A stretch of DNA of 64,000 nt from Burkholderia sp. WAC0059. GTDB taxonomy: Bacteria > Pseudomonadota > Gammaproteobacteria > Burkholderiales > Burkholderiaceae. Of the stretch, positions 1 through 64,000 are shown in pieces (positions within the stretch are counted from its first letter, which is position 1; the number at the start of each line of letters is the position of its first letter). The notes beneath the pieces were generated by a model. That model did no database searches. It saw nothing but the letters and a program-made list of their open reading frames with translations, and was not told the DNA's origin. The DNA lies in assembly GCF_002870125.1 (NCBI RefSeq), contig NZ_PNEO01000002.1, positions 124,001 to 188,000 on the forward strand, written 5' to 3'. The position numbers and the translations under genes are program-made.

Positions 1-785
1 GCGAACTGGACGACGGGGACTTCGCCCGCATCCACCGCGCGCACCTCGATTACCACGTCCTGGTCTTTCGCGACCAGCACATCACGCCGGCCCAGCAGAT
101 CGCGTTCAGCCGCCGCTTCGGCCCGCTGCAGATCCACGTGCTGCACCAGTTCCAGTTGCCGGGCCATCCGGAAATCCTGATCGTCTCGAACGTCGTCGAG
201 AACGGCAAGCCGATCGGCCTCGGCGACGCAGGCCATTTCTGGCACTCGGACCTCTCGTACAAGGAAACGCCGAGCCTCGGCTCGATGCTGCACGCGCAGG
301 AACTGCCCGCCGAGGGCGGCGACACCGTCTTCGCGAACATGCACCTGGCCTGGGACACGCTGCCCGAGGCGCTGCGCCGCGCGGTGGAAGGCCGGCGCGC
401 CGAGCACACCTACCTCGCGAAGTACGGCGAGCTGCAAAAGCGCAGCCCCTGGCGGCCGAACCTCACGCAGGAGCAGATCGACCAGGTGAAGCCCGTCGTG
501 CATCCCGTCGTGCGCACGCATCCGGAGACCGGGAAGAAGGCGCTCTTCGTCAGCGAGCATTTCACGACGCGCATCCTCGACCTGCCGCAGGACGAGAGCG
601 ACGCGCTGCTCAAGGAACTGTTCGAGCACAGCGTGCGCCCCGGGCATCTGTACCGGCACGTCTGGTCGCCGCACGACATGGTGTTCTGGGACAATCGCTC
701 GCTGATGCATCTCGCGGCCGGCACGCCAGACCATCTGCGCCGCAAGCTCTACCGCACGACGATCGAAGGCGACGCGCCGTTCTGA
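1..785 (+). CDS. TauD/TfdA-family Fe(II)/2-oxoglutarate dioxygenase, 5' end outside the window
   Basis: The open frame is already running at base 3, so the start codon lies upstream of the window. The family couples 2-oxoglutarate decarboxylation to oxygenolytic cleavage of sulfonates such as taurine, releasing sulfite. The facial triad is visible: an HxD pair in GHFWHSDLSY, a distal His in NRSLMHLAA, and the 2-oxoglutarate-binding Arg in RRKLYRTT near the C-terminus. A sulfonate-type ABC importer follows 73 bp downstream on the same strand, which supports use of an organosulfur substrate. The exact substrate cannot be read from the sequence. Confidence 0.88.
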   Translation, partial: ELDDGDFARIHRAHLDYHVLVFRDQHITPAQQIAFSRRFGPLQIHVLHQFQLPGHPEILIVSNVVENGKPIGLGDAGHFWHSDLSYKETPSLGSMLHAQELPAEGGDTVFANMHLAWDTLPEALRRAVEGRRAEHTYLAKYGELQKRSPWRPNLTQEQIDQVKPVVHPVVRTHPETGKKALFVSEHFTTRILDLPQDESDALLKELFEHSVRPGHLYRHVWSPHDMVFWDNRSLMHLAAGTPDHLRRKLYRTTIEGDAPF

Positions 786-858
786 GCGCGGCGCCGCGGT
801 GTCCCCGTCCGACGATGCCGGCGCGGACGTCGCGACCTTTTTCCTGGAGCAGATCCTG

Positions 859-1911
859 ATGTCCGTTCTCCGTTTTGCCCGCGCGGGCCGGCTCGCGCGG
901 GCGCGTCGCGCGGCGGTTTTCGCCATGGCGCTCGCATGCGGCGCTGGCCTTGCCGGCGCGCCGGTCGAGGCCCATGCCGAAGGCACGCTGCGTATCGCCG
1001 ACCAGTACGGGGTGGTCTATCTGCTGCTGGACGTCGCGCGCGACCAGCATCTGATCGAGCAGGAAGGCAAACGCGAAGGGCTCGACATCAAGGTCGACTG
1101 GCTGCGGCTGTCGGGCGGCGCGGCCGTCAACGACGCGCTGCTCTCGGGCGCGGTCGACATCGCGGGCGCCGGCGTCGGGCCGCTGCTCACGATCTGGGAC
1201 CGCACACATGGTCGGCAGAACGTGAAGGGCGTCGCCGCGCTCGGCACGCTGCCGGACTACCTCGTCAGCAACGACCCGCGTGTGCGCACCATCGCCGATT
1301 TCACCGACCGCGACCGCATCGCGGTGCCGGCGGTCACGGTGTCGGTGCAGTCGCGCATTCTGGAGATGGCGGCGGCGAAACGGTGGGGCGACCGCGCGTT
1401 CGACCGGCTCGATCCGCTGACCCAGGCGATTCCGCACCCGGACGCGGCCGCCGCGATCATCGCGGGCGGCACGGAGATCACGGCCCACTTCGGCGACGCG
1501 CCGTTCTCGGAGCAGGAACTGGCGGCCAACCCGAAGGCGCACGTCGTGCTGAGTTCGTACGACGTGCTGGGCGGCCCGACCTCGTCGACCGTGCTCTACG
1601 CCACGCAGCAGTTCCGGGACGCGAACCCGAAGACCTACCACGCGTTCGTGGCCGCGCTCGCGGACGCGGCGCGCTTCGTGAGCGCGCATCCCGACGAGGC
1701 GGCGGACATCTATCTGCGCGTCAACGATTCGAAGATCGACCGGGCCCTGCTCGTGAAGATCCTGAGCAATCCCGAGGTGCGGTTCAGCATCACGCCGCGC
1801 AACACGTTCCCGATGGCCCAGTTCATGTACCGGGTCGGGGCAATCCGTAACGAGCCGCGATCGTGGAAGGACTATTTCTTCGACGATCCGGACCTGGCGC
1901 AGGGCAGTTGA
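859..1911 (+). CDS. ABC transporter substrate-binding protein, NitT/TauT (sulfonate) type
   Basis: A 350-residue periplasmic binding protein with an N-terminal signal peptide: basic residues, a hydrophobic stretch, then an AHA-like cleavage region near residue 37. The mature part begins GTLRIADQYG, typical of SsuA/TauA-type proteins. The ATG at 859 was preferred to the in-frame GTG at 799 because it gives a proper signal peptide and has GGAG 8 bases upstream. It is the first gene of a binding protein, ATPase, permease series and follows the TauD-family gene. An organosulfonate is the likely ligand, by context only. Confidence 0.86.
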   Translation: MSVLRFARAGRLARARRAAVFAMALACGAGLAGAPVEAHAEGTLRIADQYGVVYLLLDVARDQHLIEQEGKREGLDIKVDWLRLSGGAAVNDALLSGAVDIAGAGVGPLLTIWDRTHGRQNVKGVAALGTLPDYLVSNDPRVRTIADFTDRDRIAVPAVTVSVQSRILEMAAAKRWGDRAFDRLDPLTQAIPHPDAAAAIIAGGTEITAHFGDAPFSEQELAANPKAHVVLSSYDVLGGPTSSTVLYATQQFRDANPKTYHAFVAALADAARFVSAHPDEAADIYLRVNDSKIDRALLVKILSNPEVRFSITPRNTFPMAQFMYRVGAIRNEPRSWKDYFFDDPDLAQGS

Positions 1912-1943
1912 ACCCCGTGCCGGCGCATGAAAGGGAGGCCGCG

Positions 1944-2789
1944 ATGGCCGCGAATCCATCTACATTGTTTTCCGGGGCGGCGGGACAGCCCGAGACGCCC
2001 GGACAGCCCGCGCACAGTAGCCGGCTGCTGCGCGTGAGCGACCTCACGCTCGAATACCGCACGCGCGAGCGCGTCGTCCAGGCGACGCAGCAGGTGAGCT
2101 TCGACGTCTACGGCGGCGACCGCTTCGTGCTGCTCGGACCGTCGGGCTGCGGTAAGTCCACGCTGCTCAAGGCGATCGCGGGTTTCATCAAGCCGTCGGC
2201 GGGCAGCATCGAGCTGGACGGGCGCGTCGTCCACGGGCCGGGACCGGACCGCATCGTCGTGTTCCAGGAGTTCGACCAGCTCGCGCCCTGGAAGTCGGTG
2301 CTGCAGAACGTGGCGTTTCCGCTACGCGTTGCGAAGAAGCTCACGCGTGCCGAGGCGAACGAGCGCGCCGCGTACTACCTCGAAAAGGTCGGTCTCGCCG
2401 ATTTCGCCCGCGCTTGGCCGCTCACGCTTTCGGGCGGGATGAAGCAGCGCGTCGCGATCGCGCGGGCGCTGGCCTGCGAGCCACGCATCCTGCTAATGGA
2501 CGAGCCGTTCGCCGCGCTCGACGCGCTCACGCGCCGCAAGATGCAGGAAGAGCTGCTGCGGCTCTGGGAGGACGCGCACCTGACGCTGCTCTTCGTCACG
2601 CATTCGATCGAGGAGGCGCTCATCGTCGGCAACCGCATCCTGCTGCTCTCGCCGCATCCGGGCCGCGTGCGCGCCGAGTTGAACAGCCATCAATACAACC
2701 AGGACAGCGTCGGTCAGCACGACCTGCAACAGGCCGTTTCGAAGATCCATCGGCTGCTGTTCGGCCAGGAAGAGGTGGCACGCTCATGA
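1944..2789 (+). CDS. ABC transporter ATP-binding protein, sulfonate/nitrate type
   Basis: A 281-residue ATPase of the importer. Walker A is GPSGCGKST, the signature loop LSGGMKQRVAIARAL, and Walker B ILLMDEPFAALD, followed by the switch His in FVTHSIEEA. Start chosen at ATG 1944 because AGGGAGG sits 6 bases upstream; a longer in-frame reading would overlap the preceding gene. The stop overlaps the start of the permease gene (ATGA), indicating translational coupling. It should energise import of the ligand bound by the 859-1911 product. Confidence 0.93.
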   Translation: MAANPSTLFSGAAGQPETPGQPAHSSRLLRVSDLTLEYRTRERVVQATQQVSFDVYGGDRFVLLGPSGCGKSTLLKAIAGFIKPSAGSIELDGRVVHGPGPDRIVVFQEFDQLAPWKSVLQNVAFPLRVAKKLTRAEANERAAYYLEKVGLADFARAWPLTLSGGMKQRVAIARALACEPRILLMDEPFAALDALTRRKMQEELLRLWEDAHLTLLFVTHSIEEALIVGNRILLLSPHPGRVRAELNSHQYNQDSVGQHDLQQAVSKIHRLLFGQEEVARS

Positions 2790-3682
2790 AGTCTTTTGCC
2801 CGCGAGGACGGCGCCGCCGCGCTGCTGCCGCCCGTCCGTCCCGAATACGAAGTCGAACTGCGGCCGGCCGCGCCGCACGAGGCGCCGGCGCGCGAGCCGC
2901 TGGCGACGCGCCTCGCCTCGCAGACGTGGCTGCGCAAGAGCCTGATCGCGCTCGTGCTGATCGGGTTGTGGGAACTCGGCGCGCGCGCCGTGTCGAACGA
3001 CCTGCTGCTGCCGACCTTCACGGCGACCGTCGAGGCGTTCGTCAACGGCATCCTGAGTGGCGAGCTGCTGCTGCGCACGGGCCTGTCGCTGTCGGTGCTG
3101 ATCCAGGGCTACGTGCTCGGCGTCGTGGCCGCGTTCGTGCTGACCTCGCTCGCGGTGTCGACGCGCCTCGGCCGCGACCTGCTGACGATGCTCACGTCGA
3201 TGTTCAACCCGTTGCCCTCGATCGCGCTGCTGCCGCTCGCGCTGCTCTGGTTCGGCCTCGGCAACGGCAGCCTGCTGTTCGTGCTCGTGCATTCGGTGCT
3301 CTGGCCGCTCGCGCTCAACACCTACGCGGGCTTCCAGTCCGTGCCCGACACGCTGCGCATGACGGGCCGCAACTACGGGCTCAAGGGCCTGCGCCACGTG
3401 CTGCTGATCCTCGTGCCGGCCGCGCTGCCGTCGATCGTCTCGGGCCTGCGCGTGAGCTGGGCCTTCGCCTGGCGCACGCTGATCGCGGCCGAACTCGTGT
3501 TCGGCGCGAACTCGGGCGGCGGCGGGCTCGGCTGGTACATCTTCCAGAACCGCAACGAGCTCTACACGGACCGCGTGTTCGCCGGTCTCGCGATGGTCAT
3601 CCTGATCGGACTTGCCGTCGAGCACCTCGTGTTCGACACGCTCGAACGCGTGACGGTGAAGCGCTGGGGCGTGCAGAAGTAG
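2786..3682 (+). CDS. ABC transporter permease, sulfonate/nitrate (SsuC/TauC) type
   Basis: A 298-residue inner-membrane permease with about six hydrophobic segments after a roughly 45-residue polar N-terminal extension. The family EAA-like loop is seen around PDTLRMTGRNYG and ALPSIVSGLRVSW. The ATG overlaps the ATPase stop by four bases, so the genes are co-translated. It completes the TauD-SBP-ATPase-permease set. No clear terminator is seen in the 107 bp before the next, convergent gene. Confidence 0.92.
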   Translation: MKSFAREDGAAALLPPVRPEYEVELRPAAPHEAPAREPLATRLASQTWLRKSLIALVLIGLWELGARAVSNDLLLPTFTATVEAFVNGILSGELLLRTGLSLSVLIQGYVLGVVAAFVLTSLAVSTRLGRDLLTMLTSMFNPLPSIALLPLALLWFGLGNGSLLFVLVHSVLWPLALNTYAGFQSVPDTLRMTGRNYGLKGLRHVLLILVPAALPSIVSGLRVSWAFAWRTLIAAELVFGANSGGGGLGWYIFQNRNELYTDRVFAGLAMVILIGLAVEHLVFDTLERVTVKRWGVQK

Positions 3683-3789
3683 CCGTTTTTTTTCGGGTAT
3701 TCGGCGCTTACTACGGCTGGCGGTTGTCCGGACAGGCCGCGAGCTTCTTCGGGGCCGCGCCGTGGCGGTCCGAGTCCGGATAGGCGGTT

Positions 3790-4917
3790 TTAGCGCGGCG
3801 TCTTGCGCCGAAGCCACTCGGCGAATGCCTCGTCCTCGATGCGATATTCGCCGAACGTCAGGCGCGTGACCGAGTTATCGGCCACCAGCCGCCGCAGCGC
3901 GTGCGATACGGTGTTCTTGGTGGCCGGCTTGCCGAGCGCCAGCGAAAGCTGCCGAAGGCTGGCGGCGCCGTGCAGGTCGGCCTCTCCGCGCGCGAGGACG
4001 AGGATGACGGCCCGGTCCGCCGGGTTCAGCGCCTGCCACTGCTTGAGGAAATGTTCGTCCGAGAAGACCGAGGCCCGGGTGTGTTCGAGCGCGGCGTCCG
4101 GTCCCTGAGTCTGATAGAGGATGTACCGCTCGATGAATCGCTTGAAAAATTCGGGCGTGCGGTGCAAGGCCTCGAATGCGCGCTTGCCCTGTTCCAGCGT
4201 CAGGCGATTCCGGACGAGGCTGTTCATGTGCCGGACGGTAAAGGAGACGAAATCGTCGCCGAGCAGCGGGAACGGTTCGAGCGCGGCCCAGTTGTAGAAC
4301 GGCTCGCTCGCGCGGGCGAACATCTCGCGCAGCGTCGTCTCCGAGCTGCCCGCGAAAATGACCTTGATGCGGTCCTTGCGGATATCGAGCGCCGCGCGCA
4401 GCGCATGGGCGAAATCGCTGTGCTCGGCGCGCGCGAGCACCTGGGCCTCGTCGATCACCAGCAGCAGCGGTTTTTTCTGGCGGTCGAGCTGCCTGAGCAC
4501 CTCCGGCAGCGCACGGGCCTTCTCCCCGGCCGTGCCGAGCTCCGCCTCGAACAGGCCGCTCACGCCGCCGGGGATGCCCGCGCCGGCCCCGACCCTGACC
4601 TTGCGTACCGGCTTGCCGAGACTGGCCAGCAGCGCTTTCACGCCCTGCGGCGCGAGCGCCTCCACCAGCGACGACACGAGGGCCGCGTCGGGCGCCGCGC
4701 GATTGTCCCAAAGGTTGGTGTAGGCGACGACGTAGCCGTGCTCGCGCGCCGCCGGTAGCAGGTCCTGCTGGAGGAATTCGGTCTTGCCCATCCGGCGACG
4801 GGCGAACAGCCCCCGGGCCGACGACAGCTTCAGGTCGAACGCCTCGAGGCAGGATTCGGCAAGCTCTGGCCGGGCGTAGTGCCACGGGTCCGTGCCGGAA
4901 GTATCACGAGGTGTCAT
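3790..4917 (-). CDS. AAA/STAND-like P-loop ATPase with C-terminal winged-helix-like region
   Basis: A 375-residue protein. The P-loop lies at about residues 40-46 (RRRMGKT), Walker B at about 151-159 (LLLVIDEAQ), and a sensor-1-like strand KVIFAGSS near 185-192. The last 90 residues look like a winged helix (SLRQLSLALGKP, then NTVSHALRRLV), as in the archaeal-type ATPase/STAND group that couples NTP switching to DNA or partner binding. It is a single gene with no recognisable partner. Repeated octamers over its start suggest autoregulation. The biological role is unknown. Confidence 0.72.
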   Translation of the reverse strand: MTPRDTSGTDPWHYARPELAESCLEAFDLKLSSARGLFARRRMGKTEFLQQDLLPAAREHGYVVAYTNLWDNRAAPDAALVSSLVEALAPQGVKALLASLGKPVRKVRVGAGAGIPGGVSGLFEAELGTAGEKARALPEVLRQLDRQKKPLLLVIDEAQVLARAEHSDFAHALRAALDIRKDRIKVIFAGSSETTLREMFARASEPFYNWAALEPFPLLGDDFVSFTVRHMNSLVRNRLTLEQGKRAFEALHRTPEFFKRFIERYILYQTQGPDAALEHTRASVFSDEHFLKQWQALNPADRAVILVLARGEADLHGAASLRQLSLALGKPATKNTVSHALRRLVADNSVTRLTFGEYRIEDEAFAEWLRRKTPR

Positions 4918-4960
4918 CGTATCTGAGAAGTATCAAAACCGTTGATACTTCATGATACTT
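4899..4960. promoter_or_regulatory. Four copies of the octamer AAGTATCA/TGATACTT over the ATPase gene start
   Basis: AAGTATCA occurs at 4899-4906 and 4928-4935, and its exact complement TGATACTT at 4943-4950 and 4953-4960. The two inner copies form a perfect inverted repeat with a 7-bp spacer, and the first copy lies inside codons 4-6 of the ATPase gene. The arrangement looks like a multi-site operator. The ATPase's own winged-helix region is the obvious candidate reader, but this is inference. The remaining sequence to 5228 shows nothing recognisable. Confidence 0.55.
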
Positions 4961-5228
4961 TTGCGCTGCGCTTAATACAAATCCCTGAAATCGCGGCGAC
5001 TGGATTGCCCGGTCCATTCCGCATCCGCGTGCGAGGCAGGTCGATCCGGTGTTTCAGGCGTCGAAGGATGGCCGGCCGCCAGCCCGGCGACGCATCGACC
5101 GCACATTCCGAATTCCGTTTCTTTCCCGACGGCGATGCCTCTCGCAAGGACGTCGCCGCGCGCAATGTGCCGGACGCAAGCGCCGGACGGGAACGCACGG
5201 GACCGGGACGGAGCGCCCCGTTTGCGGT

Positions 5229-6080
5229 TTACAGGCCGACGAGTTCGACCGGCGCGTGATGCGTGAGCGAGAGGGGCAGCACGCGGATCTGCGAAGCATG
5301 CTTCGTGCGCAGCGACACGCCGAACAGGCCTTCTCCGCGGCTTTCCAGATGCGTGCGCAGCCGCTCGGCGAAGGCCGGACGCGAGGACGCGTCGTGTGCG
5401 TGCGCCGCGTGCATCGTCGTGTGCGGCGAGACCGTGGGCGAGAGCAGCATGACAATTGTGTGGCCGACCGGGAACAGCGCCAGCTCGACGCCCTCGCCGG
5501 GCAGGCCGGCGCGCCGCGCATCGAGCGCATGGCCGAGCAGGGCGCGGTAGCGCTGCACGCTCGCGTTCAGGTCGCGAACCGCGAGCGCGACGCTCGCGAT
5601 GCTGCTCACGCCGTTCGGATGCATGCGCACCTCGCCCTCCGCGAGGCGCAGAAAGCGCGGCGTCAGGTCGGCGCAGAGCGAGGGCAGGTCGCGCGTCAAC
5701 GGCTTGCCGATCTGCCATTCGAGCCGGGTGCCGTCGGGCCGGATGCGGCCTCCCGGAATCGGCCCCTCATAGCGCAGGCCGCGTCCGTGCGCGGCGTCGA
5801 TCGTCGCGCCGAGCGCGCGCGAGAGCAGCGCGTAATCCGTGAGCCCCTCGCGCTCGTGCGTGTCCGGGTCGCGCGAGGCCCAGCGATGCTGCGGCACGTC
5901 CTTGAGCGGCGCGATCAATTCGAAATAACTGCCGTCGGCGAAGCCGATCAGCGCATTGTGCAGGATGCCGTCCGAGTACGTGCCGCCGAGCTGCACGGTG
6001 AAGCCCAGTTCGCTGAAATCGGCCACGGCCTGTCGCAAATCCTGCACGCGAATCGCAATGTGATCGAGCGTAAGAGGCAT
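5229..6080 (-). CDS. VOC (glyoxalase-like) family protein
   Basis: A 283-residue protein with two beta-alpha-beta VOC modules. It opens with LTLDHIAIRVQDL and has a second module at VSSIASVALAVRDL. His7 and the Glu in SYFELIAPL are the expected metal ligands. It resembles the larger glyoxalase-like single-chain proteins. The substrate is unknown. The start at 6080 has GGAG about 9 bases upstream. It is divergent from the exported protein gene at 6424. Confidence 0.72.
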   Translation of the reverse strand: MPLTLDHIAIRVQDLRQAVADFSELGFTVQLGGTYSDGILHNALIGFADGSYFELIAPLKDVPQHRWASRDPDTHEREGLTDYALLSRALGATIDAAHGRGLRYEGPIPGGRIRPDGTRLEWQIGKPLTRDLPSLCADLTPRFLRLAEGEVRMHPNGVSSIASVALAVRDLNASVQRYRALLGHALDARRAGLPGEGVELALFPVGHTIVMLLSPTVSPHTTMHAAHAHDASSRPAFAERLRTHLESRGEGLFGVSLRTKHASQIRVLPLSLTHHAPVELVGL

Positions 6081-6423
6081 CGGGAAAAGCTCCGTGCGGG
6101 TAGAGAGGGTCGAGTATGCGACTTCGTTCGCGCGGATACCAGCAACGAATTGTGACTTCTATTGCAGGCGGTTCGCGGTCCGCTCGCCGCGCGGCTTCGG
6201 GAAGGCGCGAGACGTCGCCGCATGTAGCTTGCCCGCACGGCATGAAGGTTTTTCGAACGGCTTTCGGTGTCGGGCCGGCGGAACCAAATTCCCGGCCGAT
6301 GTGCCAGACTGCTGGCGGGCGGCGCGGGCCGCCCGTTCGACGGGGACTGCGGCGAGTCGTTGCAGGTTCCGTGCTGGCCGCAGCCCTCTCTCCCCCAATA
6401 CGAACGAAAGGAAAGGAGACGGT
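6081..6423. other. Divergent intergenic region
   Basis: This 343-bp space separates the VOC gene (minus strand) and the royal-jelly-family gene (plus strand), so it should hold both promoters. Apart from an AAGGAG ribosome binding site at 6413-6418 for the plus-strand gene, no palindrome or other clear signal was recognised. Confidence 0.5.
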
Positions 6424-7629
6424 ATGAAAAACGGGTATTCCCGGCAGGCCATGCGCCGCCGGGTCGTCGCTTCGCTCGGCGCGGGTCTTGCGAGCGCGTT
6501 CGGCGGCGGCATGCCGGCAGCGCTGGCGGCCGCCGCTTCGCAGGACGGCAGTGCGTCGGGCGGGCAGCATCCGCGTCTGGAAGTCGTGGCCACGTTCAAC
6601 GACGACTTTCGCCTCGTCGGCATCGGCGTGTCGCAAACGGGCCGCGTCTTCGCGACCGCGCCGGCGGCGGTCGTGCGCTCGCGCTACAGCGTGGTCGAGG
6701 TCGATCCCGACACGGGTGCGCTCACGCCGTTTCCCGACGCGGACTGGAACGTCTACAAGCCGGATGAAAGCGGCGAGCGGCAGTGGATTTCGGTGCAGGC
6801 GCTCTGGGTCGACGAGAACGATCACCTGTGGGCGCTCGATTCGTCGCTGCCCTCGGTGGACCAGCGCCGGCAGCCGCCCAAGCTCGTCCAGTTCGATCTG
6901 CTCACGCGCCAGGTGCTGCGCCAGTACACGTATGAAAACACCGTGACGCCGCAAGACTCGCTCAACGACATCCGCGTGGACCTGAAGCACGGCTATGCCT
7001 ATCTGAGCAACGCGGGCAAGCTCGGCGGCATCGCGGTCACGCAACTGGCCTCGGGCGATTCGCGCCTGCTGCTCGCGGGCGACCGTTCGAGCGTGGCCGA
7101 CCCGAACCAGCACCTGATGTTCGGCGATCGCGTCGCGCGCTTTCTCAACGGCAGCGTGGCGGTGATCCAGACCGACGGGATCGCGATTTCGCCGCAGCGC
7201 GACTGGTTCTATTATCGGCCGCTGACGGACCACCATTACTGGCGCATTCCGACGGCGGCGCTCATCGACACGTCGCTTTCGCCCGACGCGCTCGCGCAGC
7301 GCAAGCAATATCTCGGCGACTACGCGCTCACGGGCGGCCTGCTGATGGACGGCAACGGCGTGCTTTACGGCGGCGACCTCGAGCACCGCTCGGTGGTGGC
7401 GCTGACGCTCGTGGAGCGCGACGGCAAGCCGGCCCTGCACCAGGCGACGCTGACGGCCGATCCGCGCATCTCGTGGGCCGACGGCTTCGCGATGCAGAAC
7501 GACTATCTGTACTTCGCGGATTCGCACCTGCACGAGCTGAACTTCTCCGACGGCTATCCGCGCCGGGGGAAGTTCACGATCTTCCGGCTGAGGCTGCCGC
7601 CGCAGCCGGCGGGAACCTATCCGGGGTGA
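6424..7629 (+). CDS. Exported major royal jelly protein (MRJP/yellow) family protein
   Basis: A 401-residue protein. The N-terminus has RRRVVASLGAG followed by a hydrophobic Ala-rich stretch, a Tat-like or Sec signal. The rest matches the MRJP/yellow beta-propeller pattern, with WVDENDHLWALD, PPKLVQFDL, LNDIRVDLKHGYAYLSNAG and, near the end, YLYFADSHLHEL. Bacterial members are usually extracytoplasmic, of unknown biochemical role. Start ATG 6424 has AAGGAG five bases upstream. The gene stands alone and converges on the reductase gene at 7709-8614. Confidence 0.78.
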   Translation: MKNGYSRQAMRRRVVASLGAGLASAFGGGMPAALAAAASQDGSASGGQHPRLEVVATFNDDFRLVGIGVSQTGRVFATAPAAVVRSRYSVVEVDPDTGALTPFPDADWNVYKPDESGERQWISVQALWVDENDHLWALDSSLPSVDQRRQPPKLVQFDLLTRQVLRQYTYENTVTPQDSLNDIRVDLKHGYAYLSNAGKLGGIAVTQLASGDSRLLLAGDRSSVADPNQHLMFGDRVARFLNGSVAVIQTDGIAISPQRDWFYYRPLTDHHYWRIPTAALIDTSLSPDALAQRKQYLGDYALTGGLLMDGNGVLYGGDLEHRSVVALTLVERDGKPALHQATLTADPRISWADGFAMQNDYLYFADSHLHELNFSDGYPRRGKFTIFRLRLPPQPAGTYPG

Positions 7630-7657
7630 TCCGGCAGGCGCCGGCTCGCGGCGATCG

Positions 7658-7700
7658 CCGCGCGGGCCGGCGCGGACGTCGCGCGTTCCGGCCCGCGCGG
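7658..7700. terminator. Strong hairpin between convergent genes
   Basis: CCGCGCGGGCCGG (7658-7670) and its exact complement (7688-7700) form a 13-bp stem with a 17-base loop, placed between the stops of two convergent genes. There is no U-tract on either strand, so it may act as a transcript-end stabiliser or a weak bidirectional terminator. Confidence 0.45.
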
Positions 7701-7708
7701 GGCGGCGC

Positions 7709-8614
7709 TCAACCGGCCGCGCGCGGCGCGTTGTCCTCGAGCAGCCTGACGATCGTGTGCAGCATCCGGTTCGCCGGCGTGGGCACGCCGAGCGCCTCGC
7801 CGCGGCGGGCGACATAGCCGTTCAGGTGATCGATCTCGGTGCGCTTGCCGCGCATCAGGTCCTGCGCGGTGGACGAGTACTGGCCCTGCATCGTTTCGGC
7901 GATCCGCCGCACGGCCGCATCGACGTCGCCGGGCACGCTCACGCCGTCCGCCTTCGCGACGGCGAGGCATTCCGCTACGACGTCGTTCATCGCGGCGCCG
8001 ACGCCTTCGCCCTGCACGAGCCGGCCGTAAGGCAGACGCGCGATGGCCGAGAGCGCGTTGTAGGCGCAGTTCAGGATCAGCTTGGCCCAGAGCGCGCCGC
8101 GGACGTTCGGCGAAATTTCGGTCGGCACGCCGGCCGCGACGAGCGCGGCCGCGATTGTCCCGCTCGCGTCCGAGGGCTCGATGACGAGTTCGCCGCGCCC
8201 GTGGTGCCGGACGTGGCCGGGGCCCGCCATCTCGGTCGCGACGTAGACCACGGCGGCGGCCACCTCCGTCGCGATCACGGTGCGCAGCCGCACGGCGTTG
8301 TCGACGCCGTTCTGGAGCGTGAGCACGAGGGCGTCGTGCTCGAGATGGGGCTTGATCGACGCGCCCGCGCTTTCCGTGTCGGTCGATTTCACGCAGAACA
8401 GCACGAGTTGCGCGCCCTCGACGGCGGCCGGCTCCGTGCTGGCCGAGAGCGGGACCTGCTCGTCGAAGCTCTGTGCCTCGAGGCGCAGGCCGTGGCCCGC
8501 GATCGCTTCCACGTGCTGCGGACGGCCGATCAGTACGACATCGTGTCCGGCGCGCGCCAGCATGCCGCCGTAGTAGCAGCCCACCGCGCCCGCGCCCATT
8601 ACGGCGACTTTCAT
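7709..8614 (-). CDS. 2-dehydropantoate 2-reductase (PanE/ApbA) family protein
   Basis: A 301-residue NADPH-dependent reductase. The Rossmann motif is MKVAVMGAGAVGCYYGGML at the very N-terminus. The catalytic Lys region is WAKLILNCAYNALSA, with the later FRSS-equivalent helix at SSTAQDLMRGKRTEIDHLNG. The family reduces ketopantoate or related 2-keto acids. Bacteria often carry several paralogs, so assignment as the pantothenate enzyme is not safe. Start placed at ATG 8614, where the Rossmann fold begins. Confidence 0.85.
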   Translation of the reverse strand: MKVAVMGAGAVGCYYGGMLARAGHDVVLIGRPQHVEAIAGHGLRLEAQSFDEQVPLSASTEPAAVEGAQLVLFCVKSTDTESAGASIKPHLEHDALVLTLQNGVDNAVRLRTVIATEVAAAVVYVATEMAGPGHVRHHGRGELVIEPSDASGTIAAALVAAGVPTEISPNVRGALWAKLILNCAYNALSAIARLPYGRLVQGEGVGAAMNDVVAECLAVAKADGVSVPGDVDAAVRRIAETMQGQYSSTAQDLMRGKRTEIDHLNGYVARRGEALGVPTPANRMLHTIVRLLEDNAPRAAG

Positions 8615-8923
8615 AGGTCTATGGATTCCGGTTTTTTTCGACGATTCGCGAAAGCGCGACGCGCGGACTGGCGGGGCCGGCCCGCGCGTCGCGCGAGTCC
8701 GGCAAAAATAGCACGAGGCGGAGCGGTCGGCTGCGGGGCGTGCGGCGGGAGCGGGAGCGGCGAGGGTCGGAGTGCGACCGGGCAGGGCGGCGCGGAACCG
8801 CGCCTGCGAGATCCGCGCGTTTTTCAGGGGGCGCGAACGGATGGCATCGGCAGGACCGCGCCGTATCCGCATGTCGCCGCATCCGGCGCCGGAACGTTCG
8901 CCGGCAGACGTCCGTCCGCGCCG

Positions 8924-9862
<939 letters not shown>

Positions 9863-9924
9863 GAGGGTCTCCGTTTTCGTTGTCGGCGCGCGGCGTAGTG
9901 TAGCGCAGATTGATTCGCGTTTGA

Positions 9925-9936
9925 GTAAGCGCTTTC
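9925..9936. promoter_or_regulatory. LacI-type operator, copy 1
   Basis: GTAAGCGCTTTC, centred on AAGCGCTT, the symmetric core typical of LacI/GalR-family operators. The exact reverse complement occurs at 20062-20073 in the other divergent promoter of this cluster. It lies 63 bp upstream of the lactonase start. The cluster's own LacI regulator (23817-24881) is the likely reader. Confidence 0.65.
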
Positions 9937-10021
9937 TCTTGAAAAAAAAGCCGGCCTGGCCTAAAGTGCCTGAAGATTCGGCCGGCAGGAGACAGCGGCA
10001 AAGCATTTTGCGGGCCAGAAA

Positions 10022-10033
10022 GAAAGCGATTAC
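10022..10033. promoter_or_regulatory. LacI-type operator, copy 2 (one mismatch)
   Basis: GAAAGCGATTAC differs from the reverse complement of copy 1 by one base. It lies 97 bp from copy 1 and 90 bp before the dehydratase start, an arrangement compatible with looping between two operators in the same divergent region. Confidence 0.5.
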
Positions 10034-10123
10034 TCATTAAACGATGGCGACGCAACCCGGATTCTCCATTAGTGGAAAGCCCGGATGCGCAGGTCGCCGC
10101 GACGTCCCCGAGGTCCGCACTTC

Positions 10124-11671
10124 ATGATCGAGTTGTCAGGTAAAACCATCGCTGGGCCGGTCATCCGGCTTCATCCCGACGATAACGTGGTGGTCGCGCG
10201 CGTCGACGTGTCGATCGGCACGCCGGTGCCTTCCGAGGATTTCGTGAGCCGCAGCCAAGTGGCGGCCGGCTACAAGATCGCCGCGCGGCGCATCCGCAAG
10301 GGCGAGCCCGTGCGCAAGTACAACGTCGTGATCGGCTTCGCGGCCGTCGACATCGAGCCGGGCACGATGGTCCACGGCCACAACCTCGAATTCCGCGAAT
10401 TCGACCGCGACTACGCGTTCGGCGCCGACTATCGCCCGACCGAATACCTGCCGCCGCACGAGCAGGCCACTTTCGAGGGCATCGTGCGTGAGGACGGCAG
10501 CGTCGCGACGCGCAACTACATCGGCGTGCTTTCCACGGTCAACTGCTCCGCGACGGTCGTGCACAAGATCGCCGAATACTTCACGCCCGAGCGGCTCGCC
10601 GACTATCCGAACGTGGACGGCGTCGTGGCGTTCAGCCACTCGATCGGCTGCGGCATGGAGATGAGCGGCGAACCGATGGAGCTGTTGCGGCGCACGATGG
10701 GCGGCTACGCGCGCCACCCGAATCTCGCGGCGGCGCTCGTCGTCGGGCTCGGCTGCGAGCGCAACCAGCTCAAGGGGCTCATGGAGCAGGAGGGCCTGCA
10801 CGCGGGCTCGCGGCTTCATACGTTCGTCATGCAGGAGACGGGCGGCACGCGCCGCACGATCGAGGCCGGCATCGACGCGGTCAAGGCGATGCTGCCGAAG
10901 GCCAACCGCGTGCGCCGCACGACGGTGCCGGCGAGCCACCTGAAGGTGGGCCTGCAATGCGGCGGCTCGGACGGCTTCTCGTCGATTACGGCCAACCCGG
11001 CGCTCGGCGCCGCGATGGACCTGCTCGCGCGCCACGGCGGCACCGGCATTCTCTCGGAGACGCCCGAAATCTACGGCGTCGAGCACACGCTCACGCGCCG
11101 CGCGGCGAGCCGCGCCGTGGGCGAGCAGCTCGTCGAGCGGATTCGCTGGTGGAAGGATCAGTACTCGACGGGCCGCGACGTGCAGATCAATGGCCAGGTG
11201 AGCCCCGGCAACCAGATGGGCGGCCTCGCCAACATCTTCGAAAAGTCGATCGGTTCGTCGATGAAGGGCGGCACGGGTCCCCTGATGGCCGTGTACCGCT
11301 ACGCCGAGCCCGTCACCGAGCACGGCTTCGTGTTCATGGACACGCCGGGCTTCGACCCGGTCTCGGCCACGGGCCAGATCGCGGGCGGCGCGAACCTGAT
11401 CGCGTTCACGACGGGGCGCGGCTCGATGTTCGGCGCGAAGCCCGTGCCGTCGCTCAAGCTCGCGACCAACACGCCCATGTACGAGCGCCTGACCGAGGAC
11501 ATGGACCTGAACTGCGGCGGCATTCTCGACGGCAACGAGTCGATCGAAAGCATGGGCCGCAAGATTTTCGAGGCGCTGCTGCGCACCGCCTCGGGCGAGC
11601 GCACGAAGAGCGAGCTGCTCGGGCTTGGCGACCACGAGTTCGTGCCCTGGCAGATCGGCATCATGAGCTGA
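10124..11671 (+). CDS. UxaA/GarD-family sugar-acid dehydratase (altronate or galactarate dehydratase type)
   Basis: A 515-residue protein with an N-terminal SAF domain (about residues 5-90) and a long UxaA C-terminal domain. It carries LQCGGSDGFSSITANPALG, GGLANIFEKSIGSSMKGG and a late DLNCGGILDGNESIE, all typical of the family. E. coli GarD has a similar length (523). The enzymes dehydrate hexaric or hexonic acids to 2-keto-3-deoxy products. Given the lactonase and uronate dehydrogenase in the cluster, an aldarate substrate is likely, but altronate cannot be excluded. Start ATG 10124 is favoured over an upstream in-frame start. Confidence 0.83.
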   Translation: MIELSGKTIAGPVIRLHPDDNVVVARVDVSIGTPVPSEDFVSRSQVAAGYKIAARRIRKGEPVRKYNVVIGFAAVDIEPGTMVHGHNLEFREFDRDYAFGADYRPTEYLPPHEQATFEGIVREDGSVATRNYIGVLSTVNCSATVVHKIAEYFTPERLADYPNVDGVVAFSHSIGCGMEMSGEPMELLRRTMGGYARHPNLAAALVVGLGCERNQLKGLMEQEGLHAGSRLHTFVMQETGGTRRTIEAGIDAVKAMLPKANRVRRTTVPASHLKVGLQCGGSDGFSSITANPALGAAMDLLARHGGTGILSETPEIYGVEHTLTRRAASRAVGEQLVERIRWWKDQYSTGRDVQINGQVSPGNQMGGLANIFEKSIGSSMKGGTGPLMAVYRYAEPVTEHGFVFMDTPGFDPVSATGQIAGGANLIAFTTGRGSMFGAKPVPSLKLATNTPMYERLTEDMDLNCGGILDGNESIESMGRKIFEALLRTASGERTKSELLGLGDHEFVPWQIGIMS

Positions 11672-11795
11672 GCGCGGCATGCGATATGCGCTTCGATCGA
11701 CGCCCCGTTAGCGAACCCGGGCGGGCGCCGGTCGCGCGACAGGCGACGCGCCCGCCCGGCGGCGGGCCTCATAGAACAACTACCGGAGACACAAC

Positions 11796-13106
11796 TTGAG
11801 CAGCAACGGTACGGCGGTAGCGCCGCGCGGGCTCGCGACATCGAGCGACGCCCTCTACGCGCGGATCACCTGGCGGTTCATGCCGCTCCTCTTCGTCGGC
11901 TACGTCGTGGCCTATCTGGACCGCGTGAACGTCGGCTTCGCGAAGCTGCAGATGCTGGGCGACCTGCATTTCAGCGACGCCATGTACGGCTTCGGCGCGG
12001 GCATCTTCTTCGTCGGCTATTTCTTCTTCGAAGTGCCGAGCAACCTGCTGCTGCACCGCTTCGGCGCGCGCCGCTGGATCGCCCGGATCATGGTGACGTG
12101 GGCCATTCTCTCGGCGGCCACCGCGTGGGTCAGCTCGCCGATGATGTTCTACGTACTGCGCTTCATGCTCGGCGTGGCCGAGGCGGGCTTTTTCCCGGGC
12201 CTCGTGCTCTATCTGACCTACTGGTTCCCGGCGCAGCGGCGCGGCAAGATGGTCGCCTTCCTGATGGCGGGCAACCCGGTATCGGGCATCTTCGGCGGGC
12301 CGCTCTCGGGTTTCGTGATGTCGCGTCTCGCGGGCCATTCGGGGTTCGCGGGCTGGCAGTGGCTGTTCATCATCGAGGCGGTGCCGGCGCTCGTGGTCGG
12401 GCTCGTCATCTTCCTGTTCCTCGACGACCGCGTGAAGGACGCGCGCTGGCTCACCGAGGACGAGCGCGCGTTCGTCCAGTCCGAAATCGACGCCGAGGCG
12501 CGTACCAAGACGCACGCGACGGTGCGCGGCACCTTCGCCTCGCTGAAGGTGTGGCTGTGCTGCGCGATCCTGTTCGGCATCGTCATGGGCTCGTACGCGG
12601 TGGGTTTCTGGCAGCCGACCATCATCCGCAGCTCGGGCATTACCGATCCGTTCACCATCGGCCTGCTGACCGTGGTGCCGTACCTGGTCGCGCTCGTCGC
12701 GATGCTCTGGACGGGCCGGCACGCCGACCGCACGCGCGAGCGCCGCTGGCACGTCGTGGTTCCGCAGCTCGTCGCCGCGAGCGGCTTCGTGCTCTGCGTG
12801 TTCGCGGGCGGCAACACGTGGATCGCGCTCGCCGGCCTGACGATGGCCGCCTCAGGCGTCATCACCGCGCTGCCGATGTTCTGGGCGCTGCCGACCGCGA
12901 TTCTCGGCGGCACGGGCGCTGCCGCCGGCATCGCGCTCGTCAACTCCACCGGCAACCTGGCGGGCTTCGTGAGCCCGGCCGTCGTCGGCTGGCTGAAGAC
13001 GCTCACGCATTCGCTCGATTCGAGCCTCTATCTGATTGCGGGCTCGCTGCTCGTCTCGGCGCTGCTGATCCTCACGCAGATGCCGGCGAAGCTCGTCAAC
13101 AAATAA
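11796..13106 (+). CDS. MFS transporter, anion:cation symporter (ACS) family
   Basis: A 436-residue carrier with about 12 membrane segments and the ACS hallmark YVVAYLDRVNVGFA near the N-terminus. The family imports tartrate, phthalate, hexuronate and similar organic anions. The start appears to be TTG 11796, because GGAG lies 7 bases before it at 11785-11788. It sits directly after the dehydratase and probably imports the sugar acid processed here. Two hairpins follow the stop. Confidence 0.9.
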   Translation: MSSNGTAVAPRGLATSSDALYARITWRFMPLLFVGYVVAYLDRVNVGFAKLQMLGDLHFSDAMYGFGAGIFFVGYFFFEVPSNLLLHRFGARRWIARIMVTWAILSAATAWVSSPMMFYVLRFMLGVAEAGFFPGLVLYLTYWFPAQRRGKMVAFLMAGNPVSGIFGGPLSGFVMSRLAGHSGFAGWQWLFIIEAVPALVVGLVIFLFLDDRVKDARWLTEDERAFVQSEIDAEARTKTHATVRGTFASLKVWLCCAILFGIVMGSYAVGFWQPTIIRSSGITDPFTIGLLTVVPYLVALVAMLWTGRHADRTRERRWHVVVPQLVAASGFVLCVFAGGNTWIALAGLTMAASGVITALPMFWALPTAILGGTGAAAGIALVNSTGNLAGFVSPAVVGWLKTLTHSLDSSLYLIAGSLLVSALLILTQMPAKLVNK

Positions 13107-13127
13107 ATCGACAAACAAGAAAAAGAG

Positions 13128-13182
13128 CGGCGACGGCACGTCCGTCGCCGACCGGAGCGCGCCCGCGGGAAAGCGGGCGCGC
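13128..13182. repeat. Two hairpins between the MFS genes
   Basis: A 9-bp stem (13128-13136 with 13142-13150, loop CACGT) is followed by a 10-bp GC-only stem (13157-13166 with 13173-13182, loop GGGAAA). Neither has a following U-tract. They may protect the upstream message or reduce read-through into the second MFS gene. Confidence 0.4.
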
Positions 13183-13211
13183 CGTACAACCCGACTCATG
13201 GCTGGAGACAA

Positions 13212-14504
13212 ATGAATACCGGTAAATATCGTTACGTGGTGGCGCTGCTGCTGTTCCTCGCGGGCGCGCTCAACTACATGGACCGCGCGGCGCTCGGCAT
13301 CGTCGCGCCGATCGTCGGCAAGACGCTCTCGCTCTCGCCGTCGCAGCTCGGCGTCGTGTTCAGCGTGTTTTTCGTGGGCTACGCGATCTTCTCGTTTCTC
13401 GGCGGCTTCATGGCCGACCGCTGGGGCACGCTGCGCGTGTTCTCGTGGGCCATGGCCATCTGGTCGCTGTTCTGCGGGCTCACGGCCACGGCGACGGGCT
13501 TCGTGTCGCTGCTCGTGTGCCGCGTGTTCTTCGGCATCGGCGAAGGGCCGATGAGCTCGAACACGAACCGCACGATCTCGAACTGGTTTCCGCGCCACGA
13601 GACGGCGACGATGATCGGCTTCACGTTCTCGGGCCAGACGCTCGGCAACGCCGTCGCGGGGCCGATCGTGGGGCTCATCGCGGTCGGCTTCGGCTGGCGC
13701 GTCTCGTTCGTCGCGATCGGCGTGCTCGGCTTCGTGTGGCTGGCCTGCTGGCGCTACTTCGTCACCGACAAGCCGGCGGAGAACCGTCGCGTCGACGTCT
13801 CCGAGTCGCGTCTCATCGACGAGAGCCGCGCCGTGGCCGAGGCCCGCAACGCCGAGAACGACGGCACGACGCTCGGCACCTATCTGCGCCGGCCGAGCAC
13901 GCTCGCGCTCGGCGCGGGGATGTTCGCCGTCAACTACACGCAGTACGTGTTCATTTCGTGGCTGCCGAGCTACCTGACCAACGAGATGCACCTGAGCCTG
14001 CGCCAGATGAGCCTCGTCACCTCGATTCCGTGGATCTGCGGCGCCATCGGCTATTTCGGCGGCGGCATCGTCGGCGACATCGTCTTCCGGCGCATGGACG
14101 ACCCGGTCAAGGCGCGCAAGCTCGTCGCGCTGATTCCGCTCGCGCTCTCGGGCGTCGCCGTGCTCAGCATCACCTCGGCCGGCTCGCTCACGGCCGCCGT
14201 GGCGCTCATCGCCGCGGCGCTGCTGCTGCTCACGGGCTCATGCCAGTCGATCTGGGCGATTCAGCACGAAATCCTGCCGCTCTCGCGCCAGGGCAGCGTC
14301 GGCGGGTTCATCCATTTCCTGAGCAACCTGTCCGGCATCGTGGGCCCGGCGCTGACGGGCATCCTGATCCAGTATTTCGGCGGCTATCACAGCGCGTTTC
14401 TCTGCGGCGCGCTGATCGATTTCGCCGGCGTGCTCGCGATGCTCCTGTTCGTGCACGCGAAGCCGCAGCCGGCCGCGCGCGTGGCCGCGCATTCGGCGCA
14501 TTGA
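13212..14504 (+). CDS. MFS transporter, ACS family (glucarate/galactarate/hexuronate-type)
   Basis: A 430-residue carrier with 12 predicted membrane spans. LNYMDRAALGIVAPIVGKTL near the N-terminus and MADRWGTLRVF after it match the GudP/GarP/ExuT branch of MFS carriers. GGAG at 13204-13207 precedes ATG 13212. It is the second anion carrier of the cluster, so the two probably differ in substrate, for example uronate versus aldarate. Confidence 0.9.
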   Translation: MNTGKYRYVVALLLFLAGALNYMDRAALGIVAPIVGKTLSLSPSQLGVVFSVFFVGYAIFSFLGGFMADRWGTLRVFSWAMAIWSLFCGLTATATGFVSLLVCRVFFGIGEGPMSSNTNRTISNWFPRHETATMIGFTFSGQTLGNAVAGPIVGLIAVGFGWRVSFVAIGVLGFVWLACWRYFVTDKPAENRRVDVSESRLIDESRAVAEARNAENDGTTLGTYLRRPSTLALGAGMFAVNYTQYVFISWLPSYLTNEMHLSLRQMSLVTSIPWICGAIGYFGGGIVGDIVFRRMDDPVKARKLVALIPLALSGVAVLSITSAGSLTAAVALIAAALLLLTGSCQSIWAIQHEILPLSRQGSVGGFIHFLSNLSGIVGPALTGILIQYFGGYHSAFLCGALIDFAGVLAMLLFVHAKPQPAARVAAHSAH

Positions 14505-14649
14505 GCATCTGGGTATGCGCGCACCGGGCGCGCATCGAGGGCCGGCGGCGCGGTGCGGCAGGGCGGCGGCGTGCGCTACGACGCGCGGGCCGCTTCCGGC
14601 CGCGCCGTCATGCCGGCATCCGACGAACCTTTTTCTTTCAGATTGAGCC

Positions 14650-15816
14650 ATGAACCAGACCAGTGCGGAACATTTGCAGCAGGCGTGGCGCAGCGCCACG
14701 CAGATCGTATCGGTAGAGGCGCGCACGGTGCGCGTGCCGCTCGACCACGCCACCGCGTTCTCGACGCGGCTCGTGCACGCGCGCGACTACGCGCTCGTGC
14801 GCGTGCGCACGGCGGACGGCGTCGAGGGCATCGGCTTCTGCTACGGCGGCAGCCGCGCGGGCTCGCTCGTCACGCACGCGGTGCGCGAGCTGTTCGCGCC
14901 GCTGCTCGTGGGCCAGCCCTCGCTCGACGTCGAGGGGCTCTGGCACGGGATGTACCAGGAGTCGCTGCTGCAGGGCAGGGCGGGCTCCGTGATGCGCGCG
15001 CTCTCGATCGTCGACAACGCGCTCTGGGACCGCAACGCGCGCGCGGCGGGCCTGCCGCTCAGCCGCTACCTGGGCGGCACGAGCGCGGAGCGCGTGCCGG
15101 CCTACGCGAGCGGCGGCTACTACCTCGAGGGCAAGACGCCCGAGAAGCTCGGCGAGGAGATGGCGGGCTACGTGGCGATGGGCTTTCGCGCCGTGAAGAT
15201 GAAGGTGGGCCGGCTCGACGTGCGCGCCGAGGAGGCGCGCATCGCCGCCGCGCGCGCCGCGATCGGCGACGACGTGCTGTTGATGCTCGACGCCAACAAC
15301 GCATGGTCCGACGTGCCGACCGCGCTCGAATACATGCGCCGCTACGAGCGCTACGCCCCGTACTGGATCGAGGAGCCGTTCAGCCCCGACGACATCGACG
15401 GCCACGCGGAGCTCGCGCGGCGCACGCCGGTGACGGTCGCGACGGGCGAGATCGAGGCGGGCCGCTGGCGCCACCAGGCGCTCATCGAGCGGCGCGCGGC
15501 GATGATCCTGCAATCGGACGCGGCCGTGTGCGGCGGCATCAGCGAGTGGCGGCGCATCGCGGCCTCGGCCGCGGCGGCGGGCGTGACGATGAGCCCGCAC
15601 TGGTTCCACGACCTGCACGTCCACCTCGTCGCCTCGACGGCGAACGCGCGCTACGTCGAGTACTTCCCCGACGACCAGGTGCTGAACTTCCGCCGCCTCG
15701 TCGACCGGCAGCTCGAATTTGCCGACGGCATGCTCACGGTGCCGACGCGGCCGGGGCTCGGCTTCGGCTTCGACGAGGCCGCGCTCGAGCGGTACGCGCT
15801 CGACGACTGGCAATAG
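14650..15816 (+). CDS. Enolase-superfamily protein, mandelate racemase/muconate lactonizing subgroup (sugar-acid dehydratase or cycloisomerase)
   Basis: A 388-residue (beta/alpha)7-beta barrel protein. The KxK catalytic motif is in AVKMKVG (about residues 182-184). Metal ligands are in LMLDANNAW (about 214), WIEEPF (about 240) and ATGEIEAG (about 265). A late His lies in SPHWFHDLH (about 316). This set fits dehydratases of hexarates or galactarolactone cycloisomerase. Which reaction it performs cannot be told from sequence alone, but an acid-sugar substrate is strongly suggested by context. Confidence 0.85.
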   Translation: MNQTSAEHLQQAWRSATQIVSVEARTVRVPLDHATAFSTRLVHARDYALVRVRTADGVEGIGFCYGGSRAGSLVTHAVRELFAPLLVGQPSLDVEGLWHGMYQESLLQGRAGSVMRALSIVDNALWDRNARAAGLPLSRYLGGTSAERVPAYASGGYYLEGKTPEKLGEEMAGYVAMGFRAVKMKVGRLDVRAEEARIAAARAAIGDDVLLMLDANNAWSDVPTALEYMRRYERYAPYWIEEPFSPDDIDGHAELARRTPVTVATGEIEAGRWRHQALIERRAAMILQSDAAVCGGISEWRRIAASAAAAGVTMSPHWFHDLHVHLVASTANARYVEYFPDDQVLNFRRLVDRQLEFADGMLTVPTRPGLGFGFDEAALERYALDDWQ

Positions 15817-15883
15817 ATATAACGCGATGGCGCCCTGGCGTGATAGCGGACGGCGAGCGCTCCGGGGAGGCGGGGCGGCCTGC

Positions 15884-15946
15884 TTCGCTTCGCGCGTGGT
15901 TTTTTCGCGCTTCGCGGGGCAGCGGCGGCCTCCGGCGGGTAAAACG
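15884..15946 (+). promoter_or_regulatory. Possible hrpII/PIP-like box and shared upstream element
   Basis: TTCG at 15884-15887 and 15904-15907 are separated by exactly 16 bases, the spacing of the hrpII/PIP box read by HrpB/HrpX-type activators. TTCG is frequent here (four copies in 31 bp), so chance is a real alternative, and the -10 match is only partial. GGTAAAACG at 15938-15946 is repeated before the paralogous gene at 17073. Confidence 0.3.
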
Positions 15947-15985
15947 CTTCTTCATATCGTCTGTTCTGGTCGTCATGGAGGCGGC

Positions 15986-16900
15986 ATGCCTGTTCAACCG
16001 ATCTCGCCGGGCGGCATGCCCGTTCCCGACGAAAACGACAACGAATCTGCCGGCGCGGCCGGACCGTCTGGTCGGTCCAGGCGGTCCGGTCGATCCGATA
16101 CGCTGCCAGTCCGTCCGACCCTGCGCAGAAGAAACGCCCAGTTCCAGCTGGCCGGCATCCAGGCGGCCGGCGAGGCTCAACTGGCGACGCGGACGCATGC
16201 GATCCGCCCGGACGAATCGCGGCCCCCCGTCGTGCGGCAGACGGGCGGGGAGCGCCAGGAACAGGCGCGCGCATCCGGTCGTGACGGAAACGTCATGTCC
16301 GCGCCCTCGATCCCGTCGGGCGAAACATCCGCTTCCGGCGCGATCGACCGGCCGGCTACCCCGCGCCCGACCGCTCTGTCTCCGAGCCGGCGGCTCAGAA
16401 GCGGTCGGCTGACCGGCACGCCTCATCAGGAGCCGCTGCCCAGCATTCTTCAGCATCCCGGCGAAGCTCGACCGGCGAACCGGACGCTTGCGGTCCGGTT
16501 CGCGCCGATACCGGAAGACGGCGTGCGGCACGGTTCCGATCCGCCGGCGGCCCGGGACGAGCTCGAGTCACGGGCCCGCGAGCTGGTCGAGCAAGGTCAC
16601 GGTGCACGGGCGGTCGCGCAGGTCCTCGGACTGTCGGATTCCGGATGGCGAAGGCTTGAGGCATGGAGCGCCGTACGGGACAGACTAACGGCGGAGCAGG
16701 CTATCCGGGCGCTGTCCGAAGCGTCGAGGAACGACAGGGATTTCCGGGACACGCTCCTGGCGCTCGAGGTGGAGCGGTCGGGTTTGCGCGACGTCGAGGA
16801 GGATCTGCCTGCCTATTTGCCACCTCCGCCGCCATATTCGCCGCCGCTGCCGCCATACTCGCCGCAGGGCGCCGGCCCGCGGCCGAACCCTGACGATTGA
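15986..16900 (+). CDS. Unrecognised Pro/Ser/Arg-rich protein, paralog A (effector-like composition)
   Basis: A 304-residue protein not recognised as a known family. The first 200 residues are low-complexity and probably disordered (Ser, Pro, Gly, Arg). A helical segment at about residues 190-270 contains LEAWSAVRDRLTAEQAIRAL. The C-terminus is a proline tail, PPPPYSPPLPPYSPQ, with a PPPY motif. Paralog B shares the N-terminal VQ..PGG..VP pattern and the helical AW.SVR..L.T..QA..AL pattern. Start ATG 15986 has GGAGG four bases upstream. Composition and tandem duplication suggest a secreted protein, by inference only. Confidence 0.62.
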   Translation: MPVQPISPGGMPVPDENDNESAGAAGPSGRSRRSGRSDTLPVRPTLRRRNAQFQLAGIQAAGEAQLATRTHAIRPDESRPPVVRQTGGERQEQARASGRDGNVMSAPSIPSGETSASGAIDRPATPRPTALSPSRRLRSGRLTGTPHQEPLPSILQHPGEARPANRTLAVRFAPIPEDGVRHGSDPPAARDELESRARELVEQGHGARAVAQVLGLSDSGWRRLEAWSAVRDRLTAEQAIRALSEASRNDRDFRDTLLALEVERSGLRDVEEDLPAYLPPPPPYSPPLPPYSPQGAGPRPNPDD

Positions 16901-17029
16901 CGCGAGCCCGAGGGCACGACGCCCTCATGCCCCGGCCGTTTTTTGCTTGCGACCTGCTTTCACCGGCATCCGTCCGGCATGATTTTTCGTCCCGAAACGG
17001 CCAAAACGACCACAGGGACATTATTTGAA

Positions 17030-17038
17030 GGTAAAACG
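17030..17038 (+). promoter_or_regulatory. Shared 9-mer upstream of paralog B
   Basis: GGTAAAACG, identical to 15938-15946. Both copies lie 34-39 bases before the start codons of the two paralogous genes. Here it is followed by CTATAAG (17043-17049), a possible -10. No TTCG-N16-TTCG box is present upstream of this gene. Confidence 0.4.
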
Positions 17039-17072
17039 TCTCCTATAAGCCGCGCACGCTCGAGGGGATGTC

Positions 17073-17897
17073 ATGTCTTCATCCGTCCAGTTTCCCGGTG
17101 GGTCTTCCGTTCCGACGCAGCAGGAGTCGGACGGCGGGAGCGTGCGCGACGACGCCCGGCCGCAGGAGGCGCCGCAGCACGAGGCCTCCGCCGCGACGCG
17201 CGCCGACGCGGGCGGTGCGCTGTCCGGGCTGCCCGGGCGCGGTCGGCCGCGTTCGCCCGTCGCGCCGTCGACAGTGCGGGCAGGTCAGCCGGACGCGAAA
17301 GCAACGGTCGGCCGCGCCCGATCCGCTTCTCCGCCGGCGAACCCGGGTGCATCGACGAAGCCGTTTCATGCACGCGGCCCGCTCGCCTCGACGCCGCCGG
17401 TCGCGCAAACGTTCCACACGGATCGGTCGGGTCTCGCGGGGCCGGGCGGGCGGACGGGTCGGGTACGCTCGCGTTCCCTGTCGTCGCTGCTCGGTTTTCA
17501 GGACGATTCCGCGCTGGCCCGCGAGGCCGGCAGATCCGCGGACGCCACCGCCGACGACGCGGCGCAGCAGCAGGCCGCGCAGGAGAGTCAGGCGCGTCAG
17601 GAGAAGGCCCGCGGGCTGCTCGAAGAAGAAGCCGGCCGGGACGTCAAGGCGGCGGCCGGCGAGGCCGGCATGACCGACCCGCGCGAGGTGGGCGAGCTCA
17701 GCGCCTGGAACAGCGTCCGGCTGGGGCTCGTGACGGCGAAGCAGGCTTGGGCCTTGCTCGAAACCCCGCCGTCCTACGCGCTGTTTCAGACGCTTCTGAA
17801 ACTCGAGAAAGCCCACGCCACCGGCCGGCAGGCGCTGCTCGCGCGCGACGGCGGCAATGACGGACTGCCGGGCGGCAGCCCGGTCCCTGAAGCTTAA
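17073..17897 (+). CDS. Unrecognised Ser/Pro/Ala-rich protein, paralog B (effector-like composition)
   Basis: A 274-residue protein of unknown function. It begins MSSSVQFPGGSSVP, alignable with paralog A (MPVQPISPGGMPVP). A low-complexity region follows to about residue 150, then an Ala/Gln/Glu-rich helical region, then LSAWNSVRLGLVTAKQAWAL, which aligns with LEAWSAVRDRLTAEQAIRAL of A. The GAGGGG at 17061-17066 is a likely ribosome binding site for ATG 17073. The gene lies 172 bp after A on the same strand. No signal peptide or membrane segment is seen, which fits cytoplasmic or type III-type export. Confidence 0.6.
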   Translation: MSSSVQFPGGSSVPTQQESDGGSVRDDARPQEAPQHEASAATRADAGGALSGLPGRGRPRSPVAPSTVRAGQPDAKATVGRARSASPPANPGASTKPFHARGPLASTPPVAQTFHTDRSGLAGPGGRTGRVRSRSLSSLLGFQDDSALAREAGRSADATADDAAQQQAAQESQARQEKARGLLEEEAGRDVKAAAGEAGMTDPREVGELSAWNSVRLGLVTAKQAWALLETPPSYALFQTLLKLEKAHATGRQALLARDGGNDGLPGGSPVPEA

Positions 17898-18034
17898 AGA
17901 CGCGCAATAGAGGCGGGCGGCGGCCCGGATTGCATTTTTGCGCCCGGTTGGGGCCGCTCGCATCCGCTTGCACCTACTTGCAGCCGCCTCGCCCCGTCCC
18001 CGGGATCGTCTCGCGTCCGGGTTTTACGTCGCGA

Positions 18035-18964
18035 TCACGCCGCGACCTCGATGCCCGGCATCGAGAACCCGACGCCCTCGAGAGCCTTGCCGAGCGCCGC
18101 GCGCTCCGTCGCGTTCAGCCCGACGAGCGGCGGACGCACCGTTCCCCAGTCCTCGTCGTGCGTGTAGAGGCCGATGGCGGCCTTGAGCGCGGAAATCATC
18201 GGGAACTGCGCGAACACGGCGCGCGTCGCGTCGAGCTTCTTCTGGCGCGCGTCGGCGTCGGCGGCCTGCCAGTTGCGGTAGAGGTCGACGATCTGGGCCG
18301 GATTCACGTTGCCCGTCGCCGTGATGCAGCCCACCCCGCCGCCGCGCAACGTCGCGAGCAGGAAGTTCTCGCTGCCCGCGAACACGTCGAAGCCGCGCGG
18401 CTGGAAACGTTCGAGCATCGCACTCGTGTTGTCCCAGTTGCCCGAGCTGTCCTTGATGCCGGCGACGATGCCGGGAAAGGCATCGAGCAGCCGCCCGATC
18501 AGCGGCAGCGTGATCGGCACCTGCGAGACCTGCGGGATGTGATAGAGGTAGATGCGCAGCGCATCCGAGCCGACTTGCTCGATGATCTGCGCGTAGGCGC
18601 GGAACACGCCCTCGTCGCTCACGTTCTTGTAGTAGAACGGCGGCAGCATCAGCACGTGGTTGCAGCCGAGCGAGACGGCGTGGCGCGTGAGCTCGATCGA
18701 ATCGGTGATCGCCGAGCAGCCCGTGCCGGGCATCAGGCGCTCGCGCGGAATGTCGGCGTCGACGAGCGTGTCGAGCAGACGCTTCTTCTCGTCCACCGAC
18801 ATCGAGTTGGCTTCGGAATTGGTGCCGAAGACCGCGAGGCCGACGCCCTGGTCGACGAGCCAGCGGCAGTGGCGCACGTAGCGCGTGGCGTCCGGGCGCA
18901 GGTCGCGCGCGAACGGGGTGACGACGGGCGAATAAACGCCGCGCGGACGGTTAGTCTGATTCAT
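18035..18964 (-). CDS. DapA/N-acetylneuraminate lyase family protein (keto-deoxy sugar acid dehydratase/aldolase)
   Basis: A 309-residue TIM-barrel class I lyase. The Schiff-base Lys is K171 in GIKDSSGN, and the catalytic Tyr is Y141 in YLYHIPQ. The phosphate/carboxylate loop reads GTNSE instead of the GTTGE of true dihydrodipicolinate synthase, so a catabolic role is likely. A plausible reaction is conversion of 5-keto-4-deoxyglucarate to 2-oxoglutarate semialdehyde (KdgD type) or aldol cleavage of a 2-keto-3-deoxy acid. GGAGG upstream supports ATG 18964 over the in-frame ATG at 18979. It lies 69 bp after the hydroxyacid dehydrogenase gene in one operon. Confidence 0.84.
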   Translation of the reverse strand: MNQTNRPRGVYSPVVTPFARDLRPDATRYVRHCRWLVDQGVGLAVFGTNSEANSMSVDEKKRLLDTLVDADIPRERLMPGTGCSAITDSIELTRHAVSLGCNHVLMLPPFYYKNVSDEGVFRAYAQIIEQVGSDALRIYLYHIPQVSQVPITLPLIGRLLDAFPGIVAGIKDSSGNWDNTSAMLERFQPRGFDVFAGSENFLLATLRGGGVGCITATGNVNPAQIVDLYRNWQAADADARQKKLDATRAVFAQFPMISALKAAIGLYTHDEDWGTVRPPLVGLNATERAALGKALEGVGFSMPGIEVAA

Positions 18965-19033
18965 GTGTGTTTCCTCCATTATCTCTTGGGTATGTCCAGC
19001 AGTATGTCGAATGCGCGGGGCAGGCGCTTTAGC

Positions 19034-20029
19034 CTACTCCGCGCGGCTGGTTGTCTTCGGATCGGCCTCGCGCGCCTGCGGATTCACGCTGGCCACCGGC
19101 AGGCGGCCCGACAGCGCTTCGAGCAGGTTCAGCGCCGCGCGGCGGGCCATCGCCTCGCGCGTCTCGCGGGTGGCCGAGCCGATATGCGGCACGAGCACGG
19201 TGTTCTCGAGCGCGTAGAGCGGCGACTCGGGCAGCGGCTCGCGCTCGAACACGTCGAGCCCGGCGCCGCGAATGCGCTTCTCGCGCAGCGCCTCGATCAG
19301 CGCGGCCTCGTCCACCACCTGGCCGCGCGCGCAGTTGACGAGCACGGCCGAGGGCTTCATGAGTTGCAGCTCGCGCGCGCCGATGAGTTGGGTCGTGGCG
19401 GGCGAGAGCGGCACGAGCACGACGACGAAGTCGGACTGCGCGAGCAGTTCGTCGAGCGGTTTCCATTGCGCGCCGTAGGCGCGTTCGGCCTCCGCGTTGC
19501 GCGAGCGGTTCGAGTAGAGCACCTGCATGCCGAAGCCGTGCGCCGCGCGCTTCGCGACCGCGCCGCCGATGCGCCCGAGCCCGACGATGCCGAGCGTCTT
19601 GTGGTGCACGTCCACGCCGAACTGGGCCGCGCCGGCCGACTGCTTCCACTCGCCGCGCCGCGTCCAGGCGTCGAGCTCGGCGATGCGCCGCGCGGTGGCC
19701 AGCACGAGCGTGAAGGTCAGGTCGGCCGTGGTTTCGGTCACCTCGTCGGGCGTGTTGCAGAGCAGGACGCCGCGCTGGGTGAGCGCCGGCACCTCGAAAT
19801 CGTCGTAGCCCGCCGAGATGGTGGAAGCAGCTTCGAGTTCGGGCGCGCCCTCGAGCAGCGCCGCGCCGACCTTCAGCTTGTTGCCGATCATGCCGTGCGC
19901 GTGCTTGAGCGCTTCGAGGAACGCGGCGCGGTCGGTGTCCGCGTCGGCCACGATCACGTCGCATTGGGCTTGAAGGAGGCCGAGCACGTCGGGCGGCAGC
20001 GCACGATAGACGACAACACGTTTTTTCAT
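19034..20029 (-). CDS. D-2-hydroxyacid dehydrogenase, GhrB (glyoxylate/2-ketogluconate reductase) type
   Basis: A 331-residue NAD(P)-dependent reductase. The nucleotide-binding motif is LGIVGLGRIGGAVAKRA. Catalytic Arg is in NCARGQVVDE, Glu in DVFEREPLPE and His in VPHIGSAT. The architecture fits GhrB/TkrA enzymes that reduce 2-keto-aldonates, hydroxypyruvate and glyoxylate. It is the first gene of the leftward operon, with a LacI-type operator 33 bp upstream of its start, so it belongs to the sugar-acid regulon. Confidence 0.88.
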   Translation of the reverse strand: MKKRVVVYRALPPDVLGLLQAQCDVIVADADTDRAAFLEALKHAHGMIGNKLKVGAALLEGAPELEAASTISAGYDDFEVPALTQRGVLLCNTPDEVTETTADLTFTLVLATARRIAELDAWTRRGEWKQSAGAAQFGVDVHHKTLGIVGLGRIGGAVAKRAAHGFGMQVLYSNRSRNAEAERAYGAQWKPLDELLAQSDFVVVLVPLSPATTQLIGARELQLMKPSAVLVNCARGQVVDEAALIEALREKRIRGAGLDVFEREPLPESPLYALENTVLVPHIGSATRETREAMARRAALNLLEALSGRLPVASVNPQAREADPKTTSRAE

Positions 20030-20057
20030 CGGAATTCCGGAATCGGGGTAGAAAAGT

Positions 20058-20087
20058 TTGAGAAAGCGCTTACTTGTGAGCTACTAT
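20058..20087 (+). promoter_or_regulatory. Promoter with LacI-type operator, copy 3
   Basis: TTGAGA (20058-20063) and TACTAT (20082-20087) are spaced by 18 bases and read toward the IlvD-type gene. GAAAGCGCTTAC at 20062-20073 is the exact reverse complement of the operator at 9925-9936. It overlaps the -35 box and spacer, an ideal position for repression by the cluster LacI regulator. Confidence 0.6.
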
Positions 20088-20112
20088 AGGGACCCGTAGG
20101 ATCATCGTCAAT

Positions 20113-20124
20113 ATTATCGATAAT
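20113..20124. promoter_or_regulatory. Palindrome ATTATCGATAAT
   Basis: A perfect 12-bp palindrome between the predicted promoter and the ribosome binding site (GGAGG, 20130-20134) of the IlvD-type gene. It occurs in an unusually AT-rich pocket. It could be the site of the FadR-type GntR regulator encoded downstream. No second copy was noticed in the window. Confidence 0.4.
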
Positions 20125-20141
20125 GTAAAGGAGGCGTTTAC

Positions 20142-21890
20142 ATGGCCAACGAGTCCGGCAAACCCCGCTCCACGGGACTGCGCAAGGGGCTGACCAACTA
20201 CGGCGACGAAGGTTTCTCGCTGTTTCTGCGCAAGGCGTTCATCAAGGGGGCAGGCTACACGGACGACGCGCTCTCGCGTCCCATCGTCGCCATCGCCAAC
20301 ACGGGCAGCGCCTACAACCCGTGCCACGGCAACGCGCCGCAGCTCGTCGAGGCGATCAAGCGCGGCGTGATGCTCGCGGGCGGCCTGCCGGTCGAGTTCC
20401 CGACCATCTCGATCGCGGAGAGCTTTTCGCATCCGACCAGCATGTACCTGCGCAACCTCATGTCGATGGACACCGAGGAGATGATCCGCGCGCAGCCGAT
20501 GGACGCCGTCGTGCTGATCGGCGGCTGCGACAAGACCGTGCCCGCGCAGTTGATGGGCGCGGCGGCGGCCGGCGTGCCGGCCATCCAGCTCGTGACGGGC
20601 GCGATGCTGACGGGTTCGCATCGCGGCGAGCGCGTCGGCGCCTGCACGGACTGCCGCCGCTTCTGGGCGAGCTTTCGCGGCGAGCAGATCGACGCGGCCG
20701 AAATCGACGCCGTCAACAACCAGCTCGTCGCGACGGTCGGCACCTGCTCGGTGATGGGGACGGCCAGCACGATGGCCTGCATCGCCGAGGCGCTCGGCAT
20801 CATGCTGCCGGGCGGCGCGTCGCCGCCCGCCGTGAGCGCGGACCGCATCCGCGTGGCCGAGCGCACCGGCGCGCAGGCCGTGGCGATGATCGGCGCGCAG
20901 CTCACGCCCGAGAAAATCCTGACGCCGAAGGCCGTCGAGAACGCGCTGCGCGTGCTGCTCGCGATCGGCGGCTCGACCAACGGCATCATCCACCTGACGG
21001 CCATCGCGGGACGGCTCGGCATCCGCATCGACCTCGATTCGCTCGACCGTATGGCGCGCGAGACGCCGGTGCTCGTCGACCTCAAGCCCTCGGGCCAGCA
21101 CTACATGGAGGACCTGCACCGCGCGGGCGGCCTGACCACCGTGATGCGCGAGCTGAAGGACCAACTGCATCTGGATGCGCTCACCGTCACGGGCCGCACG
21201 CTCGGCGAGGAGCTCGACGCTGCGCCGGCGCCGTTTGCGCAGGAAGTGGTGCGGCCATTCTCGAAGCCGATTTATCCGCAGGGCGGCATCGCGGTGCTGC
21301 ACGGCAACCTGGCGCCGGGCGGCGCGATCATCAAGCAGTCGGCGGCGAACAGCGCGCTGATGGAGCACGAGGGCCGCGCCGTCGTGTTCGAGGACGCCGA
21401 GGACCTCGCGCGCCGCATCGACGATCCCGAACTCGAGGTCGAGGCGCACGACGTGCTCGTGCTCAAGAACATCGGCCCGGTCGGCGCGCCGGGCATGCCG
21501 GAGGCGGGCTACATCCCGATTCCGCGCAAGCTCGCGCGCCAGGGCGTGAAGGACATGGTGCGCATCTCGGACGGCCGCATGAGCGGCACGGCGTTCGGCA
21601 CGGTGGTGCTGCACGTCACGCCCGAGTCCGCGATCGGCGGCCCGCTCGCGATCGTGCGCACGGGCGACCGCATCCGGCTCAGCGTGGCGCGCCGCTCGAT
21701 CGAGCTGCTCGTCGACGATGCGCAGATCGCCGCGCGCCTCGCCGCCCTGCCGCCGCGCGTGCCGGACCCCGACGCCCGCGGCTACCGCAAGCTGTTCCTT
21801 ACGACCATCACGCAGGCCGACGACGGCTGCGACTTCGATTTCCTGAAGGCGCCGCATACCGTCGCGACCGTGCCGCGCGGCGGTTCGTGA
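20142..21890 (+). CDS. IlvD/Edd-family Fe-S dehydratase, aldonate (arabonate/xylonate) dehydratase type
   Basis: A 582-residue dehydratase. Three cluster Cys are visible near residues 60 (NPCHGN), 128 (GGCDKT) and 201 (GTCSVMG). These positions match pentonate/hexonate dehydratases such as L-arabonate dehydratase better than biosynthetic IlvD. DGRMSGTAFGTVVLH is the conserved C-terminal motif. It should convert an aldonic acid to a 2-keto-3-deoxy acid, feeding the DapA-family lyase. GGAGG precedes ATG 20142. It is the first gene of the rightward series with the GntR regulator and uronate dehydrogenase. Confidence 0.87.
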   Translation: MANESGKPRSTGLRKGLTNYGDEGFSLFLRKAFIKGAGYTDDALSRPIVAIANTGSAYNPCHGNAPQLVEAIKRGVMLAGGLPVEFPTISIAESFSHPTSMYLRNLMSMDTEEMIRAQPMDAVVLIGGCDKTVPAQLMGAAAAGVPAIQLVTGAMLTGSHRGERVGACTDCRRFWASFRGEQIDAAEIDAVNNQLVATVGTCSVMGTASTMACIAEALGIMLPGGASPPAVSADRIRVAERTGAQAVAMIGAQLTPEKILTPKAVENALRVLLAIGGSTNGIIHLTAIAGRLGIRIDLDSLDRMARETPVLVDLKPSGQHYMEDLHRAGGLTTVMRELKDQLHLDALTVTGRTLGEELDAAPAPFAQEVVRPFSKPIYPQGGIAVLHGNLAPGGAIIKQSAANSALMEHEGRAVVFEDAEDLARRIDDPELEVEAHDVLVLKNIGPVGAPGMPEAGYIPIPRKLARQGVKDMVRISDGRMSGTAFGTVVLHVTPESAIGGPLAIVRTGDRIRLSVARRSIELLVDDAQIAARLAALPPRVPDPDARGYRKLFLTTITQADDGCDFDFLKAPHTVATVPRGGS

Positions 21891-21997
21891 GTCGGCGTCA
21901 ATTCGGAGTGCGATGAGCTTGCGGCACGCAAGCCGCTTCGTGCCGGCTTTCGCGCTATGCTGCGCGCTTTCTGTTTGAGTGCCTGCCGGGTTTGCGC

Positions 21998-22801
21998 ATG
22001 AACGACGACACCCTGACGACCGAACGGTCCACGAATCCGCCTTCGCCGCCCACGGCGCGCGCCGCGCCGGCTCGCAAGCCGCGCCGCGCGGCGGCCGTGC
22101 GCGACCGCCATGCCGACGAGACCGCGCGCCAGGTCGTCGCCGAGCTGGAGGAGCAGATCGTGCTCGGCACGTTGAGCCCGCGCGAGCGGCTCGTCGAGGA
22201 CGACCTGTGCGGCCGCTTCTCGATCAAGCGCCACGTCGCGCGCCAGGTGCTGGCCGAGCTGGAGCGGCGCGGGCTCGTCGAGCGGCGCCGGCACGTCGGC
22301 GCGCTCGTCAAGTCGTTCACGATGAGCGAGGTCGCCGAGCTCTACGCGCTGCGCGCGCTGCTCGAAACCGACGCGGCGAGCCGCATCGCGTTTCCCGTGG
22401 AGAGCGAGAAGCTCGCCGCGCTCGAAGCGATCCAGGCCGAGCACGACGCGGCGGCCGACGCGGGCGACCTGCGCCGCGTGTTCCGCGTGAACATGGCGTT
22501 TCACCACGCGTTCTTCGCGCTCGCGGGCAACGAGGTGCTCACGGGCGCGATCCGCGAATACGAGCGGCGTACCCACGCGATCCGCTCCGTTTCGATCGTT
22601 TTTCCGCAATACCTCGAAAAGTCGCGCGCCGAGCATCACCAGATGATCGAGGCGCTGCGGCACGGCGAGCGCGACCGGCTCATCGAGCTGTGCCGGCAGC
22701 ATCTGCTGCCGTCGCGCGACGCCTATCTCGAAGCCCATCATCGCCGCGAACTCGCGGCGGCGGCCGGCCGAAGGCCGGCATCACCAGGAGACACCGAATG
22801 A
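21998..22801 (+). CDS. GntR-family transcriptional regulator, FadR/FCD subfamily
   Basis: A 267-residue regulator. The winged helix spans about residues 40-105 (SPRERLVEDDLCGRF, then RHVARQVLAELERRGLVERRR), and an all-helical FCD ligand-binding domain follows (YALRALLETDAASR, HHAFFALAGN). Such proteins usually sense organic acids, and many control uronate catabolism. ATG 21998 is taken as the start; an in-frame TTG lies two codons upstream. Its stop overlaps the uronate dehydrogenase start (ATGA), so the two are co-translated. Confidence 0.88.
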   Translation: MNDDTLTTERSTNPPSPPTARAAPARKPRRAAAVRDRHADETARQVVAELEEQIVLGTLSPRERLVEDDLCGRFSIKRHVARQVLAELERRGLVERRRHVGALVKSFTMSEVAELYALRALLETDAASRIAFPVESEKLAALEAIQAEHDAAADAGDLRRVFRVNMAFHHAFFALAGNEVLTGAIREYERRTHAIRSVSIVFPQYLEKSRAEHHQMIEALRHGERDRLIELCRQHLLPSRDAYLEAHHRRELAAAAGRRPASPGDTE

Positions 22802-23604
22802 CACGGGTATTGATCACCGGCGCGGCCGGGCATATCGGCCGCGCGCTGCGTCAAGGTCTGCACGGCCGCTACGACCTGCGGCTCGCCGACATCGCGCCGC
22901 AGGCCGCCGCGCGCGAGCGCGAGGAGATCGTCACGGTCGACATTCGCCGCTACGACGAGGTGCGTGCGGCGATGGAAGGCATCGACGTGGTGGTCCACCT
23001 CGCAGGCATTCCCGACGAGGATAGCTGGCAGAAGATCCGCGACATGAACATCGACGGCTGCTACAACGTGTTCGAGGCGGCGCGCGAGGCGGGCGTGAAG
23101 CGCGTCGTGTTCGCGAGCTCGAACCATGCGGTCGGCTTCCACCGGCGCGACCGCCTGCTCAACGACGCCGTCGCCTTGCGGCCGGACAGCCGCTACGGCG
23201 TTTCGAAGGTGTTCGGCGAGGGCCTCGGCCGCCTCTACGCGGACAAGTACGGCCTCTCCGTGGCCTGCCTGCGCATCGGTTCGTTCCGGCCCGACGACGC
23301 GCCGACCGCGCCGCGCCATCTGTTCACGTGGATCAGCCATCGCGACATGGTGCAGCTCGTGCGGCGCTGCATCGACCACTCCGGCTATCACTTCCTGATC
23401 GCCTACGGCGTGTCGGGCAACGCGCGCAACCGCTGGGACAACGCGAACGTGCGCTGGCTCGGCTACGCGCCCGAGGACGACGCCGAGCAGTACGCGGCGA
23501 AGATCGCGGCGACGGGCCAGCTCGAGGACGAACGCGAAGCGCTTTTTCACGGCGGCTTCGGCTGCCTCGTCGAATTCGAGGGCGAGCTCTCGCGGATCGA
23601 CTAG
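22798..23604 (+). CDS. udh: Uronate dehydrogenase (NAD-dependent, SDR family)
   Basis: A 268-residue short-chain dehydrogenase. The NAD motif is TGAAGHIGRAL. The catalytic Ser region is FASSNHAVG, and YGVSK provides Tyr and Lys. SSNHAVGFH and the overall length match Udh of Pseudomonas and Agrobacterium. Udh oxidises D-glucuronate or D-galacturonate to the aldarolactone, which the SMP-30 lactonase of this cluster could open. GGAG precedes ATG 22798, and the start overlaps the GntR gene stop. Confidence 0.83.
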   Translation: MTRVLITGAAGHIGRALRQGLHGRYDLRLADIAPQAAAREREEIVTVDIRRYDEVRAAMEGIDVVVHLAGIPDEDSWQKIRDMNIDGCYNVFEAAREAGVKRVVFASSNHAVGFHRRDRLLNDAVALRPDSRYGVSKVFGEGLGRLYADKYGLSVACLRIGSFRPDDAPTAPRHLFTWISHRDMVQLVRRCIDHSGYHFLIAYGVSGNARNRWDNANVRWLGYAPEDDAEQYAAKIAATGQLEDEREALFHGGFGCLVEFEGELSRID

Positions 23605-23816
23605 CGGCGCCGTTGCAAAGCGCCTGAAATCCGTCCGCTCCGGGCGACGGAGCGGAGGGGTTCGGCCTTCCGTCGTCCGGCCTGCCGCCGGCTGTTCGAT
23701 GCGGCCCGATGCGGCTCGCCCGACGCCAGGGCGGCGTCGCGCGCCGGCCGGCGCGTTATAGTAGGCGCCGTGCAGGCGCCGCGCGGGCGCCTCGAGACGA
23801 CGGGGCAGGGTGGACT

Positions 23817-24881
23817 TTGACGACAGAAGGGAAAGCAACCCGAGAGGGGAAGAAGCGCGCGCCGCGCCGCAAGTCGAACGCCGTTTCGGTGATGGACGTC
23901 GCGCGCGCGGCCGGCGTGTCGACGGCGACGGTCTCGCGCGTGCTGAACGGCCACAGCACGGTCGCGCCGGACTTGCAGGCCCGCGTGAAGGAGATCGCCG
24001 AGGCGCTCGGCTACACGCCGCACGCGGCCGCGCGGGCGCTCGCCTCGCAGCGCTCCAAGACGATCGGCGCCGTGATCCCGTCGCTCGAAAACCAGAACTT
24101 CGCGCTCGGCGTGTTCGCGCTGCAAAAGCGCATCGGCGAGGCGGGCTACACGCTGCTGCTCGCGTGCTCGTACTACGACCAGGAGGACGAGCTCAGGCAG
24201 GTCCGCGCGCTGATCGCGGACGGCATCGCCGGGCTTATGCTGGTCGGGCGCAGCCATACGCCCGCGCTCTACGAACTGCTCGAAAAGGAGCAGGTTCCGT
24301 TCGTCAACGGCTGGACCGTGGACCACGCGCATCCGTACGTCGGCTTCGACAACGTGGCGGTGGGGCGGCGCCTCGCGGAGTACCTGCTCGACCTCGGCCA
24401 CGTCCATTTCGCCATGATCACGCAGATGACCCAGCACAGCGACCGCGCGGCCGACCGCATCGTCGGCGTGCGCGCCGCGCTGCAGTCGCGCGGGCTCGAA
24501 CTGCGCCACGAGCACGTGATCGAGATGCCGCACCGGATCATCGAAGGGCAGATGGCGATGAAAGCGCTGATGCAGGGGCCGGTGCGGCCGACCGCCATCA
24601 TCTGCGGCACCGACCTGCTCGCGATCGGCGCGCTGGCGGAGGCGCGCGAGGCGGGGATCGACGTGCCCGGCGAGCTGTCGATCGCGGGCATCAACGACGT
24701 CGAGTTCTCGAGCTTCACGACGCCGCCGCTCACGACGATGCGGCTCGCGGCCGACGAGATCGGCGCGCGCAGCGCCGACTACCTGCTCGCGCGCATCGAG
24801 GGGCGGCCGATCAGCTCGCAGAACATCGTGCCGACCGACCTGATCGTGCGCGGCACGACGGGGCGGCCGCAGGGCAAGTAG
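23817..24881 (+). CDS. LacI-family transcriptional regulator
   Basis: A 354-residue regulator from TTG 23817. The helix-turn-helix reads VSVMDVARAAGVSTATVSRVLNG shortened at its ends, followed by the hinge RALASQRSKTIG and a periplasmic-binding-protein-like effector domain with IICGTDLLAIGAL. The start is uncertain: the TTG gives a basic N-terminal arm, and longer in-frame readings lack support. The divergent promoters at 9.9 and 20.06 kb carry matching LacI-type operators, so it probably represses the sugar-acid genes. It is most like the GntR (gluconate) branch. Confidence 0.88.
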   Translation: MTTEGKATREGKKRAPRRKSNAVSVMDVARAAGVSTATVSRVLNGHSTVAPDLQARVKEIAEALGYTPHAAARALASQRSKTIGAVIPSLENQNFALGVFALQKRIGEAGYTLLLACSYYDQEDELRQVRALIADGIAGLMLVGRSHTPALYELLEKEQVPFVNGWTVDHAHPYVGFDNVAVGRRLAEYLLDLGHVHFAMITQMTQHSDRAADRIVGVRAALQSRGLELRHEHVIEMPHRIIEGQMAMKALMQGPVRPTAIICGTDLLAIGALAEAREAGIDVPGELSIAGINDVEFSSFTTPPLTTMRLAADEIGARSADYLLARIEGRPISSQNIVPTDLIVRGTTGRPQGK

Positions 24882-24914
24882 CCGTCGCGGCGCCCCGGTT
24901 TTTCGCGGCTTCTC

Positions 24915-25349
24915 TTACTTCGCGAACAGCGAGGCCATGTCGGCGAACGCCTTGAATTCGATGGCGTTGCCCGACGGGTCGAGGAAGAACATCGTCGCCT
25001 GCTCGCCCACTTCGCCCTTGAAGCGGATGTGCGGCTCGATGACGAACTTCACGTCGGCCGCGCGCAGCCGGCCGGCCAGCGTCTCCCACTGTTCCATCGA
25101 CAGCACGGCGCCGAAGTGGCGGACCGGCACGTTGTCGCCGTCGACGGCGCTCGTGTTGCGGTGGCCGGCCTCGTCGGGCGAGAGGTGCGCGACGATCTGG
25201 TGGCCGTAGAAATTGAAGTCGACCCAGTCGGGCGAGCTGCGGCCTTCCGGGCAGCCGAGCAGTTCGCCGTAGAACGCGCGCGCGGTTTCGAGACTGTGGA
25301 CGGGAAACGCGAGGTGGAACGGCGGCATCGATGCGGCTTGGGTGCTCAT
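24915..25349 (-). CDS. VOC (glyoxalase/bleomycin resistance) family protein
   Basis: A 144-residue single-domain dioxygenase/glyoxalase-fold protein. His in PPFHLAFPV, His in VRHFGAVL and Glu in GNAIEFKAF are in metal-ligand positions. AAGGA lies 8 bases before ATG 25349. It is divergent from a LysR gene with a palindrome between them, so the LysR protein probably controls it. The substrate is unknown. Confidence 0.82.
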   Translation of the reverse strand: MSTQAASMPPFHLAFPVHSLETARAFYGELLGCPEGRSSPDWVDFNFYGHQIVAHLSPDEAGHRNTSAVDGDNVPVRHFGAVLSMEQWETLAGRLRAADVKFVIEPHIRFKGEVGEQATMFFLDPSGNAIEFKAFADMASLFAK

Positions 25350-25498
25350 GATGGTAGTCCTTCGCAAGCGGGTGGGGAGATAGTCGCCGGGCCGTGCCGC
25401 GCGCGTCCGGGTGGCTTCGGCACGCCCCGGCCGGCCGGGATGGCGTCGATTTTACGATTCGATCTGTCGATGCAAAAGCGAAAAATTTATGGTCTGAG

Positions 25499-25515
25499 CA
25501 TCGATTTTATCGATG
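25499..25515. promoter_or_regulatory. Perfect inverted repeat in the VOC/LysR divergent region
   Basis: CATCGAT, three bases, ATCGATG: a 7-bp inverted repeat 14 bp before the LysR start, with further TCGAT half-sites at 25446-25471. Position and symmetry fit the recognition site of an autoregulating LysR protein. Confidence 0.5.
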
Positions 25516-25528
25516 TATTATCGGGCCC

Positions 25529-26404
25529 ATGATTCGCGAGTTGCGTACCCTGATCGCCATTGCCGAGACCGGCACGTTCGCCGCGGCCGGCGCGCGGCTC
25601 GGCCTCACGCAGTCGGCCGTGAGCGCGCAGATCCAGCGGCTCGAGGGCGCGCTCGGCATGCCGCTCTTCGAGCGCACGCGCCGCGCGGCGTCGCTCAACG
25701 AGGCCGGGCAGCAGGCGCTCGGCGTCGCGCACGAGATCGTCGCGCTGTTCGATTCGCTCGTCAGCCATGGCGGCGCGCCGACGGCCGCGCCGCTGCTGCG
25801 CGTGGGCGCGATCGCCTCGGCCCAGCCGGTCCTGCTCACGCGCGCGCTCGCGCTGCTGCGCGAGCGGATGCCCGGCGCGCGGGCGCGCGTGGCGCCGGGC
25901 GTCTCGCTCGGGCTGCTCGGCGAGCTGAGCGCGGGCGACCTCGACCTCGCCGTCATGATCCGGCCGCCGTTCGCGCTGCCGCCCGAACTTGCGTGGCGAC
26001 CGCTGCTCACGGAGCCGTTCGTGCTGGCGCTGCCCGCGCGCAGCCGCCATACCGACTGGCGCGAGGCGCTGCGCGACGAGGCGTTCGTGCGCTACGACCG
26101 GGCCTCGTTCGGCGGGCGGCTCGTCGACCAGTTCCTGCGGCGCCGGCGCATCTCCGTCAACGAGAGCCTCGAGCTGGACGAGATCGACGCGATCGTCGGC
26201 GCGGTCGAGGCGGGCATCGGCGTGGCGCTCGTGCCGCTCACGCATACGCATCGGCGCGGCCGCTTCGACGTGAGGACGCTGCCGCTCGACGCGCCCGGCT
26301 TCGCGCGCGAAATCGGCGTCGTGTCGCTGCGCGAGGGCGAGCGCGAATCGCCGGCGCGCGTGCTGGCCGACGCGCTCGAGGACGTGGCGCGCACGCTCGG
26401 CTGA
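25529..26404 (+). CDS. LysR-family transcriptional regulator
   Basis: A 291-residue regulator. The N-terminal winged helix reads RELRTLIAIAETGTF, then LTQSAVSAQIQRLE, followed by a type 2 periplasmic-binding effector domain beginning near PLLRVGAIASAQP. ATG 25529 is chosen because the DNA-binding domain starts at once. The gene is divergent from the VOC protein gene and likely regulates it and itself through the palindrome just upstream. Confidence 0.9.
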   Translation: MIRELRTLIAIAETGTFAAAGARLGLTQSAVSAQIQRLEGALGMPLFERTRRAASLNEAGQQALGVAHEIVALFDSLVSHGGAPTAAPLLRVGAIASAQPVLLTRALALLRERMPGARARVAPGVSLGLLGELSAGDLDLAVMIRPPFALPPELAWRPLLTEPFVLALPARSRHTDWREALRDEAFVRYDRASFGGRLVDQFLRRRRISVNESLELDEIDAIVGAVEAGIGVALVPLTHTHRRGRFDVRTLPLDAPGFAREIGVVSLREGERESPARVLADALEDVARTLG

Positions 26405-26660
26405 GGACGCCGGGTTTTCGTGATTGCCGCGTGATTTCCGTTTTATTTCCCCCGGAGTTTCAGGGCTATGCGTTGACGCGGCAGGGGCGGTTTGCTACCT
26501 TTGCGCGTCGCATCCGGTGCTGGCCGGTATCCAGCCGTAAGCGTTCAACGTCAACCAACGCACTACCGGCCATCCGTACCGATACGGCCGGGGTGCGTGG
26601 TCGTGCCGGCACCCCGCCGTTTTCCGCGCGTGGCCCCTCTTTTTCGTGGGACTACCCGTC

Positions 26661-27863
26661 ATGCCTCAAGAAACTTCTCCGCCCGCCGACGAAGACCTGG
26701 CCTTCCGCCGTCTCGTCCGGCTGACTTCGGCGCTCTTCCTGTCCTATCTCGCCGTCGCGATGTCGCTGCCGGCCATTCCTGTCTACGTGACGCGCGAGCT
26801 CCATTACGGCAACGCGTTCGGCGGCCTCGCGGTGGGCATCGCATTCCTCTCGACGATCCTCACGCGCAACTACGCGGGTAATCTCTCCGACCGCCAGAGC
26901 AGCAAGATCTGCATGCTGCGCGGGCTCGTCGTCTATATCCTCGCGAGCCTCATCTGCCTCGCGTCCGCCTGGCGGGGCTGGCCGCCCGCCGCCGGCTATG
27001 CCGTGCTGATCGCGGGCCGGCTGCTGCTCGGGCTCGGCGAGAGCCAGGTCATCGTCGGCACGGTCGCGTGGGGCGTCGCGCTGATGGGGCCGAGCCGCTC
27101 AGGCAAGGTGATGGCGCTCGTCGGCGCGGGCATGTACGGCGCGTTCGCGGCCGGCGGCCCGCTCGGCCTGCTGCTGTTGCACGACGTCGGCTTCGCAGGG
27201 CTCATGATCGCCTGTACCGTCGTGCCGGTGATCGGGCTCGCGATGATCCGGACCATTCCCGAGGTGCGCTCGCCCGGCGGCCAGCGCGAATCGTTCTGGC
27301 GCGTGCTCGGACGCATCTGGCGGCCGGGTGCGGCCGTCGGGCTGCAGGGCGTGGGCTTCGCCGGGCTCGGCGCGTTCATTTCGCTCTATTTCACGAGCCG
27401 CGGCTGGCCTTACGCGGGCCTCGGCCTGACCTGCTTCGGCGCCGGCTTCGTGTTCGTGCGCTTCACCTGCGGACATCTGCCGGACCGCATCGGCGGCACG
27501 CCCGTCGCGATCGTCTCGCTGCTGATCGAGGCCTGCGGGCAGGGCCTGCTCTGGATCGCGCCGAGCCCGGCGCTGGCGCTCCTCGGCGCGCTCCTGACGG
27601 GGCTCGGTTGCTCGATGGTGTTTCCGGCGATGGGCTCGGTCGTCGTCAAGCGCGTGCCGCCGCATCTGCGCGGCACGGCCGTGGGCGGATTCGCGGCGTT
27701 CCAGGACCTCGCGTACGGCATGACGGGCCCGGTCGTGGGCCTCGTCGCCGACTATCGCGGCAGCTATTCCGTCGTGTTCCTGATCGGCGGCTGTGCGGCC
27801 CTGCTGGGACTCTGGATGGCCATCGCCGCGCACCGGGAGGCGATGGCGCTCGCCCGCGAGTGA
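26661..27863 (+). CDS. MFS transporter, YhhS/YfcJ-like family
   Basis: A 400-residue carrier with 12 hydrophobic segments. The loop-2 motif is NYAGNLSDRQSSK, with GRLLLGLGESQV, ALMGPSRSGKVMAL and GGFAAFQDLAYG matching the YhhS/YfcJ group of uncharacterised efflux-like transporters. ATG 26661 was preferred to the in-frame GTG at 26646. It is a monocistronic gene with an unknown substrate. Confidence 0.87.
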   Translation: MPQETSPPADEDLAFRRLVRLTSALFLSYLAVAMSLPAIPVYVTRELHYGNAFGGLAVGIAFLSTILTRNYAGNLSDRQSSKICMLRGLVVYILASLICLASAWRGWPPAAGYAVLIAGRLLLGLGESQVIVGTVAWGVALMGPSRSGKVMALVGAGMYGAFAAGGPLGLLLLHDVGFAGLMIACTVVPVIGLAMIRTIPEVRSPGGQRESFWRVLGRIWRPGAAVGLQGVGFAGLGAFISLYFTSRGWPYAGLGLTCFGAGFVFVRFTCGHLPDRIGGTPVAIVSLLIEACGQGLLWIAPSPALALLGALLTGLGCSMVFPAMGSVVVKRVPPHLRGTAVGGFAAFQDLAYGMTGPVVGLVADYRGSYSVVFLIGGCAALLGLWMAIAAHREAMALARE

Positions 27864-27927
27864 GCGGGCGAGGCGTCGGCGCAGTGGCTGGGCAGCCGGT
27901 GTGCCGTCGGCGGGTGCGCCTTCGCCT

Positions 27928-28938
27928 TCAGTGCGAGATGACGACCTTGCCGAGGAACGCCCGGTTCTCGAAGTGACGCCACGCGTCGAGCGCGCGGTCG
28001 AACGGGAACACCTGGTCGACCACGGGCTTGAGCCCGGTCGTGTCGACGACGCGCACGAGTTCCCGCAGGCCGGCCCGGTCGCCGACCGAGATGCGGTAGA
28101 AGATCCCGCCGCTGCGGAAAAACGCGTTGTAGCCGACGCCCGCGTCGGCGCCGTCGAGGAAGCCGATCATTACCACCTCGCCGCGGTTCGCGATGGCCCG
28201 GACCGACTGCGCGAGCGTGCCCGCGCCGCCGACCTCGACGATGCGCTCGACGCCGCGTCCGCCGTTCAACTCGCGGACCGCGTCGCCCCAGTTCGGCACC
28301 TCGACGTAGTTGACGACCGCGTCGGCGCCGAGCGCCTTGAGGCGTTCGGCTTTTTCCGCCGACGAAGTCGTCGAGATCACGCGCGCGCCGAGCGCTTTCG
28401 CGAGCTGCACGGCGAAGACCGAGACGCCGCCCGTGCCGAGCGTGAGCACCGTGTGGCCGGGGCGGACCGGATAGAAGCCGCCGAGCGCCGTCCAGGCCGT
28501 CAGCGCAGCGCACGGCAGCGTGGCGGCCTCCTCGAACGAGAGGTTCGCCGGTGCGGCCACGAGCGCCTCCTGGCTCACCACCTTGTATTCGGCGAGCCAG
28601 CCGTCCAGATGCGAGCCGTAGCTCTGCGAGCCGAGCGTGGCGGGCGGGGGACCGCCGAGCCAGCGCGGATGGAACGTGTTGATGACGCGGTCGCCGACCT
28701 TGAACAGGTCGACGCCTTCGCCGACCTCGGCCACTTCGCCGGCGGCGTCGCTGAGCGGAATAAGGCCGGGCTGCTGCACGCCGACGTAGTTGCCGTGCAC
28801 CATCGCGAGATCGCGATAGTTCAGCGACGATGCGCGGATGCGCACCAGCACCTCGCCGCGCTGAGGCGTGGGCACGGGTTCGTCGTGCGGGGTCAGGTGG
28901 TCGATGCTGCCGGTCTGGTCGAAACGATAAACTTTCAT
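27928..28938 (-). CDS. Zinc-type alcohol dehydrogenase-like / quinone oxidoreductase family protein
   Basis: A 336-residue MDR-superfamily oxidoreductase: GroES-like N-terminal domain (RASSLNYRDLAMVHGNY), then a Rossmann domain with TLGTGGVSVFAVQLAKALGA. The catalytic and structural zinc Cys clusters of true alcohol dehydrogenases are missing, so it is closer to zinc-independent NADPH:quinone oxidoreductases. GGAG lies 9 bases before ATG 28938. It is a single gene; the substrate is unknown. Confidence 0.86.
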   Translation of the reverse strand: MKVYRFDQTGSIDHLTPHDEPVPTPQRGEVLVRIRASSLNYRDLAMVHGNYVGVQQPGLIPLSDAAGEVAEVGEGVDLFKVGDRVINTFHPRWLGGPPPATLGSQSYGSHLDGWLAEYKVVSQEALVAAPANLSFEEAATLPCAALTAWTALGGFYPVRPGHTVLTLGTGGVSVFAVQLAKALGARVISTTSSAEKAERLKALGADAVVNYVEVPNWGDAVRELNGGRGVERIVEVGGAGTLAQSVRAIANRGEVVMIGFLDGADAGVGYNAFFRSGGIFYRISVGDRAGLRELVRVVDTTGLKPVVDQVFPFDRALDAWRHFENRAFLGKVVISH

Positions 28939-29044
28939 CGAGTGCACTCCGGTGGTCCGGTTGAAAAAAGCGGGCGCTCCACGGTCAGGGGCGCTCGCCG
29001 CGATGTTCGAGGGGAACGTGTTGCTGGAAATCGGAACGTGGCGA

Positions 29045-29662
29045 TCAGTCTAGCGCCATCGTCGGGGGCTTGCCGGCGGCGGCGGGGCGTGTTTCGTCGC
29101 CGGACGGCACGCGCGCCGGGGCGTCGAGCGAGTAGTGATATTCGTCGCTGACGGAGCCTTTGAACGCGTCGGCCTGTTCGACGTACCGGGCGACGGAAAA
29201 GCCGAGGGATTCGACCAGCCGGATCGAGGCGACATTGCGCGTATCTATTTCGGCATGGAACCTGGCGGTTCCGTAAGCGTCCCGGAGCGCCGGCAGGAGC
29301 ACGCGCAGCGCTTCGCCCGCAAAGCCCTGACGCCGGCTTGTCGCAAAGACGAAGTAGGCTATCGAGGCCTCCCGCGATTCGAGGCCGACCGTCGCCTGAA
29401 CGTAGCCGTGCGCCCGGCCGTCGGGGCCGAGCAGCGCCCAGTTCAGCCAGGCCTCGGCGCCGTCGGGCGAGCGGCGGCTTTCGAGCTGGCGATATCGGGA
29501 CGCGAGTGCCTCGACGCTGGCCGGCGGCTCCTGCGGGATGTAACGGTAGCCGGCAGGATCGAGCAGACCGTCGAACATCGCCGCGGTGTGGGCCGCGACG
29601 AGGGGTTCGAGCTGGAGGCGTGCCGTCGAAAGGACCGACGAATCGAAAACCGTCGTGTTCAA
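29045..29662 (-). CDS. GNAT-family acetyltransferase (RimJ/RimL type)
   Basis: A 205-residue N-acetyltransferase. It contains TARLQLEPLVAAH, IAYFVFATSRRQGFAGEALRVL (acetyl-CoA-binding region, here quoted to its end near RVL) and NVASIRLVESLGF. The reading requires TTG 29662 as start, without a good ribosome binding site, so the N-terminus is uncertain. The last 17 bp of the gene recur 669 bp upstream, suggesting a former duplicate. Confidence 0.78.
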   Translation of the reverse strand: MNTTVFDSSVLSTARLQLEPLVAAHTAAMFDGLLDPAGYRYIPQEPPASVEALASRYRQLESRRSPDGAEAWLNWALLGPDGRAHGYVQATVGLESREASIAYFVFATSRRQGFAGEALRVLLPALRDAYGTARFHAEIDTRNVASIRLVESLGFSVARYVEQADAFKGSVSDEYHYSLDAPARVPSGDETRPAAAGKPPTMALD

Positions 29663-29714
29663 GGGGCGATGTTCCGGGTTGATGTTCCGTCGGCGCTTCG
29701 TGCATTGGGTTGCT

Positions 29715-29731
29715 CAGTCTAGCGCCATCGT
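29715..29731. repeat. 17-bp direct repeat of the GNAT gene 3' end
   Basis: CAGTCTAGCGCCATCGT is identical to 29046-29062, the 3' end of the GNAT gene including part of its stop codon. On the minus strand both copies are preceded by codons for GKP-TMALD followed by a stop. The second copy has no intact gene behind it and is probably the remnant of a deleted paralog. The rest of 29663-29977 shows only the AAAGGA ribosome binding site (29965-29970) of the next gene. Confidence 0.55.
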
Positions 29732-29977
29732 TGCGGGTTTGCCGATGCCGTCCCGCTCTTTGCAGAAGCCGTTTTTTTCGTGCCGTTGCGCCGGAAGATG
29801 CCGCCGCTCGCGGTCGTCGCAGAATGCGCCCTGTGCCGGGGCGCGCTCGCATGGCGCGATGCGCGTGCTGGCGCTGCAGAGATTTTTCATCCGGTCCAGA
29901 ATGACGGTCCGGTTCGCCGGCGCTCTTCGGGCGGCCCGTCGTTTCATTGCTACACACCGCTACAAAAGGATTCCCCC

Positions 29978-31132
29978 ATGCAAAACTTCACTTTCCGCAA
30001 TCCGACCAAGATCATTTTCGGCGAAGGCCAGATCGCCGCGCTCGACGCCGAAGTGCCGCGCAACGCGCGCGTCCTGATCACGTCCGGCGGCGGCAGCATC
30101 ACGCGCAACGGCGTGCTGGCCCAGGTGCAGGCGGCGCTCGGCGAGCGCGTGTCGTTCGTCTTCAGCGGGATCGAGCCGAACCCGACCTACGAAACGCTGA
30201 TGCAGGCCTGCGCGCTCGCGCGCGAGAAGAACGTCGACTTCCTGCTCGCGGTGGGCGGCGGTTCCGTCGTCGACGGCACGAAGTTCATCGCGGCGGCGCT
30301 GAAGTTCAACGGCGAACCCTGGGACATCCTCGCGAAGCAGATCCCCGTCGTCGATGCGGTGCCGTTCGGCAGCGTGCTGACGCTGCCCGCCACGGGCTCG
30401 GAGATGAACAGCGGCAGCGTCGTCAGCCATCGCGCGAAGGGCGACAAGCTGTTCTTCGCGAGCGACGCGACCTATCCGCGTTTCTCGGTGCTCGACCCGA
30501 CGACGACCTATTCGCTGCCGCCGAAGCAGGTCGCCAACGGCGTCGTCGATGCCTTCGTCCACGTCGTCGAGCAATACCTAACCTATCCGGCCGGCGCGCT
30601 CGTGCAGGATCGCTTCGCCGAGGGGCTGCTCCTCACGCTGACTGAGGTCGGTCCGAAGGCGCTGGCCGAGCCGCACAACTACGAGGTGCGATCCAACCTG
30701 ATGTGGACCGCGACGCTGGCGCTGAACGGCCTGATCGGCGCGGGCGTGCCGCAGGACTGGGCGACGCACATGCTCGGTCACGAGCTGACGGCGCTGCACG
30801 GGCTCGACCACGCGCAGACGCTCGCCGTCGTGCTGCCGGCGATGCTGGGCGCGCGCCGGGACCAGAAGCGCGCGAAGCTGCTGCAGTACGCGGAACGCGT
30901 CTGGAACATCACGACGGGCAGCGAGGACGAGCGCATCACGGCGGCGATCGACGCGACCCGGGCGTTCTTCGAACGGATGACCGTCGCGACCCGCCTGCGC
31001 GACTACCAGATCGGCCGCGAGTCCATCGACACGCTGATCGCGAAGCTGCAGGAGCACGGCATGACGGCATTGGGCGAGCACGGCGACGTGACGCTCGACG
31101 TCAGCCGCCGCGTTTACGAGCTCGCGGTTTAA
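29978..31132 (+). CDS. Iron-containing alcohol dehydrogenase, YqhD/BDH type
   Basis: A 384-residue group III alcohol dehydrogenase, close to YqhD in length (387). It opens NFTFRNPTKIIFGEGQI, carries the nucleotide-binding GGGSVVDGTKFIA, and has metal ligands in VVDAFVHVVEQY (Asp, His) and in HMLGHELTALHGLDHAQ (His, His). The NADPH-dependent enzymes reduce aldehydes from lipid peroxidation and glyoxal-type compounds. AAAGGA lies 7 bases before ATG 29978. It is monocistronic. Confidence 0.92.
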   Translation: MQNFTFRNPTKIIFGEGQIAALDAEVPRNARVLITSGGGSITRNGVLAQVQAALGERVSFVFSGIEPNPTYETLMQACALAREKNVDFLLAVGGGSVVDGTKFIAAALKFNGEPWDILAKQIPVVDAVPFGSVLTLPATGSEMNSGSVVSHRAKGDKLFFASDATYPRFSVLDPTTTYSLPPKQVANGVVDAFVHVVEQYLTYPAGALVQDRFAEGLLLTLTEVGPKALAEPHNYEVRSNLMWTATLALNGLIGAGVPQDWATHMLGHELTALHGLDHAQTLAVVLPAMLGARRDQKRAKLLQYAERVWNITTGSEDERITAAIDATRAFFERMTVATRLRDYQIGRESIDTLIAKLQEHGMTALGEHGDVTLDVSRRVYELAV

Positions 31133-31273
31133 GCCGGGGAGGACGCGCGCCGCGAAACCCTCACCGGAACGCTCTGCGGCCGGCGAGGGGAGCGTGTCAC
31201 CGGTTTGTCACTGAACGATTCCGGACGCCGTGTTAGCATCGTCCGCGACGCTACAACCTACGGGGAAATCTCC

Positions 31274-31462
31274 ATGAATGTCGGTCAACTGGCGGCCAGC
31301 ACGGCCATGCAGACGATGTTGCAAGGGGGAGGCCAGGGCCTCGCCAACGCGATTGCTTCGACCGGTCAGGCGGCGCTCGCCCTCGTGGCTGCCGAGGCGG
31401 CTGTGTCCTCGCAGGTCAGCGCGAATGGTATGGTGGGTAGCATCGTTAATACGTTTGCGTGA
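31274..31462 (+). CDS. Small Ala-rich protein, 62 residues, unknown
   Basis: MNVGQLAASTAMQTMLQGGG begins a 62-residue, Ala/Gln-rich, amphipathic helical protein ending GSIVNTFA. Size and opening are vaguely like the small YjfB putative motility proteins, but the family's Lys-rich centre is missing, so no assignment is made. ATG 31274 is preceded by GGGGAA. A hairpin at 31569-31593 (9-bp stem, loop TATTCTG, pyrimidine-rich afterwards) may be its terminator. Confidence 0.55.
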   Translation: MNVGQLAASTAMQTMLQGGGQGLANAIASTGQAALALVAAEAAVSSQVSANGMVGSIVNTFA

Positions 31463-32002
31463 TTTTGTGCGTGCCTGGCGCTGGGACGGGCTGGGTGTGG
31501 GGAATCGCGTCTGCGTGTTTTCTCCGCGCGTGGACATCTCGTAAGGCATGAAATGTCACTCGTCGCTTGAGCGGATCTATTCTGGGTCCGCTCTTCCCGT
31601 TCTTCTGATTCCTCCGGTTTTTTCGCGGTTTCCCGTTTATATGCGGCGACGCGAAAATCGCGCTAATGATCACGACCCAATGACCCGGTTCGCAGTGCGA
31701 TAGCGGGCATTCGGCGGTCGATATATCTTTTTCCCGGTGGGGTTGGCAAAAAGCAGATCTCCTTGGTATATCTGGCCGATTGTTGACGATCTATTCAATG
31801 ACGTCGACTGACGGCTCTTGACCGCGTGCCGCTCGACGCGAGAGCAGGGCGCCGATCGCCTCTCGCCCCCAGGCATCATCCATTGGGCTTCAGATCGTTA
31901 TGAGCAGCCGGCTTCACGAGCTTCAGTCGTCCCGGTTTCGGCAGCACGCTGTGGAGCGCCGTGCCCGGAGTGTGGGAGCGAAAAGCCCTGCATAATATCC
32001 CC
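31463..32002. other. Non-coding stretch at the left edge of a lower-GC patch
   Basis: No convincing gene. The hairpin 31569-31577/31585-31593 is described with the preceding gene. From about 31640 the base composition becomes clearly more AT-rich than the flanking operons and stays mixed until about 35.7 kb. A 69-codon open frame on the minus strand at 31670-31879 has no supporting signal. Confidence 0.45.
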
Positions 32003-32218
32003 ATGCAAGTCCAAGACCTTGAATGCCTTGTCACCGTCACCATGCCCTTCGGCAAATACAAAGGTCGACTCATCTCCGACCTACCCGGGCATTACCTTAA
32101 TTGGTTTGCCCGCGAAGGGTTTCCGCGGGGCGAACTCGGCCGCCTGCTCGCGCTGATGCACGAGATGGACCATAACGGTCTGAGGGGCTTGCTCGATCCG
32201 CTGCGAAAACGCGGATAG
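32003..32218 (+). CDS. DUF3820 family protein
   Basis: A 71-residue protein carrying the DUF3820 core: VTMPFGKYKGRLISDLPGHY, then LNWFAREGFPRGELGRLLALM. Family members are small proteins of unknown biochemical function in proteobacteria. ATG 32003 is used, and an internal ATG at 32042 would remove 13 residues. There is no obvious partner. Confidence 0.72.
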   Translation: MQVQDLECLVTVTMPFGKYKGRLISDLPGHYLNWFAREGFPRGELGRLLALMHEMDHNGLRGLLDPLRKRG

Positions 32219-32345
32219 TGCCAATAAGGCGCCATCGGCATAGCGCGCCGCGCCAGCTTTGACCGCATCGATCAGGTGTTTGTCGCCGGTGGTGTCGGCG
32301 GTAAGAGGCCCTGAGCGGTCTTTCAGTTTTCTCGGAAGCAGACGT

Positions 32346-32999
32346 TCAGGTAGCTTTAACCAACCCAGTAGACGGACGTAGCGTCCAACCGTACTCAAGC
32401 TGGAGAAACTCTCCCGCGATATCCGCCAAGTCATCTCGTGGGGCAGCCCGCTCGTATAGCCTCGGAAACGTGTCCTGCACATATTTTCGATGCGCTTCTT
32501 CGCTAGCCCAGAGCGACGCGACAAGAAATCGGTTGGAATCAGTTGTGTGTTGCGCAAACGATCCGGCCTGCATCCCGCTCGCCACCATACCGGGGTGCCA
32601 CACATCCTTTTGCACCTCAACAAAATGAGGTTGCTTAGCTTTTTGAACTGAACAATCTGCGATACGTAAATGCATCGCTCGGGAAAGTGCGCCGGCAATC
32701 GAATCTATGTCCGTACCAGGCATACGCAGAATTTCAGAAAACAGGTCAATGCGAATCGAGTTATAGAAACGATGCTGCTGGTTCTTGCCCGCTACGTCGT
32801 CATGCGAGGAACTCATGAAAGAAGCATAAGCCTGTCGACTTTCCCAAAGACTCAGGATATGTGCCCGGTTTGCACTGAACCCACCAAACTGACAGACAAA
32901 TCCTCTCGTGTCAGAAATTGCTTGCCACGCGCCTTGGGCCTCTGAAAACTCGACCCGGAGGCCGACCGGCACATCACAAGTGATCAACTTGATCAGCAT
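32346..32999 (-). CDS. DUF4937 (YdbC-like) family protein
   Basis: A 217-residue protein with two dimeric alpha/beta-barrel-like repeats: MLIKLITCDVP, GAWQAISDTRGFVCQFGGFS and LWESRQAYASFM in the first half, FVEVQKDVWHPGMVASGM and SLWASEEAHRKYV in the second. This matches DUF4937 proteins such as Bacillus YdbC. Function unknown. AGGGG precedes ATG 32999. Codon use is noticeably less GC-biased than in the operons either side, consistent with acquisition. Confidence 0.68.
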   Translation of the reverse strand: MLIKLITCDVPVGLRVEFSEAQGAWQAISDTRGFVCQFGGFSANRAHILSLWESRQAYASFMSSSHDDVAGKNQQHRFYNSIRIDLFSEILRMPGTDIDSIAGALSRAMHLRIADCSVQKAKQPHFVEVQKDVWHPGMVASGMQAGSFAQHTTDSNRFLVASLWASEEAHRKYVQDTFPRLYERAAPRDDLADIAGEFLQLEYGWTLRPSTGLVKAT

Positions 33000-33052
33000 A
33001 CGCAGCGCCCCTTTTGTAAGCGGTCCAGTTCAGAAGAGATAACAGTCTGTCG

Positions 33053-33290
33053 TTACGACGATTTGAGCGTGATGGATAGACCCGGAATGCGAGATTGCAG
33101 TGCATCAACGAGTGTTGCGACCGCAGCGCGATCAATAGCCGCCTCTGTTCTGAAATCGATGATGGTGCCGGTCGTTTCCGTCGAGCCCAACATTATAGCT
33201 ATATTCAACAATGCTGAGAGCAAGAAGTTCCGCACATATATCGGCCGGTGAAAGTTGCCGGGAAATTTGAAGGAGTTCGTCGTGGCTCAT
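33053..33290 (-). pseudogene. Possible frameshifted small gene
   Basis: On the minus strand, MSHDELLQISRQLSP begins at 33290 and runs to about 33215 (CAELLALS). Its frame then gives a His-rich tail and a stop near 33132, while the neighbouring frame continues with ALLNIAIMLGSTETTG to a stop at 33053. Joining the two frames gives a coherent protein of about 80 residues, which suggests a one-base frameshift, a decaying gene or a sequencing error. No family is recognised. Confidence 0.3.
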
Positions 33291-33428
33291 CGTGTCCCGC
33301 AATATCGCGTTGCTATATGAGTAACCTGCAGTGATCTTCCGCGATCTGGACCTCGGTATCGATCGTCCGCTCCTGGTCGGGGCCAGTCCGAATGCCCCGG
33401 CGCTCGCTGATACTAATCTAGCCTTGCA

Positions 33429-33983
33429 TCATCCTTGAAGTTTCGAGTAAATACGCGTGTTGCGGAGCGTCCCGTCTGGCGCGACTCGTTCATGGCGAAG
33501 GACGCCTTCAAGATCCATGCCGATTCGCTCACAAAGTCGCCAGCTTTTTTCGTTCAGGTCATCGGTTAAAGCTTCGACGCGATATGCCTTGAAGGTCGAG
33601 AGCGCGAAGTTCAAAACTGCATCGACGGCTTCGCTAAACAACCCGCGCCCGGTATACGGAGTCCGTCCCCACCAACCGATTTCAAACGTTCGGTTCGTCC
33701 AGTTTGGCTTATGAAGCCCCCCGCAGCCAACCAGCACTTCAGAGTCGCGAAGCAGAAACAACAGTGGAAAATCACGTCTTGCAATGAAGCTGGAGGCCCC
33801 CGTTCGACAAAACAGCTCGGCGGCCTCGATGGACGGCTCATACATTGCCCAAGGTAACAGCGCGGGAAATTCTCGAAGTGCTTCGAGCGACTCGACTGTG
33901 GCCTGAAAGACCTGCTGACCATCACCTTGTCGAGGGGCACGAATAATCAATCGCTCAGTGTAAATCGCCTCAGGCAGATCCAT
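33429..33983 (-). CDS. GNAT-family acetyltransferase (RimJ/RimL type)
   Basis: A 184-residue acetyltransferase. The family opening is AIYTERLIIRAPRQGD. Next come FEIGWWGRTPYTGRGLFSEA (acetyl-CoA region) and LNEKSWRLCERIGMDLEG. The start at ATG 33983 gives the usual N-terminus; a GTG at 33998 is possible. A terminator-like hairpin lies just upstream. The gene is in the lower-GC patch and has no partner. Confidence 0.78.
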   Translation of the reverse strand: MDLPEAIYTERLIIRAPRQGDGQQVFQATVESLEALREFPALLPWAMYEPSIEAAELFCRTGASSFIARRDFPLLFLLRDSEVLVGCGGLHKPNWTNRTFEIGWWGRTPYTGRGLFSEAVDAVLNFALSTFKAYRVEALTDDLNEKSWRLCERIGMDLEGVLRHERVAPDGTLRNTRIYSKLQG

Positions 33984-34023
33984 CAGGATAGGTTGCACAG
34001 TCAGTTCTCTGCAAAGTAGAAAT

Positions 34024-34051
34024 AAAAAAGGCGCCGTATTTTCGGCGCCTT
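34024..34051 (-). terminator. Intrinsic terminator, minus strand
   Basis: AAGGCGCCG (34028-34036) and CGGCGCCTT (34043-34051) form a 9-bp stem around TATTTT. On the minus strand it is followed by a run of U (34024-34029). It would end leftward transcription coming from the LysR gene at 34374-35252 before the acetyltransferase gene. Confidence 0.7.
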
Positions 34052-34373
34052 GCTTGCTGTTTGCCCCAATCGAGACTGGGACATCTCGAGAAAGTGCTAG
34101 GAACGCAACAAACCGCCGCGTATGAGACATTGCGAGCGGCGTTGGTGAAAGTGAGCGGAGAAGTTGCTAAGTTCCATGGTTTATATGGTGGCAGATGTTT
34201 TTGGATTTGTCAGCAAACTCAGCATCATGGTTTGAACGACTGCTTTTGGCCGCACGGCGTCGGCCACTCCTGAGCGCAAGGCGGCCGGCTGCGACCAACC
34301 CAATTGGGTCCTTCGAAACCACAATCCATGAATGATCGCTTCCAATGGCGATCGGCTATCGATTTCGAGGCAG
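34052..34373. other. Intergenic stretch in the lower-GC patch
   Basis: No supported gene. A 70-codon plus-strand open frame (34061-34273) starts with TTG and has no ribosome binding site. Several short open frames here look like degraded coding sequence, but none matches a family I can name. Confidence 0.4.
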
Positions 34374-35252
34374 CTAACGCAAGCTCCACAATACGTCCAG
34401 AGCGTATTGCGTTGAGCGATCTACTTGCGCAACGTGCGCTATGCCGAGCTGCCGCCACATTGCGGGACGAAGCGCTCGGGTGATCACTCGTGCTTCTTGC
34501 GCCGGGGGCCTGTCACTCTCCTGTGGAAGAAGGGCGGCGCCATAGCCCGCGGCAACCAGGCTCCGGATCGCATCGTTGTAGTTGAGTTCAATCCGGGCCT
34601 CGGGCCGCTCTCCTGCCCTGGCAAACCATTCAGCGGTCAGGCGCGACAATCGGGTGGTTGAATCGTTGAGAATGAGCGGCCTGCCGGCAAGCCACTTCGG
34701 CGTTACGAAGGTCGGGCATTGCCATGTTGCTGGCAGGAAAGCCCTGATGGGGTCCCGCCGCCAGGGCTTGATAACAAGGCCAGCGACTGCCGGTTGAGGC
34801 AATGCGACCAGCCCGATATCCAATGCGCCGTCTGCCAGGCCAGTAAGGGTGTCCTGAGAAGTGAGTACGGCGACCTGGACATCGATTGAAGGGTGTTGTC
34901 GTGCCAGGACCTCCAGCGCCTGGGGCAGGAGGTGCGCCAGCACTCCGGTTGATGCTCCAAGCCGTACGCGGCCCTCCAAGCCTTGTACTTGTCGCTGAAG
35001 ATCGTCCAGGGCCTGTTCGGTTTCAGCCAGAAGGCGTCTCGCCCTGAACAACAGTGCCTCGCCAACCGACGTAGGCCGGATGTTTCCCCGCTTGCGCGAC
35101 AGCAATGGAGCACCAATACGGTCTTCCAGTTCCTGAACGTGAAGACTGACGGTCGGCGGAGCCAGATGCAGGATGCGCGCAGCCTCCGCAAACGATCCGT
35201 TATCCGCAATCGTTACCAGCGTGCGCAGGCGATCCAGGCTTATCTCTCTCAT
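34374..35252 (-). CDS. LysR-family transcriptional regulator
   Basis: A 292-residue regulator. The helix-turn-helix is in SLDRLRTLVTIADNGSF and LAPPTVSLHVQELEDR, and an effector domain starts at GRVRLGASTGVLAHLLP. ATG 35252 places the DNA-binding domain at the N-terminus; an in-frame start at 35285 would add 11 residues. It is divergent from a small membrane protein gene at 35360, which is the nearest possible target. Confidence 0.87.
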   Translation of the reverse strand: MREISLDRLRTLVTIADNGSFAEAARILHLAPPTVSLHVQELEDRIGAPLLSRKRGNIRPTSVGEALLFRARRLLAETEQALDDLQRQVQGLEGRVRLGASTGVLAHLLPQALEVLARQHPSIDVQVAVLTSQDTLTGLADGALDIGLVALPQPAVAGLVIKPWRRDPIRAFLPATWQCPTFVTPKWLAGRPLILNDSTTRLSRLTAEWFARAGERPEARIELNYNDAIRSLVAAGYGAALLPQESDRPPAQEARVITRALRPAMWRQLGIAHVAQVDRSTQYALDVLWSLR

Positions 35253-35359
35253 GCTGCCACTATCATTCAGAAAATATGAATACAAGATTCATTATATTCA
35301 ACTTTTCATATCCATCCCACAGCCCGAATATTGGACAGACAGGTCAAGTGGAGGCCGGG

Positions 35360-35638
35360 ATGGAAGAAAAGAGCGAAGGAATCAAGGATGGGGAAGGTGG
35401 TCGGTTAATCGAAAGCGATACGGAAACGAAGCATTGGGTCAATGCAATCATATTTACCTGGCTTCTGCTAACCGTCGTGATAACCGCAGGCCTGTGGGTT
35501 CGGACGGTATCTGGCGATGTGAATCAGGCATGCTTCGAGCGGGGGATGAACGATGAATACACGCTTATGGAGGCGTTTTTCCAGAATCCGCCGGAGCAAA
35601 ACGCAGTGATGCAGGCAGTTCATGCCTGTTCACGATAA
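35360..35638 (+). CDS. Small single-pass membrane protein, unknown
   Basis: A 92-residue protein: a polar N-terminal 30 residues, one membrane segment (AIIFTWLLLTVVITAGLWV), then a polar tail with two Cys (NQACFERG, VHACSR). GGAGG at 35350-35354 supports ATG 35360. It is divergent from the LysR gene. No family is recognised. Confidence 0.5.
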   Translation: MEEKSEGIKDGEGGRLIESDTETKHWVNAIIFTWLLLTVVITAGLWVRTVSGDVNQACFERGMNDEYTLMEAFFQNPPEQNAVMQAVHACSR

Positions 35639-35844
35639 CGGGCCGTCTCAGGCAAAGAATGCGTTTCGGAAGGAAGCGGCTTCGGCTCGTACGGGGCGGC
35701 TGTCAGGCCTGGGGGGACGTCAAATGGCACTTCATAGCCGACCAGCACCCCTGGATCAACCCGTCCCCAGGCAGCGGTTACCGCACCACTCAAGCCAGAA
35801 CCCACCACAAAAGCCGCCCACCCAAAAATTTTAACCTCCCACCC

Positions 35845-35873
35845 TTGACAATCTACCTTCCAGTAGATAAAGT
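35845..35873 (+). promoter_or_regulatory. Promoter and operator of the TetR gene
   Basis: TTGACA (35845-35850) and TAAAGT (35868-35873) are 17 bases apart. The spacer contains the inverted repeat ATCTAC-N6-GTAGAT (35851-35868). Related palindromes lie upstream of the Ohr gene, so the TetR protein probably represses itself and the downstream genes. Confidence 0.65.
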
Positions 35874-35880
35874 CTCGCCC

Positions 35881-36447
35881 ATGGACACGACCTCTACCGT
35901 TCGCGAACAGATCCTCGACCACGCCATCACGCTGATGATGCTGCGCGGCTACAACGGGTTCAGTTACCGGGATCTGTCCGGTCTGGTGGGCGTCAAGACC
36001 TCGAGCATCCACTACTACTTCCCGTCGAAGGACGATCTGGTGCTCGAAGCGGTGAACGAATACAGCAGCAGCGTGTTGGCGTCGATCCACGCGATCGATC
36101 CGGTACTGCCGGCCGACGTGAAGCTCGGCAAGTACGCGAAGCTGTTCGGCCGGACGCTCGGCGACGGCGACCAGATTTGCCTCTGCGGCATGCTGGCCGC
36201 CGACATCGAGTCGCTGCCCGAGAACATCCGGCAGGCGGTGCAGACGTTTTTCAAGGCCAACGAGAGCTGGCTGGCGAAAATTCTGGAGCAGGGCGGCCGC
36301 GAGGGGACACTGGCGGTCAACGGCAAGCCCGAGAACGCGGCGCGCACGTTGTTCGCGGCTTTCCAGGGCAGCGTGCTCGCGAGCCGGTTGTTCCACACGA
36401 AGGCACGCCTCGAGGACGTCGAGGCGCTCTGGAAAGTGGCGAAATAA
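35881..36447 (+). CDS. TetR/AcrR-family transcriptional regulator
   Basis: A 188-residue repressor. The N-terminal helix-turn-helix is in REQILDHAITLMMLRGYNGF and VKTSSIHYYFPSKDDLV, and an all-helical effector domain contains Cys residues in QICLCGMLAAD that could sense oxidants or electrophiles. ATG 35881 follows the operator-containing promoter directly. It is upstream of and co-oriented with the Ohr-type peroxidase gene, whose upstream region carries two matching palindromes. Confidence 0.88.
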   Translation: MDTTSTVREQILDHAITLMMLRGYNGFSYRDLSGLVGVKTSSIHYYFPSKDDLVLEAVNEYSSSVLASIHAIDPVLPADVKLGKYAKLFGRTLGDGDQICLCGMLAADIESLPENIRQAVQTFFKANESWLAKILEQGGREGTLAVNGKPENAARTLFAAFQGSVLASRLFHTKARLEDVEALWKVAK

Positions 36448-36494
36448 GGTGTCGAAGCAGGTCGGGCGGTTCGCCGCCCATTCATTTTGTCGGG

Positions 36495-36516
36495 TTATCT
36501 ATCTATTGATAGATAA
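36495..36516. promoter_or_regulatory. TetR-type operator, second copy
   Basis: TTATCTATC and GATAGATAA form a perfect 9-bp inverted repeat with a 4-base centre. Within it, ATCTAT-N6-ATAGAT has the same architecture as the operator in the TetR promoter. It lies 130 bp before the Ohr start. Confidence 0.6.
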
Positions 36517-36593
36517 AATTCATGCCGATTTGGTAATTCGATGTTGCGGTAAGCGTTCAAGTGCTGTTTTGCAGGCGTTTTTTTCTCACCGAC

Positions 36594-36613
36594 TCTATCT
36601 TTGAGTAGATAGA
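36594..36613. promoter_or_regulatory. TetR-type operator, third copy
   Basis: TCTATCT-N6-AGATAGA, a perfect 7-bp inverted repeat 33 bp before the Ohr start codon, related to the two preceding palindromes. Its position would block transcription of the Ohr gene. Confidence 0.6.
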
Positions 36614-36645
36614 TTGACGTTCAACTTACAGGAAGGAATTTCACC

Positions 36646-37071
36646 ATGTCGATCGAAAAAGTCCTCTATCGCGCCCACGCCACGGCAACGGGCGGGCGCG
36701 ACGGCCGCGCCGTCGTGCCCGAAGGCGGTCTCGACCTCAAGCTGACCACGCCGCGCGAACTCGGCGGTGCCGGCGGCGCGGGCACCAACCCCGAGCAGTT
36801 GTTCGCGGCCGGCTACAGCGCGTGCTTCCTCGGCGCGATGAAGTTCGTCGCGGCGCGCGACAAGATCGCGATTCCGCAGGACGTGTCGGTGAACGGCAGC
36901 GTCGGCATCGGCGCGATTCCGAACGGCTTCGGCATCGAGGTCGAACTGAAGATCGCGCTGCCGGGCATGGCGCGCGAAGCCGCCCAGGCGCTCGTCGAGA
37001 AGGCCCACATCGTGTGCCCGTACTCGAACGCGACGCGCAACAACATCGACGTCACGCTCACGCTCGTCTGA
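36646..37071 (+). CDS. ohr: Organic hydroperoxide resistance protein (Ohr/OsmC family)
   Basis: A 141-residue thiol peroxidase that reduces organic hydroperoxides, usually with lipoamide as reductant. Catalytic Cys are C60 (YSACFLGAM) and C124 (VCPYSNATR), the Ohr spacing. It opens [16 protein letters not shown], typical of Ohr. AGGAAGGA lies 9 bases before ATG 36646. Ohr is normally controlled by the MarR-type OhrR; here a TetR regulator with matching palindromes sits upstream, and the esterase gene follows 73 bp downstream. Confidence 0.92.
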
Positions 37072-37144
37072 ACCGACGGGACCTACGCCGGCGGGGACGT
37101 TCGTCGTGTCCGCCGGATTCCGAATCCGAATTGGGGTATCTCTC

Positions 37145-38188
37145 ATGAAAGCCATCTTCAAGCCTTTACTCGTCGCGGCCGCCGTCGCCGCCTCGCTGTC
37201 CGCCGCGCCCGCGGCGTTCGCCGACGCGGTCAGCGTGCCGATTCAACCGGACGCGACCACCTCGAAGCTGCTCGCCGCGCTCAACAGCGGCAAGGGTCCG
37301 GCCATCAACACGCTGCCGCCGGCGCAGGCCCGCCAGGTGCTGACCGACGCGCAGAACAGCGTCAAGGTCGACCTGTCCGGCATCGACGTGTCGAACCGGA
37401 CCATCCAGGAAGACGGCCTCTCCGTGCCGGTCACGATCGTGCGTCCGCAGGGCGTGACGGGCACGCTGCCGGTGTTCATGTTCTTCCACGGCGGCGGCTG
37501 GATTCTCGGCGACTTCCCGACGCACGAGCGTCTGGTGCGCGACCTCGTCGTGCAGTCAGGCGCGGTGGCGGTGTTCGTCGACTACACGCCGTCGCCCGAG
37601 GCGCAGTATCCGGTCGCGATCAACCAGGCCTACGCGGCGACGAAGTGGGTCGCCGAGCACGGCAACGAGATCGGCGTGGACGGCAGCCGGCTCGCTGTGG
37701 TGGGCAACAGCGTCGGCGGCAACATGGCAACCGTGGTCGCGCTGATGGCGAAGGACAAGGGCGGTCCGGCCATCCGCTTCCAGGGGCTGCTGTGGCCCGT
37801 CACGGACCATAACTTCAACGACGGCTCGTACCGCGCCTATGCGGAAGGCCATTTCCTGACGCGCCCGATGATGGAATGGTTCTGGGACGCCTATACGAAG
37901 AGCGAGGCGCAACGCAACGAGATCTACGCTTCGCCGCTGCGCGCGCCGCTCTCCGAGCTGAAGGGGCTGCCGCCCGCGCTGATCGAGGTTGCGCAGTTCG
38001 ACGTGTTGCGTGACGAAGGGGAGGCGTATGGACGCAAGCTCGACGCGGCCGGCGTTGATGCAGCCACCGCGCGCTTCAACGGCACGATCCACGACTTCGG
38101 CCTGCTCAACGCGCTGGCCGGGGACGCGCCGACGAAGGCCGCGCTGAAGGCGATGGCCAACGAAATCCGCACGCGGCTCGCGCAGTAA
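37145..38188 (+). CDS. Exported alpha/beta hydrolase (HSL-type esterase)
   Basis: A 347-residue esterase with a Sec signal peptide (hydrophobic stretch then APAAFADA, cleavage near residue 27). The oxyanion motif is HGGGW (115-119), the nucleophile Ser is near 189 in GNSVGG, and Asp (about 286, QFDVLRD) and His (about 316, TIHDF) complete the triad. It lies downstream of Ohr, and this TetR-ohr-esterase order suggests a joint stress or detoxification operon. It ends at a strong terminator. Confidence 0.88.
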   Translation: MKAIFKPLLVAAAVAASLSAAPAAFADAVSVPIQPDATTSKLLAALNSGKGPAINTLPPAQARQVLTDAQNSVKVDLSGIDVSNRTIQEDGLSVPVTIVRPQGVTGTLPVFMFFHGGGWILGDFPTHERLVRDLVVQSGAVAVFVDYTPSPEAQYPVAINQAYAATKWVAEHGNEIGVDGSRLAVVGNSVGGNMATVVALMAKDKGGPAIRFQGLLWPVTDHNFNDGSYRAYAEGHFLTRPMMEWFWDAYTKSEAQRNEIYASPLRAPLSELKGLPPALIEVAQFDVLRDEGEAYGRKLDAAGVDAATARFNGTIHDFGLLNALAGDAPTKAALKAMANEIRTRLAQ

Positions 38189-38228
38189 CCGGCGGGCGTT
38201 CGAAAGCGGTTCCGCCTTTGCGCGTGAA

Positions 38229-38267
38229 AAAGCGCGCGGCAGGGCTCGATGCCCTGCCGCGCGCTTT
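38229..38267. terminator. Bidirectional intrinsic terminator
   Basis: A perfect 17-bp stem (38229-38245 with 38251-38267, loop TCGAT), with A residues before it and TTT at its 3' side. It lies between the stops of the convergent esterase and aminotransferase genes and can serve both. Confidence 0.8.
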
Positions 38268-38297
38268 CCGTTTTGCCCGCGCGCCGGGGCCCGGGGC

Positions 38298-39488
38298 TCA
38301 GGTCGTCCGCGGCGCTTCCTTCAGGCCGGCGACGAATGCCGCGATCCGCTCGCACGCCTGCGCGAGCCGATCGTCCTCGACCACGAGCCCGAGCCGTACG
38401 TAGCCCTCTGCGGTCTTGCCGAACGCGCTCGCGTCGAGCAGCGAGACGCCCTGCGCGCGGAAGAGCTGCCACATGAACGTGTGCGTATCGAGCCCGGTGC
38501 CGCGAATGTCGATCATCACGAACATGCCGGCTTCGGGCAGCAGGCAGCGCAGCCCGTCCACCCGGCTCAGGCGCGCATGGACGAGGTCGCGCCGCCGCCG
38601 GTAGAGCGCGCGCATGTCCCCGACAATCCGCGCCTGGTGCTCGAAGGCCGTCTGCGCGGCCTGCTGGATGAAGCCGGGCAGGCCGTAGAGCATGCAGAGC
38701 GCGAGGCGTCCGAGATGCGCGATCAGCTCGGCGGGCCCGATCACCCAGCCGATGCGCCAGCCCGCCATCGCATGCGATTTCGACAGGCTGCCGATCGTCA
38801 CCGTGCGCCCGGCCATGCCGTCGAGCGAGGCGATGCCGACGTGTTCGCGCTCGAAGACGAGGTCCGCGTAGACCTCGTCCGAGACGACCCAGAGGTCGTG
38901 CCGGCGCGCGAGTTGCGCGATGCGCTCCAGGTGCGCGCGCGGCATGACCACGCCGGTCGGATTGCAGGGCGTCGCAAAGAAAATCGCCTTCGTGCGCGGC
39001 GTGACGGCGGCTTCGAGCGCGTCGCAGTCGAGGTGAAAGCCGTTGTCCGCGTCGACGGGCACCGGGACGAGCGTGGCGCCCGAGGCGCGCACGACGGCCT
39101 CGTAGGTCAGATACATGGGCTCGGGCACGAGCACCTCGTCGCCGGCCTCGCAGAGGCACAGCGACGCGGCGAAGAGGCCGTTCTGCGCGCCGGCGCAGGG
39201 AATCACGTGCTCGATGCCGACCGCGCGGCCGGTGCGGCGCGCGTGTCCGGCGGCGATGGCCGCGCGCAGCGGCTCGCGGCCCGCCACGCCGCTGTAATGG
39301 GTGTCGCCCTCGCGCAGGGCCGCGACGGCGCGCTCGACGACGACTTCGGGCGTCGAGAACTCCGGATCGCCGACGCTCAGGATGATGACGTCCTCGCCGC
39401 GGGCGGCCGCCTGCTGGGCCGCATAGTGGATTTCCCAGGCCAGCGTGCGCCGGCCCTGCAGTCGTTCGACCAGGTTCGAATATTTCAT
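38298..39488 (-). CDS. PLP-dependent aminotransferase, arginine:pyruvate transaminase-like
   Basis: A 396-residue class I/II aminotransferase, close in length to Pseudomonas AruH (393). It shares many segments with AruH as I recall them: ILSVGDPEF near the N-terminus, PEPMYLTYEAV and the PLP-Lys motif SLSKSHAMAGWR (K237). AruH transfers the arginine amino group to pyruvate to give 2-ketoarginine. No arginine transaminase pathway genes accompany it here, so the substrate is not certain. ATG 39488 is the start. Confidence 0.82.
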   Translation of the reverse strand: MKYSNLVERLQGRRTLAWEIHYAAQQAAARGEDVIILSVGDPEFSTPEVVVERAVAALREGDTHYSGVAGREPLRAAIAAGHARRTGRAVGIEHVIPCAGAQNGLFAASLCLCEAGDEVLVPEPMYLTYEAVVRASGATLVPVPVDADNGFHLDCDALEAAVTPRTKAIFFATPCNPTGVVMPRAHLERIAQLARRHDLWVVSDEVYADLVFEREHVGIASLDGMAGRTVTIGSLSKSHAMAGWRIGWVIGPAELIAHLGRLALCMLYGLPGFIQQAAQTAFEHQARIVGDMRALYRRRRDLVHARLSRVDGLRCLLPEAGMFVMIDIRGTGLDTHTFMWQLFRAQGVSLLDASAFGKTAEGYVRLGLVVEDDRLAQACERIAAFVAGLKEAPRTT

Positions 39489-39931
39489 GATTGGCGATGA
39501 TGTGGTGCGCGGCCGGGGCAGGGAGGATCGCACGCTCCGGCATGCCCCGGCCGGCCGTCGGCGAGGGCGATGTCTGCAGGAAGGTCCCGCGCGGCAGGGG
39601 GCAATGGTATCGCGTCCGACGGCGAAACTGGTCCGCCGCCGGAGGGAATCGACGGAAATCCGGGCGGGATTCCCGATTGGAGCCGCCGGTTTCGATGCGT
39701 TCCGGCTCGCGCGGGCCAGTCTGGCGGCAGCGCCAGTTTTGTGTCAGCAAAGCGTTAACGCCGCAGCCTTACGATGAAGCCTTGCGCGAGCCCGCGTGAG
39801 GGAGCGGAGGGGCGTCGTCACGGCGATGCGTCGACGGTCCGCGACCGGGCGCGCGAGTCTGAACCAGGTGTACCGGCCGGCGTTCCCGGGGATCGGCGGA
39901 ACCGGCGCATCGCAGACGGGGTGCGTTCGTC
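39489..39931. other. Divergent intergenic region
   Basis: This 443-bp space lies between the aminotransferase gene (minus) and the fatty acid hydroxylase family gene (plus). No palindrome, hairpin or convincing small gene was recognised, and the promoters must lie here. Confidence 0.45.
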
Positions 39932-40861
39932 ATGACCGATCCGGCGACATTTCCCGGCGGCCCGACCGGGGTTGCCGCGTTCGATTTGCTGCTCAAGGCC
40001 GCGGGGTGGGCCGCGTGGCCGCAGGCGGCGAAGCTGTGGCTCTTTTTTGCCGCCTGCGGCGTCGCGCAGATCGGCATCAGCTACCTGATCTGCACGCCGC
40101 TCGAAAAGCGCTGGCCGCTCCTGACGTGGCCCGTCCGGCAGCCGATGGCTTCCGACATCACCTATACGTTCATCGTGCGGATCGTGCTGTTTCCGCTCGT
40201 CGCGTTCTTCGAATACGACTTCTTCCGGTCGCTTGCCGATACGGCGCTGCACGCTCACGGGCTGCCGGCGCCGTCGCTCGTCCCGGCCGTGTCGCGGTTC
40301 GCCGGTTCGCCGCTCGCGGGATTCTTCGCGGGCTTCATCGTGCTCGACTGCGCCGACTACTGGCGGCATCTGCTATCGCACCGGTTCGGCTGGTGGTACG
40401 GCCTGCACACGCTACATCACGCCGAGGTGCAGATGACGTTCTGGTCCGACGACCGCTCGCATCTGGCCGAGGACATCATCACCTACGTCTGGCTCTTCGT
40501 CGTCGCCATCGCCATCGGCATGCCGTCGATGCAGTTTCCGTTCGTGATTCTCGGTTTCCGTCTCGTCGGCAGCCTCGCGCATGCGAACACGCGCATCGGT
40601 TACGGCTGGCTCGGCGAGCGGCTCGTGATCGCGCCGCCGTTCCACCGCGCCCATCATTGTCCCGAGGTGGCGGGGCGCCGGAGCTGCAATTTCGGCACGG
40701 TTTTTCCGTGGTGGGACATGCTGTTCCGCACGGCGAACTTCACGCGCGCCGCGCGCGATACGGGCGACCCCGGCGCGGACCCGATATTCGCGACGGGCAC
40801 CTGGTGGCAGCAGCACGCCGCCGGCCTGCGGCGCATGGTCCAGCTCGCACGCCTGCGCTGA
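39932..40861 (+). CDS. Fatty acid hydroxylase / sterol desaturase family membrane protein
   Basis: A 309-residue integral membrane di-iron protein. The His clusters are DYWRHLLSHR (HxxxH), LHTLHHAE (HxxHH) and FHRAHHCPEV (HxxHH). There are about four membrane segments. The family hydroxylates or desaturates lipids, but substrates of bacterial members are mostly unknown. Start ATG 39932 gives a normal N-terminus, though the ribosome binding site is weak. The YqcI/YcgG gene follows on the same strand after 136 bp. Confidence 0.87.
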   Translation: MTDPATFPGGPTGVAAFDLLLKAAGWAAWPQAAKLWLFFAACGVAQIGISYLICTPLEKRWPLLTWPVRQPMASDITYTFIVRIVLFPLVAFFEYDFFRSLADTALHAHGLPAPSLVPAVSRFAGSPLAGFFAGFIVLDCADYWRHLLSHRFGWWYGLHTLHHAEVQMTFWSDDRSHLAEDIITYVWLFVVAIAIGMPSMQFPFVILGFRLVGSLAHANTRIGYGWLGERLVIAPPFHRAHHCPEVAGRRSCNFGTVFPWWDMLFRTANFTRAARDTGDPGADPIFATGTWWQQHAAGLRRMVQLARLR

Positions 40862-40997
40862 CGGCACCGCCGCACACGAAGCCGATGCCCGCGCCCGCCG
40901 TTCTTCCTTCCGGCCCGTTCGTCCGCTCGCCCCGTCTCGCGTACGGTCGCCCGATCGATAAGCCTGTCCAACCGCATTCAGACCGGAGTCCGCCATC

Positions 40998-41789
40998 GTG
41001 ACCCAGCGCGTTCCGCCGCCCCCTTCCGATTCCCCCTCATCGCTGCCGTTGCCGCCGCCTGATGCCTGGACGGGGCGCATCCTGAACGACGAGGCGCGCG
41101 ACTCCGGCTGCCTTCAAGCCTGGTGGCTCGACGCCTACGGTACTTACCGGACCACGCTCGAGCAGCGCGACTATCCCTGCTTTTTCGGCCAGACGGCGGA
41201 GCGCCGGGGCGAGATGTTCTACGCGTTCTGCGAGGCCGGCGATGAAGAGACGTTGCGCGCGACGATGCGCCGTTTCGTCGAGGTCGGGCGCGAGGCCGCC
41301 CGCGTGCGCTTCAGTCTCGCGCTGTTCTTCGCGCCCGATCCGTCGCTGACGACGCACGAGGAATTCCTGAAGCGTTTCTGGCACGCGCTGCAGACGCTGC
41401 ACGACGCCGACGGCGCGCCGATGGCGCCGGCCCATCCCGACGACCCGCTCTGGGAGTTCTCGTTCGGCGGCCGCAAGATGTTCGTCGTCGGCACGAGCCC
41501 GACTTACCGGCAGCGCCGCAGCCGCGTGGTCGGCGACGGCATGGTGCTGCTGTTCCAGCCGCGCGAGCTGTTCACCGATCCGGAGACGGGCGAGCCCATC
41601 AGCGCGGCCGTCAGGCGGCAGATCCACGCGCGCATGCTCGCCTACGACGGCATGCCGGTCCATCCCGACATCGGCTTTTACGGCGATCCGGACAATCGCG
41701 AATGGAAGCAGTATTGCCTGTCCGACGACAACACGCCCGAGACGGGCGTCTGTCCGTTCGCGCCGCGCCCGGGTTCGGGCAACGGCTGA
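40998..41789 (+). CDS. YqcI/YcgG family protein
   Basis: A 263-residue cytoplasmic protein matching the YqcI/YcgG family: YPCFFGQTAERRGEMFYAF early, LWEFSFGGRKMFVVGTSPTY in the centre, then YRQRRSRVVGDGMVLLFQPRE, trimmed here at its end. Function is not established. The start is GTG 40998, with GGAG at 40985-40988. The gene converges on nirD. Confidence 0.78.
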   Translation: MTQRVPPPPSDSPSSLPLPPPDAWTGRILNDEARDSGCLQAWWLDAYGTYRTTLEQRDYPCFFGQTAERRGEMFYAFCEAGDEETLRATMRRFVEVGREAARVRFSLALFFAPDPSLTTHEEFLKRFWHALQTLHDADGAPMAPAHPDDPLWEFSFGGRKMFVVGTSPTYRQRRSRVVGDGMVLLFQPRELFTDPETGEPISAAVRRQIHARMLAYDGMPVHPDIGFYGDPDNREWKQYCLSDDNTPETGVCPFAPRPGSGNG

Positions 41790-41876
41790 TCTGCCGCCGT
41801 GCCCGCGCGCGAGGCACGGGGCACAGGATGCACGAGGCACGGCGGCGGGTGCCCGGGCGGGTTCAGGCGCGCTCAA

Positions 41877-42230
41877 TCAAGCATTCAGCCGGACCATGAC
41901 GTCGCCGTCGACCACGCGCGCGGCGAAGGCGTCGACCGAGTACCCGGACTCCTCGAGGCACTCGCCCGTGCGCAGGTCGTAGTGATGCTTGTAGATCGGC
42001 GAGGCGACGACAATGCGCTCGCCGAGGCTGCCGACGAGGCCGCGCGAGAGCACCGAGGCCTGCGAGGCCGGGTCGAAGTTGGCGATGGCGAACACGCGGC
42101 CGCCGTCGTCGCCGAGGCGGAACACGGCGACCTGGCGGCCGTCGACGAGCGCGCAGACGCCCGTGTCGGGCACGATGTCGTCGTAGCGGCAGACGGTGGT
42201 CCAGCGGTCCTCTGCGGCGGGTCCGGGCAT
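41877..42230 (-). CDS. nirD: Nitrite reductase (NADH) small subunit NirD
   Basis: A 117-residue Rieske-fold protein without the Rieske Cys/His ligands, as is normal for NirD. VCRYDDIVPDTGVCALVDG and VASPIYKHHYDLRTGECLEE are characteristic. It partners NirB in the cytoplasmic reduction of nitrite to ammonium. Start placed at ATG 42230 with AGGAAA upstream; an in-frame start at 42251 would add seven residues. It lies 38 bp after nirB in the same operon. Confidence 0.94.
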   Translation of the reverse strand: MPGPAAEDRWTTVCRYDDIVPDTGVCALVDGRQVAVFRLGDDGGRVFAIANFDPASQASVLSRGLVGSLGERIVVASPIYKHHYDLRTGECLEESGYSVDAFAARVVDGDVMVRLNA

Positions 42231-42268
42231 GATGGGTTTCCTCGAAAGCATGGTTGGATGCGCCGGCC

Positions 42269-44833
42269 TTAGCCGGTGACGGTTTCTTCGGCGGCAGCGG
42301 CGGCGTCCGCCGGCGTCTGCGCGGCGCGCGCCGCCTCGCGTTCCTCGACGGTCGCCGGACGGATCTGGCCGCGTTCCTCGACGAAGGTCACGGTGTCGTC
42401 GCGCGCGTCGCTGTTCACGAAGTGGCGGAAACGCCGGCGCGTCTCGGGATTCGTCACGGCCGTCTTCCATTCGCACGCGTAGGTCTCGACCACGTGCCGC
42501 ATCTGCGCCTCGAGTTCTTCCGCGATCCCCAGCCGGTCGTTCACCACCACGTCGGCCAGATAGTCGAGCCCGCCTTCCAGGTTGTCGCGCCAGACGCTCG
42601 TGCGCTGCAGACGGTCCGCCGTGCGCACGTAGAACATCAGGAAGCGGTCGATGTAGCGCACGAGCGTCGCCTCGTCGAGATCGGATGCCAGCAGTTCCGC
42701 GTGGCGCGGCTTCATCCCGCCGTTGCCGCAGACGTAGAGGTTCCAGCCTTTCTCCGTCGCGATCACGCCGACGTCCTTGCCCTGCGCCTCGGCGCACTCG
42801 CGCGTGCAGCCCGACACGCCGAACTTGATCTTGTGCGGCGCGCGCAGCCCCTTGTAGCGGTTTTCCAGCGCCACGGCCAGCCCCACCGAGTCGCCCACGC
42901 CGTAGCGGCACCACGTCGAGCCCACGCACGACTTCACCGTGCGCAGCGCCTTGCCGTAGGCGTGTCCCGACTCGAAGCCCGCCGCGATCAGTTCCTCCCA
43001 GATCAGCGGCAACTGCTCCACGCGCGCGCCGAACAGGTCCACGCGCTGCCCGCCCGTGACCTTCGTGTAGAGCCCGTACTTCTTCGCCACCTGGCCCACG
43101 GCGATCAGCCCGTCGGGCGTCACCTCGCCGCCGGGCATGCGCGGTACCACCGAGTAGGTGCCGTCGCGCTGGATGTTGGCGAGGAAGTAGTCGTTCGAGT
43201 CCTGCAGGCTTGCGTGCTCCTTCTTCAGCACGAACTCGTTCCAGCACGAGGCGAGGACGCTGGCCGCGGCCGGCTTGCAGATGTCGCAGCCGAGCCCTTT
43301 GCCGTGGCGCTCGAGCAGTTCGCCGAACGTGCGGATCTCGCCCACGCGCACGAGGTGGTAGAGCTCCTGGCGCGAGTAGGGGAAGTGCTCGCAGAGGTGG
43401 TTGTTTACCGCGAGCCCCTGCTTCTTCATCTCGGCCTTCATGATGCTCGTGACGAGCGGCACGCAGCCGCCGCACGAGGTGCCGGCACAGGTGGCCTGCT
43501 TGAGCGCGCCGATGCTCGTCGCGCCGGCGCGCACGGCCTCGCACAGCACGCCCTTCGTGACGCTGTTGCACGAGCAGATCGTCGCGCCGTCGGGCAGCGC
43601 GTCGGGACCGAGGGCGGTTCTTGCGGTGCCGTCCGCCTGCGGCAGGATCAGGTGCTCGGGCGCGTCGGGCAGCGCGATGGCGTTGAGCATCATCTGCTGG
43701 AGCGTGCCGTACTCGAGGGCGTCGCCGACCATCACGGCGCCCAGTACCTTCGTGCCGCATTCGGAGACGACGAGCTTCTTGTAGATCTGCCGGCGCTCGT
43801 CGACGTACTGGTAGGCGCGGCTGCCCGGCGTCTTGCCGTGCGCGTCGCCGATGCTGCCCACGTCGACGCCCATCAGCTTGAGCTTCGTGCTCAGGTCGGC
43901 GCCGGCGAACGCGGCTTCCTCGCCGAGCAGGCGCTTTGCCACCACGCGCGCCATCTCGTAGCCGGGCGCGACGAGCCCGAAGACCTGGCCGTTCCACGAC
44001 GCGCATTCGCCGATGGCGTAGACGTCGGGGTCGCTCGTCGCGCAGGCGTCGTCGACGGCGATGCCGCCGCGCGGGCCGGTTTCGAGGCCGCAGGCGCGCG
44101 CGAGCTCGTCGCGCGGGCGGATGCCGGCCGAGAAGACGATCATGTCGGTCTCGAGGTGCGTGCCGTCGGCGAATGCCATGCGATGGGTGTGCTGCTCGCC
44201 GGCGACGATGCGCTGCGTGCTCTTGCCGGTGTGGACCTGCACGCCCAGTTCCTCGATGCGGCTGCGCAGGATGCGGCCGCCGCCTTCGTCGATCTGGACC
44301 GCCATCAGGCGCGGCGCGAACTCGACGACGTGCGTGTTCAACCCCATGTCGCGCAGCGCCTTCGCGCATTCGAGCCCGAGCAGGCCGCCGCCCACCACCA
44401 CGCCGCTCGTCGCGCGCGCGCCGCACGCCTGCATCGCCTCGAGGTCCTCGATGGTCCGGTACACGAAGCAGTCCGCGCGGTCGTTGCCTTCGATCGGCGG
44501 CAGGAACGGGCTCGATCCCGTCGCGAACACGAGCCGGTCGTAGCCGAGCGTTTCGCCGCTCGCGAGCGTTACCGTATGCGCCGCGCGATCGACCGCGACG
44601 ACCTTCGCGCCGAGTCTGAGCCGCAGCCCGTCGCGCTCGAAGAACCCGGGCTCGACGAGCGAAAGATCTTCGGCGCTGCGGCCCGAGAAGAATTCGGACA
44701 GGTGCACGCGGTCGTAGGCGGGGCGCGGCTCCTCGCCGAGCACGGTGATGTCCAGGGCGGAGCCCGCCTGCCCGGCGAGGCATTCGAGCAGCTTGTGGCC
44801 CACCATTCCGTGGCCGATGACGATGACGTTCAT
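42269..44833 (-). CDS. nirB: Nitrite reductase (NADH) large subunit NirB
   Basis: An 854-residue assimilatory nitrite reductase (E. coli NirB: 847). Domains in order are FAD-binding (VIGHGMVG at the N-terminus), NAD-binding (VVVGGGLLGLECAKAL), a BFD-like [2Fe-2S] domain (ICSCNS near 420, CAGTSCGGC near 450), and siroheme/[4Fe-4S] regions at STWCRYGVGDS (about 639) and SGCTRECAEAQ (about 674). The product reduces nitrite to ammonium with NADH. Transcription is predicted from a sigma-54 promoter through a terminator-bearing leader read by NasT. Confidence 0.96.
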   Translation of the reverse strand: MNVIVIGHGMVGHKLLECLAGQAGSALDITVLGEEPRPAYDRVHLSEFFSGRSAEDLSLVEPGFFERDGLRLRLGAKVVAVDRAAHTVTLASGETLGYDRLVFATGSSPFLPPIEGNDRADCFVYRTIEDLEAMQACGARATSGVVVGGGLLGLECAKALRDMGLNTHVVEFAPRLMAVQIDEGGGRILRSRIEELGVQVHTGKSTQRIVAGEQHTHRMAFADGTHLETDMIVFSAGIRPRDELARACGLETGPRGGIAVDDACATSDPDVYAIGECASWNGQVFGLVAPGYEMARVVAKRLLGEEAAFAGADLSTKLKLMGVDVGSIGDAHGKTPGSRAYQYVDERRQIYKKLVVSECGTKVLGAVMVGDALEYGTLQQMMLNAIALPDAPEHLILPQADGTARTALGPDALPDGATICSCNSVTKGVLCEAVRAGATSIGALKQATCAGTSCGGCVPLVTSIMKAEMKKQGLAVNNHLCEHFPYSRQELYHLVRVGEIRTFGELLERHGKGLGCDICKPAAASVLASCWNEFVLKKEHASLQDSNDYFLANIQRDGTYSVVPRMPGGEVTPDGLIAVGQVAKKYGLYTKVTGGQRVDLFGARVEQLPLIWEELIAAGFESGHAYGKALRTVKSCVGSTWCRYGVGDSVGLAVALENRYKGLRAPHKIKFGVSGCTRECAEAQGKDVGVIATEKGWNLYVCGNGGMKPRHAELLASDLDEATLVRYIDRFLMFYVRTADRLQRTSVWRDNLEGGLDYLADVVVNDRLGIAEELEAQMRHVVETYACEWKTAVTNPETRRRFRHFVNSDARDDTVTFVEERGQIRPATVEEREAARAAQTPADAAAAAEETVTG

Positions 44834-44877
44834 GTCTGCGATTCCGTGCGTGAGTAATACGGTTCCCGGCGGCAATG

Positions 44878-44927
44878 AAAAAGGCGTCCCGCGAAGCCGG
44901 TCGAAGACCGGATCGGGGGACGCCTTT
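44878..44927 (-). terminator. Leader terminator upstream of nirB
   Basis: In the minus-strand RNA, AAAGGCGUCCC (from 44917-44927) pairs over 11 bp with GGGACGCCUUU (from 44880-44890). A CCGGTC-GAA-GACCGG hairpin (44897-44911) sits inside the loop, and a five-U run ends at 44878. It lies 45 bases before the nirB start and should stop transcription unless the 5' arm is captured by the preceding hexaloop hairpin. Confidence 0.8.
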
Positions 44928-44992
44928 GCCCTGATGTCTCTGCGATGCAAGCCGACGCTTGCCGTATTCGATGCGGATCGTCCTTGATCCGC
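44918..44992 (-). promoter_or_regulatory. nirB leader RNA with two ANTAR-type hexaloop hairpins
   Basis: Reading the minus strand, hairpin P1 (44992-44973) is GCGGATC-AAGGAC-GATCCGC, a 7-bp stem. Hairpin P2 (44931-44918) is GGGC-AAAGGC-GTCC with one G-U pair. Both hexaloops have A at position 1 and G at position 4, the pattern known for ANTAR-protein targets. A third hairpin (44962-44947, GCAAGC/GCTTGC) lies between. P2 shares its loop and 3' arm with the terminator's 5' arm, so the two are mutually exclusive. NasT encoded at 47602 is the expected ligand. Confidence 0.78.
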
Positions 44993-45003
44993 GCGTTCTG
45001 TCA

Positions 45004-45019
45004 TGCAAGGGCCGTGCCA
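45004..45019 (-). promoter_or_regulatory. Sigma-54 promoter of nirB
   Basis: On the minus strand TGGCACGGCCCTTGCA matches the sigma-54 consensus (TGGCACG-N4-TTGCA), with exactly 10 bases between GG and GC. The predicted start, about 12 bases downstream, falls next to base 44992, where hairpin P1 begins. Confidence 0.82.
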
Positions 45020-45097
45020 TTTTCGGCCGCCGCCGGCGCGGCGGATCGGCGGCCCGAAGGCACGGCCCGACGCGAAGTGCGGCGGGGCGCCTGCGCA

Positions 45098-45172
45098 TCG
45101 CGACAAGGCCGCGGCATTGTCGCGACAAGGCAGCGACGATGCCGCGACCTGTCGCAACGTATTGCAACGTAT
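45098..45172. repeat. Cluster of short repeats upstream of the nirB promoter
   Basis: TCGCGACAAGGC occurs at 45098-45109 and 45120-45131 (22-bp period), and the second lies in the perfect palindrome TTGTCGCGACAA (45117-45128). GCAACGTAT occurs at 45154-45162 and 45164-45172. They lie between the NtrC-like boxes and the sigma-54 promoter and could bind an additional regulator or a bending protein. Confidence 0.45.
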
Positions 45173-45217
45173 GTCGCCTGGCGGCCGCTGCGGCATGCCG
45201 CGCCGCGAGGCATCCGC

Positions 45218-45253
45218 GCACAACGTCAGTGCGGTGCGGCACCGTCCCCGTGC
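45218..45253. promoter_or_regulatory. Two tandem NtrC-like enhancer boxes upstream of nirB
   Basis: GCAC-N7-GTGC at 45218-45232 and again at 45239-45253, offset by 21 bp (two helical turns), about 200-235 bp upstream of the sigma-54 promoter. This spacing and symmetry match NtrC enhancer pairs. An equal pair with the same 21-bp offset precedes the nitrate carrier promoter. Confidence 0.65.
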
Positions 45254-45358
45254 GACCGCGTCCCGGAGGACGGACCGCATGAGCCCGGCCAGGCAGAGAC
45301 GGGCGCCGCGCTTGTGTCCTGCCTTCGTTGCTCGTTGCTTCGTTCGACGGCCGGACGA

Positions 45359-46753
45359 TCAGACGCTGCCGTCGGCCCGCACGGCGGTGGAGGCCGGCGC
45401 CAGCGCCTCCTGCACGGCGGGCAGGGCCCATTCGAGCCAGCGCGCGCGCAGCGCCACCACGAGCACGAATGCGACGGCCGCGATGCCGCCGAACGTCGCG
45501 AAGCCCATCTGGTAGCTGCCCGTGCTTTGCCGCGCGATGCCCATGACGACGGGCAGATAGAACCCGCCGATGCCGCCCGCCGCGCCGACGATGCCCGACA
45601 TCAGGCCGGTGCGGCCCTTCCAGCGCTGCGGCACGAGCTGGAACGTCGCGCCGTTGCCGAGGCCGAAGAGCAGATAGGTGAGCAGGAGCAGTGCGATGCC
45701 GGCCGTGAGCGGCGGCGTCGCGAGCGCGAACGCGAAGTCGCAGAGGGCGATGCCGGCGAGCAGCAGCACCAGCGCGCGCACGCCCGAGATGCTGTCGGCG
45801 ATCAGGCCGCCGACGGGCCGCACCATCGCGCCCGTGAACGCGAGCAGCGACATGAAGAGGCCGGCTTCGAGCTTCGGCATCTGGTAGAGCGAGACGAGCA
45901 GCGTCGTCACGTACGAGGACATGCCGACGAAGCCGCCGAACGTGATGCTGTAGACGAGCATGACGACCCACGTGTCGACCTCGGCCAGCACCGCGCGATA
46001 GTGGCGCGGCAGGACCGCGATGGCGAGCAGCGCGCCCAGCAGCGGCAACAGCAGCACGCCGGTCTGGCCGTGGCCGAACACGCCCGCGTGCACGGCGAGC
46101 ACGAGCGCGACGAGGCCGACGAGCGTCACGCAGAAGCTCGCGAAGGCCTTGCCCGCGTGGCCGGCCTTCGGCGCGAGGTCTTTGGCGAAGAAGAACAGCG
46201 CGAGGGCCGCGATGCCGAGGAGCGGCAGCGCGGCGCCGGCAGCGCGAGTCCAGCCGACATGCGCGGCGAGGCCGGGAAACATGAAGCCGTCGAGCACGGC
46301 GCCGATGTTGCCCGCGGCGGCGAGCCCGAGCACGAGGCCCTGGACGGCCGGCGGATAGTTGCTGCCGGCCATCGGCAGCGCCACGGCGAAGCTCGCGCCG
46401 CCTACGCCGAGAAAGACGCCGAGCACGAGCAGCAGCGTGTAGGAGGGCGTGCCCGGCAACAGCAGCAGCACGACCGAGGGCACGGCGGAGAGCGCCACGC
46501 CGAAGAGCGCGATGAGGCGTCCGTCGGCGGCCTGGCAGAGGTTGCCGAGCGTCACGCGCAGAATGGCCGCGCCGAGCACCGGCACCGCGACGAGAAAGCC
46601 GAGCTCGGCCGGCGACATCGGAATGTCCTTGTGGATGAACGGCGCGAGCGGCCCGAGCATGACCCACACGGTGAAACCCGTGTCGAAGTAGAGGAAGCAG
46701 GCGAGCAGCGCGCGCCAGTTTCCGCTTGCGAGTGTGTTCAGCAGATTTCTCAT
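45359..46753 (-). CDS. Nitrate/nitrite MFS transporter (NNP family, NarK/NasA type)
   Basis: A 464-residue carrier with 12 membrane spans. NNP family motifs are seen: YFDTGFTVWVMLGPLAPFI, GVGGASFAVALPMAGSNYP with the nitrate signature region, and later LFGLGNGATFQLVP, GIVGAAGGIGGFYLPVVMG. It should import nitrate for assimilation. ATG 46753 begins the family N-terminus. It has its own NtrC/sigma-54/leader control and is followed by nirB on the same strand, which has separate control. Confidence 0.92.
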   Translation of the reverse strand: MRNLLNTLASGNWRALLACFLYFDTGFTVWVMLGPLAPFIHKDIPMSPAELGFLVAVPVLGAAILRVTLGNLCQAADGRLIALFGVALSAVPSVVLLLLPGTPSYTLLLVLGVFLGVGGASFAVALPMAGSNYPPAVQGLVLGLAAAGNIGAVLDGFMFPGLAAHVGWTRAAGAALPLLGIAALALFFFAKDLAPKAGHAGKAFASFCVTLVGLVALVLAVHAGVFGHGQTGVLLLPLLGALLAIAVLPRHYRAVLAEVDTWVVMLVYSITFGGFVGMSSYVTTLLVSLYQMPKLEAGLFMSLLAFTGAMVRPVGGLIADSISGVRALVLLLAGIALCDFAFALATPPLTAGIALLLLTYLLFGLGNGATFQLVPQRWKGRTGLMSGIVGAAGGIGGFYLPVVMGIARQSTGSYQMGFATFGGIAAVAFVLVVALRARWLEWALPAVQEALAPASTAVRADGSV

Positions 46754-46881
46754 CGGTTTCCCCACGGGTAGGCGCTGGTGATCGACACGGCTGGCGCGCC
46801 CCGGCCAGCGGTTCTGCGGCATCGGCATGGCGCCGCGGCCGCCGCCGCGTTTCCGGCGCGGGGCGGCGGCACGGCCGGGCG

Positions 46882-46948
46882 AAAAAAAAGCCCCGAAACG
46901 CTCGCGCGATGCCGCTGTACGCGGTATCGCCCGGTGACGTTTCGGGGC
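46882..46948 (-). terminator. Leader terminator upstream of the nitrate carrier gene
   Basis: In the minus-strand RNA, GCCCCGAAACG (from 46938-46948) pairs over 11 bp with CGUUUCGGGGC (from 46890-46900), followed by eight U (46882-46889). The terminator lies about 130 bases before the start codon. Its 5' arm overlaps the second ANTAR-type hairpin. Confidence 0.85.
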
Positions 46949-47027
46949 GTCGTTGCCCACAACCCGCTTGAAGCAGGCGGGTGTCAAAAAGGTAAGTGAC
47001 CATGCAAGAGCCGCCTTTGGCTCTTGC
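46945..47027 (-). promoter_or_regulatory. Nitrate-carrier leader RNA with two ANTAR-type hexaloop hairpins
   Basis: Reading the minus strand, P1 (47027-47004) is GCAAGAGCC-AAAGGC-GGCTCTTGC, a 9-bp stem. P2 (46958-46945) is GGGC-AACGAC-GCCC. Both hexaloops have A1 and G4. A third hairpin (46982-46962, ACCCGC/GCGGGT) lies between. The 3' arm of P2 is the start of the terminator's 5' arm, so formation of P2 would prevent termination. The layout is the same as in the nirB leader, and nasT is transcribed divergently from this region. Confidence 0.85.
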
Positions 47028-47036
47028 GCGATGCAA

Positions 47037-47052
47037 TGCAATAGCCATGCCA
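47037..47052 (-). promoter_or_regulatory. Sigma-54 promoter of the nitrate carrier gene
   Basis: On the minus strand TGGCATGGCTATTGCA has GG and GC separated by exactly 10 bases and one mismatch to the TGGCACG-N4-TTGCA consensus. The predicted transcript start, near 47026, coincides with the first base of hairpin P1 at 47027. Confidence 0.78.
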
Positions 47053-47209
47053 TCCGGCTCGCGACGAAATGCCCGGGAGCGGCGAGCGCATCCCGGATGC
47101 TTGCTGCGCGCGGCGGGCGCGGCGGCGCGGGTCGTCGCATGGTCGGGCGCGACGAAACCGGCCCGAAGCGAGTACACTCGCCGCCGCGCGATGCGTTCCG
47201 GCGCAGCGG

Positions 47210-47245
47210 GCACCGCGGTGGTGCGGCGCAGCACTGTCGTCGTGC
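47210..47245. promoter_or_regulatory. Two tandem NtrC-like enhancer boxes upstream of the nitrate carrier
   Basis: GCACC-N5-GGTGC at 47210-47224, a perfect match to the NtrC symmetry, and GCAC-N7-GTGC at 47231-47245, offset by 21 bp, 158-193 bp upstream of the sigma-54 promoter. The pair could also act on the divergent nasT gene. From 47246 to 47601 no further signal was recognised. Confidence 0.68.
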
Positions 47246-47601
47246 GGCGCGGCCCCGGCCGGCAGCGGGTTGGCTGGTCCGGATATTGCTGATCCGGAGG
47301 AGCACGCGCGGCAACGGAGCCGGCGCCGGTTCGTCGAAGCGTTTCCCGAGCGGGGCCCGCACGCGATGCCGAACAGGAAGCGCAAAAGGAAAAGGACAAC
47401 GGTGTCCGCCTGTGCCGTCGCACGGGCGAGCACCGTTTTTTATTGTCAGCGCGCCAGCCGCGCGAAACCGACCATGCGAAGCACGAGAAGCATAGCCAGC
47501 ACGATGGACGAACCCGTATTCGAAGGCCGCCGACCGACCGCGGGCGCGGCCGGCACCCCGGCGCGCGGCCGGAGCGCGCAGATCGCGAAGGCCGTCCCCG
47601 C

Positions 47602-48195
47602 ATGAAGCAGCCGGACGCTCCCGCCATGCTGCGCGTGCTGCTCGTCACCGACACCGAGAAGCCGATCGGCGAGCTGCGCGACGCGCTCGCCGGCCTCGGC
47701 TACGAGATGCTGCCCGCGGCGGCCACGCCGTCTGCGCTGCTCAAGGCCGTGGAGGACCAGCGCCCGGACGTCGTCGTCATCGACACGGATTCGCCCTCGC
47801 GCGACACGCTCGAGCATCTCGCGGTGATGAACGAGACCGCGCCGCGGCCGGTGCTGATGTTCAGCAACGACGCCGACCTGCAGCGCATCCGCGAGGCCAT
47901 GCGCGCCGGCGTGAGCGCCTATCTCGTCGAGGGGCTCGCGGCGCACCGGCTCGCGCCGATCCTCGAAGTCGCGCTCGCGCGCTTTTCCCATGAGGCGCAG
48001 TTGCGCCGGCGGCTCGCCGAAGCCGAGGCCGAGCTCGAGAACCGCAAGGTCATCGACCAGGCCAAGCGGTTTTTGATGACGCGTCGCCGCCTCTCCGAAC
48101 ACGACGCCTACGCGACGCTGCGCAAGCAGGCGATGGACCACGGCATGAAGATTGCCGACGTCGCGCGCCGGCTGCTCTCGGCAGCCGACCAGTGA
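47602..48195 (+). CDS. nasT: ANTAR-domain RNA-binding antiterminator NasT
   Basis: A 197-residue protein: a receiver-like domain (about residues 9-125) and a C-terminal ANTAR domain (RKVIDQAKRFLMTRRRLSEH, then DAYATLRKQAMDHG). NasT binds paired hexaloop hairpins and suppresses leader terminators, and NasS holds it when nitrate is absent. The receiver keeps Asp residues in VVVIDTDSPS, but the conserved Lys of true receivers is missing (AYLVEGL), in line with control by protein binding, not phosphorylation. The start is uncertain (ATG 47602 or 47626). Confidence 0.88.
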   Translation: MKQPDAPAMLRVLLVTDTEKPIGELRDALAGLGYEMLPAAATPSALLKAVEDQRPDVVVIDTDSPSRDTLEHLAVMNETAPRPVLMFSNDADLQRIREAMRAGVSAYLVEGLAAHRLAPILEVALARFSHEAQLRRRLAEAEAELENRKVIDQAKRFLMTRRRLSEHDAYATLRKQAMDHGMKIADVARRLLSAADQ

Positions 48196-48220
48196 GGCCC
48201 GAACCCACCCACCGTCCGAC

Positions 48221-49339
48221 ATGAACACGCCGATTTCTGCCGTATCCGCCGATGCCAGCGAGGCCGCCGGCGACCGCCCCGAGCTCACGCACCTGCGGCT
48301 CGGCTTCGTCGCGCTGACCGACGCGGCTCCGCTCGTCGCCGCGAAGCTGCTCGAATTCGGCCATCGCCACGGGCTCACGCTCGAATTGTGCCGGCAGCCT
48401 TCGTGGGCCGGCATTCGCGACAAGCTACTGTGCGGCGAGATCGACGCCGCGCATGCGCTCTACGGGCTCGTCTACGGCGTGCAGCTCGGCATCGGCGGCC
48501 CGCGCGACGACATGGCCGTGCTCATGGTGCTCAACCGCAACGGCCAGGCCGTCACGCTCTCGAACCCGCTCGCGCGCGCGCTCGACGAAGGCGCGCGGCT
48601 GCGCGAGGCGCTGGCCGCGCTCGGCCGGCCGCCCGTGTTCGCGCAGACGTTCCCGACCGGCACCCATGCGATGTGGCTTTACTACTGGCTCGCGGCGCAG
48701 GGCGTGCATCCGCTGCAGGACGTGCGCAGCGTCGTGATTCCGCCGCCGGAGATGGTCGCGGCACTCGCCTCGGGCGAGCTCGACGGCTTCTGCGCGGGCG
48801 AGCCCTGGAACGCCGCAGCCGAGGCGCGCGGGGCGGGCCGCACCGTCGCGTTCACGAGCGAAATCTGGCCCGATCACCCGGAGAAGGTGCTGGCCTGCCG
48901 GCGCGCGTTCGCGACGCGCTACCCGAACACGGCGCGCGCGCTGATCCGGACCCTGCTCGAGGCCTGCCGCTGGCTCGACAGCCCCGACCATCTCGCGACG
49001 CTCGCCGGGCAAATGGCCTCCACCGAGGTGATCGGCGTGCCGGCCGACCTCATCGCGCGGCGGCTGCCGGGCGGCGCCGATCTCGCGCGTCCCGGCGCGC
49101 GGGCGGTCAGCTTCTTCGCCGACGGCGCCGTGAACTATCCGCGTCCGTCCGAAGGCGCGTGGTTCGTCGAGCAGTACCGGCGCTGGGGACTCTACGGCGA
49201 ACCCTGCGACGCGACCGCGCTCGCGGCGGCCGTCAACCAGACCGCGCTTTACCGCGAGGCGGCGGAGCGGATCGGCGTGCGCGTGGCGGACGAGCCCCGG
49301 CGCGCGGTGCTTTGCGACGGCCGGGTCTGGGAGGGGTAA
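48221..49339 (+). CDS. nasS: Nitrate sensor NasS (NrtA-like, cytoplasmic)
   Basis: A 372-residue protein with the fold of ABC nitrate-binding proteins (LRLGFVALTDAAPLVAAK, FPTGTHAMWLYYWLAAQG, LDGFCAGEPWNAAA) but no signal peptide, as expected for the cytoplasmic sensor NasS. In known systems it sequesters NasT until nitrate or nitrite binds. It is 25 bp downstream of nasT and co-transcribed with it. ATG 48221 is preferred to an upstream in-frame start overlapping nasT. Confidence 0.88.
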   Translation: MNTPISAVSADASEAAGDRPELTHLRLGFVALTDAAPLVAAKLLEFGHRHGLTLELCRQPSWAGIRDKLLCGEIDAAHALYGLVYGVQLGIGGPRDDMAVLMVLNRNGQAVTLSNPLARALDEGARLREALAALGRPPVFAQTFPTGTHAMWLYYWLAAQGVHPLQDVRSVVIPPPEMVAALASGELDGFCAGEPWNAAAEARGAGRTVAFTSEIWPDHPEKVLACRRAFATRYPNTARALIRTLLEACRWLDSPDHLATLAGQMASTEVIGVPADLIARRLPGGADLARPGARAVSFFADGAVNYPRPSEGAWFVEQYRRWGLYGEPCDATALAAAVNQTALYREAAERIGVRVADEPRRAVLCDGRVWEG

Positions 49340-49408
49340 TCAGGCGGGGAAGATGGGGGCGGGAGGCGAAGCGGGGCATCGCGCGGAACGGCGAGGCCCC
49401 GTTTTTCG

Positions 49409-50854
49409 TCAGTGGCGATACTCGGTGACGAACTTCGTCACGAGATAGCCTTCCATCGCCTCGCTGCCGCCTTCCGAGCCGTAGCCCGAGTCCTTCACGC
49501 CGCCGAACGGCGTTTCGGGCAACGCGAGGCCGTGGTGGTTGATCGACACCATGCCGCTTTCGATGTCGTCGGACAGCGCGGACGCCGTCGCCGACGAGCG
49601 CGTGTACGCGTAGGCGGCGAGGCCGTAGGGCAGCCGGTTCGCCTCGGCGATCGCCTCGTCGTAGCCGCTGAAGCGCGAGACCGGCACGACCGGGCCGAAC
49701 GGCTCCTCGTTCAGGATGCGCGCCGAAAGCGGCACGTCGGCGAGGATCGTCGGCGCGAAGAAATAGCCTTCGCGGCCGATGCGCTCGCCGCCCGTCAGTA
49801 CCTTCGCGCCGTGTTCGCGCGCGTCGGCGACGAGCCGCTCCATCGCCTCGAGGCGCCGCACGTTCGCGAGCGGCCCCATCTGCACGCCGTCGTCGAGACC
49901 GTTGCCGACCTTGACCGCGCGCGCCGCTTCGACAAAGTGCTCGACGAACGTGTCGTAGGCCGCGTCCTCGACGATGAAGCGCGTCGGCGACACGCAGACC
50001 TGGCCCGCGTTGCGGAACTTCGCGCCGGCGAGCAGTTTGGCCGCGCGCGGCAGGTCGGCGTCGGCGAACACGAGCACAGGCGCGTGGCCGCCCAGCTCCA
50101 TCGTGACGCGCTTCATGTGCTGGCCCGCGAGCGCCGCGAGCTGCTTGCCGACCGGCGTCGAGCCCGTGAACGAAATCTTGCGGATCGCCGGATGCGCGAT
50201 CAGGTACGACGACACCTCGGCGGGCACGCCGAACACGAGGTTCAGCGCGCCGGCGGGCAGCCCGGCGTCGATGTAGGCCTGCACGAGCGCGGCGCAGCTC
50301 GCGGGCGTTTCCTCGGGGCCCTTGAGCACGACGGTGCAGCCGGCCGCGAGCGCGGCCGAAATTTTGCGTACGGCCTGGTTGATCGGGAAGTTCCACGGCG
50401 TGAAGGCCGCGACGGGACCGACCGGCTCGCGCGTGACGACCTGGCGCACGGCGTCGGCCCGTGCCGGGATCACGCGGCCGTAGGTGCGGCGCGCCTCTTC
50501 GGCGAACCAGTCGATGACGTCGGCGGCGCTCAGCGTCTCGATGCGCGATTCGGCGAGCGGCTTGCCCTGCTCGCGCGTCATGATGGCGGCGATGTCTTCG
50601 GCCCGGTCGCGCAGCAATTGCGCCGCGCGGCGCATGAGCTTGCTGCGCTCGAACGCGGAGACCTTGCGCCACTCGGCGAACGCGCGCTTCGCGGCCTCGG
50701 CCGCGTCGGAGAGATCCTGTTCGCCGGCGAGGCTCAGGCGGCCGATTTCCGTTTCGCGCGCGGGATCGATGACGGCCGTGGTGCGTACGCCGGCGCGCCA
50801 GGCGCCGTCGATGTAAAGCTGGGTGTCGGGGTAGGACTTTGCGCTGGAGCTCAT
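49409..50854 (-). CDS. NAD(P)-dependent aldehyde dehydrogenase, succinate / 2-oxoglutarate semialdehyde type
   Basis: A 481-residue class I-like aldehyde dehydrogenase. The catalytic Glu is in MELGGHAPV and the catalytic Cys in [30 protein letters not shown] and [17 protein letters not shown] place it in the GabD/2-oxoglutarate semialdehyde branch. It could supply the last step of the sugar-acid route (2-oxoglutarate semialdehyde to 2-oxoglutarate), but it lies about 25 kb away, so the link is only a hypothesis. ATG 50854 is the start. Confidence 0.87.
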
Positions 50855-51041
50855 GGTCGGAGAATCCTCGTCAACGGTTGGGAAGGGGCGCTCGGCAAGA
50901 AGCGAAGCGGCGGCGGCTGCGGATGATGATGCGGCGCAGCGCCTGTCCCGCGCATCCTGCCGGTCGTGCGGGCTTTCCATTCTGCCACCGGGCGCCGCGT
51001 CCTGCTCCCGCGCGCTCCGCCTGCCGTGCGATCCGGTTCGA

Positions 51042-51251
51042 TCAAGCCTGCGTTTTCAGCCGCGCGGCCGTCTGCTGCGCGCCCATCGCGAGCGCGGCGT
51101 CCGATGGGCCCCGCTCGACAACGCGCGCGGCCAGGCCAAGCAGTTCGGAATCGGGCGGAATGGCGGGAGGCGTCATGGGCGGGGCGGCGTAATCGGCGTG
51201 AAGGGCTGCATCGATCGGCATAACGGATATCGCGGGGATATCGCGACGCAT
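51042..51251 (-). CDS. Small hypothetical protein, 69 residues
   Basis: [20 protein letters not shown] opens a 69-residue reading frame ending AARLKTQA, with the high third-position GC typical of real genes in this window ([20 protein letters not shown]). No family, signal peptide or clear ribosome binding site was recognised. It lies 187 bp upstream of the aldehyde dehydrogenase gene on the same strand. The remaining sequence of 50855-51423 shows nothing further except AAGGAG before the next gene. Confidence 0.42.
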
Positions 51252-51423
51252 CGCGGCCGGAAAATGCGGAAGCGCGAAAGTTCGAAAGCGTGGGGAACGG
51301 GCGCTTCGCATGAACCGTATGGGCCAGTATAGTCGAGGCCTTCGCTGCCGGCCGGCCGCGAACCCGCTATGCTGTGAACCCTGAACGTTTTTCTTCACCT
51401 GTCGCTTCGTCAAGGAGTTTCCG

Positions 51424-52419
51424 ATGCAATACCGCAGATTTGGCAACACCGGCCTGAACGTTTCGCGCCTGTGTCTCGGCACGATGACGTTCGGCCTGCA
51501 GACCGAGGAAAACGTCTCGCGGACCATCCTCGACAAGGCCACCGACGCCGGCATCAACTTCATCGACACGGCCGACGTCTATCCGCTCGGCGCCAGCGAC
51601 GGCACGACGGGCCGCACCGAGGAGATCGTCGGACGCTGGCTCAAGGGCCGGCGCGACCGCTTCATTCTCGCGACCAAGGCGGTGGGCAAGGTCGGCCCGT
51701 CGCCCTGGGACCAGGGCGCCTCGCGCAAGCATCTGCTCGACGCCATCGATCACTCGCTGCGCCGGCTCGACACCGACTACGTCGACCTCTATCAGCTCCA
51801 CTCCGACGACCCGAACACGCCGCTCGACGAAACGCTCGAAGCGCTCGACACGATCGTGCGCTCAGGCAAGGCGCGCTACATCGGCGTGTCGAACTTCCTC
51901 GCCTACCGCCTCGCGCGCGCGCTCGGCCGCGCCGACGCGCTGCGCGTCGCGCGCTTCGTCTCGGTGCAGCCGCGCTACAACCTGCTGTTCCGCCAGATCG
52001 AGCGCGAGCTGCTGCCGCTCTCGGCCGAGGAGCATCTGGCCGTGATTCCGTACAACCCGCTCGCGGGCGGTCTGCTGACGGGCAAGTACCGCCACGGCGC
52101 GGCGCCAGCCGAAGGCCGCTTCACGGCGACGGTGGGCAAGGCGGGCGAGATGTATCAGGCGCGCTACTGGCACGAGCGCGAATTCGGCACGATCGAAAAG
52201 CTGCGCGAGCTGGCGGCCGAGGGCGGCCATTCGCTCGTGAAGACCTCGCTCGCGTGGGTGCTCGCCAATCCGCTCATCACCTCGGCGCTAATCGGCGCGA
52301 GCCGTCCGGACCAGCTCGACGAAACGCTCGCGGCGGCCGACTTCGCGCTCGACCCGGCGTTCAAGGAAAAGCTCGACGACGCCACGGTCGAGTATCGCTG
52401 GGGCGACGCGGCGCGCTGA
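51424..52419 (+). CDS. Aldo/keto reductase
   Basis: A 331-residue (beta/alpha)8 NADPH oxidoreductase. The catalytic tetrad is seen as Asp in FIDTADVY, Tyr in the same DTADVYPLG segment, Lys in ILATKAVGK, and His in YQLHSDDPN. The family reduces aldehydes and ketones, with no specific substrate suggested. AAGGAG (51412-51417) supports ATG 51424. It is monocistronic and ends at a strong terminator. Confidence 0.92.
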   Translation: MQYRRFGNTGLNVSRLCLGTMTFGLQTEENVSRTILDKATDAGINFIDTADVYPLGASDGTTGRTEEIVGRWLKGRRDRFILATKAVGKVGPSPWDQGASRKHLLDAIDHSLRRLDTDYVDLYQLHSDDPNTPLDETLEALDTIVRSGKARYIGVSNFLAYRLARALGRADALRVARFVSVQPRYNLLFRQIERELLPLSAEEHLAVIPYNPLAGGLLTGKYRHGAAPAEGRFTATVGKAGEMYQARYWHEREFGTIEKLRELAAEGGHSLVKTSLAWVLANPLITSALIGASRPDQLDETLAAADFALDPAFKEKLDDATVEYRWGDAAR

Positions 52420-52463
52420 GTCTTTCTCCGCGCCCGAGCCCCCGATGCGGGGCCTGCGCCATG

Positions 52464-52505
52464 CGGTCCCGAGCGGTGCTATCCCGCGCCGCTCGGGACC
52501 GTTTT
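52464..52505 (+). terminator. Intrinsic terminator after the aldo/keto reductase gene
   Basis: A perfect 13-bp stem (52464-52476 with 52489-52501, 12-base loop) followed by TTTT (52502-52505). Confidence 0.82.
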
Positions 52506-52571
52506 CGTTCGTGCGGGCCGTGGCGGTCATGAGGGCGACCGTGCCGGGCAACGCGGGCCGTCACCCGGCCG

Positions 52572-53918
52572 TCACGCGGTTTTCGTCTCCGTCGCGACGT
52601 TCGTCGTCGCGACGGACCGTCGTCGTTCGCGCACCGGGTCCCGGGCGCCCAGCACGGCAATCAGCGTAAGTACCGCGTAGAACGAGATGAATGCGCAGAT
52701 CAGCGCGGGCGATCCCTTGCCGAGCCTGAACAGGTAGGTCGCGATGAACGGCGTCAGGCCGCCGGAGATCAGCGAGCCGATCTGGTAGCCGAGCGAAACG
52801 CCGCTGTAACGGACGTCCACCGGAAACTGCTCGGCGAACCACGCCGCGCCGGGGCCGTAGATCGCCGCGTCGAAGACGGCCAGCTCGATGGCGGCGACGA
52901 GCGGAAGATAGGCGAGATTGCCCCGGTCGAGGAACAGGAAGAACGGCCAGACCAGGATGCCCATGCCGAGCGCCGAGAACAGGGCCGGCCCGCGTCGTCC
53001 GATCCGGTCCGACAGCAGCGCCCAGACGGGCGTCGTGACGATGGCCGCGGCCGAGCCGACCACGACCGCCGTGAGCGCGAACGTGGAATTGCCCCGCTTC
53101 AGGTGCAGATAGCTGAGCGAATAGGTCGTCAGGATCGCGTACATCGCGGGCTGCACGAGCCTCAGGCCGATCGTGACGAACAGGCCGCGCCGGTGGTGGC
53201 GGAACACGTCGGCCACCGGATAGCGGCGGACCTGGCCCGCGTTCCTGATCTGCAGGAAGACGTCCGGTTCCTCGATTCTCAGCCGCACGAACACGCCGAT
53301 CGCGACGAGCACGATGCTCAGCAGGAACGGCACGCGCCATCCCCAGGCATCGAACGCGTCGGCCGTCATCAGCGACTTGACGCCCAGGAATACGGCCGAC
53401 GAAAGCAGCATGCCGGCCGCCGATCCGACCTGGGTGAACGAGCCGAGGAGGCCGCTGTTGCGGCGGCCGGCGTGCTCGACCGACAGCAGCGAGGCGCCGC
53501 CCCATTCGGCGCCGGTCGCGAGCCCCTGCAGCAGGCGCAGCGCGACGAGCAGCGCGGTGGCCCACAGCCCGACGCTCGAATAGCTGGGCAGCAGGCCCGT
53601 CAGCAGGGTGGCGAGGCCCATCAGCAACAGCGAGAAGACCAGCACGCGCTTGCGTCCGAGGCGGTCGCCGAAGTGGCCGGCGACGATGCCGCCGAGCGGC
53701 CGCGCGAAGAACCCGACGCCATACGCGGCGAAGGAGCCGAGCAGCCCGGAGACCGGATCGTTCGAGGGCGGGAAAAAGGTGTGGCTGAAGATCAGCGCCG
53801 AGGCGGTGCTATAGATGTAGAAGTCGTACCATTCGACGGTCGTGCCGATGAACGCGGCGAAGCCGACGCGACGGCTGGCGCGTCGCGCCTCGACGGCCGG
53901 GAGGTCAATTGAGGACAT
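52572..53918 (-). CDS. MFS transporter, metabolite:H+ symporter (MHS) family
   Basis: A 448-residue carrier with 12 spans. MHS-family motifs are FIGTTVEWYDFYIYSTASAL at the N-terminus, GGIVAGHFGDRLGRKRVL in loop 2, and LQGLATGAEWGGA. The family imports organic acids, betaines and similar compounds by proton symport. AAGGAA precedes ATG 53918. It follows the monooxygenase gene (54130-55548) on the same strand and may be the last gene of the organosulfur operon. Confidence 0.9.
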   Translation of the reverse strand: MSSIDLPAVEARRASRRVGFAAFIGTTVEWYDFYIYSTASALIFSHTFFPPSNDPVSGLLGSFAAYGVGFFARPLGGIVAGHFGDRLGRKRVLVFSLLLMGLATLLTGLLPSYSSVGLWATALLVALRLLQGLATGAEWGGASLLSVEHAGRRNSGLLGSFTQVGSAAGMLLSSAVFLGVKSLMTADAFDAWGWRVPFLLSIVLVAIGVFVRLRIEEPDVFLQIRNAGQVRRYPVADVFRHHRRGLFVTIGLRLVQPAMYAILTTYSLSYLHLKRGNSTFALTAVVVGSAAAIVTTPVWALLSDRIGRRGPALFSALGMGILVWPFFLFLDRGNLAYLPLVAAIELAVFDAAIYGPGAAWFAEQFPVDVRYSGVSLGYQIGSLISGGLTPFIATYLFRLGKGSPALICAFISFYAVLTLIAVLGARDPVRERRRSVATTNVATETKTA

Positions 53919-54129
53919 CGGGGTTCCTTGTGGCGGATCGGTCGGGAAACGCGTTCGTCGCGCGGACGGCGTTCGCCACGACGGAGGGGCTCGCCGCGGC
54001 GCCCGGGGCAGGCCGGCGTCGCGCGAGAACGAGCACTACGCTACGCGCCGGACCGGGCCGGACGCAACGAAGTAATCGTCAGATTCTTATCGCGCCGGGT
54101 GTGGGATTGGTTGCCGCCGCACTGGACGT

Positions 54130-55548
54130 TCATTCGCCATGCTGAAGAATGGGTCGTCGTGCCGCCGGGGACGTGTCAGCGCCGGGGCGGTACGCCGCCC
54201 CCGGATGAGTGGCGCGCAGGGTCGCGGCGCCGTCGGGGAACAGTTTTTCCCGTAGCGTGCCGCTGCCGTATTGCTGCTTGTAGGCTCCGCGCGCCTGCAG
54301 CGCGGGGACGGCCAGATCGACGAATGCGTCGAGCGATTCGGGCATCACGAGGCGAAACAGGTTGAAGCCGTCGACGTCGGTCTCGTTCGCCCACCGGATC
54401 AACTCGTCGGCGACGTCGTCCGGCGAGCCGACGACGAACGGCGAGCGCGCGCCGAACCGGTCGAGCACGGCGAGATCGCGCACGCGGATCGGCTCGTTGC
54501 TGAGGACGGTGAAGTTTTCGAGCATCGACCGGATCGCGTTGCTCTCGACGTACTCGACCGCCTCGTCGTATCCGTACTTCGAGAAGTCGACGCCGGTCCA
54601 GCCGGAGAGCAGCGCCAGTTGTCCGGCGACGTCGACGTGTCGGCGGTACTCGGCGTGCAGCGCCTGCGCCTCGTCGCGGGTTTCGGCGACGATCACGGTC
54701 GCGCCGGCGAACACCTTGATGTCCGCCGCGTCGCGTCCGGCCGATACCGCCTGACGGCGAATGTCGCGAACCGTGTTGGCGATGATCGCCTCGGTCTGGC
54801 CGTTGACGAAGATCGCCTCGGCATGGCGCGCGGCGAACGACCGGCCCGCCTTCGACGCGCCGGCCTGATAGATCACCGGCGTGCGCTGCGGCGAGGGCTC
54901 GGCGAGATGAATGCCGTCGACCTTGTAATACGGGCCGTCGTGCACGATGCGATGCACCTTGCGCGGATCGGTGAAAACGCCGCGCTGCCGGTCGCGCACG
55001 ACCGCGCCGTCTTCCCAACTGGCTTCCCAGAGCTGGTAGACGGCGGCCATGAAATCTTCGGCCGCCGCATAGCGGTCGTCGTGCCGGCGCGCCTGCGAAA
55101 GGCCCATGCCGCGCGCGCCGCTGTCCAGGTAGCCGGTCACCACGTTCCAGCCGACGCGCCCTTTCGTCAGATGGTCGAGCGTCGAAAAACGGCGGGCGAA
55201 CTGATACGGATGCTCGTAGGTCAGGTTCGACGTGATGCCGAAGCCGAGGTGCGTCGTGACCTGCGCCATCAGCGGCACGACGAGCGTCGGGTCGGCATTG
55301 GGCAGTTGCGCGGCGGTGGACAGCGCGGTCTCGGCCGAGTTGCCATAGACGTCGTAGACGCCGAAGACGTCCGCGAGAAAGATGCCGTCGAGCAGGCCGC
55401 GTTCGGCGGTTCGGGCGAGCGCGGTCCAGTAGTCGGGCGAATGGTAGTCGATCGACGCGTCGCGCGGATGCGACCACAGTCCGGCCCAGTTGTGGCTCGG
55501 CGCCGTCATGTTGAACGCGTTGAAGCGGAGTTCTTTCGGTCGGGACAT
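54130..55548 (-). CDS. NtaA/SnaA/DszA-family FMN-dependent monooxygenase (first of three)
   Basis: A 472-residue luciferase-like flavin monooxygenase. It opens LRFNAFNMTAPSHNWAGLW and has LARTAERGLLDGIFLADVFG, FARRFSTLDHLTKGRVGWNV and VIYQAGASKAGRSFA, the nitrilotriacetate monooxygenase signature set. It uses FMNH2 from a separate reductase. With a sulfonate-type ABC importer upstream, sulfone, sulfonate or sulfide oxidation is likely. ATG 55548 is the start. Confidence 0.9.
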   Translation of the reverse strand: MSRPKELRFNAFNMTAPSHNWAGLWSHPRDASIDYHSPDYWTALARTAERGLLDGIFLADVFGVYDVYGNSAETALSTAAQLPNADPTLVVPLMAQVTTHLGFGITSNLTYEHPYQFARRFSTLDHLTKGRVGWNVVTGYLDSGARGMGLSQARRHDDRYAAAEDFMAAVYQLWEASWEDGAVVRDRQRGVFTDPRKVHRIVHDGPYYKVDGIHLAEPSPQRTPVIYQAGASKAGRSFAARHAEAIFVNGQTEAIIANTVRDIRRQAVSAGRDAADIKVFAGATVIVAETRDEAQALHAEYRRHVDVAGQLALLSGWTGVDFSKYGYDEAVEYVESNAIRSMLENFTVLSNEPIRVRDLAVLDRFGARSPFVVGSPDDVADELIRWANETDVDGFNLFRLVMPESLDAFVDLAVPALQARGAYKQQYGSGTLREKLFPDGAATLRATHPGAAYRPGADTSPAARRPILQHGE

Positions 55549-55602
55549 GGTTCGGTACGGTCGGATGAGTGCCGGCAGCGGCGGGCCGCGCCCGTGCGGG
55601 CG

Positions 55603-56661
55603 TCAGGTCTTCGTCTGGTACGGGTTGAGCGCGTTCGTATAGAGATCCGCGACCTTGAGCTGCCCTTTGGGCACGACGTCCTGTCGCTCGGCGACCTGCA
55701 GCCAGAACGCCACGTCGGCCGGGTCGATCAGGCCGTGCGTCGGCCAGCGCAGCACCGAGTAGTCGCCCTTGCCGTCCTTCGTGTACATCCACGGCGCGAC
55801 CGCGGGGTCGACGCGGCCGAGCCGGACCCCCAGATCGACGACGTCCTGCTGGTGCTGGTTCGCGTAGTCGGCAGCCTTCGCGATCGCGGCGACGTAGCCG
55901 CGCACGATGTCGGGATGCTGGCTGATGAAGTCCTCGCGCACCATCGTGCCGCCGCGCTGAATCTTGCGTCCGGACAGGTCGGAAAGCTGGAATAGCTGGC
56001 GGTAGCCGCGGTGCTCGCGCAACTGCGCGTCGATCGGGCCGTAGGCGAAGACGGCGTCGACCGCGCCGCTTTGCAGCACCTGCTCGAGCTGCAGGTCCGG
56101 AATCGTCAGGAACTGCAGATCGCTCTGGTGCAGGCCGGCGCGGCCGACGTAGTCGAGCGTGAACCAGGCGCTCGAAAAGGTCACGCTGCGCATGCCGATG
56201 CGCTTGCCGCGCAAATCCTGCGGCGCGCGGATCGGGCTGTCGGCGCGCACGAACAGGCCGTCGCCGGCCGCGGCCGGATCGATGAACGGCGCGGAGTTCA
56301 CCACCTCTTTCACGACGAGGCCCTTCGCGCGGACGTTGTCGAGGTAGATGTAATCGGCGGACAGCGCGAAGTCGGTCACGCCGCTGGCGATGGCCACGGT
56401 GTACTGGTCGATCGGCAGCGACACCAGTTCGAGCGCCAGACCCTGCTCGGCGAAATACCCCTGGTGGTCCGCGAGAAACAGCAATTCGTAGCCGATCCAG
56501 CGCTTCGGGACGTCCATCACGCGGATCTTCTTCAGCGGTTGCGTGGCGGCCGCGCGAGCCGCGCGTATCGGCAGCGCGCCGAGCGTGGCGGCGGCGACGG
56601 GCACGGCCGCGACGCGGGCGGCGGTATGCAGGAAGTGGCGGCGGCTGACGTTCTTGGACAT
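55603..56661 (-). CDS. ABC transporter substrate-binding protein, sulfonate/nitrate type (Tat-like signal)
   Basis: A 352-residue binding protein. The signal carries a twin-arginine motif (VSRRHFLHTAA) followed by an Ala-rich hydrophobic stretch. The mature part shows YELLFLADHQGYFAEQGLAL and the SsuA-like DFALSADYIYLDNVRAKG. It is encoded downstream of its permease and ATPase genes and 54 bp upstream of the monooxygenase gene, so it probably captures the organosulfur substrate. Confidence 0.87.
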   Translation of the reverse strand: MSKNVSRRHFLHTAARVAAVPVAAATLGALPIRAARAAATQPLKKIRVMDVPKRWIGYELLFLADHQGYFAEQGLALELVSLPIDQYTVAIASGVTDFALSADYIYLDNVRAKGLVVKEVVNSAPFIDPAAAGDGLFVRADSPIRAPQDLRGKRIGMRSVTFSSAWFTLDYVGRAGLHQSDLQFLTIPDLQLEQVLQSGAVDAVFAYGPIDAQLREHRGYRQLFQLSDLSGRKIQRGGTMVREDFISQHPDIVRGYVAAIAKAADYANQHQQDVVDLGVRLGRVDPAVAPWMYTKDGKGDYSVLRWPTHGLIDPADVAFWLQVAERQDVVPKGQLKVADLYTNALNPYQTKT

Positions 56662-56773
56662 GGGAAGTTGTGCGGGGTGAATCGGGAGAGTAGGGAGCGT
56701 AGGGATAATCAGTGCGGAAAATTCGTGGCGGTTCGCGTTAGCGGCCGGTCTCGCGAGCGGGCGGGCAGACCGG

Positions 56774-57580
56774 CTAGAGCGCCTGCGCGCGCTGCACTTC
56801 ATCCTTGATCAGCGTCCAGAGCCGATGACGAAGCTGGCCGAATTCCGGCGACGATCGCAGATCGTCGGTGGCGGCGCGCTGGTCGAACGGGACGTCGACG
56901 ACCGCCTTGATCGTGCCCGGACGCGACGTCATGACGGCAACGCGCTGCCCCAGATAAATGGCTTCGTCGAGATCGTGGGTGATGAAGACGACGGTCTTCC
57001 TTTCCTGCTCCCAGATCCGGACGAGTTCCTGCTGCAGGATTTCCCGCGTTTGCGCGTCGAGCGCGCCGAACGGCTCGTCCATCAGCAACACCGACGGATC
57101 GTGCGCGAGGCTGCGGGCGATGGCCACGCGCTGGCGCATGCCGCCCGACAACTCGTGCGGGAAGCGCCCGGCAAAGCCGTCCAGGCCGACCAGCGCGAGA
57201 TAGCGCCGCGCGATCGCCTCGCGTTCGCGGCGGCCGATGCCTTTCGCTTCCAGTCCGAAGGCGACGTTCTGCAACGCCGTTCGCCACGGAAACAGCGCGA
57301 ACTGCTGGAATACGATGCCGCGATCGCTGGCGGGACCGTCGACCGTTTTCCCGTCGATGCGGATCGTGCCGCGCGTCGGCGCCGAAAGACCGCCGATCAT
57401 GTCGAGCAGCGAGGATTTTCCGCAGCCGCTCGGCCCGACTATCACGACGAACTCGCCGTCGCGGATGTCGAGGTTGACGTCGTTCAACGCCTCGAACGCC
57501 GGTTCCCTGCCGCCCGCCTCGTCGTTGCGCCCGAATCGCTTGCCGACGCCGTCGAGGCTGATTTTGACTTGCGCTGCCAT
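56774..57580 (-). CDS. ABC transporter ATP-binding protein, sulfonate/nitrate type
   Basis: A 268-residue ATPase. Walker A is GPSGCGKSS, the Q-loop FQQFALFPW, the signature LSGGMRQRVAIARSL, and Walker B VLLMDEPFGALD, then ITHDLDEA. It pairs with the permease gene 53 bp upstream and the binding-protein gene 112 bp downstream. ATG 57580 is the start. Confidence 0.94.
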   Translation of the reverse strand: MAAQVKISLDGVGKRFGRNDEAGGREPAFEALNDVNLDIRDGEFVVIVGPSGCGKSSLLDMIGGLSAPTRGTIRIDGKTVDGPASDRGIVFQQFALFPWRTALQNVAFGLEAKGIGRREREAIARRYLALVGLDGFAGRFPHELSGGMRQRVAIARSLAHDPSVLLMDEPFGALDAQTREILQQELVRIWEQERKTVVFITHDLDEAIYLGQRVAVMTSRPGTIKAVVDVPFDQRAATDDLRSSPEFGQLRHRLWTLIKDEVQRAQAL

Positions 57581-57633
57581 CGTGCCGTGGTGGTGGTTGC
57601 CGTTCGTGTTCGTCAGGACGCGCCGATCGCGCG

Positions 57634-58488
57634 TCAACCGGGATTGACCGCGGTTTTCCACGCGGTGAGACGCTTTTCGAGCCGGACGAGCAGCGTGTTG
57701 CAGATCATGCCGAGCAGGGCGATCACGATGACGGCGACGTACAGGATATGAATGCTCATCACGTACTGGGCGTTCGCGACCAGATAGCCGAGGCCGCTGC
57801 TCGCGCCGATCATTTCGGAAATCACGAGCATCAGAAACGAGTAGGTCGCCGCGAGACGCATGCCGGAGATGATCGAGGGGATCGCCGACGGAATCAGGAC
57901 CTTCATGAAGATGTCCCGTCGCCGCAGCGAAAGCGAACGCGCGTATTTGACCAGCGAGGGATCGACGTATTTGACGCCTGCCATCGTGCCGAGCAGGATC
58001 GGCCAGACCACGACCCAGTAGATGATCAGCACCTTCGTCAGATAGCCGACGCCGAAGAACATGATGAAGACCGGAAACAGCGAGACCGGATTGGTTTGCC
58101 GGAAGAGCTGCAGCAACGGGTTCAGGTATCGGTCGAGCGTCGAATACCAGGCCAGCAGAATGCCGAGCGGAACGGCCGTCACGACGCCGAGCGCGAACCC
58201 GCCCAGCGCGCGCCCGAGACTCACGCCGATGTGCACGAACAACTGACCGCTCAGCGCGAAACGCACGCCGTAGACGACCACTTCCGAGAACGGCGGCAGG
58301 AAGGTCCGATTGACCCAGCCGAGGCGCGGCGCCAGCTCCCAGGCGAGCAGGAACAGGACGATCGCGAGCGAGCGCTCGACGACCGGGCGCGCATAGCGCC
58401 ATAGCGACGCCGTTGCGGACGGACGCTGCCTGGCCGGGCTGTCGCCGCCGGCCGGGAAAGTCAGGGGCAACTGTTCGTCTGGGGGCAT
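57634..58488 (-). CDS. ABC transporter permease, sulfonate/nitrate type
   Basis: A 284-residue permease with about six membrane segments. The conserved cytoplasmic loop is SLSLRRRDIFMKVLIPSAIP, and ISGMRLAATYSFL follows. The start at ATG 58488 gives the usual short polar N-terminus. It is the first gene of the leftward operon of permease, ATPase, binding protein and monooxygenase genes. Confidence 0.92.
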   Translation of the reverse strand: MPPDEQLPLTFPAGGDSPARQRPSATASLWRYARPVVERSLAIVLFLLAWELAPRLGWVNRTFLPPFSEVVVYGVRFALSGQLFVHIGVSLGRALGGFALGVVTAVPLGILLAWYSTLDRYLNPLLQLFRQTNPVSLFPVFIMFFGVGYLTKVLIIYWVVVWPILLGTMAGVKYVDPSLVKYARSLSLRRRDIFMKVLIPSAIPSIISGMRLAATYSFLMLVISEMIGASSGLGYLVANAQYVMSIHILYVAVIVIALLGMICNTLLVRLEKRLTAWKTAVNPG

Positions 58489-58895
58489 GGCGGCGCGCGG
58501 TAACGGGTCGTCGAACGGAAAGCGTTCCACTATAAAGTGGGCGGCGGAGCGCGACAAACAACGAATCCGGATAAGGTTATGCGCCGTGCGGTTGCCGCTG
58601 GACGGGTAGGGGACGATCGACTCGACGACCGTGCCCGGGCCGGGCGAGGCGCATGACGGGCGCGATTTGCGGGGCGGCCGGCGAGCGGGGCACGACGGAA
58701 GCCGTATCGGTCGCGATGGGCTGCGACGGGCTGCGATAGGCCGCGAAGCGCAGTCGGCGAAACGGCGCGGCCGTCCTCCTTTAAAACGTCGCTTAGCGCG
58801 TCGCGGCATATCGATGTGCCGATTTCTTCGTGGCGCCGGGTTGCCCTCGGGACGAAAATAAGCGGATTCCGTTTTGTCCTTCAGGTGGCCACGTC
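58489..58895. other. Divergent intergenic region between the two organosulfur gene groups
   Basis: This 407-bp space should hold promoters for the leftward importer operon and the rightward DUF3088-monooxygenase group. CCAC-TATAAA-GTGG at 58527-58540 is a small inverted repeat near the importer start. Nothing else was recognised. Confidence 0.4.
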
Positions 58896-59240
58896 ATGAG
58901 CCGAGATCTTCTCCTGCTGCTCGAGCCCGGCTTCACGGACCCGCGCTATCCAGGCGAGCGCTTCATTTGCCCCGACGGCGCGCCCATCGAGGGGCTGCTG
59001 GCGAGCGATCCGTCCCGGGTCGCGAGCCTCGACGTGCGCCGCGTGCCGTTCGAGCGGCCGCGCAAGACCGTGATCGAGGCGCTCGACGAGGCGCATCAGG
59101 GTCTGCCGGTGCTCGTGCTCGGCGACGAGCTGCCCGCGCCGGCCGACGCGCAGACGCTCGGCGAGCGGCGCTTCGTTTCCGACACGCGCCGCATCCTCGA
59201 ATTGCTGGCCGAGCGCCACGGTTTCCCCAAAGTCCACTAA
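58896..59240 (+). CDS. DUF3088 family protein
   Basis: A 114-residue protein with the DUF3088 pattern: LLLLLEPGFTDPRYPGERFI, then CPDGAPIEGLLASDP, DVRRVPFERPRKTVI and GLPVLVLGD. The fold looks thioredoxin-like, and the redox Cys pair is reduced to one Cys in FICPDGAP. Function unknown. It is placed 106 bp before two NtaA-type monooxygenase genes, so it may serve organosulfur metabolism. Confidence 0.75.
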   Translation: MSRDLLLLLEPGFTDPRYPGERFICPDGAPIEGLLASDPSRVASLDVRRVPFERPRKTVIEALDEAHQGLPVLVLGDELPAPADAQTLGERRFVSDTRRILELLAERHGFPKVH

Positions 59241-59346
59241 TCGTCCGACGCGTTTTCCGCGCGTCCTTGCCGATTCTTTTTCCGGCGCGGCCACGGGACG
59301 TCATGCCGGCGTCCGCGCGCCCACCGCTTACTCCGGAGCATTCACG

Positions 59347-60702
59347 ATGAGCGAATCCACAGGCCGCGACGCGCCCCGCCGTCTGCACCTGAACGTCAAC
59401 ATCCTGCACTCGGGCTTCGTGCCGTCCGCCTGGCGGCTGCCCGATGCCGACCCGCGCGCCTTTATCGACGTCGGCCACTACGTGCGCGTCGCGCAGATCG
59501 CCGAGGCCGGGAAGCTCGACGCGGTGTTCCTTGCCGATCACGCGTCGATCGCCGACCAGATCGAATTCCGCCCGATTCCCGCGATCGAGCCGACCGTGCT
59601 GCTCGCGAGCATCGCGGCGGCCACGACGCACATCGGCGTGATCGGCACGGCCTCGACGAGCTACAACGAGCCGTACAACATCGCGCGCCGCTTCGCCTCG
59701 CTCGACCACGTGAGCGGCGGGCGCGCCGGCTGGAACGTCGTGACGACGGCCGACGCGCCGTCCGCGCGCAACTTCGGCCGCGACGCGGTGCCCGACCATG
59801 CCGAGCGCTATGCGCGCGCGGCCGAGTTCACCGATGTCGTGAAGGCGCTCTGGACGAGCTGGGACGACGACGCGTTCGTCGGCGACAAGGCGAGCGGCCG
59901 CTTCACCGACCCCGCGAAGATCCGGCCGATCGCGCATCGCGGCCGGTACTTCAACGTGCAGGGCCCGCTCAACCTGCCGCGCTCGGCGCAGGGCTATCCC
60001 GTGCTCGTGCAGGCCGGCGGCTCGGGGGACGGGCGCGATCTCGCCGGGCGTCACGCCGAGGCCGTGTTCTCCGCTTCGCAGTCGTTCGACGAATCGTTCG
60101 CCTATCGCCGCGACCTCAACGCGCGCGCCGCCGCCTACGGCCGCACGGGCGGCGTGAAGGTGCTGGCCGGGCTCACGACGATCATCGGCGCGACGGAGGC
60201 CGAGGCGCTGCGCCGCCGCGACGAACTCGTCGATCTGATTCCGCTGGCCTACAGCCTCCACCGGCTGGCGGGCACGCTCGGCGTCGACGCCTCGCGCCTG
60301 AACCCCGACGCGCCGCTGCCCGACGATCTCGTGCTGCCGGGCGGCGGCAACGGCAACCATACGTTCTTCCACGCGACGATCGCGCACGCGAAGCAGCACG
60401 GCTACACGGTGCGCGAGCTGATCCGCTCGTTCGCGGGCGGCGGCGGGCATCGCGTGATCGTCGGCACGCCCGAGCAGATCGCCGACGACATCGAGCACTG
60501 GTTCAAGGGCGGCGCGGCGGACGGCTTCAACCTGATGCCCGACGTGCTGCCGGACGGCCTGCAGGACTTCGTCGACGGCGTCGTGCCGATCCTGCAGCGG
60601 CGCGGCCTGTTCCGGACCGAATACGAGGGCACGACGCTGCGCGAGCACTTCGGCCTCGCGGTTCCGGACGGCGCCGCGCCGCAGTGGCGCGAGAGCGCCT
60701 GA
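59347..60702 (+). CDS. NtaA/SnaA/DszA-family FMN-dependent monooxygenase (second of three)
   Basis: A 451-residue luciferase-like monooxygenase. It contains LHLNVNILHSGFVPSAWR, AGKLDAVFLADHASIAD, ARRFASLDHVSGGRAGWNVV and PVLVQAGGSGDGRDLAGRHA. It is most similar in the window to the gene that follows at 60826, indicating an old tandem duplication. It needs FMNH2 from a reductase not present here. The likely role is desulfonation or oxidation of organosulfur compounds, by context. Confidence 0.9.
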   Translation: MSESTGRDAPRRLHLNVNILHSGFVPSAWRLPDADPRAFIDVGHYVRVAQIAEAGKLDAVFLADHASIADQIEFRPIPAIEPTVLLASIAAATTHIGVIGTASTSYNEPYNIARRFASLDHVSGGRAGWNVVTTADAPSARNFGRDAVPDHAERYARAAEFTDVVKALWTSWDDDAFVGDKASGRFTDPAKIRPIAHRGRYFNVQGPLNLPRSAQGYPVLVQAGGSGDGRDLAGRHAEAVFSASQSFDESFAYRRDLNARAAAYGRTGGVKVLAGLTTIIGATEAEALRRRDELVDLIPLAYSLHRLAGTLGVDASRLNPDAPLPDDLVLPGGGNGNHTFFHATIAHAKQHGYTVRELIRSFAGGGGHRVIVGTPEQIADDIEHWFKGGAADGFNLMPDVLPDGLQDFVDGVVPILQRRGLFRTEYEGTTLREHFGLAVPDGAAPQWRESA

Positions 60703-60825
60703 CGGCGACTGCCGCGCCGCGCGCGTCCTCTAACCGGGGCCGCGCGGCGTCATGCGGCGGGCGTGCCTTCGCGCGCCGCGTCTGTCTTTCTCCCGCGTCT
60801 TTTTCCTTCAGCGACGGCGAACTTC

Positions 60826-62187
60826 ATGAGCCAACGTTCCGGACACCTGCGCCTCGGCGCCTTTCTGTATCCCACCGGGCATCACATCGCCGCCTGGCGT
60901 CATCCGCACGCGAAGGCCGACGCAGGCGTCGATTTTCGCCATTACGTGCAGCTCGCGCAGGCCGCCGAGGCCGCGAAGTTCGATCTCGTCTTCCTGGCCG
61001 ACGGCGCCGGCACGCGTGGCGACGACATCGACTTCCTCAGTCGCACCGCGCACAGCTACGTCGCGCAGTTCGAGCCGCTCACGCTGCTTTCAGCGCTCGC
61101 CGCCGTCACCGGCCGCATCGGGCTCGTCGGCACGGCCTCGACGAGTTTCAACGAGCCGTATCACGTCGCGCGCAAGTTCGCCTCGCTCGATCACATCAGC
61201 GGCGGACGCGCGGGCTGGAACCTCGTGACGACGTCGAACGGCCACGAGGCGAAGAACTTCAACCTCGACGAGCACATCGCCCATGCCGAGCGCTACGAGC
61301 GCGCCGTCGAATTCGCCGAGGTGGTCGAGGGGCTCTGGGACACCTGGGACGACGACGCCTTCGTGCGCGACAAGGCGGCCGGACGCTTCTTCGATCCGGC
61401 CAAACTGCGCGTGCTCAATCACCGGGGCCGGTTTTTCCGCGTGCGCGGTCCGCTGAACGTCTCGCGCGCGCCGCAGGGGCGCCCGGTCGTCGTGCAGGCG
61501 GGCTCGTCCGAGGCCGGCCGTGCGCTGGCGGCGCGCACCGCGGAAGTCATCTTCACGGCGCAGCAGACGCTGGAAGACGCCGTCGCGTTCTACGCGGACG
61601 TGAAAGGGCGCATGGCGCAATACGGCCGCCATCCCGACGACCTGAAGATCATGCCGGGCGTGATGCCGATCGTCGGGCGTACCGAGGACGAGGCGCGGCG
61701 CAAGTTCGATGCGCTCCAGGCGCTGGTCGCGCCCGAAGTGGGGCTCGCGATGGTCTCTACGCTGACGGGCGGTTTCGACCTGTCGGGCCTGCCGCTCGAC
61801 GGGCCAATTCCCGAACTGCCGGAGACGAATGCGAGTAAGAGCCGGCAGACGCTGATGCTGGAATTAGCGCGCCGCGAGAACCTGACGATTCGCGAGCTGT
61901 ATCTGCGGGTGGCGGGCGCGCGCGGCCACTGGCAGCTCGTCGGCACGCCGGCGCAGATCGCCGACGCGCTCGAGGAGCGCTTCGTCCATTACGGCGCCGA
62001 CGGCTACAACGTGATGCCGGCGCTGCTGCCCGACAGCCTCGACGACTTCATTGAACTGGTGCTGCCGGAGTTGCGGCGGCGCGGACTGTTCCGCAGCGAA
62101 TACGAGGGCAGCACGTTGCGCGAGCACCTGGGGCTCCGGCGGCCGGCCTGGCGGTACGGGCGCGCGGGGGAAGTGGCGGCGGTCTGA
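60826..62187 (+). CDS. NtaA/SnaA/DszA-family FMN-dependent monooxygenase (third of three)
   Basis: A 453-residue luciferase-like monooxygenase with LRLGAFLYPTGHHIAAWRHP, AAKFDLVFLADGAGTRG, FASLDHISGGRAGWNLVTT and PVVVQAGSSEAGRALAA. HHIAAWRHP is typical of the branch linked to sulfonate use. It lies 123 bp after the second monooxygenase gene on the same strand. No terminator is recognised after it. Confidence 0.9.
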   Translation: MSQRSGHLRLGAFLYPTGHHIAAWRHPHAKADAGVDFRHYVQLAQAAEAAKFDLVFLADGAGTRGDDIDFLSRTAHSYVAQFEPLTLLSALAAVTGRIGLVGTASTSFNEPYHVARKFASLDHISGGRAGWNLVTTSNGHEAKNFNLDEHIAHAERYERAVEFAEVVEGLWDTWDDDAFVRDKAAGRFFDPAKLRVLNHRGRFFRVRGPLNVSRAPQGRPVVVQAGSSEAGRALAARTAEVIFTAQQTLEDAVAFYADVKGRMAQYGRHPDDLKIMPGVMPIVGRTEDEARRKFDALQALVAPEVGLAMVSTLTGGFDLSGLPLDGPIPELPETNASKSRQTLMLELARRENLTIRELYLRVAGARGHWQLVGTPAQIADALEERFVHYGADGYNVMPALLPDSLDDFIELVLPELRRRGLFRSEYEGSTLREHLGLRRPAWRYGRAGEVAAV

Positions 62188-62422
62188 GGGCGGGGCGGGA
62201 TGCCAGTGGATGCTCCGTCATCGCGTCGGTGTTGAAGCCAAATATTTACTGCTGCAAAAAATGAAGTTGTATAGCACCGCGTTCCCTTGCAGGCCGATCT
62301 GCTCCACGAATCCAGACCGCCTTTATTCCGTTAAAATTCACAGAGCCAAACCCGCCAAAATATTCCCCAGGCCATCTTCTATCCCCGATTTGTAGTGGTA
62401 GCGATGCTGCCGTTGTTTTTCC

Positions 62423-62743
62423 TCAATCAGCGAACACTTCCTGGAGCGTCCGCAATGTTTCCGACAACGTTTTATCGGCCAGCGCACCTTCTTTCTTGAC
62501 CAGCCGCACCTTGTCCACGGTCCGGATCTGGTCCAGCAAGATTAACCCGTGCTTTCGCTTAAATGTCACCGGCACGCGAAACGGCGCTGTCCGGCCTTTC
62601 GACGTCATTGGCGCAACAATGACCGTGCGCAGATGATCGTGCAGTTCCGGCGGCGACACCACCACGCAGGGCCGGGTCTTCTGGATTTCGCTGCTGAGCG
62701 TTGGGTCGAGGGCAACCAGCCACACCTCACCGCGCACTACCAC
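62423..62743 (-). CDS. mazF: Type II toxin, MazF/PemK family endoribonuclease
   Basis: A 106-residue MazF-fold toxin: VRGEVWLVALDPTLSSEIQK, TRPCVVVSPPELHDHL, then TVIVAPMTSKGR and GLILLDQIRTVDKVRL. MazF proteins cleave mRNA at specific short motifs. The start is GTG 62743, overlapping the antitoxin stop by seven bases, the usual coupling in these modules. The region has lower GC than the preceding operon. Confidence 0.92.
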   Translation of the reverse strand: MVVRGEVWLVALDPTLSSEIQKTRPCVVVSPPELHDHLRTVIVAPMTSKGRTAPFRVPVTFKRKHGLILLDQIRTVDKVRLVKKEGALADKTLSETLRTLQEVFAD

Positions 62744-62991
62744 ACCAGCTCCGCGTCATCCGCGTTACCGAACCCGCCCATCACCAGTGCGTCATCGCCG
62801 GACTCGGCCAGCGCCTTGCTCGCTTCGGCCCAGCCCTCGCGGGCCTTTTTCTGCGGACGCCGGATCACCAGCGCATCGTCCTGAACTTCCATTGCAGCTT
62901 CATCGTCAACTTCCAACCCCAGTTGCGCCAGGATCGGGCGGGGGATCAACACCCCTTGAGAATTACCCATCTTTCGGATCGTGATTTTCAT
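62737..62991 (-). CDS. mazE: Type II antitoxin, MazE/AbrB (SpoVT) family
   Basis: An 84-residue antitoxin with the swapped-hairpin DNA-binding domain at the N-terminus (MKITIRKMGNSQGVLIPRPI) and an acidic C-terminal toxin-binding tail (DDALVMGGFGNADDAELVW). AAGG just precedes ATG 62991. It should neutralise MazF and repress the operon from a palindrome just upstream. Confidence 0.92.
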   Translation of the reverse strand: MKITIRKMGNSQGVLIPRPILAQLGLEVDDEAAMEVQDDALVIRRPQKKAREGWAEASKALAESGDDALVMGGFGNADDAELVW

Positions 62992-63004
62992 AGCCTTAAA
63001 GTAC

Positions 63005-63015
63005 TAACAATGTTA
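63005..63015. promoter_or_regulatory. Palindrome upstream of mazEF
   Basis: TAACA-A-TGTTA, a perfect 5-bp inverted repeat 13 bp before the mazE start, a possible autoregulatory operator. The stretch from 63016 to about 63324 holds no recognisable gene. Confidence 0.45.
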
Positions 63016-63324
63016 TGCCGAATCTCTCGCCTTGTTCACGTCAATATAACGTCGTGTGTCATCGAGCTCCGGTTTCAAGGAAAATTCCCTTCGAAACAAA
63101 CCACGAAAGCACGAAGCACATGGACAAAAAAGCCCGCGCCTCCGTGTACATAGACGGCGCCTCCCGCAGCACCAGCAGATACCGGCGCAACGATCATTCG
63201 ATCTCTCAACCCTTTCAAAACGCCTTCATCCCCCTCGAAAAGCAAGCCCCGGCGCGCGTCACGCCGCCTTTTTACGGCACAGCAGGGTTAATCGGTTGAC
63301 GTCCCGAAGCACGGCCCATTACGC

Positions 63325-63500
63325 TTGCGCGCAGATGGTTCCCGGCGACGGGATCAAAAGGGAACGCAGTGGAGGCTTTCGCGCCTCGAGTCTGCGGCTG
63401 CCCCCGCAACTGTGAGCGGCGAGTCCATGCCAGAAGGGCCACTGGGAAACCGGGAAGGCCGGCAATGGGCGTCGACCCGCGAGCCAGGAGACCTGCCATC
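63325..63500 (+). promoter_or_regulatory. Cobalamin riboswitch
   Basis: The conserved blocks of the cobalamin aptamer appear in order: GGTTCCC (63337-63343), AAAAGGGAA (63356-63364), the B12 box GCAACTGTGAGCGG (63406-63419), GCCACTGGGAA (63438-63448), GGGAAGGC, and GAGCCAGGAGACCTGCC (63481-63497). The NiCoT permease start is about 100 bases downstream. Such riboswitches lower expression of cobalt transport or B12 genes when cobalamin is sufficient. End coordinates are approximate. Confidence 0.93.
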
Positions 63501-63597
63501 TACCGGCGTCGACGCATACGCATCGGGCGGGGTGCCCCGGTGAAGGTTCTGCTGCCTGGGCCGGTTTGCCGAGACGAACGCCATTGGAGGCAGAACC

Positions 63598-64000
63598 ATG
63601 TTTCGCGCTTTAAAACACGTTTTCAACGACAGTTCCGCCGATGTCAAAGGCAAGGTCATCGGCATTTACCTCTTTCTCATCGCCGTCAACCTTGGTGCCT
63701 GGGCCTGGGCGCTCATCGCTTTCCATAGTCGCCCGGTCTTGCTCGGCACCGCATTGCTGGCCTATGGTTTTGGTCTACGCCACGCGGTGGATGCAGACCA
63801 TATCGCCGCTATCGACAACGTTACGCGCAAGCTGATGCAGGAGGGCAAGCACCCCGTGGGGGTCGGTTTCTTCTTTTCCATCGGTCATTCCCTGGTGCTG
63901 CTCATCGGCACTGTCGTCGTCGCCATCACGGTGATGAGCCTGCAAAGCGGCTTTAAGTCCTTCAACAATATCGCGGGCATCGTGGGCACGCTTGTGTCGG
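63598..64000 (+). CDS. NiCoT-family nickel/cobalt permease (HoxN/NixA type), 3' end outside the window
   Basis: The first 134 residues are visible. The family signature is LRHAVDADHIAAIDNVTRK, with the metal-binding HAVDADH, followed by GVGFFFSIGHSLVLLIGTVV, also conserved. The open frame runs off the window end. GGAGG (63586-63590) lies 7 bases before ATG 63598. Control by an upstream cobalamin riboswitch argues for cobalt as the main substrate. Confidence 0.92.
   Translation, partial: MFRALKHVFNDSSADVKGKVIGIYLFLIAVNLGAWAWALIAFHSRPVLLGTALLAYGFGLRHAVDADHIAAIDNVTRKLMQEGKHPVGVGFFFSIGHSLVLLIGTVVVAITVMSLQSGFKSFNNIAGIVGTLVS

Follow-up and report, generated by a model that had tools for sequence, protein, structure and literature searches.

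The nitrate assimilation locus

The window (the whole 64-kb stretch of DNA analysed) carries nasA and, downstream of it, nirB with its own leader, while nasT and nasS are divergent (Table 1). NasA matches TIGR00886 with 255.6 bits, below the curated cut-off of 311.7. NasT has an ANTAR domain (PF03861, 65.7 bits) that aligns with 4akk (nitrate regulatory protein), 6wsh (response regulator, presumably EutV) and 1s8n (putative antiterminator). The alanines and the aromatic residue described as strictly conserved in the available text of PMC3369931 are, by eye, retained in it. NasS is presumed to be the nitrate/nitrite sensor. The PF03861 and PF13379 matches confirm the original prediction that nasT-nasS is encoded next door to the nasA leader. 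Besides NasT, the genome has one further ANTAR-domain match, on another contig (C5:57942-58100, minus strand, locus L002; 60.2 bits). An open frame at 63598, after the riboswitch listed in Table 1, resembles a membrane metal transporter by eye.

Table 1. Genes, leader elements and predicted regulatory sites in the window.
Feature	Coordinates	Strand	Remarks
nasA, NarK/NasA-type MFS nitrate transporter, 464 aa	46753-45359	-	TIGR00886, PF07690
nirB, nitrite reductase large subunit	44833-42269	-	
nasT, receiver and ANTAR protein	47602-48195	+	start may be 47626
nasS, NMT1-like protein	48221-49339	+	PF13379, E 3.2e-86
nasA leader, sigma-54 promoter TGGCATGGCTATTGC	47052-47038	-	predicted +1 at about 47026
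nasA leader, P1 hairpin GCAAGAGCC-AAAGGC-GGCTCTTGC	47027-47004	-	9 bp, -15.8 kcal/mol, A1/G4 loop
nasA leader, middle hairpin (Pm) ACCCGC..GCGGGT	46982-46962	-	-9.6 kcal/mol; loop not A1/G4
nasA leader, P2 hairpin GGGC-AACGAC-GCCC	46958-46945	-	-6.1 kcal/mol, -8.6 with bulged extension; candidate antiterminator hexaloop
nasA leader, intrinsic terminator, 12 outer pairs, long structured loop	46948-46890	-	-42.4 kcal/mol
nasA leader, U8 run of terminator	46889-46882	-	
Two NtrC-like sites GCAC-N7-GTGC, 21 bp apart	47210-47245		between divergent nasT and nasA promoters
Two NtrC-like sites GCAC-N7-GTGC, 21 bp apart	45218-45253		upstream of nirB promoter
nirB leader	45019-44878	-	R2 26.6 bits, R1 27.6 bits
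nirB leader, sigma-54 promoter	45019-45005	-	
nirB leader, P1, loop AAGGAC	44992-44973	-	
nirB leader, middle hairpin	44962-44947	-	
nirB leader, P2, loop AAAGGC	44931-44918	-	terminator to 44878
Candidate ANTAR leader of nasTS	47275-47441	+	R2 18.2 bits, E 0.025
nasTS leader, sigma-54 promoter TGGTCCGGATATTGC	47275-47289	+	
nasTS leader, P1 CGGC-AACGGA-GCCG	47309-47322	+	
nasTS leader, P2 GGAC-AACGGT-GTCC	47394-47407	+	inside terminator
nasTS leader, terminator and U6	47398-47441	+	
Cobalamin riboswitch RF00174	63319-63514	+	125.9 bits

Anatomy of the nasA leader

Read on the minus strand, positions 47052-46882 hold a sigma-54 promoter, hairpin P1, a middle hairpin, hairpin P2 lying inside a terminator, and the U8 run, in this order. 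The sigma-54 promoter and the two A1/G4 hexaloops (AAAGGC and AACGAC) of the original prediction were all recovered when coordinates were re-checked on this strand. The consensus of sigma-54 promoters is TGGC-N7-TTGC, and with the C of the -12 GC taken as position -12 the +1 comes to 47026, uncertain by 1-2 nt. The start had been placed on the first base of a 9-bp hairpin; the 9-bp stem is there, but the predicted +1 is its second base. A second sigma-54-like match overlaps the promoter at 47047 and, if used, would cut into P1. The P1 hairpin is presumed to be the hexaloop that recruits NasT at the 5′ end of the transcript. In a crude hairpin search, a shifted pairing of the middle-hairpin stretch outscored the one given in Table 1.

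The uninterrupted stem of P2 is only 4 bp. Its 3′ arm, GCCC at 46948-46945, also opens the terminator stem, as had been proposed, so that P2 and the terminator are mutually exclusive. The eight U that had been described are present, but the terminator stem has 12 outer pairs and not 11. The terminator, at -42 kcal/mol, is more stable than P2, at -6 to -9 kcal/mol, so P2 has to be held in place by something before the terminator can form. The 146-nt leader as a whole is unusually stable (folding z = -6.5; 0/200 shuffles as stable).

Dual-hairpin ANTAR leaders were defined by Ramesh 2012, in the part of that text available, by stems of at least 3 bp and a variable linker. The nasA leader has two A1/G4 hexaloops and a P2-terminator overlap in the right orientation, and a C-G pair closes both loops, as in the NasR SELEX motif.

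Recurrence of the leader in the window and in related genomes

At gathering thresholds, Rfam 15 gave no ANTAR-leader match in the 64-kb window, the sole match being the cobalamin riboswitch. A covariance model (R2) was built from 16 same-genus nasA-type leaders, with no window sequence included. It ranked the nasA leader first in the 64 kb (33.9 bits, E 1.5e-5, the E-values of this model and of R1, described below, being rough), the nirB leader second and the plus-strand stretch upstream of nasT third. The expectation that an ANTAR covariance model would find the leader was thus borne out by R2 and not by Rfam. Over the whole genome, R2 found the nasA leader at E 0.0013, the nirB leader at E 0.04 and, third, C2:372552-372625 (22.7 bits, E 0.25). 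By eye, the same kind of leader at C2:372552-372654 (minus strand, L259) stands before a gene resembling assimilatory nitrate reductase.

A two-hexaloop scan of the window with stems of at least 5 bp missed the nasA leader because P2 has only 4 bp; it was picked with a P2 stem of 4 and a required terminator overlap. A DNA similarity search of the genus with the leader matched 7/58 genomes, including its own, and the other six matches were pieces of 36-86 bases.

A pattern of promoter plus P2, in which the promoter-to-P2 spacing is fixed and P1 and the linker are left free, was found in 109/117 genomes of the genus (own included), with no match to the reversed control pattern. A slightly looser pattern occurred in 54/399 genomes of the order, with control matches in 3 genomes; several of these order-level matches lie inside genes, and seven loci read as chance (e.g., L181-L183). 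Loci were retrieved for part of the matches listed for both patterns; they held 120 distinct matches, and dropping 11 without a recognised terminator left a set of 109 leaders, 70 from the genus (the nirB leader of the window included) and 39 from outside it.

By its anatomy, the nasA leader is a NasT/ANTAR-type attenuator, with its function predicted. This is the best reading because NasT and NasS adjoin it, its terminator overlaps the second of two A1/G4 hexaloops, and the arrangement recurs in the genus and the order; the same points uphold the ANTAR antitermination leader originally predicted. The additional statement that the entire switch is legible base by base went too far, since where the transcript starts, whether NasT binds and whether nitrate matters are predictions. 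An ANTAR protein probably binds the leader and would stop termination on a signal.

P1 is anchored at the predicted transcription start

In 85/109 leaders, measuring from the first base of the promoter, an A1/G4 hexaloop with a stem of at least 5 bp is found 32-38 nt away, against 0.23% of dinucleotide-shuffled sequences. Where P1 is present, its stem mostly starts at the predicted +1 to +5 (74/97 leaders). Among the best hairpins of the P1 region in the 109 leaders, every six-base loop is A1/G4 (76/76), a feature that the search pattern did not require; the rest have other loop lengths (27) or lack such a hairpin (6). In the 16 nasA-type leaders behind R2, both sides changed at 3/6 pairs of the P1 stem, and 100% of cells were paired.

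NtrC-like sites upstream of the promoters

The sequence GCAC-N7-GTGC is, by consensus, what we take to be an NtrC site, its binding being predicted only. Five such sites occur in the 64 kb (2.6 expected), a number that is not unusual by itself since 12/100 shuffles had as many, and four of the five are arranged as two pairs with a spacing of exactly 21 bp. Together with the sigma-54 element, they give the nasA promoter the features of a predicted NtrC/sigma-54 promoter. A perfect site is present in 59/82 leaders (the window's own included), compared to 0.8% of mononucleotide-shuffled sequences; the 82 are the leaders with enough upstream sequence in which promoter and P2 loop are separated by at least 90 nt. 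The spacing is also kept, as 30/32 site pairs in these leaders are 21 bp apart.

Leaders of nasTS and of other genes

A candidate leader with the same elements precedes nasTS, and predicts a nitrate-driven positive feedback on these genes. One relative (L107), whose NasT was the most similar in the genus search (80%), has by eye the same order of elements upstream of nasT, the stem of P2 measuring 3 bp, and also carries tandem NtrC-like sites. A strict-rule scan upstream of nasT flagged 1/92 loci, namely L107, where the flagged hairpin is P1 and P2 is too short to satisfy the rule. With only this relative flagged among the 92 loci, the nasT leader looks like a clade feature.

Leaders of the same type were also seen in further genomes of the genus before cobA-like genes (uroporphyrinogen methyltransferase, by eye; L138, L141, L147, L151, L163 and L170), pointing to a wider NasT regulon that includes siroheme supply. 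At other loci, in several relatives (L104-L106, L144, L148 and L160), a nasA-type leader precedes a protein starting with approximately SGQxIGELINLSGRQRMLSQR, which by eye resembles a segment of PilJ/NarX-like sensors.

The middle hairpin and leaders with three hexaloops

A third hairpin between P1 and P2 had been noted in both the nasA and nirB leaders as lying outside the usual two-hairpin description, which agrees with the available text of the literature. It is present in the nirB leader, but at a different position, 10 nt after P1 and 15 before P2 compared to 21 and 3 in nasA, and may be a different element.

In the 16 leaders behind R2 (alignment A6), both sides of the middle helix changed at 6/8 pairs and 79.7% of cells were paired; these leaders were picked from 23 aligned relatives for in-register middle hairpins, a choice that biases the figures towards this helix. 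None of 500 shuffles reached the observed covariation, which fell when partners were slid, although such counts overstate independence as many rows are related. RNAalifold predicted three hairpins on this alignment. A middle stem of at least 6 bp occurs in 39/67 genus leaders (35% of shuffled linkers) and in 19/30 leaders from outside the genus (19% of shuffled linkers). A role as a spacer is therefore not general, the hairpin being absent in 28/67 genus leaders and present in 35% of shuffled linkers.

The loops differ between lineages. In the genus, the middle loops vary in length and none is A1/G4 in the leaders listed. Among six-base middle loops, 14/14 outside the genus are A1/G4 compared to 0/5 inside, not all of these being independent. 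In a broader set of leaders that mixes sources and close relatives, 33/131 have a middle A1/G4 loop, against 1.1% of shuffled sequences. When a middle stem of at least 5 bp was required, A1/G4 loops were present in P1, middle and P2 in 13 of the 39 leaders from outside the genus, representing seven families by database labels, and in 1/70 genus leaders; the remaining outside leaders have them in middle and P2 only (4), P1 and P2 only (17) or P2 alone (5). Examples with three hexaloops come from Xanthomonas (L052, L054, L057-L061) and Pseudoxanthomonas (L047, L048). The nasA leader of the window is not one of them, its middle loop not being A1/G4.

A second covariance model (R1), trained on leaders with three hexaloops, had matches in 27/369 genomes of the class, some with only two A1/G4 loops, and in 8/378 genomes of a phylum sample, all of which belong to that class or to closer groups. 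It did not reach the nasA leader of the window at E ≤ 1 and found no place in the same genome at E ≤ 0.001; in the smaller search of the window, it found the nirB leader (E 0.00096). Of 70 hits derived from R1, 45 were called three-hexaloop under a lenient rule; these hits are a biased set that contains the loci on which the model was trained.

Spacing between P1 and P2

From their coordinates, the P1-P2 linkers measure 45 nt (nasA), 41 nt (nirB) and 71 nt (nasT), all outside the 5-12 nt of EutV-type leaders. According to the available text on EutV, induction was drastically reduced with linkers of 3 or 14 nt (PMC3369931), antitermination in vitro was lost when the linker was extended by 20 nt, and the dimer is proposed to hold a single hexaloop at any time, binding P1 first and then moving to P2 (PMC8934654). 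In the 13 leaders with three hexaloops, 1-14 nt (median 6) separate the middle hairpin from P2, suggesting that a middle station with the right loop bridges the gap between P1 and P2. Shorter two-hairpin leaders also exist (L019, L032), and linker lengths in the set of 109 are partly imposed by the fixed promoter-to-P2 spacing of the pattern.

A proposed mechanism and its alternatives

From the anatomy, conservation and covariation observed in the leader, we infer that nitrate assimilation is very probably controlled by an attenuator with two inputs, an NtrC/sigma-54 start and read-through by NasT. Under nitrogen shortage, phosphorylated NtrC on the tandem upstream sites would fire the sigma-54 promoter. 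The transcript would begin with the P1 hexaloop hairpin, allowing NasT to be recruited as the RNA emerges, an early step suggested by the conserved anchoring of P1 at the start. Without nitrate, NasS would hold NasT, the P2 sequence would be absorbed by the 12-bp terminator, and polymerase would halt at U8. With nitrate, NasS would free NasT, and an ANTAR dimer would load on P1 and move to, or also hold, P2. Once formed, P2 would keep the terminator open so that nasA is transcribed, with nirB following the same logic. A bare middle hairpin in the 45-nt linker may only shorten the path from P1 to P2, and in other lineages a middle A1/G4 loop could be an intermediate NasT site.

Two explanations would do without an RNA-binding protein. 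Attenuation by a ribosome on a leader peptide would draw on the ATG at 47003, from which a long frame runs across the leader, but such frames are common in the 64 kb, no clear ribosome-binding site is seen by eye before this ATG, and the leader lengths of relatives in A6 differ by non-multiples of three, which makes it very improbable. Each element of the leader, taken alone, is common in G+C-rich DNA, but an ordinary terminator accompanied by chance hexaloops is next to impossible to reconcile with a promoter-to-P2 pattern found in 109 of 117 genus genomes and never in reverse among them, or with the R2 match and the covariation.

What weighs against the two-input attenuator is the 4-bp P2 stem and linkers far above the EutV range, where 14 nt was already damaging in the text available. 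NasT may, unlike EutV, tolerate a long flexible linker whose structure drifts, leaving the middle hairpin without a role. Linkers are also long in the genus leaders that lack a 6-bp middle hairpin (a length partly imposed by the pattern), and the two mutated hairpins of Paracoccus nasA are 46 bp apart in the available text of PMC5424462. This reading is plausible, if somewhat doubtful, as the middle hairpin stays in place through compensatory changes in the 16 chosen leaders and six-base middle loops outside the genus are consistently A1/G4. A relay in three steps, from P1 to the middle loop to P2, would account for the excess of three-hexaloop leaders outside the genus and for middle-to-P2 linkers near the EutV range, and would suit a EutV dimer thought to move from P1 to P2 holding one hexaloop (PMC8934654, as far as its text was available); the lineage of the window would have lost, or never had, the middle A1/G4 loop while keeping the hairpin. 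We consider it rather unlikely, since 22/39 leaders from outside the genus lack a middle A1/G4 loop with a stem of at least 5 bp, so that two hexaloops seem to suffice there, and a second NasT site could work by plain avidity.

A wider picture can be offered tentatively. The NasT leaders of beta- and gammaproteobacteria might include a distinct three-hairpin class, in which NasT, recruited by a hexaloop at +1, would be passed via a middle hexaloop to the antiterminator hexaloop. In the genus studied here, where the middle hairpin is bare, NasT would cross a 45-nt gap forbidden to EutV, and nasTS would amplify its own expression through a leader of the same kind.

Comparison with known ANTAR systems

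The kind of switch is already known, and its A1/G4 P1-P2 antitermination mechanism is described in the available text of PMC3369931 and PMC8934654. Ramesh et al. already report matches in Burkholderia and before nitrate/nitrite genes, and the sRNA EutX is said to hold an additional single hexaloop. We found no nas leader described with a third A1/G4 hexaloop in the available text of PMC3369931, PMC8934654, PMC3369936, PMC7496416, PMC3795266, PMC4724949, PMC6759348, PMC5424462 and PMC7074383. The three-hairpin, long-linker form is to that extent a variant without a description, and no priority is claimed for the third hexaloop.

The Paracoccus denitrificans nasA leader resembles that of the window in having NasT and NasS, hairpins before the structural genes, and an NtrC input, which acts there at nasT (PMC3795266, PMC5424462, from the text available). 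In those sources, nitrate dissociates NasS-NasT and NasT binds the nasA leader (PMC3795266), while the two leader hairpins are placed 137 and 91 bp ahead of nasA, leader hairpin mutants are reported, and a chromosomal mutant in the first hairpin lost growth on nitrate (PMC5424462). It differs in that nasTS lies about 200 bp upstream of nasA, and the parts available of both papers name two mutated hairpins, HI and HII, and no third A1/G4 loop. The NtrC/NtrX site of nasA is called as yet unidentified in the accessible text of PMC5424462.

The Klebsiella oxytoca NasR-nasF system, as given in partial text of PMC3369936 and PMC7496416, shares with the window the A1/G4 P1 and P2 loops, the P2-terminator overlap and the C:G closing pairs of the NasR SELEX motif, and its control by Ntr and nitrate matches the logic proposed here. 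Its regulator is, in contrast, a one-component NIT-ANTAR protein acting on a two-hairpin motif.

The EutV leaders of Enterococcus faecalis have the same A1/G4 hexaloops and P2/terminator overlap, but a linker of 5-12 nt that does not tolerate lengthening, compared to 45 nt with a hairpin inside it in the window (PMC3369931 and PMC8934654, available text). Whether an ANTAR dimer uses the two hairpins simultaneously or successively is debated, and in the EutV structure the dimer cannot hold both at once. Natural test pieces for this question are leaders that have three hexaloops or that carry a hairpin within a linker expected to be too long, and the variants with P1 only, middle only or all three provide a ready set of constructs.
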